In this document: positions 1 through 34,648 of the stretch, piece after piece
How the letters are laid out: each line of letters starts with the position of its first letter
How positions within the stretch are numbered: position 1 is the stretch's first letter
NCBI GenBank assembly: GCA_017540505.1
Contig: JAFYAW010000027.1
Location: forward strand, 1 to 34,648
Reading direction: 5' to 3'
From: Bacteroidales bacterium
GTDB lineage: Bacteria > Bacteroidota > Bacteroidia > Bacteroidales > WCHB1-69
DNA: 34,648 bases
Made by a program: the position numbers and the translations under genes
Notes under the pieces: generated by a model
The model's input: only the letters and a program-made list of their open reading frames with translations
The model's database searches: none
Told to the model about the DNA's origin: nothing

Positions 1-71
1 AGGACTTTCTTTCTTTTGAAGCTCTCGCTGAAACGACGCCTGATGCGTTCCTCTTTTGTTAATTTTTCCAT
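1..71 (-). CDS. N-terminus of a probable IS transposase (HTH subunit), cut by the window edge
   Basis: Reading the minus strand from an ATG at 71-69 gives 23 residues beginning MEKLTKEERIRRRFSES, then the window ends. The basic RRRFSESFKRKKV stretch resembles the start of the helix-turn-helix subunit (OrfA) of IS3-type transposases in Bacteroidota, where a 'FS-x-S/E-FK' motif precedes the HTH. Only this short piece is visible, so the family assignment is inference. The region upstream to about 129 could be the terminal region of the same element. A non-transposase regulator remains possible. Confidence 0.4.
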   Translation of the reverse strand, partial: MEKLTKEERIRRRFSESFKRKKV

Positions 72-129
72 GTTGACTCGCTTTGGGTTTCTAAACTATT
101 TTTTCACCTTGGGCGGTCAACCTATTTCA
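72..129 (-). mobile_element. Possible terminal region of the insertion sequence
   Basis: On the minus strand this reads TGAAATAGGTTGACC, then AT-rich sequence leading to the transposase-like start codon at 71. A TG-starting end a few tens of bases ahead of a transposase gene is the usual layout of an IS3-type end. The other end lies outside the window, so the terminal inverted repeat and target duplication cannot be tested here. Confidence 0.3.
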
Positions 130-140
130 GGCATTGACAT

Positions 141-204
141 TGGTCTTTGGTCTCTGGTCTTGGATCTTAGTTTCTTAACTCCTTAGTTCCTTAACTTCTT
201 AACT
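141..204. repeat. Low-complexity degenerate tandem repeats
   Basis: Two short degenerate arrays stand next to each other: TGGTCT repeated three times with small changes (141-162), then four variants of a CTTAgTTCCTTAACT-like unit (166-204). They lie between the putative IS end and the 3' end of ettA and have no coding potential. No function is visible. Confidence 0.6.
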
Positions 205-222
205 GTTATCTCCAATAGCCGA

Positions 223-1902
223 CTAAATCACCGTAATCTTCTTGTAACGGATCCGTTTCGGGGTGACGTTGCCGAGGCGCATCTTCTTGTTCTCCTCATA
301 TTCGGTGTAGCCGCCCTCGAAGAAATAGACCTGCGAGTCGCCCTCGAAGGCGAGGATGTGGGTGCAGATGCGGTCGAGGAACCAACGGTCGTGGGAGATG
401 ACCACCGCGCAGCCCGCGAAGTTCTCCAAACCCTCCTCTAACGCACGCAACGTGTTCACGTCAATGTCGTTGGTGGGCTCGTCCAAGAGCAGCACGTTTG
501 CTTCGGATTTCAGTGTGAGGGCCAAGTGCAGACGGTTGCGCTCACCGCCGGAGAGGACTCCGGCTTTCTTGTTCTGTTCCGTGCCGCTGAAGTTGAATCG
601 CGACAGGTAGGCCCGCGAGTTGATGAGCCGCCCGCCCATCATGATCTGCTCGTTGCCCTCAGAAACTACTTCCCAAACGCTCTTCTCGGGGTCGATGACG
701 GTGTGCTGCTGGTCGATGTAGCCAACCTTGACGGTCTCACCCACCTTGAAGTCGCCGCTGTCGGGCTTGTCTAACCCCATAATGAGGCGGAAAAGGGTGG
801 TCTTGCCCGCACCGTTGGGTCCGATGACGCCCACGATGCCGTTGGGTGGCAGGTTGAAGTTGAGGTCGTCGAACAACAGCTTGTCGCCAAAGGCCTTGCG
901 CACGTGCTGGGCCTCGATGACGACGTTGCCCAAGCGCGGTCCGTTGGGGATGAAGATCTGCAAGGTCTCCTCCTTCTCCTTCACGTCCTCATTGAGGAGT
1001 TTGTCGTAGGCGTTGAGACGCGCTTTCGACTTGGCGTGGCGCGCTTTCGGGGCCATGCGCACCCACTCCAACTCGCGCTCTAATGTCTTCATGCGCTTGC
1101 TCTCCTGTTTCTGCTCCATGGCAAGGCGGTTGGATTTCTGCTCCAGCCAGGAGGAGTAGTTGCCCTGCCAGGGAATGCCCTCGCCGCGGTCGAGTTCGAG
1201 GATCCAGCCGGCCACGTGGTCGAGGAAGTAGCGGTCGTGGGTGACGGCGATGACCGTGCCCTTATATTGTTGCAGATGAGCCTCTAACCACTCCACGGAT
1301 TCCGCATCCAGGTGGTTGGTGGGCTCGTCTAACAGGAGAATGTCAGGCTCGGTGAGCAGCAAACGGCACAGTGCCACACGACGGCGTTCGCCGCCGGAGA
1401 GATGTTTCACGGGCGTGTCGCCGTCGGGACAGCGCAGGGCGTCCATGGCGCGTTCCAATTTGGAGTCGAGTTCCCAAGCATCGTATTGTTCGATGAGTTC
1501 GGTGAGCTCGCCCTGCCGTTCGATGAGCTTGTTCATCTCGTCGTCGCTCATCGGCTCGGCGAATTTCATATTCACCTCCTCGTACTCTTTCAGCACGTCC
1601 ACAATCTTCTGCACGCCTTGCTGCACCACCTCCTTGACGGTCAGCGTGTCGTCGAGTTGCGGCTCCTGCGGCAGATAGCCCACGGAGTAGCCCGGTGCGA
1701 AGACCACCTCGCCCTGGTACGACTTGTCGAGGCCGGCGATGATCTTCAGCAGGGTGGATTTTCCCGCGCCGTTGAGACCCAGTACGCCGATCTTCGCCCC
1801 GTAGAAGAAGGAGAGGTAAATGTTCTTGAGGATTTGTCTTTGCGGTGGAATCGTCTTGCTGACGTTCACCATCGAAAATATGATTTTCTTGTCGTCTGCC
1901 AT
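223..1902 (-). CDS. ettA: ABC-F protein EttA (energy-dependent translational throttle)
   Basis: A 559-residue ABC-F ATPase without membrane segments. It binds the ribosomal E site and gates the first elongation steps according to the ATP/ADP state (family knowledge). The first cassette has Walker A GLNGAGKST (42-50), signature LSGGE (168-172) and LLLDEPTNHLD (189-199). A charged linker follows at about 245-320. The second cassette has GPNGAGKTT (361-369), LSGGE (450-454) and DEPTNDID (474-481). The DEPTNDxD form in the second cassette, the overall length and the NVSK-PPQR-ILKNI start match EttA rather than Uup or YheS. It lies 43 bp downstream of the secreted CHU_C protein gene on the same strand. 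No -7 element is visible in that gap, so co-transcription is possible. Confidence 0.95.
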   Translation of the reverse strand: MADDKKIIFSMVNVSKTIPPQRQILKNIYLSFFYGAKIGVLGLNGAGKSTLLKIIAGLDKSYQGEVVFAPGYSVGYLPQEPQLDDTLTVKEVVQQGVQKIVDVLKEYEEVNMKFAEPMSDDEMNKLIERQGELTELIEQYDAWELDSKLERAMDALRCPDGDTPVKHLSGGERRRVALCRLLLTEPDILLLDEPTNHLDAESVEWLEAHLQQYKGTVIAVTHDRYFLDHVAGWILELDRGEGIPWQGNYSSWLEQKSNRLAMEQKQESKRMKTLERELEWVRMAPKARHAKSKARLNAYDKLLNEDVKEKEETLQIFIPNGPRLGNVVIEAQHVRKAFGDKLLFDDLNFNLPPNGIVGVIGPNGAGKTTLFRLIMGLDKPDSGDFKVGETVKVGYIDQQHTVIDPEKSVWEVVSEGNEQIMMGGRLINSRAYLSRFNFSGTEQNKKAGVLSGGERNRLHLALTLKSEANVLLLDEPTNDIDVNTLRALEEGLENFAGCAVVISHDRWFLDRICTHILAFEGDSQVYFFEGGYTEYEENKKMRLGNVTPKRIRYKKITVI

Positions 1903-1945
1903 TATGGTGTGTTGTTTTATTATTTAGGGTTATGGATATTTTAGA

Positions 1946-3892
1946 TTAGAGAACAGTGATAGTTCCGGTGAATATGTATTCAGAATGGTCGAAATCCGTG
2001 CAGGTGATTTTGTATGTATATACATTGTTGGGTCTTATATGATTGTTTTTTTCGCCATACCATTTGAAATTAACGTCTTTGCTGGAGAAAACACATTCAC
2101 CCCATCGGTTGAAGATTAGTATGGTAAAGTCGTTAATTTGGTTCTGTATTCCGTAGGGGATGGCAAAAAAATCATTGTGGCCATCTGGTTTGCTTGGTGT
2201 GATGGCATTGGGTAGATACAGGTTCAGGGAACATGGTGACACTGTGTGGGATTTTGTCAGTGAGCATTTGTCAAAGGATGAAGTTACGCTATATGTGCCT
2301 GGTTTTGTGACGGTGATGACGGAACCAGTTTCCCCGGTACTCCAAACGTAATTGTTGAATGTGCTTGTGGCCTGCAGCACCTCCATGTAGTCGGTGCAGT
2401 AGTCCTCGGAGGGTGTGATGATGGACAGTTGTGCATCTATAATACGGATTTTTAGTGTTACGATACTGTCACATCCTGCTTGATTGTTCAGGGTGTAAGT
2501 GAGTTTGGAGTGTTCAGGAGTGTTTCGACCTAAAGTTGTATTGGCGGCTTGAAGGGTGTAGGGGAGTTCATAAGAGCATAACGTGATGCTGTCGGTGGTT
2601 TTGATACTGTCGGCAACCGTGATGTTGAAGGAAGTGCTGCCCACGCATCCGTTGGTGTCGGTGAAGGTGTATGTGGCCGCAGATGTTCCCATTGTGTTTG
2701 TTGTGATTTGGCTGCCGTTAATCCATCCTCCCTGGTAAGAGCCATCGGATGGCGAACCTCCTGTGAGGGTGAAAGGCAGTTGGCTTCGACAGATGTTGAC
2801 ATCGGGATGGGTGACGGGAGGGATGTAGTTGTCAATATGGCATGTCAGAGTGATGGAGGCTCCTGTGGCGTCATGAACCAACACAGAATAGTCGCCCATG
2901 CAAAGTCCGACGGCCGAGTCTGTGGTTTGGTGCAACGTGTCGTTCCAACGGTAGGTGTAGGGTGGGGTCCCGCCCGACACGTGAACCACGGCTGTACCAT
3001 TGCATGTGATAATGGGGGGATTCTCGCAGGTGGAATTGCATGTGCCATATGTGGCTGCAGCAGGTTGGTTGACAGCCCAATTGCCTCCGTCGGGTATGCG
3101 GCGCAATGACAGGTTCTCCGTTGGTTGGTTCGTGCTGATTTGGTTTTTTCTGTTAGATGGGATTTGATTGTATGATGCCAGTGTGCCATTGTATCCACAG
3201 TCGGATACGGAGGGTATGCATGGCTGGCAGGAAAAGTAGCTTGCGTTGTCGTTGGTGGTCCAGGATACGGCATCTTGAGGTACACCATTTTGGTCGTAAA
3301 AGGCAAACCACCCTCCGGCATTGGGGAACCATAGTCTGTTGCCGCCACCAAAACAGTATCGGCTGTTGACCTCTACTTCTACAACATTACCTCCGTTAGC
3401 CACTAACAGGTTGGCGGGGACAGCTGGCGCATTCACTCCCCGGATAATGGCAAATCCTTGAGGCGGGACCACTGTCCCTGGGGGGATAGAGAAACCTCCT
3501 GGATAGTCTTCAAAGGTGTAATTCCATATGTCACCCCCTGAAACGTCATGGGCGTTGTTGCCTAAAAAATAGCAGGAAATGTCGGCGGCTTCGCATTTGT
3601 GTGGGTTGTAAAGCTCAATCCACTCTCCTTGTGACGGATTCGTCTGGCCGAATTGTTGTCCCACAATGGATCCGTCATAGACAATTGAAGGCATCAGCAT
3701 GATTTCATTGATTAAGATGGTGGGTCCGTTGTATTCGCACCCTCGACCCATGCAGTCTTTGTTCACGTATGTGCTGATGGTGCCGGTGAGGGGCTGCGAA
3801 TATGCGGGTTTTCCTAAAAGCATATACAAAAGAAACTCTCCGATCAGAAAAGAGATTGGGTAGGAAAGATATGGCATGAGTCTTGAGGACAT
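1946..3892 (-). CDS. Secreted lamin-tail/SprB-repeat protein with T9SS type B (CHU_C) sorting domain
   Basis: 648 residues from the ATG at 3892. The frame is open for 68 more codons upstream, but these lie inside the aminotransferase gene and read as arginine-rich nonsense, while MSSRLM starts a normal signal peptide ending near AYS-QP. Domains in order: a lamin-tail-like domain (about 55-165, GEWIELYNP); an SprB-type repeat (about 290-360, SGGTPPYTYRW ending in a DATG turn); two further Ig-like segments with cysteines; and a C-terminal CHU_C domain (about 560-648, LYLPNAITPSKPDGHNDFF, FNRWGECVFSS). The last domain directs export by the type IX system and cell-surface attachment or release (family knowledge). 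It starts 14 bp after the C-S lyase gene, so the two are probably co-transcribed. Its target is unknown; adhesion is a guess. Confidence 0.85.
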   Translation of the reverse strand: MSSRLMPYLSYPISFLIGEFLLYMLLGKPAYSQPLTGTISTYVNKDCMGRGCEYNGPTILINEIMLMPSIVYDGSIVGQQFGQTNPSQGEWIELYNPHKCEAADISCYFLGNNAHDVSGGDIWNYTFEDYPGGFSIPPGTVVPPQGFAIIRGVNAPAVPANLLVANGGNVVEVEVNSRYCFGGGNRLWFPNAGGWFAFYDQNGVPQDAVSWTTNDNASYFSCQPCIPSVSDCGYNGTLASYNQIPSNRKNQISTNQPTENLSLRRIPDGGNWAVNQPAAATYGTCNSTCENPPIITCNGTAVVHVSGGTPPYTYRWNDTLHQTTDSAVGLCMGDYSVLVHDATGASITLTCHIDNYIPPVTHPDVNICRSQLPFTLTGGSPSDGSYQGGWINGSQITTNTMGTSAATYTFTDTNGCVGSTSFNITVADSIKTTDSITLCSYELPYTLQAANTTLGRNTPEHSKLTYTLNNQAGCDSIVTLKIRIIDAQLSIITPSEDYCTDYMEVLQATSTFNNYVWSTGETGSVITVTKPGTYSVTSSFDKCSLTKSHTVSPCSLNLYLPNAITPSKPDGHNDFFAIPYGIQNQINDFTILIFNRWGECVFSSKDVNFKWYGEKNNHIRPNNVYTYKITCTDFDHSEYIFTGTITVL

Positions 3893-3906
3893 AACAAATT
3901 TGGAAA

Positions 3907-5070
3907 TTAAAGAATGTGGGAAATTCTGTTTAATGCCTCCCGCACGATAGCTCTCGGCGTGCCGATGTTCATGCGCATGAAGCCTTCGCCGTCGGGACCG
4001 TAGTCCAGGCCGCTGTTGAGCCCCACTTTCGCTTCGCGGATGAGCTTGTCCACCAGCTCTTTGTGCGGAAGGCCCAATGCCCGGAAGTCGAGCCAAAGCA
4101 GGAAGGAGGCTTCGGGGCGCATCATCTTGATATCAGGCATGTCCTGTTGCAGGAATTGCTCTGCAAAATCAATGTTTCCGACTAAATAGTCCAGCAGTTG
4201 CAAGCGCCAGGACTCGCCGTGTGCGAAGGCGGCCTCTGCGGCCACGTAGGCGAATAACGTGCCTAAAGACAGCTCATTGGCATCTAAAAAGCCGAAGAAG
4301 GTCTTTTTGATGTCGGGGTCCGGCACGTAGCACACGGAGGATGCTAATCCTGCCATGTTGAAGGTCTTGCTCGGCGCGATGAAGGTGATGGAGTTGTGCA
4401 GGGCCTCTTCGGAAACGGTGGAAAAAGAGGTGTGCGTGAAGCCGGGCAGCGTGAGGTCGGCGTGGATCTCGTCGGCGATGACGAGTACATGTTGTCGGTG
4501 GCATATTTCCGCGATTATCTGCAGCTCTTCTTTCGTCCACACGGTGCCGCCGGGGTTGTGCGGGTTGGCGAGGATCATCACCTTGCAGCCTTTGGCTTTC
4601 TCTTCCAAGTTGTTATAGTCGATGGCGAAACGCCCGTTGGCGGTTTTGAGCGGACTGCTCACGAAGACTCGCCCGCTGCGGTGCGGTACGTTGATAAAGG
4701 GCGGATAAACGGGCGTGGTGATCAGCACCTTGTCGCCGGGGTTGGTGAAGGCCTGCAGCACAAAGGCGATGCCTTGCACGATGCCGGGGATGAAGTGGAT
4801 GTTTTTCCACCGGGTTTCAAGGTGGTAATGTTCCCGCATCCAATTGAGTACGGCCATCTTGTAGGTCTCTGGGGCAAAGGTGTAGCCGAACACTTCGTGG
4901 TCGCATCGTTTGCGCACGGCCTCCACGATGAAGTCCGGGGTCTTGAAGTCCATGTCGGCCACCCACATGGGCAGCACGTCATCGGTGCCGAACACCTCGT
5001 TCAGCATGTCGTGCTTCACGCAGCTGGTGCCGCGGCGGGGAAGTATCTCGTCAAAATTATAAAGAGTCAT
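3907..5070 (-). CDS. patB: PatB/MalY-like aminotransferase, probable cystathionine beta-lyase (C-S lyase)
   Basis: 387 residues, a PLP fold-type I enzyme of the MalY/PatB branch, which cleaves C-S bonds of cystathionine or cysteine conjugates to give a thiol, pyruvate and ammonia. Family marks: MWVADMDFKTP (35-45), FGYTF (61-65), ANPHNPGG (168-175), DEIHAD (200-205) and the PLP-lysine motif SKTFNMAG with K235. The ATG at 5070 is chosen because MTLYNFDEI-RRGT is the family's usual start; the longer frame to 5238 runs through the promoter region and into the divergent gene. A TACCTTTG -7 element lies 20 bp upstream. The reaction type is secure; the physiological substrate (methionine synthesis or sulfur recycling) is not decided by sequence. 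Confidence 0.9.
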   Translation of the reverse strand: MTLYNFDEILPRRGTSCVKHDMLNEVFGTDDVLPMWVADMDFKTPDFIVEAVRKRCDHEVFGYTFAPETYKMAVLNWMREHYHLETRWKNIHFIPGIVQGIAFVLQAFTNPGDKVLITTPVYPPFINVPHRSGRVFVSSPLKTANGRFAIDYNNLEEKAKGCKVMILANPHNPGGTVWTKEELQIIAEICHRQHVLVIADEIHADLTLPGFTHTSFSTVSEEALHNSITFIAPSKTFNMAGLASSVCYVPDPDIKKTFFGFLDANELSLGTLFAYVAAEAAFAHGESWRLQLLDYLVGNIDFAEQFLQQDMPDIKMMRPEASFLLWLDFRALGLPHKELVDKLIREAKVGLNSGLDYGPDGEGFMRMNIGTPRAIVREALNRISHIL

Positions 5071-5090
5071 CAGAATCGTTTTTGAGGGTG

Positions 5091-5098
5091 CAAAGGTA
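5091..5098 (-). promoter_or_regulatory. -7 element TACCTTTG of the C-S lyase gene
   Basis: Reads TACCTTTGC on the minus strand, matching the Bacteroidota consensus TAnnTTTG, 20 bp before the ATG at 5070. It sits back to back with the -7 element of the divergent ddh gene. Confidence 0.65.
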
Positions 5099-5111
5099 GC
5101 GTTTTTTTTCT

Positions 5112-5119
5112 TATTTTTG
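5112..5119 (+). promoter_or_regulatory. -7 element TATTTTTG of ddh
   Basis: TATTTTTGCGCC lies 24 bp before the ddh start. The same 12 bases recur ahead of obg, rpmG and the large helicase gene. Only 13 bp separate it from the opposing element at 5091-5098, so the two promoters must share space. Confidence 0.7.
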
Positions 5120-5143
5120 CGCCTTTTATAAAACCCTAATACA

Positions 5144-6004
5144 ATGCAAACACGAATCGCCATTTTAGGATATGGAAACATAGGCAAGGCTGTGGAACAG
5201 GCCGTGCTGGCTGCCAACGACATGCTGTTGGCTGGCATTTACCATCATAACGACAATCTTGACAGCATCGACGCGGATGTGGTCGCGCTCTGCACGCCCA
5301 CCCGCGAGGTGCCGGATTTTGCAGAGAAGCTGCTGGCCCGCGGGATCTCCACCGTGGACAGCTTTGACATCCACGGGCAGATCTTCGACCTGCGCGCGCG
5401 CCTGCTGCCCGTCGCAAAAGAACATCGTGCGGTGAGCGTCATCGCCGCTGGCTGGGATCCTGGCTCCGACTCCGTGGTGCGCGCGCTGCTGCTGGCCCTC
5501 GCTCCCAAAGGCATCACCTACACCAACTTCGGCCCGGGGCGCAGCATGGGACACACGGTCGCCGCCAAGGCCATTCCCGGCGTGAAGAACGCTCTCTCCA
5601 TGACCATCCCGCTCGGCACGGGCATCCACCGCCGCATGGTGTATGTGGAGCTGGACGAGGGTGCGGATTTCGCCACCGTGGAGAAACTGCTGCTGCAGGA
5701 CGACTATTTCGCCCATGACGAGACCCACGTGGTGCCGGTGCCCTCCATCGACGTGCTGAACAATGTGGCCCATGGGGTCAACCTGGTGCGCTCCGGCGTG
5801 AGCGGCGACACCCACAACCAGCGCTTCGAGTTCAATATGGAAATCAACAACCCGGCCCTCACGGGACAGGTGCTCGTATCGTGTGCGCGTGCGGCCATGC
5901 GCATGCGCGAGGAGCAGCGTTTCGGGGCGTTCACCATGATTGAACTCCCGCCCATTTATCTCCTGCCCGGCAGCGAGGAACAGCTGATCCGTACGCTTGT
6001 GTAG
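5144..6004 (+). CDS. ddh: meso-Diaminopimelate D-dehydrogenase
   Basis: 286 residues. The enzyme converts tetrahydrodipicolinate, ammonia and NADPH to meso-diaminopimelate in one step, supplying lysine and peptidoglycan. The start TRIAILGYGNIGKAV (3-17) is the NADPH-binding glycine motif of this family. Other family-like segments are LCTPTREVPDFAEKLL, the STVDSFDIH block, AAGWDPGSDS and FGPGRSMGHTVAAKAI. Length is slightly below the usual 300-325. It has its own -7 element at 5112 and is divergent from the C-S lyase. No other lysine-pathway gene is in the window. Confidence 0.92.
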   Translation: MQTRIAILGYGNIGKAVEQAVLAANDMLLAGIYHHNDNLDSIDADVVALCTPTREVPDFAEKLLARGISTVDSFDIHGQIFDLRARLLPVAKEHRAVSVIAAGWDPGSDSVVRALLLALAPKGITYTNFGPGRSMGHTVAAKAIPGVKNALSMTIPLGTGIHRRMVYVELDEGADFATVEKLLLQDDYFAHDETHVVPVPSIDVLNNVAHGVNLVRSGVSGDTHNQRFEFNMEINNPALTGQVLVSCARAAMRMREEQRFGAFTMIELPPIYLLPGSEEQLIRTLV

Positions 6005-6055
6005 TCTGATGAAAGGGGAGGAATTGTTTTAGTGCGGGGATGTCTGAAAAATGAC

Positions 6056-6063
6056 TATCTTTG
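6056..6063 (+). promoter_or_regulatory. -7 element TATCTTTG ahead of the DUF853-rbfA-lolE-porZ-recO run
   Basis: TATCTTTGCAC matches TAnnTTTG and lies 82 bp before the ATG at 6146, after the ddh stop. The next four genes follow with gaps of at most 21 bp, so this is the likely promoter of the whole run. Confidence 0.6.
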
Positions 6064-6145
6064 CACGGTAATAAAAAATAACGGTTCCTCGTCGCCCGGA
6101 CAGGCGGGGAATTGATGGTTTGTATGCCGGAAAAAACGAAGAAAC

Positions 6146-7729
6146 ATGTACGACAACGAACGCGGGCTCTATATCGCCCATTGCGCGGAAGGCGCACTCT
6201 CCATACAAGGGAAAATGGCCAATCGGCACGGCCTTATTGCAGGTGCCACCGGAACGGGTAAGACCGTCACTTTGCAGGTGATGGCCGAGACTTTCAGCCA
6301 GGCGGGTGTTCCTTGCTTCATGGCCGATATGAAAGGCGACCTGTCCGGCATCAGCCAGGCGGGTGCCCTCAGCAGCTTCATCGAGAAGCGGATGCCGGAA
6401 TTCGGCATCGAGTCGCCTCAGTTCCAGCCCTGTCCCGTGCGCTTCTATGATGTGTATGGCGAACAGGGACATCCGATACGCGCCACGGTCTCCCAGATGG
6501 GTCCACAGCTGTTGTCGCGCATCCTCGGCCTCAACGAGACACAGGACGGTGTGCTCAACATTGTCTTCCGCATCGCCGACGACCGCGGCCTGCTGATTCT
6601 GGATCTGAAGGATCTGCGTTCCATGCTCGACTACGTCTCCAAACACGCCAAGGAGTACACCACCCTCTACGGTAATATCTCCACGGCCACGGTGGGTGCT
6701 ATCCAGCGCGCGCTGCTGCAACTCGAGAACCAGGGTGCCGACAAGTTCTTCGGCGAGCCCTCTTTTGATATCCACGACCTGCTTCAGACCGAAAACGGAC
6801 GCGGGGTGATGAGTGTGTTAGCGGCAGACAAGCTGATGATGCAGCCGAAACTCTACAGCACTTTCCTGCTTTGGCTCCTCTCCGAACTCTACTCGACACT
6901 GCCCGAGGTGGGTGACCAGGATCTTCCCAAACTGGTTTTCTTCTTCGATGAGGCTCACACGCTTTTCGAGGACACCTCCAAAGCTCTCACCGACAAGATT
7001 GAGCAGGTCATACGTCTGATTCGCAGCAAGGGTGTCGGAGTATATTTCATCAGCCAGTATCCCAATGATGTGCCGGAGAACATCCTCGGCCAGTTGGGCA
7101 ACCGTGTGCAGCATGCCCTGCGGGCCTACACGCCCAAGGACCAGAAGGCTGTGCGCGTGGCCGCCGACACGTTCCGTGCCAATCCAGAGTTCAAAACCGA
7201 GGAGGCCATCTCCACGTTGGAGACCGGCGAGGCATTGGTCAGTTTCCTGGACGGAAAGGGTGCTCCCGGCATTGTGCAACGGGCCAAGATCCTCTTCCCA
7301 CTGTCACAAATCGGGGCCATCACGGACGAACAGCGTCAGACGAACATCCGCATGAGTCGGATTTATGGGAAATATGATACGATGGTGGACAGCGAGAGTG
7401 CGTACGAGGTGCTGATGAAGGAGGAGGCGCAATCGAATCTGCCTCAAACACAAGAGGAGGATGGCAAGGTGGCCAAGACGGAAAAGGAGGCTGCCGGAAC
7501 ATCCAAGAAGAAAGGACTTCTTTCCAAGGTGCTGAAAGCCGTCATCACGGCTCTGACAGCCACCTTGGGCACCATCGTGGGTACGGCGGTCAGCGACAAG
7601 GTGACGGGCAAGAAGACCAAATCGAAGACGAATACGGCCGGCAGGGTGGTGAAGAACACAACCTCCGCGGCCACCCGTACCATCACACGGGAGATTACCC
7701 GCGACATTCTCGGCAACCTGATCAAATAG
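6146..7729 (+). CDS. HerA-like/DUF853 P-loop ATPase
   Basis: 527 residues of the DUF853 (YjgR) family, related to HerA/FtsK-type ring ATPases. Walker A is GATGTGKT (33-40), followed by [13 protein letters not shown], a strongly conserved DUF853 block. Walker B is FFFDEAH near 265-271, followed by [20 protein letters not shown] and [19 protein letters not shown]. The C-terminal 90 residues are Lys/Thr/Ala-rich and low in complexity, ending in [13 protein letters not shown], as is common in the family. The biological role of DUF853 is not established; a nucleic-acid motor is an inference from HerA. First gene of a compact run with rbfA 21 bp downstream. Confidence 0.9.
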
Positions 7730-7750
7730 TGGGCCTTTAAACACGTAAGA

Positions 7751-8086
7751 ATGAACTCGACAAGACAACAAAAAATAGCATCCCTGCTCCAAAAGGAATT
7801 GGCCAACATCTTCTTGCAAGATAGCAAGAGCTTGTATAACTGTATGATAACGGTGACAAAGACCACCATTACCTCAGATCTCTCCATTGCGAGAGCGTAT
7901 CTGAGCATCTATATGGCCCCGGATAAGGATGTGGTGATCAAAGCCATTCGGGAGAACACCAAGGACATCCGTTTCCGCCTCGGCCAGCAGATCAGGAACC
8001 AGCTGCGCGTGGTCCCTCATTTGGAGTTCTTCATCGATGACACGTTGGACTATATGGAGCATATTGACAGCCTTTTGAAAAAGTAG
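7751..8086 (+). CDS. rbfA: Ribosome-binding factor A
   Basis: 111 residues, normal length. RbfA is a KH-fold protein that binds the 30S precursor and helps mature the 5' end of 16S rRNA, notably in the cold (family knowledge). Recognisable parts are the start NSTRQQKIASLLQKELANIF, the ITVTKTTITSDLSIARAYLSIY strand region, and the C-terminal LRVVPHLEFFIDDTLDYMEHID, the family's most conserved block. It lies 21 bp after the DUF853 gene and 2 bp before the TTG start of the permease gene, so it is co-transcribed. Confidence 0.95.
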   Translation: MNSTRQQKIASLLQKELANIFLQDSKSLYNCMITVTKTTITSDLSIARAYLSIYMAPDKDVVIKAIRENTKDIRFRLGQQIRNQLRVVPHLEFFIDDTLDYMEHIDSLLKK

Positions 8087-8088
8087 AA

Positions 8089-9333
8089 TTGGAATTATCA
8101 CAGCAGAAAACGGCCGGCTTCATTGCGTTGCGATATGTTTTCTCGAAGAAGAAACACAATATCATCAACGTCATTTCCCTTGTTTCCATGCTCGGCATCA
8201 TGGTCAGCAGCGCGGCGCTCGTCGTGGTGCTGTCGGTGTTTAACGGCATGGAGGAGATGATCGGCGGCTGGTTCAACTCCTTCAATCCGGATTTCAAGAT
8301 CACGCTGGTGGAGGGCAAATCCTTTCCGGTGGACTCGTTCCCAATGGATGCCCTGCGCCGGATGCCCGAAGTGGAGGCGGTGGATGAGGTGGTCAGCGAC
8401 ATGGCCCTCATCACCTATAATGATCGGCAGGAACTGCTGACCATCAAGGGTGTTGGGGACGATTATGTGTCAAGAAACCGGTTGGACGAGATTCTCATAG
8501 ATGGCAAATTTGACTTGTGGCAGGGCGAGCAGCCCTGTGTGGTGGCGGGTGCCGTCGCTGCCGGCAAGCTCCAGATCAACCTGCTCAACTACGAGCTGAT
8601 GAAGACTTATTATCCCAAACGGACGAAAAAGAACCTGGCGCAGGCGGCGGATGCCTTCAACACGCGCTACCTGTTCCCCACCGGTGTCTTCATGTCGAAC
8701 ACAAACTATGACGATGATGTCATCTTCTGCCCGATAGCCTTTGCCCGCGACCTGATGCACTACGAGGGTGAGGTCACCTCTGTGGAGGTCAAGCTCCGCC
8801 CGTCGGTCCATTATGCGAAATGTCAGAAGGAGGTGGAGAAAGTTGTGGGGGACCGGTTCAAGGTGCAGAACAAGTACCAGCAGGAGGCCTCTCTCTTCAA
8901 GACAATGCAGTCTGAGAAACTCATCATATACATAATTCTCGCCTTCATACTCTTAGTGGCCGCCTTCAATATCATCGGTTCGTTAGGTATGCTGATGTTG
9001 GAGAAGAAGGACGATATGGCGGTGCTGCGTCATCTGGGTGCCGGCGAATCGTTGATCCGGCGCGTGTTCCTGTATGAGGGCGTGGCCGTCTCGTTCGTGG
9101 GCGGACTGCTGGGTGTTCTGCTTGGCGTGGTGATCTGCCTGATACAGCAGATTTTCCATGTGGTGAAAATCGGTGACGGCAGCACCGGCTACATCATCCC
9201 CTATTATCCTGTGCATATCCGTGTTACAGATCTCCTCCTTGTGCTGCTTACAATCTTGATTGTGAGCCTGCTCACCTCATTCCTGCCAGCCAGAAAATTG
9301 AAACAAGCCACCTCAAATCCCTATATGTCATGA
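8089..9333 (+). CDS. LolC/LolE-family ABC transporter permease (FtsX-like)
   Basis: 414 residues. The protein has the LolC/E-MacB topology: one N-terminal membrane helix (about 27-50), a large periplasmic domain, then three helices (about 278-305, 325-355, 380-405). The FIALRYVFSKKKHNIINVISLVSMLGI start and the VLRHLGAGESLIRRVFLYEG loop are typical. LolCDE releases lipoproteins from the inner membrane; the partner ATPase LolD is not in this window. Translation must begin at the TTG at 8089, because the first in-frame ATG falls inside the first membrane helix. The gene begins 2 bp after rbfA and overlaps porZ by 4 bp, suggesting translational coupling. Confidence 0.9.
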   Translation: MELSQQKTAGFIALRYVFSKKKHNIINVISLVSMLGIMVSSAALVVVLSVFNGMEEMIGGWFNSFNPDFKITLVEGKSFPVDSFPMDALRRMPEVEAVDEVVSDMALITYNDRQELLTIKGVGDDYVSRNRLDEILIDGKFDLWQGEQPCVVAGAVAAGKLQINLLNYELMKTYYPKRTKKNLAQAADAFNTRYLFPTGVFMSNTNYDDDVIFCPIAFARDLMHYEGEVTSVEVKLRPSVHYAKCQKEVEKVVGDRFKVQNKYQQEASLFKTMQSEKLIIYIILAFILLVAAFNIIGSLGMLMLEKKDDMAVLRHLGAGESLIRRVFLYEGVAVSFVGGLLGVLLGVVICLIQQIFHVVKIGDGSTGYIIPYYPVHIRVTDLLLVLLTILIVSLLTSFLPARKLKQATSNPYMS

Positions 9334-11690
9334 AGAAACTGCTCTTTATAATCCTTTGTTTGGGCCTGCTGTTGCCATCGTTCGGCCAGATTTCGGTCGG
9401 GCGGTTCCGCAGCCACATCCCGATGCATGCCTTCCATTCCGTGGCGGTGGCCCCGGATTATGCGTATGCCGCCACCACCAACGGCATGATGCTGCTGGAT
9501 TTGTCCACGATGGATGACAAGAAACCCGACCTGCAGTCATGGACCAAAGTGGACGGCCTGTCTGACATTGACATTATCAAAATCTATTATGACGAACTCC
9601 ATAAATGCCTGCTCGTCTGCTATCGTAACGGGAATCTGGATTTGATTAAAGAGGATATCTTGTATAATTTAAGTGACATCAAAAATAAAACCATCAGCGG
9701 TTCCAAACAACCCTCCCATATCCGTGTGTTGGGCGACATTGCCTATATAACCTACCCGTTCGGGGTGGTGTTGCTCGACTTGAACGATCTTCTCGTGTTG
9801 GATACGTGGTTTACCAAGCGGGACGGTCGGCAGTATAGTGTGACGGATTTTACAAAAACGGATAACGAATTCTATATCAGTACCTCTAATGGTTTGTTTC
9901 ATATCCGTGCCAATCATCCCAATCCGGCCAATTTCATGGAGTGGGTTCAGGATGAGGCGGCTGGAGATACGGAATACGACCACATAGTTTTCTTCGGCGG
10001 AAAGCTCTTCGCCAACAAGAACACCAACAACCCCACTTCCGACAACCCTGTCCCTGACACGCTTTTTGTGCAGGAGGGGACACAGTGGATTCCTACGGAC
10101 TATGTGCCGTATGACCTGCGTTCCCTTACGGCTGCAAACGGCCATTTGCTGATCGGCAATTGGGATCATATTGATATGCTGGATGATAACTTGAATCTGG
10201 AGAAAACCTATCACTGGTATCAGTCTTACGCATATCCTGACAATCAGGAATCGGTTTTGCGGGGGGATTATCTATGGGTGGCCGATAACCGGTATGGGCT
10301 TGTCCGTATCCAGAAGGAAGATGAGGGCCACAAAATCTTCACGGAGAGTGGTCCGTATGCGAGCAGCGTGGAGGGCGTCAGTTGCGAGAAGGGTGTGGTG
10401 GCGGTGGTGCCCGGTTCGCGCAAGGGGCCGGCGTATATTCAGGGGTTCCAGTATCCGTCTGTCAGCTGGTTCGTTAACCAGAAGTGGGATTATGCCACTG
10501 GCTTCCGCGATTATGATCCGTTGCATACCACCTTTGACCTTACGAATGTGGTCATCAATCCCAATAACGAATCGGAATGTTACGTGGCATCGTGGGGCAA
10601 CGGCCTCTTCCGCTGCGTGAACCATGAAATCGTGGCGCATTACACCCCGCAAAACAGCATCCTCGATTCCACCGCCTACGGTTGGGTGTTCGTGTCGGGG
10701 TTGGCATACGACAAGCATGGCAATATCTGGATGACGAACAGCCAGTGCGACAATATGCTGAAGATGATGGAGCCTGACGGCACGTGGCACGAGTACAACA
10801 TCACACAAGGGGTGCTCACGGCTTCCCCCGCTGGCGTGGTGGCCGAAAACCTGCTGATTGATTCCCGTGGGTACAAGTGGGTCAATTTCCCCCGCGACGA
10901 CAATGTCAACCGCTACCATCTGGTGGCCTTTACGGAAAGCGGCACCTACGACAATCCTGGGGACGACAAGTTCGTGCGTATCAACATGAATGCCGCCTCC
11001 GAAGTCAACTCCACCAATGTCTTTTGCGTGGCGGAGGATCTGGACGGTGAGATTTGGATTGGTACGGACAAGGGCATCAAGGTGATCTATTATCCCGATA
11101 AGGTCTTCGATGGCAACGTCTATCCCAAAAACATCCTTTTGGAACAGGATGGATACACGTCTGTACTGTTTGAGTTTGAGGAGATTACTGCCATTGCAGT
11201 GGATGGCGCGAACCGCAAGTGGGTAGGCACGAGCAAAGGTGGCGTTTTCCTGATCAGTGAGGACGGCACCGAGGAGCTGCTTCATTTCACGGCAGAAGAC
11301 CACCCGCTGTTTTCCAATCAGATTTCCACTATTGGCATTGATCCTTTGAGTGGGGAGGTCTTCTTCGGAAGCACAAAAGGTCTGGTCAGCTATCGTGGGG
11401 CGGCCACGCACGGCTCCGAGGATTACAGCGATTTGCTGGTTTTCCCCAATCCGGTACGGCACGGCTATACCGGTCCGGTGGCAGTAAAGGGGTTGAAAAG
11501 CAATTCGTTGTGTAAGATAACTGACTCGGCTGGACGGTTGGTGTGGCAGGGCTACAGCAACGGCGGCGAGCTGGTGTGGAATTGCTTGGACCATTTCGGC
11601 AGACGTCCGGCCACGGGAGTCTATTATGTGATGGCCTCCGATGAGAACGGCAAGGAGAAGATCGTCTCTAAATTTCTCTTTGTGCATTAG
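9330..11690 (+). CDS. porZ: Type IX secretion system protein PorZ
   Basis: 786 residues with a signal peptide (about 1-19, LLLPSFG-QI). The body is a long run of two-component-regulator-type propeller blades (DYAYAATTNGMMLLD, DGEIWIGTDKGI, NRKWVGTSKGGVFLI, GEVFFGSTKGLV). The last 80 residues form a type A C-terminal domain (VFPNPV, ITDSAGRLVWQ, GVYYV, KIVSKFLF). Two propellers plus a CTD and this length match PorZ (about 776 residues in Porphyromonas gingivalis), a surface part of the T9SS attachment complex that works with the sortase PorU. The start overlaps the permease stop by 4 bp, and recO follows after 13 bp. Another propeller protein of the same layout cannot be fully excluded. Confidence 0.85.
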   Translation: MKKLLFIILCLGLLLPSFGQISVGRFRSHIPMHAFHSVAVAPDYAYAATTNGMMLLDLSTMDDKKPDLQSWTKVDGLSDIDIIKIYYDELHKCLLVCYRNGNLDLIKEDILYNLSDIKNKTISGSKQPSHIRVLGDIAYITYPFGVVLLDLNDLLVLDTWFTKRDGRQYSVTDFTKTDNEFYISTSNGLFHIRANHPNPANFMEWVQDEAAGDTEYDHIVFFGGKLFANKNTNNPTSDNPVPDTLFVQEGTQWIPTDYVPYDLRSLTAANGHLLIGNWDHIDMLDDNLNLEKTYHWYQSYAYPDNQESVLRGDYLWVADNRYGLVRIQKEDEGHKIFTESGPYASSVEGVSCEKGVVAVVPGSRKGPAYIQGFQYPSVSWFVNQKWDYATGFRDYDPLHTTFDLTNVVINPNNESECYVASWGNGLFRCVNHEIVAHYTPQNSILDSTAYGWVFVSGLAYDKHGNIWMTNSQCDNMLKMMEPDGTWHEYNITQGVLTASPAGVVAENLLIDSRGYKWVNFPRDDNVNRYHLVAFTESGTYDNPGDDKFVRINMNAASEVNSTNVFCVAEDLDGEIWIGTDKGIKVIYYPDKVFDGNVYPKNILLEQDGYTSVLFEFEEITAIAVDGANRKWVGTSKGGVFLISEDGTEELLHFTAEDHPLFSNQISTIGIDPLSGEVFFGSTKGLVSYRGAATHGSEDYSDLLVFPNPVRHGYTGPVAVKGLKSNSLCKITDSAGRLVWQGYSNGGELVWNCLDHFGRRPATGVYYVMASDENGKEKIVSKFLFVH

Positions 11691-11703
11691 AACAGAACGT
11701 GTT

Positions 11704-12417
11704 ATGCTGATTAACACCAAGGGTATAATCCTACATTCGACGAAATATTCCGACACCTCGTTAGTGGTAAAAATCTATACGGAGGCGCGCGGTACGCAGT
11801 CGTTCATCGTGAAAGGGGTTTTCGGGAAGAAGGGCAAGTTGCGCCCCGCACTCTTCGCCTCATTGGCATTGGTGAATCTTACGTTCGATGACAATCCGCG
11901 CCATAATCTGAAATACATCCGCGAGATGTCTCTTCAGCACACGCCCTCGGACCTCTCTTTTGATCCGGTGCGCAGCTCTATCTTGATGTTTTACAATGAG
12001 TTGTTGTATAAACTGCTACCTGAAGCGGGGGAGGATGTTGTGCTGTTCCATTTTTTGGAGCAGGAGATAACGGATGTGGCCGGGGTGGGGGAGCTGTTCC
12101 CCGATCGGCCGTTGCGCTTCATGATACGGCTGAGTGTGGTGCTGGGCTTTTTCCCGGAAAACAATTATTCGGAAAGGGAGTGCCATTTCTCCTTGGCGGA
12201 AGGCCGTTTCCAGTCCTATTATGTGGACGAGCGCAATGATCTTCCGGAGGATGAGAGCCGCTATCTGTCGCAGCTGATATGTGATGATGGGTTGGTGAGG
12301 GCGGACCGAACCCTGCGGAACAGTTTGCTCCGTTATCTTATACAATATTATATAATACACAACGAGCAGATCAGGACCATCGAGTCGGTGGATGTGCTGG
12401 CTGCTGTTTTGCATTAG
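11704..12417 (+). CDS. recO: DNA repair protein RecO
   Basis: 237 residues. RecO loads RecA at SSB-coated single-stranded gaps together with RecR (family knowledge). The N-terminal OB-fold is recognised from INTKGIILHSTKYSDTSLVVKIYTEARGTQSFIVKGV, followed by KLRPALFASLALVNL; the rest is helical, ending near IQYYIIHNEQIRTIESVDVL. The frame is open 21 codons further upstream, but that part overlaps the end of porZ, and the ATG at 11704 gives the family's standard start. Last gene of the run that begins with DUF853. Confidence 0.92.
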   Translation: MLINTKGIILHSTKYSDTSLVVKIYTEARGTQSFIVKGVFGKKGKLRPALFASLALVNLTFDDNPRHNLKYIREMSLQHTPSDLSFDPVRSSILMFYNELLYKLLPEAGEDVVLFHFLEQEITDVAGVGELFPDRPLRFMIRLSVVLGFFPENNYSERECHFSLAEGRFQSYYVDERNDLPEDESRYLSQLICDDGLVRADRTLRNSLLRYLIQYYIIHNEQIRTIESVDVLAAVLH

Positions 12418-12436
12418 GATTAATCGAATTTATTCG

Positions 12437-12444
12437 TATTTTTG
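12437..12444 (+). promoter_or_regulatory. -7 element TATTTTTG of obg
   Basis: TATTTTTGCGCC begins 29 bp before the obg ATG, just after the recO stop, so obg probably starts a new transcript. Confidence 0.7.
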
Positions 12445-12465
12445 CGCCGGTAAAAACAAAAGGAA

Positions 12466-13485
12466 ATGGGCGAAGAACAATTTATCGATTATGTGAAGAT
12501 TTTCTGCCGTTCGGGCAATGGTGGGTCGGGATCGGCGCATCTGGCGCATACGGCGCGTAACCCGAAGGCCGGTCCTGACGGCGGTGATGGTGGCAAGGGT
12601 GGCAGTGTCATCCTGAAGGCCAATCGTAACCTGTGGACGCTGCTGCATCTGCGCTACACCAAGCACATCTTCGCTGAGAACGGCGGGAATGGGCAGAAGA
12701 ACAAATGCTTCGGCAAGAATGGGGAGAATGCGTATATTGAGGTGCCTTTGGGTACGGTGGTGCGGATGGTTGACACCGACGAGTTTGTCGGGGAGGTGCT
12801 GGAAGATGGCGAGGAACTGGTAGTGATGAAAGGCGGACGAGGAGGCCTCGGCAATGTGCACTTCAAAAGCCCCACCATGCAGACACCGCGTTTCGCACAG
12901 CCGGGAGAAGAAGGAACGGAAGGTTGGATTAGTTTGGAACTCAAGGTGTTGGCAGATGTTGGCCTCGTAGGCTTCCCGAATGCCGGCAAGTCCACACTGA
13001 TCAGCCAATTGTCAAACGCGAAACCTAAAATCGCCAACTATCCCTTCACCACGCTCACACCCAATCTCGGCATGGTGGCTTACCGCGATTTCCAGTCGTT
13101 CGTCATTGCTGATATTCCTGGCATTATCGAAGGAGCCTCCGAGGGTAAGGGCATCGGTCTGCGTTTCTTGCGCCATATCGAACGCAACTCGGTGCTGCTT
13201 TATATGATTCCGGTGGTCTCGGAGGAGGGGCTTCGCACGGCGGATGAGATTGTGCACGAGTGGAACATCCTCCGCCACGAGCTCGAGGCATATAATGATG
13301 AGTTGCTGGACAAACGCTATCTTGTCGCCCTCACCAAATGTGACCTCACCACTCCCGAGGAGGTGGAGCGTCTTTTGGCAGAATTTCCGAAAAATATTCC
13401 CGTTATGAACATTTCATCCTTAACAAATCTGCACCTTACGGAGCTCAAAGATTGCCTTTGGGCGCTTTTGACTTCAGAGGATTGA
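12466..13485 (+). CDS. obg: GTPase Obg/CgtA
   Basis: 339 residues. Obg acts in late 50S assembly and stress control. The glycine-rich Obg fold covers about 5-160 (GPDGGDGGKGGSV, GGRGGLGN). The GTPase domain has G1 GFPNAGKST (169-177), a switch region YPFTTLTPN, G3 DIPG (216-219), IEGASEGKGIGLRFLRHIER and G4 TKCD (290-293). There is no OCT domain, so the protein is shorter than Bacteroides homologues of about 390 residues; such short forms exist in the family. The A-rich leader AAACAAAAGGAAATG is typical for Bacteroidota starts. It has its own -7 element. Confidence 0.95.
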   Translation: MGEEQFIDYVKIFCRSGNGGSGSAHLAHTARNPKAGPDGGDGGKGGSVILKANRNLWTLLHLRYTKHIFAENGGNGQKNKCFGKNGENAYIEVPLGTVVRMVDTDEFVGEVLEDGEELVVMKGGRGGLGNVHFKSPTMQTPRFAQPGEEGTEGWISLELKVLADVGLVGFPNAGKSTLISQLSNAKPKIANYPFTTLTPNLGMVAYRDFQSFVIADIPGIIEGASEGKGIGLRFLRHIERNSVLLYMIPVVSEEGLRTADEIVHEWNILRHELEAYNDELLDKRYLVALTKCDLTTPEEVERLLAEFPKNIPVMNISSLTNLHLTELKDCLWALLTSED

Positions 13486-13556
13486 TTTTTATAATGTTGA
13501 TTGTCAGTAATATAACAAAAATTCAAATATTAAGGATAAAAAAAATACAAACGGAG

Positions 13557-13585
13557 TTGCCATATTGAAAAAAAGTGTATTTTTG
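13557..13585 (+). promoter_or_regulatory. Promoter of rpmG (TTG-N18-TATTTTTG)
   Basis: A TTG at 13557-13559 and TATTTTTG at 13578-13585 are 18 bp apart, close to the Bacteroidota -33/-7 arrangement. It is the only -7 element in the window for which a plausible -33 was found at the expected distance, fitting strong expression of ribosomal protein genes. Confidence 0.65.
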
Positions 13586-13621
13586 CGCCGTTAAAGAACG
13601 AAAGAAAAAGGAGATAGAAAA

Positions 13622-13810
13622 ATGGCAAAGAAAGTAAAAGAAGCTCGTCAACAGGTTATCCTGGAATGTACGGAACAAAAAGCAAGTGGCGTTTCGGGCA
13701 TGTCAAGATATATCACGACGAAGAACAGAAAGAACACGCCGGATAGATTGGAATTGATGAAATACAATCCGTATCTGAAGAAAATGACGTTACACAAAGA
13801 AGTTAAATAA
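13622..13810 (+). CDS. rpmG: 50S ribosomal protein bL33
   Basis: 62 residues. [47 protein letters not shown] and the conserved MTLHKE end identify bL33. Only one cysteine is present, so this is the zinc-free (C-) form. In many Bacteroidota the order is rpmB-rpmG-DUF4295-ftsY; here no room for rpmB exists between obg and rpmG. A GGAG stands 12 bases before the ATG; such Shine-Dalgarno-like sites are uncommon in this phylum. Confidence 0.95.
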
Positions 13811-13825
13811 TAAAATCGTAGAGAG

Positions 13826-13981
13826 ATGGCAAAGAAGGTTGTTGCAACATTGAAAAGAGAAGGTGGCGTTACCTATACGCGCGTCGTGAGAATGGAACGC
13901 TCACCGAAGACGGGAGCTTACACCTTTAAAGAGGCTGTGATTGACTCCTCCACTGTAAAAGACTTTTTGGCTAAAAAGTAA
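13826..13981 (+). CDS. DUF4295 family protein, probable ribosomal protein bL38
   Basis: A 51-residue basic protein, MAKKVVATLKREGGVTYT at the start and STVKDFLAKK at the end, 15 bp after rpmG. The family DUF4295 is restricted to Bacteroidota and almost always lies between rpmG and ftsY. From memory, the Flavobacterium johnsoniae ribosome structure described a phylum-specific large-subunit protein, bL38, which I take to be this family. The family and position are clear; the bL38 name is from established knowledge and should be confirmed. Confidence 0.85.
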   Translation: MAKKVVATLKREGGVTYTRVVRMERSPKTGAYTFKEAVIDSSTVKDFLAKK

Positions 13982-14003
13982 TATTTTGTTTTCATGGTTG
14001 AAG

Positions 14004-14032
14004 AAAGGTGGCCCTCCCGGGCCGCCTTTTTT
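14004..14032 (+). terminator. Rho-independent terminator after the rpmG-DUF4295 pair
   Basis: An 11-bp stem (AAAGGTGGCCC at 14004-14014 with GGGCCGCCTTT at 14019-14029, one G-U pair) and a TCCC loop, followed by a T run. It ends the ribosomal protein transcript before the ftsY promoter. Confidence 0.85.
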
Positions 14033-14070
14033 CGTTTGGGGAAGTTGTGCCCGGATGTTGTTTTTTTCGC

Positions 14071-14078
14071 TATCTTTG
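14071..14078 (+). promoter_or_regulatory. -7 element TATCTTTG of ftsY
   Basis: TATCTTTGCACC matches TAnnTTTG, lies 50 bp before the ftsY ATG and downstream of the terminator at 14004-14032. Confidence 0.65.
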
Positions 14079-14128
14079 CACCTGATTTTTCCTCGCTCCG
14101 GCGGGCGTCATTTCTAAACTTTTCACGC

Positions 14129-15088
14129 ATGGGATTCTTTTCTATATTTTCAAAAGAGAAAAAACAGGAACTGGACGAAGGCCTCCAGAAATCCAAAGAG
14201 AGCTTTTTCGCCAAACTCGCCAAAACGGTGGTCGGCAAGTCCAAGGTGGACGACGATGTGCTGGACCGTCTGGAGGAGGTGCTGGTCACTTCCGATGTGG
14301 GTGTGGAGACCACGTTGCGCATCATCTCGCGCATTGAGAACCGTGTCTCCCGCGACAAGTACATCGGCACGGAGCAGCTCAATGTCATCCTGAAGGAGGA
14401 GATCGCCGGCCTGCTGTTGGAGAACGACATCGAGAAGGCCAATGATTTTGTAATCCCGAAGTTGGAAAGCCCGTACGTGGTGCTCGTGGTGGGCGTGAAC
14501 GGTGTGGGCAAAACCACCACCATCGGCAAGCTCGCCTACCAGTTCAAGAAAAAGGGCTATTCGGTCACGCTGGGTGCCGCCGACACCTTCCGCGCCGCCG
14601 CCATCGAACAGTTGGAGGCGTGGGCCAAACGCGCTGACGTGCCCATCATTACCCAGAAGATGGGTGCCGACCCGGCGGCGGTGGCCTACGACACCGTGGC
14701 GTCCGCCATCGCCCGCAAGAGCGATGTGGTCATCATCGATACGGCCGGTCGCCTGCACAACAAGACAAACCTGATGAACGAACTCATCAAGATCAAGAAC
14801 GTGATACGCAAGCTGGTGCCTGAAGGGCCGCATGAGGTGTTGCTGGTCCTCGACGGCTCCACCGGCCAGAACGCCTTTGAACAGGCCCGCCAGTTCTGCG
14901 CCGCCACGGAAGTCAATGCACTGGCCATCACCAAACTGGACGGCACTGCCAAGGGCGGCGTGGTCATCGGTATCTCCGACCAGTTCAAAATCCCCATCAA
15001 ATACATCGGCGTGGGCGAGAAGATCGACCAACTGCAGGTGTTCAACCGCGCCGAGTTTGTGGACTCCCTGTTCCCCGACAACTGGTAA
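14129..15088 (+). CDS. ftsY: Signal recognition particle receptor FtsY
   Basis: 319 residues, SRP-type GTPase receptor that brings ribosome-nascent chains to the Sec translocon. The NG domain is complete: four-helix N domain (about 20-110), G1 GVNGVGKTT (122-130), GAADTFRAAAIEQL (149-162), G3 DTAGR (204-208), G4 TKLD (268-271) and GVGEKIDQLQVFN near the end. The acidic A domain of Escherichia coli is absent, leaving a short MGFFSIFSKEKK start, as usual in Bacteroidota. The ATG at 14129 is chosen because the frame upstream to 13994 crosses the terminator and promoter. Confidence 0.95.
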   Translation: MGFFSIFSKEKKQELDEGLQKSKESFFAKLAKTVVGKSKVDDDVLDRLEEVLVTSDVGVETTLRIISRIENRVSRDKYIGTEQLNVILKEEIAGLLLENDIEKANDFVIPKLESPYVVLVVGVNGVGKTTTIGKLAYQFKKKGYSVTLGAADTFRAAAIEQLEAWAKRADVPIITQKMGADPAAVAYDTVASAIARKSDVVIIDTAGRLHNKTNLMNELIKIKNVIRKLVPEGPHEVLLVLDGSTGQNAFEQARQFCAATEVNALAITKLDGTAKGGVVIGISDQFKIPIKYIGVGEKIDQLQVFNRAEFVDSLFPDNW

Positions 15089-15123
15089 ACCACCATTTGA
15101 AAATACTTTAATATCCTGATACC

Positions 15124-15999
15124 TTGCAAGTTACTATCGACCACAATTCGGGATTCTGCTTCGGTGTGATTCATGCCATCCAAACGGCGGAGGAATACCT
15201 GTCGGAGCACGACACCCTCTATTGTCTGGGCGATATTGTACATAACAATGAGGAGGTGAAACGGCTCACAAACCTCGGCTTGCGGGTCATCCGCTATGAG
15301 CAGTTCCGCCAACTGCGCGACACCACGGTGCTGATTCGCGCCCACGGCGAGCCGCCGCAGACCTATCAGACGGCTAAGGAGAACAATATCACCCTCATAG
15401 ATGCCACTTGTCCGGTGGTGCTGAAACTGCAACAGCGCATCGCCGACTTCTATCGAAACCCTGAAAATGCGGATATACAAATTCTTATTTTCGGGAAGAA
15501 AGGCCATGCAGAGGTGGTGGGGCTGATGGGACAGGCCGACAACCGCGTAATCGTGATTTCTTCGTTAGAGGAAATTGACCGAATCGATTACCAGCGTCCG
15601 GCCATGCTCTATTCTCAGACGACACAAGGCCTTGAGCCGTATTATCAGCTAATTGGGCTGATCAAGGAACGCTATGAGGCCGTCGGACATGGCGACATGT
15701 TCCATTATGCTGACACGATTTGCCGGAAAGTGGCCAACCGTACGGATGAAATCGCCGCCTTCGCCCGTCAGCACGACGCTGTCCTCTTCGTGTCGGGTGA
15801 ACAGAGCTCCAACGGTCTCTATCTGTTCGACATCTGTAAAAAAAACAATCCAAACAGCTATATGGTTTCCCATGCCGGCCAGATTGGCGCCCTGAACTTG
15901 ACAGGCTACCAGTCGGTGGGCATCTGTGGTGCCACCTCCACGCCCATGTGGCTGATGGAGGAGTGTAAAAATTTGATTATCAATAAACAACAAAACAAT
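15124..15999 (+). CDS. ispH: 4-Hydroxy-3-methylbut-2-enyl diphosphate reductase (IspH), no stop before purH
   Basis: 292 codons, the last step of the MEP isoprenoid pathway. The three [4Fe-4S] ligands are in place: C12 (SGFCFGV), C96 (DATCPVV) and C200 (DTICRKV). AHGEPPQT and the end VGICGATSTPMWLMEE are family blocks, so the domain is complete. It starts with TTG at 15124; no in-frame ATG precedes the conserved start. No stop follows: the frame passes through an AT-rich stretch into the purH ATG at 16000, making an 803-codon frame 15124-17535. The linker looks like intergenic DNA and a TGA stands in the next frame, so a lost base, by mutation or assembly error, could explain it. Confidence 0.92.
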
Positions 16000-17535
16000 A
16001 TGAAAAGAGCCATTATCAGCGTAAGCGACAAAACCGGCATCGTACCTTTCGCCGCCGGACTTATAGAAGCAGGTTATGAGATCATCTCTACCGGCGGAAC
16101 AAAAAAGGCCCTGGATGCAGCAGGTCTTAAAACCATTGGAATCAGCGAGATAACTGGATTTCCGGAGATTATGGACGGACGTGTGAAAACCCTGCATCCG
16201 AAAGTGCATGGCGGCTTGTTAGCCATCCGTGATAATGAGAAACACCAACAGGAGATGAGCGAGAACGGCATTGAGCCCATCGACATGATTGTGGTGAATC
16301 TTTATCCGTTCAAACAAACCATTGAAAAGCCGGATGTTACGTACGAAGATGCCATTGAGAATATCGATATTGGCGGACCTACCATGCTGCGCAGTGCCGC
16401 CAAAAACCACAAATTCGTCACGGTGGTGGTGGATGCCGGCGATTACGACGCGGTGTTGGCGGAAATCAAGGAGCACGGCGACACCACGTTTGAGACGCGA
16501 CGTCGCTTGGCCGCCAAGGTCTTCCGGCATACAGCCTCCTACGACAGCTATATCTCCGCCTATCTCACAGAACAAGCCGGCGAGAAGGAGCCGGAGAGCC
16601 TAACGATGACCTTTACGCGCAAGCAGAGCCTGCGTTATGGCGAAAACCCTCATCAAGAAGCCACCTTTTATGCGGGGAAAAAGCAAGGCTATTCCATCGC
16701 TTGGGCCGAGCAATTGCATGGCAAGGAGTTGTCGTATAATAACATACAAGATGCGGATGCCACCTTGCAGATATTGAAGGAGTTCAACGAGCCGGCCATG
16801 GTGGCGGTGAAACACAAGAACCCCTGTGGAGTGGGTCTGGGTGCTAACGCGCTGGAAGCCTGGCAACGTGCCTACGAGGCAGACCCCGTTTCCATTTTCG
16901 GCGGCATCGTGGCCTCCAACCGTGAAATCGACCTGCCCACGGCGGAAGCCATGAAGCCGGTCTTCCTCGAAATCATCCTCGCCCCGAGCTTCACCCAAGA
17001 GGCCTTCGACCATCTTGCCACCAAGAAGAACATCCGTTTGATGACCTTCGACCCAAGCACGGAAAACGGCGATGATAAGATGTTCATCAGTGTGCGCGGC
17101 GGCATGTTGCAGCAGACTATTGACAACAAGTCCACGGAGGATTATGCGCTGAACGTTGTTACCGAGAAAAAGCCGACGGAGCAGGAATACGAAGACCTGT
17201 TTTTGGCGATGAAGATCTGCAAGCACGTACGTTCCAATGCGATAACGGTGGCCAAGGATGGCAAGATTGCCGGCATTGGGGCAGGACAGATGAACAGGGT
17301 AGGGGCCGCTCATATTGCCTTCGAGGAAGCCAAAGCCAAGGGTATCACTTCCGGACTTTGCCTGGCCTCCGACGCGTTCTTCCCCTTCGATGATGTGGTG
17401 AAGATGGCGGCCCAGTACGGCGTGACGGCTATCATCCAGCCCGGCGGCTCCGTCCGCGACGAGGATTCCATCAAGGCCTGCAACGAGTTAGGCATCGCGA
17501 TGGTGTTCACGGGAATTAGGCATTTTAAGCACTGA
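16000..17535 (+). CDS. purH: Bifunctional AICAR transformylase/IMP cyclohydrolase (PurH), in frame with ispH
   Basis: 511 residues from the ATG at 16000, matching the normal length and start MKRAIISVSDKTGIVPFA. PurH performs the last two steps of IMP synthesis. The N-terminal IMP cyclohydrolase part shows STGGTKKALDAAGL, DGRVKTLHPKVHGGLLA and DMIVVNLYPF. The transformylase part shows RYGENPHQEA, the catalytic Lys-His pair in AVKHKNPCGVG, and QPGGSVRDEDSI. The A-rich sequence before this ATG is a normal Bacteroidota initiation region, so separate initiation is possible even though the upstream ispH frame runs straight in. Whether the cell makes one fused protein, two proteins or both cannot be told from sequence. 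Confidence 0.93.
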   Translation: MKRAIISVSDKTGIVPFAAGLIEAGYEIISTGGTKKALDAAGLKTIGISEITGFPEIMDGRVKTLHPKVHGGLLAIRDNEKHQQEMSENGIEPIDMIVVNLYPFKQTIEKPDVTYEDAIENIDIGGPTMLRSAAKNHKFVTVVVDAGDYDAVLAEIKEHGDTTFETRRRLAAKVFRHTASYDSYISAYLTEQAGEKEPESLTMTFTRKQSLRYGENPHQEATFYAGKKQGYSIAWAEQLHGKELSYNNIQDADATLQILKEFNEPAMVAVKHKNPCGVGLGANALEAWQRAYEADPVSIFGGIVASNREIDLPTAEAMKPVFLEIILAPSFTQEAFDHLATKKNIRLMTFDPSTENGDDKMFISVRGGMLQQTIDNKSTEDYALNVVTEKKPTEQEYEDLFLAMKICKHVRSNAITVAKDGKIAGIGAGQMNRVGAAHIAFEEAKAKGITSGLCLASDAFFPFDDVVKMAAQYGVTAIIQPGGSVRDEDSIKACNELGIAMVFTGIRHFKH

Positions 17536-17539
17536 GATC

Positions 17540-17563
17540 GGCTGTTAGCCGTTAGCTATTAGG
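17540..17563. repeat. Left repeat flank of the four-helix-bundle gene
   Basis: GGCTGTTAGCCGTTAGCTATTAGG, a run of TTAGC-type units, starts 5 bp after the purH stop. GCTATTAG (17555-17562) is inverted as CTAATAGC at 18023-18030 and AGCTATTA also recurs directly at 17993-18000. Confidence 0.6.
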
Positions 17564-17912
17564 TTTTTAATGTGGATATTAACTTATTAAGCCTTTTTTC
17601 TATAATCAATAATCTAGCACAGATTTGTTTTAATTGGGTATCATCCAAATATTTCAAATTATAAGCTATGATTGTTTGTGTTTCTAATTCAAATGCAGAT
17701 CCAATGCTGATTTCTAAGAAATGGATAAATTCCCTGCTGGATGTTCTCGATGCCCCTTCTGCTATGTTGGCTGCAATTGATACTGCGGATCTCCTCATTT
17801 GATCTGACAAAGCATAGCGTTCGTATGTTGGAAAACCTTTTAAATAATTATAGATGTCTGTTACTAATGATATTGCGTCATTCCATACTCCATATTTCCT
17901 AAAATCCCTCAT
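17559..17912 (-). CDS. Four-helix-bundle protein of the S23/23S rRNA intervening-sequence type
   Basis: 117 residues with the family hallmarks DFRKYGVWNDAI, YALSDQMRRSAVSIAANIAEGASR, REFIHFLEISIGSAFELETQ and an amphipathic helical end. Relatives are encoded in intervening sequences of 23S rRNA genes and, in Bacteroidota and Cyanobacteria, as solitary genes between other genes; they form pentameric helical bundles of unknown function. Here it lies opposite to its neighbours purH and ung, in AT-rich DNA bounded by TTAGC-like repeats. The 3' end overlaps the left flank. This suggests a small inserted element rather than part of a local operon. Confidence 0.9.
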   Translation of the reverse strand: MRDFRKYGVWNDAISLVTDIYNYLKGFPTYERYALSDQMRRSAVSIAANIAEGASRTSSREFIHFLEISIGSAFELETQTIIAYNLKYLDDTQLKQICARLLIIEKRLNKLISTLKT

Positions 17913-17992
17913 GCTATCTTTTGTTTATTATATTCTAAATAACGATTGTTAATTAATGATATTGTTTGACTTATATAATTTTTTAATAAAAT

Positions 17993-18030
17993 AGCTATTA
18001 ACCAATGACAAAAGGCCAATGGCTAATAGC
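17993..18030. repeat. Right repeat flank of the four-helix-bundle gene
   Basis: AGCTATTAACCAATG (from 17993), then GGCCAATGGCTAATAGC ending at 18030, made of the same TTAGC/CCAATG words as the left flank. GCTATTA and TAATAGC inside it form an inverted pair. The end overlaps the open frame ahead of ung. Confidence 0.55.
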
Positions 18031-18066
18031 AATTTTAAATTCTCACCCTCCAAAACCCCAATCCCA

Positions 18067-18738
18067 ATGATAACCCCTCAAATTGAAAATTCCTGGAAGC
18101 AGGTGCTGTGGGATCAGTTCCAGGCCCCCTATTTCGCTGAGCTGAAGCGTTTTTTAATTGAAGAGAAACAGCATTACCGGGTGTTCCCGCCGGGCGGTTG
18201 TATCTTCAATGCGTTCAACAGCACGCCGTTCGACCAGGTGAAGGTCGTGATTATCGGGCAGGACCCATACCATGAGGTGGGGCAGGCGCATGGGTTGTGC
18301 TTTTCCGTGCAGGACGGGGTCCCATTCCCCAAGTCGCTGATTAACATATTCAAGGAGTTGAGTGACGATGTGGGCTTTGTTACGCCACGGAGCGGCAACT
18401 TGCAGAAATGGACGCAGCAGGGCGTGTTGTTGCTCAATGCCACGCTCACGGTGCGTGAGCACGCGGCGGGCTCGCATCAGGGACATGGCTGGGAGACCTT
18501 CACCGATTGCGCCATCCAGCGGCTTTCGGAGCAGAGGGAGGGGATAGTGTTCCTCTTATGGGGCAACTATGCCATCAACAAGCGCGCCCTCATCGACACA
18601 AGCAAGCATTATGTGCTTACTGCCGCGCATCCGTCGCCGCTATCGGCTTTCCGTGGTTTCTTCGGGTGCAAGCATTTTTCCAAGACCAACCAGTTGTTGA
18701 TGCAGATGGGCAAAACGCCGATTGATTGGCAGTTGTAA
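18067..18738 (+). CDS. ung: Uracil-DNA glycosylase, family 1
   Basis: 223 residues, normal length. It removes uracil from DNA to start base excision repair. The water-activating motif GQDPYH is at 64-69 with catalytic D66, GLCFSV follows, LLLNATLTV is at 121-129, and the DNA-intercalation motif HPSPLS is at 188-193. The frame is open from an ATG at 18019, but those 16 codons lie in the repeat flank and are not family-like; MITPQIENSWKQVL is the usual start. It converges on the large helicase gene with only 15 bp between the two stops, and no terminator hairpin was seen there. Confidence 0.95.
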   Translation: MITPQIENSWKQVLWDQFQAPYFAELKRFLIEEKQHYRVFPPGGCIFNAFNSTPFDQVKVVIIGQDPYHEVGQAHGLCFSVQDGVPFPKSLINIFKELSDDVGFVTPRSGNLQKWTQQGVLLLNATLTVREHAAGSHQGHGWETFTDCAIQRLSEQREGIVFLLWGNYAINKRALIDTSKHYVLTAAHPSPLSAFRGFFGCKHFSKTNQLLMQMGKTPIDWQL

Positions 18739-18753
18739 AAATAAAGAGTCAGA

Positions 18754-21700
18754 TTAGTTAGAAGATAATTTCTGCAATACCAAATCAGGAAGGATAACAG
18801 CACTCTCTTCACTGTCATCTTTACCTTTCCAAGCCAATATGCAGCTTATTCTTGCAGCAGTTATATGATAACCTTTCTCGTTCCAACTTTCGATTTCCTT
18901 ACGTTTGTCTTTGGATAATAAGACTACTCTATTACCGGAAGAGGTTCTCAGGCAACCCTCGTCATAATAGAGTGTAGTACCACCTTTAAGTTGGAAAATA
19001 AAATTTTTTTTATCCTTGAAAAAATTCAAGTTCACATCGTGCATGGATAGTTGCAATACAATGCTATCTGGTTCGGGGTATTGTTCCATGTCATAGTGGT
19101 ATGTGATATTATTTCCTTTTAGTGATTTGAAAATCGGGGTATTACAATGAATGAACAAGTTCTGTTTGGCGCGTGTGATGCCTACATATAGTTTTCGGAT
19201 TTCCTCTACCTTATCCGTTTCTTGATGATTCAAAAGCAAATAAACTGTATCGAACTCCCGACCTTTTGATTTGTGAATGGTGGATACAAAAATGGTGGTG
19301 TCGTCCTCTCCGCAGAAATCTTCCAATTTTGACTCAAACAAGAATTCATTAAGATCACTACGGTATTTGGATTTGTTTGTTTTCTCAAAAGCGGTGAAGA
19401 AATTTTTGACGTATTCCAGACAGGAGCTCTCTTTGTATTTTTCAATCGTTTGTTGCTTTGCTTCGTTCCAAAGATCGTCACTGATAATGGATGATACAAT
19501 CTTCTTGTCAATTTTTCTCAGGAAATATCGGATTTCCATCATATTGTAGAAGCGGAAGCCATCAGCTGATTGGATTAATCGTGCGCGTAGGCCCATCTTG
19601 TTCAGAAGTCCTGTTGCTTGCGCAGCCTCATCGTTAGTAGTAGTGAGCAAACATGCTATTTCTCCCTGATAGGTGGCTTTAATGTCGCGGCACACGGGGA
19701 AGAGTAGATTATCGCAGAGATATTCAGTTATTCTCACATTCCCAGATTCTTGGCTAACTGCTGAACAAGCGTGTGTTTTCATTCGATTAGGAAGTCTTTT
19801 CACGAATGCTTCCGCAAAGGAGACAATCGCTTGTCTGCTACGGTAATTTTCTGTCAGTTCATATTTCACAGCATCAAATTCGTCAATCAGCATCCGCATG
19901 TATTTAGCATCGGAGCCGCGGAAACTATAGATGTTTTGGTCATCATCGCCAACGGCAATGACACGCATTTCTTCATTCTGTTTCATTAAAGCCTTGACGA
20001 AGGCATACTCGTGGGCATCCATATCCTGAGCTTCATCAATCACCAAAACGGTTTTGCTGATTCGGCTGGGTTCCACTTGTCCGCTTTCAATCATCTGTGT
20101 GGCACGTATAACAACATCTTCGGAATCTTCCAGTGAACCGTTTTCGCCGAGTAGGTCAAAACTGTAGGAGTGGAATGTCTTGATTTCCACATAATAGGCA
20201 ATGTTGCCGATGAGTTCTATCAAACGTTGTTTGAACTCTGTGGCGGCGGCACGAGAGAATGTCAGCATAAGGAGTTGTTCGTGTTTTACATCTTCCAATA
20301 ATAGCAGAGATGCTAGTTTGTGAACCAACACGCGAGTCTTTCCGCTTCCTGGGCCAGCAGCTACCACAATGTGCTTGGATATTTTATCTGTAATGATTGT
20401 CCGCTGTATTTCAGATAATTTTCCAAAAAGTTGGCGGTATTTTTCAGGGGTAATGTTTTTCTCAATCTCTTTAGCCCGCTCTCCTTTGAAATAAGTGGCG
20501 ACGAATTTGTTGTGATCCATCTGGAAATAGTCCCGTACGTATTTCAAAGCCGCCTCATAATCCCGCACCATCAGGTTTGCATATTCCCCCACGATGTGTA
20601 TTTGTCTGATTTTCTGTTTGTAAAACTCATCCAGCATCCGATAATCCTCAACCTTGTAGCGGTATTTTATGTCGGATATGCGGCGAATTTGCATGGCGTT
20701 GTAAATTACCAAAAAACCTCCTTCCAATTTTAACGCTCCGATTTTGGACAAATAGAGTAGGGCATCCTCCATGTCCTTCATTTGTAAGCCTTGATTTTGT
20801 GCAAACAGATTCCGTTGAGATTGTGTCGAATAGTTTTTTAGCATTTCCGTTAATGAAAATGAAATGGGACAGTCGGATGCGGATAGGGTTTGCTGTTGTT
20901 TGATTTTGAACAGTTCTCCAATAATGTATTTGCATATGTCAATGCGAATCCCTTGTTTCTTTTGAAGTTGTTCAATATCATGCTTTATTGTCACTTGCAC
21001 GCTGTTCCCACGGATGTATTCCTTTTTGATGATGAGGGATTTCATCGACAGAAAATTCAGTATCGTGCGAATGTCTTTAACGGTGGAGTGGATGCCCTGT
21101 TCGTTGGCTTGCTCGTTTAATGTCTTATAGGTGATTTCTTTTTCGCTTTCCGAGAATGTCTCGGTCAGATATTGCTCTAATCGCGCAAATTTGTTAACGA
21201 TGTTCCATGATTTGCGTTCGTTGTCTGTAGTATGAAGGTATGCGGACATGTCGTGGGTGTCCGCCAGAATCCCATCTTGGCGCATAAGGTTCACCGCATT
21301 GATTACAGCCGCTTTGCTCATACCAAGAATATCAGCCAAATAATCCACGCGAGATTCAGCATCCTCCCCATCAGCTTGGGTTGATTTGGATGTGTTCTTG
21401 TTGGAAATCAGAGACTTGATTATCCGTATGGCATTTTGGCGGTCATTGTTGTCAAAGAGTTTGGAGTTTTCAATGCGTTGTCGTGCCTCGTCCATATTCT
21501 TCACGGTAATTCCGGTGGCGAAGACGTGAGGCACATTATTCCCTCGGGTTATGTATCCAGCTTGTTCAAGGGCTGAGATGGCCGTGCGCACGCGCGTTTC
21601 AATGTCTGGGACATCGTCGTTCCATCCCGCTTGCCGCGCAATCTCTAAAGCAGAGCATTGTACGGTCTTGAACTGTCTTGTGAGGTCTTTCACCGCTTTC

Positions 21701-23589
21701 CATACTTGCTGTATTTCACTGATGCTCAGTTTTGTTTGATTCAAAAGGATGAAGTGCTTATCTAAGTCATGGTCGCTGTATAGCACATAGCATTTGGCCT
21801 GCATCTCAGGGTCACGTCCTGCACGTCCTGCCTCCTGAACATAGTTTTCTAAGGAATCGGATATGTCGTAGTGGATTACCATGCCCACGTCTTTCTTGTC
21901 CACACCCATGCCGAAAGCGGAAGTGGCCACCATGATTTGTGCTTCGTTGTTGATGAATGCATTCTGATTGTGTACCTTGTCGTTTGCATCCATTTTACCA
22001 TTGAATGGAAGGGCCGAGTATCCGTCCCGTGTCAGTTTTTGCGCCAGTTCGATTGTTTTTTTTGTGCGCGCGACATAGATGATAGTGGGTTTTGGATTGC
22101 CAATCAGAAGATTCCGCATAAAATTGTATTTCTCGTCTTCGGTGTCCGCATGGATTACTGCATATTTTAGGTTTTGGCGGTCGGCAGTAGAGGCGAATAA
22201 TCGCAAGTCAATATCCAGCTTCCGCTTGAAATAGTCGCAAATGTCAGAAATCACCTTCTGTTTGGCTGTGGCAGTGAAACAGGAAACCGGAATAGGGGCA
22301 GTCAGATGTTTTTTCTCCTGTAGCTGCTTGATGAAATCCCCGATGTATAGGTAATCCACACGGAAATCCTGTCCCCAAGAGGAAAAGCAGTGCGCTTCAT
22401 CAATGACAAATCGTACCACATTACGGGATAAAAGGAGCTTCTCAATGGTTTTGGAGCGCAGCATTTCCGGTGAGATATATAGTAATGTGGCGCGACCATC
22501 GGCTACGCGTTCAAAAGCGTCAGCCCTTGAAATGGGATCCAAGAGTCCATTGATGGTGACGGCTTCTGTAAAGCCCTTTTCCGACAGGTTGTCCACCTGA
22601 TCCTTCATCAATGATTGTAAAGGGGAAATGACAACGGTGAGACCATGTACCGCTCTGCCCGACATGATGGCAGGAAGCTGGAAAGTGAGCGACTTTCCAC
22701 CGCCGGTTGGGAAAACCGTCAGCAGCGATTCCCCATCAATGGCCGCTTGCACGGCCCGCTCTTGCATCGGCTCACCGTCAAATGTCCGGAATTCTGTATA
22801 ACCAAAAGTCTCTTCTAATCCCTTGCGAATATTGAGCTTGTCATCGCAAAACAGACAGCTTGGATCATGGCACGGAGTGCTGCAAAGTTTCCGCATGATA
22901 TATTCAATGGCGGGGAAGTTGTGTAGTAGCCAAGGTGGTGTTACTGATTTGTTGTCGTCAGTGTTGATAAGGGCTAATGCGTATGCCAGTTCTATTGGTT
23001 GTTGTTGAATGAAAGTGGAGAGATTAGCGTTTTTGCAGATTCTTCCGTCAAAAAAGGAAAGAATAAGATTTTTGATGTCATTTTTTTCAGGAATCTTTTC
23101 TACATAATCGAAAAAGTCTTTAAATTCCTTGGATGAGTGGAGTAAATGAATATAAATTTGTTGGAGCTCACAAGGAAGATTATAAAAGGCGTCTATTTCA
23201 GCATTGAAAAGATCCCGTGCTTTCTTGCAGTCATTCAACGGGTTGTTGAGTTCCTCTGTTTGTAACTTGTCGTCTTTAAGTAGTTTGTGATAAGGACGTT
23301 TGGGAAAAAGAAGAGGCGACAAATATAGAGTGTCGATCTTTTTCTTTTTGTTTAGGGAGTTTTTTGACAATAACTTCAGGTCATGATGGATGATGTTGTG
23401 ACCACAAAGGTATTCTGCTCCGCTAACAAAATCAAGGAAATCGGATTGGGAGGATTGGTGAAACTCCTTGCCGGAAATTGTCAAGGCACCATAATCATGT
23501 ATCTTTTTGCCATTTGAGTCGGCCTCAATGTCAATAAAGGCAATCTTGTAAGGGGTAGTCCGATTCAGCAATTTAAAAGGAAGTGCCAT
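18754..23589 (-). CDS. DEDD exonuclease-like + RecQ-like SF2 helicase + UvrD-like SF1 helicase fusion
   Basis: 1611 residues with three enzyme-like parts. (1) Residues 15-130: DnaQ-like fold with FIDIEAD (D20, E22), GHNIIHHD (D70) and NPLNDCKKA (D120); the usual exonuclease-III histidine appears to be asparagine. A Cys cluster C-x3-C-x4-C-x2-C follows at 236-248. (2) 270-620: RecQ core with PTGGGKS (294-300), DEAH (397-400), SAFGMGVD and QEAGRAGRD (585-593). The RecQ zinc motif is not seen after it; winged-helix-like segments fill about 640-960. (3) 1055-1485: UvrD/Rep core with AAGPGSGKT (1077-1085), DEAQD (1185-1189), GDDDQNIYSFRG (1214-1225), STIHKSKGREFD (1436-1447) and VGITRAKQ (1469-1476). 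The last 110 residues are unassigned. Repair or defence is an inference. Confidence 0.9.
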   Translation of the reverse strand: MALPFKLLNRTTPYKIAFIDIEADSNGKKIHDYGALTISGKEFHQSSQSDFLDFVSGAEYLCGHNIIHHDLKLLSKNSLNKKKKIDTLYLSPLLFPKRPYHKLLKDDKLQTEELNNPLNDCKKARDLFNAEIDAFYNLPCELQQIYIHLLHSSKEFKDFFDYVEKIPEKNDIKNLILSFFDGRICKNANLSTFIQQQPIELAYALALINTDDNKSVTPPWLLHNFPAIEYIMRKLCSTPCHDPSCLFCDDKLNIRKGLEETFGYTEFRTFDGEPMQERAVQAAIDGESLLTVFPTGGGKSLTFQLPAIMSGRAVHGLTVVISPLQSLMKDQVDNLSEKGFTEAVTINGLLDPISRADAFERVADGRATLLYISPEMLRSKTIEKLLLSRNVVRFVIDEAHCFSSWGQDFRVDYLYIGDFIKQLQEKKHLTAPIPVSCFTATAKQKVISDICDYFKRKLDIDLRLFASTADRQNLKYAVIHADTEDEKYNFMRNLLIGNPKPTIIYVARTKKTIELAQKLTRDGYSALPFNGKMDANDKVHNQNAFINNEAQIMVATSAFGMGVDKKDVGMVIHYDISDSLENYVQEAGRAGRDPEMQAKCYVLYSDHDLDKHFILLNQTKLSISEIQQVWKAVKDLTRQFKTVQCSALEIARQAGWNDDVPDIETRVRTAISALEQAGYITRGNNVPHVFATGITVKNMDEARQRIENSKLFDNNDRQNAIRIIKSLISNKNTSKSTQADGEDAESRVDYLADILGMSKAAVINAVNLMRQDGILADTHDMSAYLHTTDNERKSWNIVNKFARLEQYLTETFSESEKEITYKTLNEQANEQGIHSTVKDIRTILNFLSMKSLIIKKEYIRGNSVQVTIKHDIEQLQKKQGIRIDICKYIIGELFKIKQQQTLSASDCPISFSLTEMLKNYSTQSQRNLFAQNQGLQMKDMEDALLYLSKIGALKLEGGFLVIYNAMQIRRISDIKYRYKVEDYRMLDEFYKQKIRQIHIVGEYANLMVRDYEAALKYVRDYFQMDHNKFVATYFKGERAKEIEKNITPEKYRQLFGKLSEIQRTIITDKISKHIVVAAGPGSGKTRVLVHKLASLLLLEDVKHEQLLMLTFSRAAATEFKQRLIELIGNIAYYVEIKTFHSYSFDLLGENGSLEDSEDVVIRATQMIESGQVEPSRISKTVLVIDEAQDMDAHEYAFVKALMKQNEEMRVIAVGDDDQNIYSFRGSDAKYMRMLIDEFDAVKYELTENYRSRQAIVSFAEAFVKRLPNRMKTHACSAVSQESGNVRITEYLCDNLLFPVCRDIKATYQGEIACLLTTTNDEAAQATGLLNKMGLRARLIQSADGFRFYNMMEIRYFLRKIDKKIVSSIISDDLWNEAKQQTIEKYKESSCLEYVKNFFTAFEKTNKSKYRSDLNEFLFESKLEDFCGEDDTTIFVSTIHKSKGREFDTVYLLLNHQETDKVEEIRKLYVGITRAKQNLFIHCNTPIFKSLKGNNITYHYDMEQYPEPDSIVLQLSMHDVNLNFFKDKKNFIFQLKGGTTLYYDEGCLRTSSGNRVVLLSKDKRKEIESWNEKGYHITAARISCILAWKGKDDSEESAVILPDLVLQKLSSN

Positions 23590-23610
23590 TGTTTTTTACA
23601 AAACTCGGCG

Positions 23611-23618
23611 CAAAAATA
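23611..23618 (-). promoter_or_regulatory. -7 element TATTTTTG of the triple-domain helicase gene
   Basis: On the minus strand TATTTTTGCGCC, the same 12 bases as before ddh, obg and rpmG, 21 bp ahead of the ATG at 23589. The gene can therefore be transcribed on its own despite lying 65 bp after the propeller gene. Confidence 0.7.
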
Positions 23619-23654
23619 GCATTTTTATGGGAATTAATAGCCAATCAGGATATT

Positions 23655-25727
23655 TTACCACTCCCAGTTGTCTTTTGGGTGCGTGAGGTACCGTAGGCAT
23701 TTCAGCAGTACGTCAAGGTCGGTGAAGTTGTGGTGGGTCAGCATGTTTTGCGGCATGGCTTCGCCAAGGAACCGTAGAAACGGGATGTGCGTGCATGGCA
23801 GGATGAGGTCATCTGTCCGCAGTTTTATCGGCATCATAAAAGAATGCTCCCCGAAGCCGCAGGACGCGTCTTCTCCGCTGATAGTCAGCACGTCTCCGTT
23901 TTGGTTGGTGATTCGCGCTATGAAAGTTTCACGTGTGGTGCAGCCATCATGAAAACCGGTGGTCATAATGTATCGGATGAGCGAATCGCTGAAGTGTGAG
24001 ACGGTGTCTTTCAGCCGATAGATGTCCTTGAGTTCGGCGTACTTGAAAAGATACTCCCACGGGTACCTTTTGTAAAGGCTCCTTACCGAATCGTAATCGG
24101 ATTGTGTAAACGAGAACATCCCCATTGTAATGGCTGTGTCGTAGTGCAGGTTGAGGTCGCGGAGAAACGATTCCAATTCCTCTGCCCGGAAAATGTGCTC
24201 AATAGCTACGGTGTCCTCATGGATGATGGCACTCGTTGCTCTGAAAATATCGTTGTTTCGGATATAGCTGATGGAATCTTCCCAGAAATGGAAGCAGCCT
24301 CTGGTGAATGGGGTGATGGTGACTCTGACGATGGGATAGCGCAAGAAATTCTCCAGAGGTCGTTCTATACGGAACGGTTGCAGCGTTGGATTGTGCTCGC
24401 TTATCAAGTAAAACTGCTTGCTATCGCTGACGACAACCTGTTGTGTGTCTGGATGTTGTATGTCGCGATATGGGAACATGAATTGAATGTCAAATGGTAC
24501 GGTCGTCACCCTGTACCACTGTTGTTTGTCCCTGTCGAAATGGAGAATGTCACGATTCTCCCAACCCCACGGATATTTTTCCGATTTCACAAGGTCATCG
24601 ATATCTTCTTTTTCGTAGTTATACCAGTCCGATTGGGCGCTTGCCCTGCGCCACGGAGCTTTAATCGGATGGTTGTCGCTGAAGAATCCCATACGGATAC
24701 AAGAGTCATCGGAGAAATGACAAAAATAGTGGTCGGTGGCTGTTTTGATGTTGCCGTATAATTGTCCATTACTGACGCAAAGTCCGTAAAGAACATCCCC
24801 ATGCGAATGATAAACCGTGTCAAAATGTTGTAGATCAGTGGTTTTTAAAATTTTTCTTTCTGTAATATTGTTGTTCTCTGTTGTGGCAAAAAGAATACCC
24901 TTTTCGATATCGGTAGGTCTGGGGGAAATACTGGAAGGGAGGCGTTTCCAACGGATTTTGTCGCGGGAAGAATAGAAGTTTTCTCCATTTTGGCCTACTA
25001 TGATCCACTCCTTGAAAAGGAATGCGACAGAACACCATAATGATCGCTTATTTGTCGTGTTGATATTAACCAAATGCTGTTTTTGGGGTGTGGGCAGTTT
25101 ACGATAAGTGGTCCAATTGTCTTCTGTATAGTAGAGTTCGTCAGCGTAGCAACCTGCCACGCCAGTGCGCCCGTCCTTGTCCATGCTGATGTCGGCGATT
25201 ATATGTGGGAAATGGTTGAGCTTGGTGAAGGTCAATCCCTTGTCTGCGGAGAAATAAAGGCTATCACCCGCAATCCAGACCTCACCCGACGGTGCGCAAT
25301 ATGTACTGTTGATCTCCTCTTTGTTGGAGGCAAACGTTCTGGACTCCCAAGTCTTGCCCCGGTCGTTCGAGTACCAATAGGCATTATGGATATGTTTGCT
25401 TTTGAAGGGATTGTATATTTTACCGAATACCAACACCGTATTGCTGTCCGGACAAATCACGTATTTGTATTCCCCGCCGCCATCGTAATGGCTGCTGCCG
25501 GGATGGCCCTTGCCGATGGAGTTCACCTGGTGCCATGGCGAGTGGGTGTCTTCCGCATGATAAAGAATCCCTTTTAGATTTTCGGTGCACCAGAGATCGC
25601 CGCCCGGTGCCACCGTCACGTCCATCCCCCAAGGGGAGATTCGTTCGCGGAAGTCCTTCTCCTGTTGCGCGGATACCGCAAGAACCAACGTGAATATGAG
25701 GGTGCAAAACAGGATTCGTCTATTCAT
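23655..25727 (-). CDS. Secreted Asp-box/BNR propeller protein of unknown function
   Basis: 690 residues. A signal peptide ends near VLAVSA-QQ (20/21). Asp-box turns are visible at SNDRGKTW (120-127) and SADKGLTF (160-167), with a weaker one at TEDNWTTY (201-208); these mark a beta-propeller as in sialidase-like or Ycf48-like proteins, but no sialidase active-site set was recognised. The second half, rich in Trp, Tyr and Asp, is not recognised. No CHU_C or type A sorting domain is present at the C-terminus, so periplasmic or outer-membrane-associated location is more likely than T9SS export. It follows the QKDRWG-repeat gene by 39 bp on the same strand. Confidence 0.8.
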   Translation of the reverse strand: MNRRILFCTLIFTLVLAVSAQQEKDFRERISPWGMDVTVAPGGDLWCTENLKGILYHAEDTHSPWHQVNSIGKGHPGSSHYDGGGEYKYVICPDSNTVLVFGKIYNPFKSKHIHNAYWYSNDRGKTWESRTFASNKEEINSTYCAPSGEVWIAGDSLYFSADKGLTFTKLNHFPHIIADISMDKDGRTGVAGCYADELYYTEDNWTTYRKLPTPQKQHLVNINTTNKRSLWCSVAFLFKEWIIVGQNGENFYSSRDKIRWKRLPSSISPRPTDIEKGILFATTENNNITERKILKTTDLQHFDTVYHSHGDVLYGLCVSNGQLYGNIKTATDHYFCHFSDDSCIRMGFFSDNHPIKAPWRRASAQSDWYNYEKEDIDDLVKSEKYPWGWENRDILHFDRDKQQWYRVTTVPFDIQFMFPYRDIQHPDTQQVVVSDSKQFYLISEHNPTLQPFRIERPLENFLRYPIVRVTITPFTRGCFHFWEDSISYIRNNDIFRATSAIIHEDTVAIEHIFRAEELESFLRDLNLHYDTAITMGMFSFTQSDYDSVRSLYKRYPWEYLFKYAELKDIYRLKDTVSHFSDSLIRYIMTTGFHDGCTTRETFIARITNQNGDVLTISGEDASCGFGEHSFMMPIKLRTDDLILPCTHIPFLRFLGEAMPQNMLTHHNFTDLDVLLKCLRYLTHPKDNWEW

Positions 25728-25766
25728 TTGGGCAAAGGTTCTGAAGGTTATTAAAAAACACAGTGC

Positions 25767-26201
25767 TCACATCAGTATCACACTCGCCAGCTGCCAGCGG
25801 TCGGGGATGAAGTCGAAGTAATAGACGGGTGCGCCCCAGCGGTCCTTCTGGCGCAAGGTGGTGCCGTCGAGGTAGTAGAGGGCCACACCCCAGCGGTCCT
25901 TCTGGCGGATGGTCTGCCCGTCAAAATAGAGCAGGGGAGCGCCCCAGCGGTCTTTCTGCCGCACCGTCGGACCGTCCATGTAAAGCAGCGGCTGTCCCCA
26001 ACGGTCTTTCTGTCGCACCTGTTGCGTCGCCGCATCGTACCATAGTAGCTGCAGTCCCCAACGGTCCTTTTGGCGGATAGTGTTCTCCTCCATGTAATAG
26101 AGCTTCGCCCCCCATCTGTCTTTCTGATAGACGGTTTGCGCCCGGCCCGCTGGTGCGAGGAACGTTATGATGGCAAACAGGAAAACAATTCGTTTTTTCA
26201 T
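25767..26201 (-). CDS. Secreted QKDRWG-repeat protein, possible beta-flower fold
   Basis: 144 residues: a signal peptide (about 1-21), then six QKDRWG motifs at 26-31, 44-49, 64-69, 82-87, 100-105 and 118-123, spaced 18, 20, 18, 18 and 18 residues, and a tail FIPDRWQLASVILM. Each unit reads roughly T-x-R-QKDRWG-x-P-L-L-Y-x-D-G, that is, two short strands and a turn. The layout (short exported Bacteroidota protein, near-identical repeats with a DG turn, closing W-containing tail) resembles what is annotated as the '5-fold beta-flower' family, but the motif differs and one more unit is present. No enzyme motif is seen; function is unknown. The propeller gene follows 39 bp downstream. Confidence 0.8.
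   Translation of the reverse strand: MKKRIVFLFAIITFLAPAGRAQTVYQKDRWGAKLYYMEENTIRQKDRWGLQLLWYDAATQQVRQKDRWGQPLLYMDGPTVRQKDRWGAPLLYFDGQTIRQKDRWGVALYYLDGTTLRQKDRWGAPVYYFDFIPDRWQLASVILM
25818..26126 (-). repeat. 54-bp tandem coding repeats of the QKDRWG protein
   Basis: Six copies of a 54-bp unit (one extended by 6 bp). The QKDRWG codons are nearly identical from copy to copy (CAGAAAGACCGNTGGGG-type), while the intervening codons vary. The arrangement allows copy-number change by recombination or slippage. Confidence 0.7.
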
Positions 26202-26206
26202 ATCGG

Positions 26207-26214
26207 CAAAAATA
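26207..26214 (-). promoter_or_regulatory. -7-like element TATTTTTG directly before the QKDRWG-repeat gene
   Basis: On the minus strand TATTTTTGCCGAT leads straight into the ATG at 26201, leaving only 5 bases between element and start codon. If used, transcription would begin at or near the start codon, giving an almost leaderless mRNA. Confidence 0.4.
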
Positions 26215-26284
26215 CAAATATTTTCTGTTTGTTCAAGATGTATAAATGGCTGAAAATAATGCGTTAAGGCTTATGGTGTGTTTT

Positions 26285-26779
26285 TTACAACAACCGCATT
26301 GCAATCCTTGCGCAAGCCTCCGCGTCGGCCAACGCGTGGTGGTGGTTGGTCATCGGACAGCCACAGGCCGCGGCCACGGTGTGCAGCTGGTGGTTGGGCA
26401 GTCGTCTCCCGAAGTGGCTGCGCGAGGCACGGCAGGTGCAGAGAAATTGATAATCAGGATAGTCCATCTGATAGACGCGGAATACGGCCTTAAGGCAGCC
26501 TTCGTCAAAAGGACTGTTGTGCGCCACCAAAGGCAGTCCTTCAATCAGCGGCTCGATTTGCCGCCACACGACGGGGAACACGGGTGCGTTGTCGGTGTCC
26601 TCGTGCGAGAGACCGTGTACCTGCTGGCAGAACCAGGCGTAGTAGTCGGGCTCGGGTTTGATGAGCGAGTAGAAAGTGTCGGTGATGACACCGCCGCGCA
26701 CCACCACCACACCCACGCTGCACACGCTGCTGCGCTGCCCGTTGGCTGTCTCGAAATCTATGGCTGCAAAGTCGGTCAT
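26285..26779 (-). CDS. DnaQ-like DEDDh 3'-5' exonuclease
   Basis: 164 residues, a stand-alone DEDDh exonuclease domain: exo I AAIDFET with D8 and E10, exo II LVAHNSPFDEGCL with D92, and exo III NHHHALADAEACA with the catalytic histidine near 147 and D152. All four acidic residues and the histidine are present. Family members act as proofreading epsilon-like subunits or RNase T-like trimming enzymes; the short form without other domains leaves the substrate open. It is a separate gene, with a TACCTTTG -7 element 43 bp upstream. In contrast to the exonuclease-like part of the large helicase, its motif III is intact. Confidence 0.92.
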   Translation of the reverse strand: MTDFAAIDFETANGQRSSVCSVGVVVVRGGVITDTFYSLIKPEPDYYAWFCQQVHGLSHEDTDNAPVFPVVWRQIEPLIEGLPLVAHNSPFDEGCLKAVFRVYQMDYPDYQFLCTCRASRSHFGRRLPNHQLHTVAAACGCPMTNHHHALADAEACARIAMRLL

Positions 26780-26822
26780 ATCAAGTGCTTATATAAAAGA
26801 TGGCAGTTTGGTAACAAGGCTG

Positions 26823-26830
26823 CAAAGGTA
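26823..26830 (-). promoter_or_regulatory. -7 element TACCTTTG of the exonuclease gene
   Basis: Minus-strand TACCTTTGC, matching TAnnTTTG, 43 bp ahead of the ATG at 26779. Confidence 0.6.
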
Positions 26831-26901
26831 TAATAATTTTGGTTGCAATAGTAGCGTGCGGGTGTGCGGGTTTACGGCATAGTCTGATTTTGGGTTTTCG
26901 C

Positions 26902-26935
26902 AAAAAAAAAGCCGCACCAGAATAGGTGCGGCTTT
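26902..26935 (-). terminator. Rho-independent terminator of hsp20
   Basis: A perfect 11-bp stem (26908-26918 with 26925-26935, core GCCGCACC/GGTGCGGC) with a 6-base loop, followed on the minus strand by nine T. It begins 26 bp after the hsp20 stop. Confidence 0.9.
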
Positions 26936-26960
26936 AGATCACGAATCTTGGTTTGGAAGA

Positions 26961-27386
26961 TTACCCGATGGTGATGGTGCGGGCGAGCTTGGGCTCCTCC
27001 TTCTGCACTCTCGGCAGGGTGATGGTGAGGATTCCGTGCTCCACCTTGGCTTCGATGTGGTCCTTGTCAACGTCCTCAGGCAGCGTGTAGTTCTGCTCGT
27101 AGTTCGTGTAGGAGAACTCGCGGCGCAGGTAGTGGTGCTTTTTCTCCTCTTCCTTGTGTTCCATCTTGTTCTCGATGGCGACGCAGAGGTTTCCGTCGTC
27201 GTTGATGCTCACGCGGCAGAACTCCTTCTTGATGCCGGGGGCGGCCACTTCCATCGTGTAGGCCTTTTCGTCTTCTCTGACGTTCACAGCCGGAGCTGTG
27301 GCGTTGTTGCGCGGCATGATGTCGCTGTTCAGGAAATCTTCAAACATGGTCGGAAACCAATTGTTTTTAAACATTACAGGTAGCAT
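26961..27386 (-). CDS. Small heat shock protein, Hsp20/alpha-crystallin family
   Basis: 141 residues. An ATP-independent holdase that keeps unfolding proteins soluble. The N-terminal arm MLPVMFKNNWFPTMFEDF precedes an alpha-crystallin domain (about 33-130: PAVNVREDEKAYTMEVAAPGIKKEF, and the conserved GILTITLPR block). An I-x-I oligomerisation motif (TITIG) ends the protein. The ATG at 27386 is preferred over the longer frame to 27488 because the extra residues are basic low-complexity and lie in the leader. A clear Shine-Dalgarno sequence, AAAGGAG, stands 6 bases before this ATG, unusual in Bacteroidota. No TAnnTTTG element was found; a different sigma factor is possible. Confidence 0.93.
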   Translation of the reverse strand: MLPVMFKNNWFPTMFEDFLNSDIMPRNNATAPAVNVREDEKAYTMEVAAPGIKKEFCRVSINDDGNLCVAIENKMEHKEEEKKHHYLRREFSYTNYEQNYTLPEDVDKDHIEAKVEHGILTITLPRVQKEEPKLARTITIG

Positions 27387-27519
27387 GATTAACTCCTTTC
27401 TTTTATGGTTAGACTTTAAATTTTTTCGTTTCTGTCCGCCTCCGCTCTCGCATCGGCGACGCATACCATAGTGCAAGGTGTGTGCCAACCCGTTTTCCGT
27501 GCCGTTTTTCCGCAGAAAT

Positions 27520-27564
27520 GGACAAATTGTCCGCTTTTGTGACAGTATGGCGGGGTTTGTGACA
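27520..27564. promoter_or_regulatory. Possible operator: GGACAA-A-TTGTCC dyad and two TTTGTGACA direct repeats
   Basis: Upstream of hsp20 a perfect 6+1+6 dyad (27520-27532) is followed by TTTGTGACA at 27536-27544 and 27556-27564, exactly 20 bp apart (two helical turns). Such spacing is typical of regulator sites, but no regulator is known and it lies about 135-180 bp before the hsp20 start. Confidence 0.3.
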
Positions 27565-27570
27565 ATTTTT

Positions 27571-27790
27571 CTACCGAGCTTATGTCCCTATCGGGACAAG
27601 GTTCTGCCCCTAATCGGGGCATGGGGAAGCCGATCGCGCTGTCCTACCGAGCTTTGACCCCTGCCGGGGTCTTGTGGCAGCCGAAACGGCAATGTCCTAC
27701 CGAGCTTTTGTCCCTGTCGGGACATTGCGATGCATGTTACGAGTAGGGGACATCGGTACGATTCCCGAATAGCCCCGGCAGGGACGGCAC
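27571..27790. repeat. Array of CTACCGAGCTT palindromic repeats
   Basis: The 577-bp gap between hsp20 and the lipoprotein gene holds three copies of CTACCGAGCTT followed by a hairpin: 27571-27598 (GTCCC/GGGAC), 27644-27671 (GACCCC/GGGGTC) and 27697-27724 (GTCCC/GGGAC). A further GCCCC-TAATC-GGGGC hairpin lies at 27606-27620, and a degenerate inverted copy (TCGGTA, GCCCCGGCAGGGAC) at about 27753-27785. Copy 2 carries paired changes in both stem arms, which supports selection on, or copying of, the hairpin. No coding capacity is seen here. Confidence 0.75.
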
Positions 27791-27929
27791 AATAATTCGC
27801 ACAATTCGTATGATTCGCCGAAAAATTCGTATGCTTCTATTGCGTTTTAAAATGATGTTTAGTGTATATTGTTGATATTTAGTGGATTATAAAATTTGGT
27901 TGGGGGTGAATTGTATATAGGGAAAAATG

Positions 27930-27937
27930 TATTTTTG
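27930..27937 (+). promoter_or_regulatory. -7 element TATTTTTG of the lipoprotein gene
   Basis: TATTTTTGTCAC, 26 bp ahead of the ATG at 27964, in AT-rich DNA after the palindromic array. Confidence 0.65.
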
Positions 27938-27963
27938 TCACTCGAATTTTAAAATACTGGTAT

Positions 27964-28440
27964 ATGAAGAAAATATGTTTCTCAATCTTTTGCCTGATGG
28001 GGCTGTTTGCGATGTTGTTCACCTCCTGCCACTATGATCCGTGGGTGGAAGATCAATATTATTTCAAAAATGGTCTGGCGGAGCCGATTAAATTCCTGAA
28101 ATTGGATATTGACGACCATGTATATGATACGATAACGATAAATCCGGGCGAAAGCGTTTTCGTGTATTTTGCCAATGGAAGAGACCATTCTTATTTCAGC
28201 CAAAACATGAAATGGTCTGGTTTTATGATGGGTAATCACTATTGCATCCTGTATTCGGATGGAATTAAGGCATATTATCAAAGTGAATATCAAGGTGAAA
28301 TCGACGGCAAGTCTCCAGCCCTGAAGCAGTTTTGGAACATTTTGGAGAACACCAGCAAGAAGCACCGTGACGAATATGTGGTGGAATACACGGTGGACGA
28401 GGCTGATTATCAGTTCGCGGTGGAGTTGGGGGCGGAATAG
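27964..28440 (+). CDS. Small lipoprotein of unknown function
   Basis: 158 residues. A type II signal peptide with lipobox LFTSC gives lipidated C22, and the mature protein begins CHYDPWVEDQYYF. The remainder (INPGESVFVYFANGRDHSYF, GDEYVVEYT-like end) appears to be a small beta-rich domain; I do not recognise a family. It stands alone between two palindromic-repeat regions, with its own -7 element. A possible decayed relative lies just downstream (28577-28681). Confidence 0.8.
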   Translation: MKKICFSIFCLMGLFAMLFTSCHYDPWVEDQYYFKNGLAEPIKFLKLDIDDHVYDTITINPGESVFVYFANGRDHSYFSQNMKWSGFMMGNHYCILYSDGIKAYYQSEYQGEIDGKSPALKQFWNILENTSKKHRDEYVVEYTVDEADYQFAVELGAE

Positions 28441-28576
28441 TGTTTTGCTAATTGTTTCCTACACTATGATGATGCTATAATACTTTAGGCAATAAATTAT
28501 CCTGAAAATGCGTTGCCGAAACTGTTCAGTTATACGATAATGAGAATTTTCCTGAAAATCCTGATGTGGACGGGTG

Positions 28577-28681
28577 GATCCGATTTTTGTTCTTGCCAAT
28601 GCCAAAGAAGGCCACGATTTTGCCCGCTCGTTGCATTGGGAATATGAGAATGCATATTACAATCGGTATCCGGAGGAGTGA
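28577..28681 (+). pseudogene. Possible remnant of a gene related to the upstream lipoprotein
   Basis: The frame ending with TGA at 28679-28681 reads DPIFVLANAKEGHDFARSLH and on to NRYPEE, with protein-like composition but no start. Upstream, at about 28530-28575, another frame reads LYDNENFPENPDVDG, as if a frameshift separated the two. IFVLANAKEGHDF-x6-HW loosely parallels VFVYFANGRDHSYF-x5-KW of the lipoprotein at 27964. The similarity is weak and by eye. Confidence 0.3.
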
Positions 28682-28717
28682 ACACTTACGAAAACTTGTA
28701 CTATTGACTTTTCCAAA

Positions 28718-28947
28718 GCGTGCAGGATGCACGCCATCTTAGTAACCCCACACGAAACGAACAAAGTGAGTGCCGTGTGGGGGTGAACGTGCGCGTGAGG
28801 GAGGCTGCGTGTCGGAGACACGCTACTGTCACTGTGAAGTAGCGTGCCTCCAGCACGCATGTTCGTGCATCGTACCTGCTACCCCATACTGCGCTCCACT
28901 TCGTTCCGCTTGTATGGGGTTATTAGGATTTCGTGCCTCCGGCACGA
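28718..28947. repeat. Cluster of palindromes including an inverted pair of about 41-43 bp elements
   Basis: The gap before the TonB receptor contains, in order: GCGTGCA-GGA-TGCACGC (28718-28734); element A, TAACCCCACAC...GTGTGGGG (28743-28783); GCGTGTC-GGA-GACACGC (28807-28823); CGCTACT...AGTAGCG (28821-28844); GCGTGC-CTCCA-GCACGC (28842-28858); element B, TACCCCATAC...GTATGGGGTTA (28880-28922); and TCGTGCC-TCC-GGCACGA (28931-28947). The reverse complement of B aligns with A along its length, including the AACGAAGTG / AACAAAGTG middle, with paired stem changes. The cluster resembles REP/BIME-type repeats; no gene is seen within it. Confidence 0.75.
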
Positions 28948-28985
28948 GACCGTTCGATGAAATCTCCTTCTTTCTCAAAATTGTG

Positions 28986-28993
28986 TACTTTTG
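28986..28993 (+). promoter_or_regulatory. -7 element TACTTTTG of the TonB-dependent receptor gene
   Basis: TACTTTTGCAAC, 25 bp ahead of the ATG at 29019 and just after the palindrome cluster. Confidence 0.65.
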
Positions 28994-29018
28994 CAACACC
29001 TTATTAATCCCGATTCTA

Positions 29019-31037
29019 ATGCCCAAACGCTCCATCCTCTTCTTCTTCATCCTGCTGATAATCAGCCTGTCCGCCTTTGCGCAGCATACACCATGCAAGG
29101 TGACCGGAAAGGTGGTAGATGAGAAGAACTTCGAAATGCCCTACGTCTCCGTGTATGCATCGCTTCAGGACAGCGTGGTGGCGGGCACTTTGACGGACCA
29201 GAAAGGCCAGTTTACACTGAAGGTGCCACAGTCGCCGAAAGCCTACACGTTGACACTCGTTTGGATGGGTTATAAGACGAAACATCTTGATTTTACGGCC
29301 GATAAGGGAGAACTCTCCTTGGGTAATATCCTGATGGAAGCCGCTTCGCTGATGCTGGATGAGGTGAATGTCGCACTGGGTGAACAGACCGGCCCGATTA
29401 CAACTGCTACGCATACCAAAATCACTTATACGGACCCAACGGGCATGATGGGTGGCTCAATTGGTGACTTGCTTCGCCAGCAGTCTTCCGTGACCATTGA
29501 TCCCGACGGCAACATCTCCATCCGTGGTAACGGCAATGTGCTGCTACTCCTCGACGGGGTGCCCACGAACCTCGGTTCTATCAACGCGATACCCTCCTCC
29601 AATGTGGCGAGCATCGACATCATCACGAATCCCAATGCCAGCTACGACGCCGAGGGTACGGGCGGCATCATCAACATCGTCACCAAGAAGGACGGGAAGA
29701 AGGGCCTCAGTGGGATGGCGGCGGTCAACTACGGCTTCAACCACTTCACCAACGGCAGCCTCGCGCTGAACTACACACGCAACAAGTTCGCCCTGCGCTT
29801 CAACTACCAGGTAAGGTATGAGGACGACCTCAACAATGGCTACCTATACCGCTACTACCGCACTACCGGAGACAGCCTCAGCCAGCAGATCCGCGCCATG
29901 CGGACGGTCTTCAACAACAACATCGCCCTCGGTGTCACTATCAAGCCTAATATGCGGAACAAGATCGATGCTGACTTTCGGCTCATCCTGCCCCGCCTCA
30001 ACACAGTGCAAGACCTCTCCAACGACTGGTTCCACGACGGCATCCTGATGCACGAGAACCGTCGCAGCGACGTGACCTGGAACCGCGAGAACCTCGACGG
30101 GACGTTCGCCTATTGGCACGCCATCCGTCCCGGGAAGCTCACCTTCTCCGTCAAGGCGAACGTCTCCAAAATCTGGGGCCACCGTCCGTCGTACTACTTC
30201 TTGGAGGGCGACTCGGTCAGTAAGTCGGTGTCGGGCGGAAGTCCGCTGCTCACCTCCGCGCAGACGGACTGGCGCGTCATTAAAAAATACGGATTTTGGG
30301 ATGCGGGCGTGAAGTTCTCCTACCGCCAGAACGACATCTACTACAACTTCTACACTCGCGACAGTCTGGGTTGGGACTACTCCCATCAATTCAGTAATGA
30401 CCTGATGCACAGGGAGTATGTGCCTGCCGCTTACGTGCAGTTCACCTCTACGGAGTGGCGCGACCGTTTCACGTGGAGTGCCGGTCTCCGTGCCGAATAC
30501 AGCCGCACGCACCTGCACAGCGAGAAGGAGGTGCTGGACGAGTGGTCGCAACATTTCTTCCTCGGTCCGTCGTTGTCGTTCAAGTACAAGATTTCCAAGA
30601 AGCACAGTCTGTCGCTGGCTTATTCGCGGCGCATCACGCGACCTACCTATCCGCAGCTCAACCCCTACATGAGCATGATCGACCCGCACAATTTTGAGCA
30701 GGGCAACATGCACCTCCAGCCCGAAACCGCCGACAACGCGGAGTTGCTCTACCAGTTCAAGGTGCCGAAATGGGCTGTGAATGTGGGCGTTTACGGCAAC
30801 TACATCCACAACTACATCACGCAGGTGGCCCGTTTCGAGGGCGACATCCTGTTGATGACCTACATCAACGCCACCTCGCAGACCAAGGCGGGATTAGACC
30901 TGAGCGTGAAAGCCGACCCATGGGAGTGGATGACGGCGACGCTCGGCACGAACACCTACTACCTCCGTTCGGTGGGCAACATCGATGAGTGGGACATCTC
31001 GAACAGCGGATGGGTCAACAACAGAACGTGCGCTTAG
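29019..31037 (+). CDS. TonB-dependent receptor (OMP_b-brl_3 type), 5' part, frameshifted
   Basis: An outer-membrane receptor interrupted near its C-terminus. The ATG at 29019 starts a signal peptide (SLSAFA-QH near 22), followed by a carboxypeptidase-regulatory-like domain (about 27-105, VTGKVVDEKNFEMPYVSV), a plug (about 130-230, RGNGNVLLLLDGVPTN, DAEGTGGIINIVTKK) and most of a 14-strand-type barrel. The upstream open frame to 28770 lies in repeats and is rejected. At 31017-31022 the sequence AACAACAG appears to lack one C; the frame then stops after four wrong residues, while the neighbouring frame continues the barrel to 31381. Restoring one base would give about 787 residues. The substrate is unknown; no SusD partner is adjacent. 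Confidence 0.85.
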   Translation: MPKRSILFFFILLIISLSAFAQHTPCKVTGKVVDEKNFEMPYVSVYASLQDSVVAGTLTDQKGQFTLKVPQSPKAYTLTLVWMGYKTKHLDFTADKGELSLGNILMEAASLMLDEVNVALGEQTGPITTATHTKITYTDPTGMMGGSIGDLLRQQSSVTIDPDGNISIRGNGNVLLLLDGVPTNLGSINAIPSSNVASIDIITNPNASYDAEGTGGIINIVTKKDGKKGLSGMAAVNYGFNHFTNGSLALNYTRNKFALRFNYQVRYEDDLNNGYLYRYYRTTGDSLSQQIRAMRTVFNNNIALGVTIKPNMRNKIDADFRLILPRLNTVQDLSNDWFHDGILMHENRRSDVTWNRENLDGTFAYWHAIRPGKLTFSVKANVSKIWGHRPSYYFLEGDSVSKSVSGGSPLLTSAQTDWRVIKKYGFWDAGVKFSYRQNDIYYNFYTRDSLGWDYSHQFSNDLMHREYVPAAYVQFTSTEWRDRFTWSAGLRAEYSRTHLHSEKEVLDEWSQHFFLGPSLSFKYKISKKHSLSLAYSRRITRPTYPQLNPYMSMIDPHNFEQGNMHLQPETADNAELLYQFKVPKWAVNVGVYGNYIHNYITQVARFEGDILLMTYINATSQTKAGLDLSVKADPWEWMTATLGTNTYYLRSVGNIDEWDISNSGWVNNRTCA

Positions 31038-31381
31038 ATTTCCGCCCGATCAAGGGGATGAACATCAACCTGCAGTATTTCGTGAACACGCCGCAGTATT
31101 ACCCGCAGTTCACCACGCGCCTCTCGCACTACCTGAACATCGGCATCAGCCAGAAGTTCCTGAAGGGTGCGCTCACAGTCTCCGCGCAGCTCACGGACGT
31201 CTTCAACACCCGCAAGTGGGAGATTTTCGCCGACAACCAGTACTATCAGTTAGACAATATGTTGCACGGCAAGAGCCGGATGTTCTGGTTAGGCGTGAGC
31301 TACAACTTCAAAGCCTACAAGAAGGCCGGTGCGGGAAAAACGGAAGGGGAAGACAGGAGCAAGATTCGGACGGGGGTGTGA
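31022..31381 (+). pseudogene. TonB-dependent receptor, 3' part after the frameshift
   Basis: Continues the receptor from QNVRLDFRPIKGMNINLQYF to the last strands (TVSAQLTDVFNTRKWEIF, SRMFWLGVSYNFKAYKK) and a basic tail. An ATG at 30989 allows an open frame of 130 codons, but its first 11 residues are out-of-frame barrel sequence. The C-terminal strand ending in aromatic residues, needed for barrel insertion, is encoded only here. A single-base assembly error is as likely as real inactivation. Confidence 0.85.
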
Positions 31382-31462
31382 TGGTGTTGCAAACTAACGA
31401 CTCCAAAGATTTTGATAATTCCGAATCTCTTGCAGTTCTTCAATGCTGAAACAAATGTCTAG

Positions 31463-32593
31463 TTATTCATCAAAAGCGGATGGGGACCACTCTGTTTTCA
31501 CTACCCGACCAGAATCTAACGTAATCGTCTGTCTTCTATCCACTTTCATCTCTTTCATCCCAAACATATCCTCTTCCTCTTTCCCATACTCCACAACAAA
31601 ACTACCGCTCATCCAGAAGGCAAAAACACGATTGCTGACAATTCGCTCCGGACGGAATAATTCCGTCAGACTAACGCTTTCCTCTTCGTGTTCAAACAAG
31701 CTCAACCCGCTCTGGAGCACCACTTGGGTGAGAAAGATAGAGTCGTTTTGAATGACCCAGGTACAGACCGGAGCACCATTCTTTTCAAAATTTTCCCAAT
31801 TGAAAGGAAACTGCAACGGGTCATTGTCATACAGCAACATCAGCATAGGACGGAAATCTCGGGCAGGGAACCGTCCCTGATGCTTGCCAAACACCACTTG
31901 GTCGTGTGACAAACCGCTCCGCAAATAATACGAAAGATAGCATTGGTTGAGATATGCCATCTGATATTTTTCCATCAATTCTGCATTTGACTTGTATTTT
32001 TTCTTGAAATCCTTCATTTTTTCCCAATCCTTTGGCATTATGGTGACGTCCTTCAACATTTTACCATTACGAAAATAAAGATAGCGGACCCATTCTTCAG
32101 ATGCGCCGCTTTTAATATCCTGATATGTCGGGGTGATTTCCAAAACTCCCGAAAACCAATCCGCGAATACCGTACCATCTTTTTCCGGGGCGGCCCCAGA
32201 CAATGACTGGATACCGAAAAAGGCAGGTTTGGCCATCGTGTCAATGCGAGTGCTGTCTTTTGGCCAATAGGTACCTGTACCGCCAAAATGAGAGCGAGAG
32301 TCCACCGAGACAAGATAGAGTGCACTGTCGCAGACTTGCCAAGTAGCGACATGTCCGCGATAATTTCCTGTGCTAAAGCTTCTGAATGGCGACTCCGTTC
32401 CAGTACGAATATAGAGAACCTGTAACGGAGACGGGTGTCCCCAGTTGACATATAACTGATACTGTTTTCCATTATCAAGGAAAACGTCAGATTCCTGATC
32501 GGTGGCGTAGCCCGTCATACAAAAAGAGGTCAACGCAAAGGCTATGATTGCCTTAAGAAACGGAATTCTACTATAGTAATATCTCTGATTCAT
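31463..32593 (-). CDS. Secreted protein of unknown function
   Basis: 376 residues with an N-terminal signal sequence (KAIIAFALTSFCMTGYA-TD, about 14-30). The mature part has no recognised domain; it is rich in aromatic and acidic residues, with segments such as YRGHVATWQVCDSALYLVSVDSR and GSFVVEYGKEEEDMFGMKEMKVD suggestive of beta structure. No lipobox, sorting domain or membrane helix is seen, so a periplasmic location is likely. It is convergent with the TonB receptor remnant and has a TAATTTTG -7 element about 90 bp upstream. Confidence 0.75.
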   Translation of the reverse strand: MNQRYYYSRIPFLKAIIAFALTSFCMTGYATDQESDVFLDNGKQYQLYVNWGHPSPLQVLYIRTGTESPFRSFSTGNYRGHVATWQVCDSALYLVSVDSRSHFGGTGTYWPKDSTRIDTMAKPAFFGIQSLSGAAPEKDGTVFADWFSGVLEITPTYQDIKSGASEEWVRYLYFRNGKMLKDVTIMPKDWEKMKDFKKKYKSNAELMEKYQMAYLNQCYLSYYLRSGLSHDQVVFGKHQGRFPARDFRPMLMLLYDNDPLQFPFNWENFEKNGAPVCTWVIQNDSIFLTQVVLQSGLSLFEHEEESVSLTELFRPERIVSNRVFAFWMSGSFVVEYGKEEEDMFGMKEMKVDRRQTITLDSGRVVKTEWSPSAFDE

Positions 32594-32683
32594 TATATTG
32601 GGGACTTCTATTTTTTACTTCTTCGCGCTGCCGCCGACCTTGATGCGAAGTCCGTTAAACATCAAGATAAGCAAACAACGCTG

Positions 32684-32691
32684 CAAAATTA
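32684..32691 (-). promoter_or_regulatory. -7 element TAATTTTG upstream of the secreted protein gene
   Basis: Minus-strand TAATTTTGCAGC matches TAnnTTTG, 90 bp before the ATG at 32593. The rest of the 190-bp gap shows no other feature. Confidence 0.5.
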
Positions 32692-32785
32692 ATTCTTTTA
32701 TCTATTCACAGGACACAAAAATCCAAAAGGTTGCAGCTTGTTGATATTTTTTGGTAATTATATACCTGATGGCACAAAGTTCATC

Positions 32786-33298
32786 TTATAAAGGCTGGTT
32801 TTTATTTTTCACAACCATTCGTTTCAACCGTTCTTTATTCTTGTCATTATTCCATATACCATCTCTTTCATCGGTAAATTTTAAAATAATCACATCAGCC
32901 ACTTTATTTGATGTATCTTGTAGCTGCTGTGCAGATAACTGATAATTAATATCGGGACTCAAAATTATCCTACTTGTTGGCAAACGTCCACCGTTGAATA
33001 AAACACATATTAACATATTTACAATATGACGAATAAAACCCTGTTCCAAACATTCATCCAAAACAACTTTCTCAAGTTTATAAGCAATATTATTTGAATC
33101 CGATACCCATTTCTTAAAAAAGAAAAAACCGTATTGTTCATCAGAGTGGTTTATATCTTCGATAACATAAACCATATCGGCGTTTTGTATGTCGTTGGCA
33201 AACGGATGGGAACTGTTTGCAAAATTATTCCACTCCATATTGCTTGTTTTGATTTCGTTTGGCACACAATATGTGCAAGCCTCTTCATTATCATACAC
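32786..33298 (-). CDS. Small orphan protein of unknown function
   Basis: 170 residues, not recognised. No signal peptide or membrane helix; a cytoplasmic location is expected. The N-terminal half carries an acidic strand-like segment (MVYVIEDINHSDEQYGFFFFKKW), the middle a hydrophobic helix-like segment (FIRHIVNMLICVLFNGG), and the end is basic. The gene is visibly AT-richer than the core genes before 17 kb. It has its own TATTTTTG -7 element at 33358, 59 bp upstream. Absence of repeats or low-complexity composition and a clear promoter support a real gene. Confidence 0.65.
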   Translation of the reverse strand: MYDNEEACTYCVPNEIKTSNMEWNNFANSSHPFANDIQNADMVYVIEDINHSDEQYGFFFFKKWVSDSNNIAYKLEKVVLDECLEQGFIRHIVNMLICVLFNGGRLPTSRIILSPDINYQLSAQQLQDTSNKVADVIILKFTDERDGIWNNDKNKERLKRMVVKNKNQPL

Positions 33299-33357
33299 AT
33301 GAAGTCTTAATTTCTCTAATTTAACTTCTATAACAACTGTATTTTTGATATTTTTTG

Positions 33358-33365
33358 CAAAAATA
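33358..33365 (-). promoter_or_regulatory. -7 element TATTTTTG of the orphan protein gene
   Basis: Minus-strand TATTTTTGCAAAA, 59 bp ahead of the ATG at 33298, located just after the stop of the upstream membrane protein gene. Confidence 0.6.
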
Positions 33366-33402
33366 CACTATTTATATAAATACTTTTCCCTGTTATTGCT
33401 TA

Positions 33403-34089
33403 TCACTGTTGTCTTTTTTGAAAGATACTTTTCCGGAACGGATCGAACCGCTCTTTCATAACGACAGCGATAATCAGCTCCTCAACAGACGCGACGAGGT
33501 AAATGAGCCAAAAGATTCCGATAAAATATATACCAGATAATACCCAATCATCGAATGATGATATGGAGTTGTTGAGCCAAAACAATCGAATTCCCAATGT
33601 TTTTAGAGGGATGTAGAACATTAAAGAGTATCCGGCTATTTTGTTCAGCACGGTATGTATTCCAGTGAATTTTCCCCAACGTGTTTCACAGATGGCCCGC
33701 GTAATGAACCGAATGAGTAATATGAAAACAAAAGCCACTCCGCCCTCAAACCAAGTTTCTCCAAGCACCATGTGTGACAAATAATGGTCTTTCACTAAGT
33801 AACATACAATAAGATAGCCGATAATTCCCGTTGCAAACAACCAGTTCGCTATATTGTTCTCTTTGATATCGTTGTCGTCAACTATTTTCCATTTTGTTCG
33901 CAAAAAGTCTCCGCAAAGGATGCTCAAACAGCCCAATGTGTATAATGTCACGGCGGCAACACCCCATTTTGACAGATATACTGAAGGATCTTTGGGCGTC
34001 AGCAATGCGGAAAGCGGCAACAGAACCGCCAAATCCATACGGAAACGGTTCAGCTGATGGATTGTTTGAGAGGCGGAGCTTTCGTTCAT
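33403..34089 (-). CDS. Polytopic membrane protein of unknown function
   Basis: 228 residues with about five to six hydrophobic segments: 18-32, 42-63, 80-100, 112-133, 150-171 and 182-212. The C-terminus is basic (FDPFRKSIFQKRQQ), suggesting a cytoplasmic end. No transporter or enzyme motif is recognised. A TATCTTTG -7 element lies 17 bp before the start. It is not obviously linked to its neighbours; the orphan gene downstream has its own promoter. Confidence 0.75.
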   Translation of the reverse strand: MNESSASQTIHQLNRFRMDLAVLLPLSALLTPKDPSVYLSKWGVAAVTLYTLGCLSILCGDFLRTKWKIVDDNDIKENNIANWLFATGIIGYLIVCYLVKDHYLSHMVLGETWFEGGVAFVFILLIRFITRAICETRWGKFTGIHTVLNKIAGYSLMFYIPLKTLGIRLFWLNNSISSFDDWVLSGIYFIGIFWLIYLVASVEELIIAVVMKERFDPFRKSIFQKRQQ

Positions 34090-34106
34090 TGTTCGTGAAT
34101 TTGCGG

Positions 34107-34114
34107 CAAAGATA
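34107..34114 (-). promoter_or_regulatory. -7 element TATCTTTG of the membrane protein gene
   Basis: Minus-strand TATCTTTGCCGC matches TAnnTTTG, 17 bp ahead of the ATG at 34089. Confidence 0.65.
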
Positions 34115-34155
34115 CGCTTTTTTCAATCTCCTGTCCATGTATATATCATCGTAAG

Positions 34156-34208
34156 TCTGCGAGTCCTGCGGGAGAAAATGTGCCCGCTGAACCCGCAGAT
34201 TTTGCAGA
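34156..34208. repeat. Imperfect palindrome of CTGCGGG/CCCGCAG type, possible terminator
   Basis: TCTGC (34156-34160) pairs with GCAGA (34204-34208), and CTGCGGG (34166-34172) with CCCGCAG (34192-34198). It begins 4 bp after the stop of the XRE gene on the minus strand. No T run follows, so it looks more like an extragenic repeat than a classical terminator. Confidence 0.5.
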
Positions 34209-34212
34209 AAGA

Positions 34213-34413
34213 TTAATCTCCTTCCTCCAGCATAAACAGTTCCTCCACGGTCTTGCCGAAATATCGCGCCATCTTCAGCGCCAGGAGGGTGCTGGGAACA
34301 TATTTCCCTAATTCGATGGAGTTCACCGCCTGTCGGGTCACGCCGATCTTTTCCGCCAGTTCGCCTTGGGTGATGTTCACTTCGGCGCGTGCCACTTTAA
34401 TCCTGTTTTTCAT
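34213..34413 (-). CDS. Small XRE-family HTH transcriptional regulator
   Basis: 66 residues, essentially only the Cro/C1-type helix-turn-helix: MKNRIKVARAEVNITQGELAEKIGVTRQAVNSIELGKYVPSTLLALKMARYFG, with an acidic tail EELFMLEEGD. This is the YozG/YdaS-like short form common in Firmicutes and Bacteroidota. The ATG at 34413 is chosen because the frame upstream belongs to the overlapping membrane protein. It overlaps that gene by 17 bp, so the two are translated together; in such pairs the membrane protein may modulate the regulator (inference). Confidence 0.9.
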   Translation of the reverse strand: MKNRIKVARAEVNITQGELAEKIGVTRQAVNSIELGKYVPSTLLALKMARYFGKTVEELFMLEEGD

Positions 34414-34648
34414 AGCGCATGGAACGTTTGTTAAGGTACAGACGAAGATAAAAACAAATGATGAAGACATAAAGGATAGAGAAGATGTTGATCATCATCA
34501 CCCACACGAAGGGAAGACCCCATACGAATATCAGACAAAGCAGTACGATTCCACTGTTGATGTAGAGCGAAAGGATCAATGACTCATACCGAAGTTGTTC
34601 GATGAATTCGTCGTCTTCCTTATTGCGGGAGAAACCGATGAAAATGCC
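34397..34648 (-). CDS. Membrane protein paired with the XRE regulator, N-terminus outside the window
   Basis: The frame is open from the window edge to the stop at 34397, giving 83 residues: GIFIGFSRNKEDDEFIEQLR, then two membrane helices (about 27-46 and 49-70) separated by only a few residues, and a basic end LNKRSMRYEKQD. The cytoplasmic 'SRNKEDDEFIEQLR-ES' segment followed by two helices is what I recall of the small membrane proteins encoded just before YozG-like regulators in Bacteroidota. The TTG at 34579 is not needed as a start. Overlaps the regulator gene by 17 bp. Confidence 0.75.
   Translation of the reverse strand, partial: GIFIGFSRNKEDDEFIEQLRYESLILSLYINSGIVLLCLIFVWGLPFVWVMMINIFSILYVFIICFYLRLYLNKRSMRYEKQD

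Follow-up and report, generated by a model that had tools for sequence, protein, structure and literature searches.

The sequence analysed here, called the window, is a stretch of 34,648 bp that forms contig 41 of a 2.5-Mb genome. One of its genes encodes a large protein that opens with a DnaQ-like DEDD domain and a four-cysteine site; a RecQ-type motor and a reduced UvrD-type motor follow, with a middle region between them, and a C-terminal domain closes the chain (Table 1). The earlier note on this DNA had claimed a single 1611-codon frame with two different motors in one chain; the frame is indeed open from an ATG at 23589, on the minus strand (which that note had omitted), and the RecQ-type and UvrD-type cores were both recovered by profile models. 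The surroundings hold several smaller curiosities. A minus-strand gene beside ung (17559-17912) encodes a 23S rRNA intervening-sequence-type four-helix protein (PF05635, E 2.4e-34; weak bAvd match), and a plus-strand frame of 803 codons at 15124-17535 joins two unrelated enzymes, LytB (IspH) at 3-283 and MGS + AICARFT/IMPCHase (PurH) at 305-734; an 803-codon frame is likewise present there in the near relative G018. Upstream of the large gene, at a distance of 2.7 kb, a small RNase_T-type 3'-5' exonuclease gene (26285-26779, minus strand) is hidden beneath a longer spurious frame of the opposite strand, and similar frames of 166-196 codons occur in several relatives. A small protein of repeated QKDRWG units (25767-26201, minus strand) and its 690-codon neighbour make up a variable stretch; in the genome G035 the QKDRWG gene adjoins ung and the 690-codon gene is absent.

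Table 1 Features of the large gene and its upstream region in the window
Feature	Positions	Strand	Basis
Whole gene, 1611 codons	18754..23589	minus	Open frame; relatives share the architecture
Upstream stretch that comes and goes with the gene; possible promoter	23590..23652	minus	Empty-site comparison, boundary sequences
DnaQ-like DEDD domain, about residues 14-180, end approximate	23050..23550	minus	Alignment of 36 members; hhalign
Four-cysteine site C185, C240, C245, C248	22846..23037	minus	All four in 32 of 36 members; presumed zinc
RecQ-type motor, residues 256-655	21625..22824	minus	TIGR01389, TIGR00614, PF00270, PF00271
Middle region, residues 656-1055	20425..21624	minus	Length nearly constant among relatives; weak winged-helix matches
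UvrD-type motor, residues 1059-1481, with short 1B and 2B stretches	19147..20415	minus	PF00580, PF13361; spacing compared with the genome's own PcrA
C-terminal domain, residues 1486-1607	18769..19134	minus	Conserved in the alignment

The window protein was aligned with 35 relatives from the source genus, other Bacteroidota, and plasmids of Bacteroides, Phocaeicola, Aliarcobacter, Alpha- and Gammaproteobacteria and Cyanobacteriota, to give an alignment of 36 members. These relatives had been selected as frames of more than 1300 codons, so the domain order shared by the 36 is partly a matter of choice. For an independent test of the fusion, the N-terminal domain of a Thiothrix member was searched alone against 72,556 plasmid records. 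The domain was found in 22 records, all of which were also matched by the full protein, and no free-standing version was seen among them. In 21 of them the match to the window protein ran from residue 61 or before to residue 1251 or beyond (one of these, from Nostoc ATCC 53789, is split by a transposase), and in the remaining record it was traced to residue 1003. The earlier note had named two separate genes, or a misjoin, as what would speak against its reading, and we found broken or split copies on contig 99 of the genome G013 and on the Nostoc plasmid, with nothing that supported a chimera. Because the same fused architecture stands on circular plasmids of four phyla, and also in independent genomes, we rejected an assembly chimera of two genes and regard its probability as negligible. 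The exonuclease-like/RecQ/UvrD protein thus belongs to a real, widespread but patchy family. Broken second copies were seen in two places: on the Nostoc ATCC 53789 plasmid (NZ_CP046704.1) a transposase lies between the pieces, and on contig 99 of G013 (L055) the copy is in two frames.

The N-terminal domain was assigned by its conserved motifs and one profile comparison. All four DEDD acids (D20, E22, D70 and D120), around which the earlier note had suggested a check, are kept in 36/36 members, as are H64, N65, D86, K105 and P117, and H101 is kept in 35/36. The position of the DEDDh histidine, five residues before the last Asp (N115 in the window protein), is Asn in 34 members and Ser in two, which bears out the claim that the third motif has lost its catalytic histidine. 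The position of the DEDDy tyrosine, four residues before the last Asp, is Asn in 28/36 and Asp in 8/36, never Tyr. Pfam gave no convincing match to the DnaQ-like domain in the window protein and the 36 members; the sole exonuclease model in that search was DNA_pol_B_exo1, in one of the 36 at E 0.057. When hhalign was run against an alignment of RNase_T proteins of related genomes, without a negative control, the probability was 94.4 (P 8.5e-8) over 93 columns that cover motifs I and II. A PDB profile search gave weak matches only: at E 0.011, over motif II and the DTL motif, it picked up proteins named exodeoxyribonuclease III, and a DEDDh chain came in at E 0.48. On these grounds the domain is taken as DnaQ-like, with its metal ligands intact and its general base altered. 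Further members with the domain lie on contigs labelled viral, and 12 of these 13 keep the four acids, while one (L088) has Cys at D120; since the usual His is gone and L088 is without the D120 acid, nuclease activity may be absent in some members.

Between this domain and the first motor the earlier note had seen a cysteine cluster at 236-248. Three of its cysteines (C240, C245 and C248) are conserved, together with the more distant C185, but C236 is Cys in only 7/36 members and so does not belong to the conserved set. In the four members without the full site, C185, C240 and C245 are all missing, and one of them still has an aligned Cys at 248. These members (one from Campylobacterota, three from Cyanobacteriota) fall on two separate branches of the tree. 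Such joint loss suggests that the four cysteines form one metal site, presumably for zinc.

The RecQ-type core scored 273 bits with TIGR00614, above the cut-off of 219.8, and 314 bits with TIGR01389 (E 1.4e-93), below the cut-off of 640. It keeps motifs I, II, III, V and VI and the aromatic loop, and its active-site residues K299, D397, E398, R589 and R592 are present in 36/36 members. As had been claimed, the RecQ zinc site is missing: the Cys pattern of the zinc module is absent here and is seen in the source genome's two ordinary RecQs. No HRDC domain appeared among Pfam matches at E up to 1. The stretch from 615 to 1055, which contains the middle region, spans 414-446 residues across 25 measured members.

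The UvrD-type core exceeded the Pfam cut-offs of PF00580 and PF13361, but with TIGR01073 it reached 126 bits against a cut-off of 911 and so does not qualify as a full-length UvrD/PcrA/Rep equivalog. Superfamily 1A motor motifs are present, and K1084, D1185 and E1186 are kept in 36/36 members. Two stretches, which we take to hold the subdomains called 1B and 2B, are short: they measure 47 and 189 residues, compared with 138 and 289 in the genome's own PcrA-like helicase. The domain behind it gave no convincing Pfam or PDB match; a HIRAN-like fold had been suspected there by eye, and neither database supported it.

The earlier note took the pairing of the two motors as a hint of coordinated unwinding of both strands. 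A RecBCD-like pair requires motors of opposite polarity, and membership in superfamily 1 or 2 makes no difference of direction, so this reading is unsupported. UvrD helicase is given as 3'-5' in PMC7140857, and a RecQ-like helicase is reported as 3'-5' in a title cited within PMC5512222. A RecBCD-like machine, each motor on its own strand of the duplex, would fit a chain that combines two complete motors with a nuclease-like domain, but both motors belong to 3'-5' families, and we give such a machine hardly any credence.

The gene was found in 19/36 genomes of the source genus (in G017 and G026 in pieces only), in 3/24 genomes from other families of the order, and in 15/395 genomes of a phylum sample, the source genome included (E up to 1e-120). 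The named protein relatives come from Bacteroidales genomes, including those from water-buffalo rumen and goat abomasum. The source genome encodes two further RecQs, one above the RecQ cut-off, and a PcrA-like helicase; this helicase and the other RecQ fall short of their equivalog cut-offs. This distribution bears on the possibility that the protein repairs stalled or broken forks as an accessory chromosomal enzyme, kept by some strains and laid out like WRN. The RecQ and UvrD families work in repair, and an exonuclease followed by RecQ is the WRN layout, with WRN structures among the matches of the core; yet roughly half of the genus and the bulk of the phylum do without the gene, and the cell has a PcrA-like helicase and two other RecQs besides, so that we consider such a repair role unlikely. 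In a FastTree tree of 60 members the proteins grouped mostly by family, and the copies of the genus need three changes, all of which are forced by well-supported branches. The run warned of long branches and paralogues, so the tree only suggests horizontal transfer.

More direct evidence of movement came from comparison of loci. In the near relative G019, whose flanks match the window at 89% (15000-18739) and 85% (23653-28000), the site is empty: 39 bp stand there against 4913 bp in the window, made up of the gene flanked by 63 bp on its upstream and 14 bp on its downstream side. The adjacency to ung described in the earlier note is real (the ung stop lies at 18738), yet G019 keeps ung, at 95% protein identity, without the exonuclease-RecQ-UvrD gene. 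In G035 the gene and the 690-codon neighbour are both missing from this site, and a copy of the gene lies elsewhere. We then compared 22 loci pairwise, of which 14 pairs had gene DNA at least 79% identical. Eight of these pairs had no matching flank of at least 100 bp, their match ending at the stop codon and extending 0-166 bp upstream, and the other six had some flank in common. The flank compared was 1.7 to 9.6 kb per locus and the pairs overlap in members (L048 in three, L018 in three), so the eight gene-only pairs are not eight independent events. The gene thus moves between genomes on its own, as a single-gene unit. At the upstream boundary, within homology common to distant loci, a TA..TTTG-like element, possibly part of a promoter, was present in the loci read; the upstream homology fits the claim that the gene has its own promoter, though this is plausible only.

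Plasmid copies raise a different possibility. Some of the plasmid carriers are typed as conjugative or mobilizable, and several plasmid copies lie amid insertion sequences or partition genes (ParA/ParB) or replication genes. Others, by record annotation, neighbour a type I system with HNH, HipA genes or Cas6. On a Scytonema plasmid the gene adjoins a DISARM-like set of genes, for a helicase, a protein with an MZB domain and a phospholipase D protein. Among the 80 loci kept on contigs labelled viral, 14 match the protein over nearly its full length or in its N-terminal part, and on seven such contigs integrase and ParB families are among the neighbours. Among the 25 families listed of the 191 PHROG families for 111 neighbours on these seven contigs, none was structural, so phage carriage is not shown. 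In 50,697 phage records no match to the N-terminal domain was seen, and none to the full protein at 80% cover. The protein might therefore be a helper of mobile elements, that is, a protein for repair, replication restart or transfer that is borne by a plasmid or island and protects the integrity of that element's DNA in new hosts; its chromosomal copies would be remnants or captures. The plasmid copies beside partition genes keep this reading viable, and the loci on viral-labelled contigs favour it as well, but within the genus the gene is exchanged without any flanking element gene and has been swapped with a restriction-modification pair, and we consider a helper role rather unlikely, though a serious contender. 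Matches to part of the Thiothrix gene, covering 1-2% of it, were also found in 54/5426 E. coli genomes; at the two loci examined, the proteins are 700-aa RecQ-like helicases beside DprA, of a different family. In one of these genomes (strain 2/0; L206, 11560-15077) a PsyrTA-like RecQ-like helicase and DprA lie within a type I restriction-modification operon, between S and R.

The swap was found between gyrB and a gene judged by eye to be lipoprotein-like. This locus holds a Fic protein and the exonuclease-RecQ-UvrD gene in G027, the same gene without Fic in G021, and in G002 Fic and, in place of the large gene, a type III Mod and a ResIII protein. The Mod matched Mbo45V (6.4e-59) and EcoP15I Mod (8.1e-43), and the ResIII protein scored above the Pfam cut-off, with no PDB match. 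About 79 bp of the large gene's 3' end, 84% identical, are retained in G002. Replacement by a type III restriction-modification pair was seen at this one locus only.

To follow up the suggestion that homologues might sit in defence islands, 133 neighbours of 20 chromosomal copies were searched with PADLOC and Pfam alongside 130 control proteins. Genes were called as the longest non-overlapping frames, which misplaced at least one window gene (the exonuclease at 26285-26779); 134 neighbours were called, a 1163-aa neighbour in L068 was left out, and close relatives repeat some neighbours. Among the 25 families listed, the neighbours included Orf5, HEC-06, mad3, SoFic, SspE, a type I system, GmrSD (3) and Fic (2), and the controls, again among 25 families listed, a type I system, AbiEi/ii and a type II methyltransferase. 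Defence families were mildly more frequent near the copies, but the control also holds defence genes, so enrichment around the copies is weak and only mildly above control. The window's own tested neighbours resemble ordinary genes.

Taken at its word, the earlier proposal of an attack on foreign DNA gains from gene-only exchange and, at one locus, from the type III replacement, but not from the weak defence enrichment. Because of the patchy spread, the redundancy with host helicases, the gene-only exchange and the swap, a defence role is the one we favour: the reading that we hold likeliest, and to which we give about an even chance, is that the protein is a stand-alone helicase-nuclease, traded as a single-gene unit, that damages or clears invading DNA (phage or plasmid). 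A more specific form, somewhat short of even, is a one-gene immune system: a single chain with a DEDD nuclease that has lost its His, a metal site and two 3'-5' motors from different superfamilies would recognise invading or branched DNA without partners, the gene being traded with its upstream region. The biochemical steps, the target and the defensive role are all things we infer. The RecQ-type motor would engage the invading DNA where it is branched or single-stranded and open it 3'-5', while the winged-helix-rich middle might hold the junction. The reduced UvrD-type motor, likewise 3'-5', could then act on the same strand or strip bound proteins, and the DEDD domain, with its metal ligands intact and Asn for the usual His, may trim exposed 3' ends.

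Several known proteins share parts of this design. Plasmid proteins recorded as 'RecQ family ATP-dependent DNA helicase' (about 1540-1750 aa; examples from Bacteroides finegoldii, Aliarcobacter cibarius and Cereibacter) belong to the same family over their full length, at 28-57% identity, and their records give the name only. Human WRN, a DEDDy exonuclease with RecQ, likewise has a nuclease-like domain before the RecQ core, and the core here matches its structures, but the protein described here lacks the DEDDy Tyr and any HRDC match; WRN is not known to have a UvrD motor. SaDinG, the Staphylococcus aureus exonuclease-DinG (PMC12345164), also has a DnaQ-like 3'-5' exonuclease before a superfamily 2 helicase, but this helicase is of DinG type, works 5'-3' and is a single motor. 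The PsyrTA-like and RqlH proteins bring a RecQ-like core in islands, and two E. coli members are 30-32% identical to ours over the core; they differ in being about 700 aa long, beside DprA, and in lacking the nuclease and UvrD parts. A UvrD-like motor is also shared with Gabija GajB and other UvrD-like helicases of defence systems, and PADLOC GajB models match it; GajB, however, works alongside GajA, a separate nuclease, and is not known to have a RecQ motor. No named PADLOC system covered the whole protein; the best 25 of 60 models each cover one helicase part (DpdF, PsyrT, GajB and others). In searches of the open-access PMC literature we recognised no paper describing the exonuclease-RecQ-UvrD architecture. 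Each domain is known in kind, and in the literature searched two complete motors of different superfamilies behind a nuclease-like domain lack an assigned function.

A family that is real and widespread yet patchy, with a gene that moves by itself, makes a good candidate for a defence against invading DNA that has yet to be characterised. With the empty site, the exchange of the gene alone and the restriction-modification swap, what was a curious annotation has become a directly testable candidate. As a defence system, should it prove to be one, it would be of the large single-protein kind, and it would reveal what two motors of the same direction are for in one chain.
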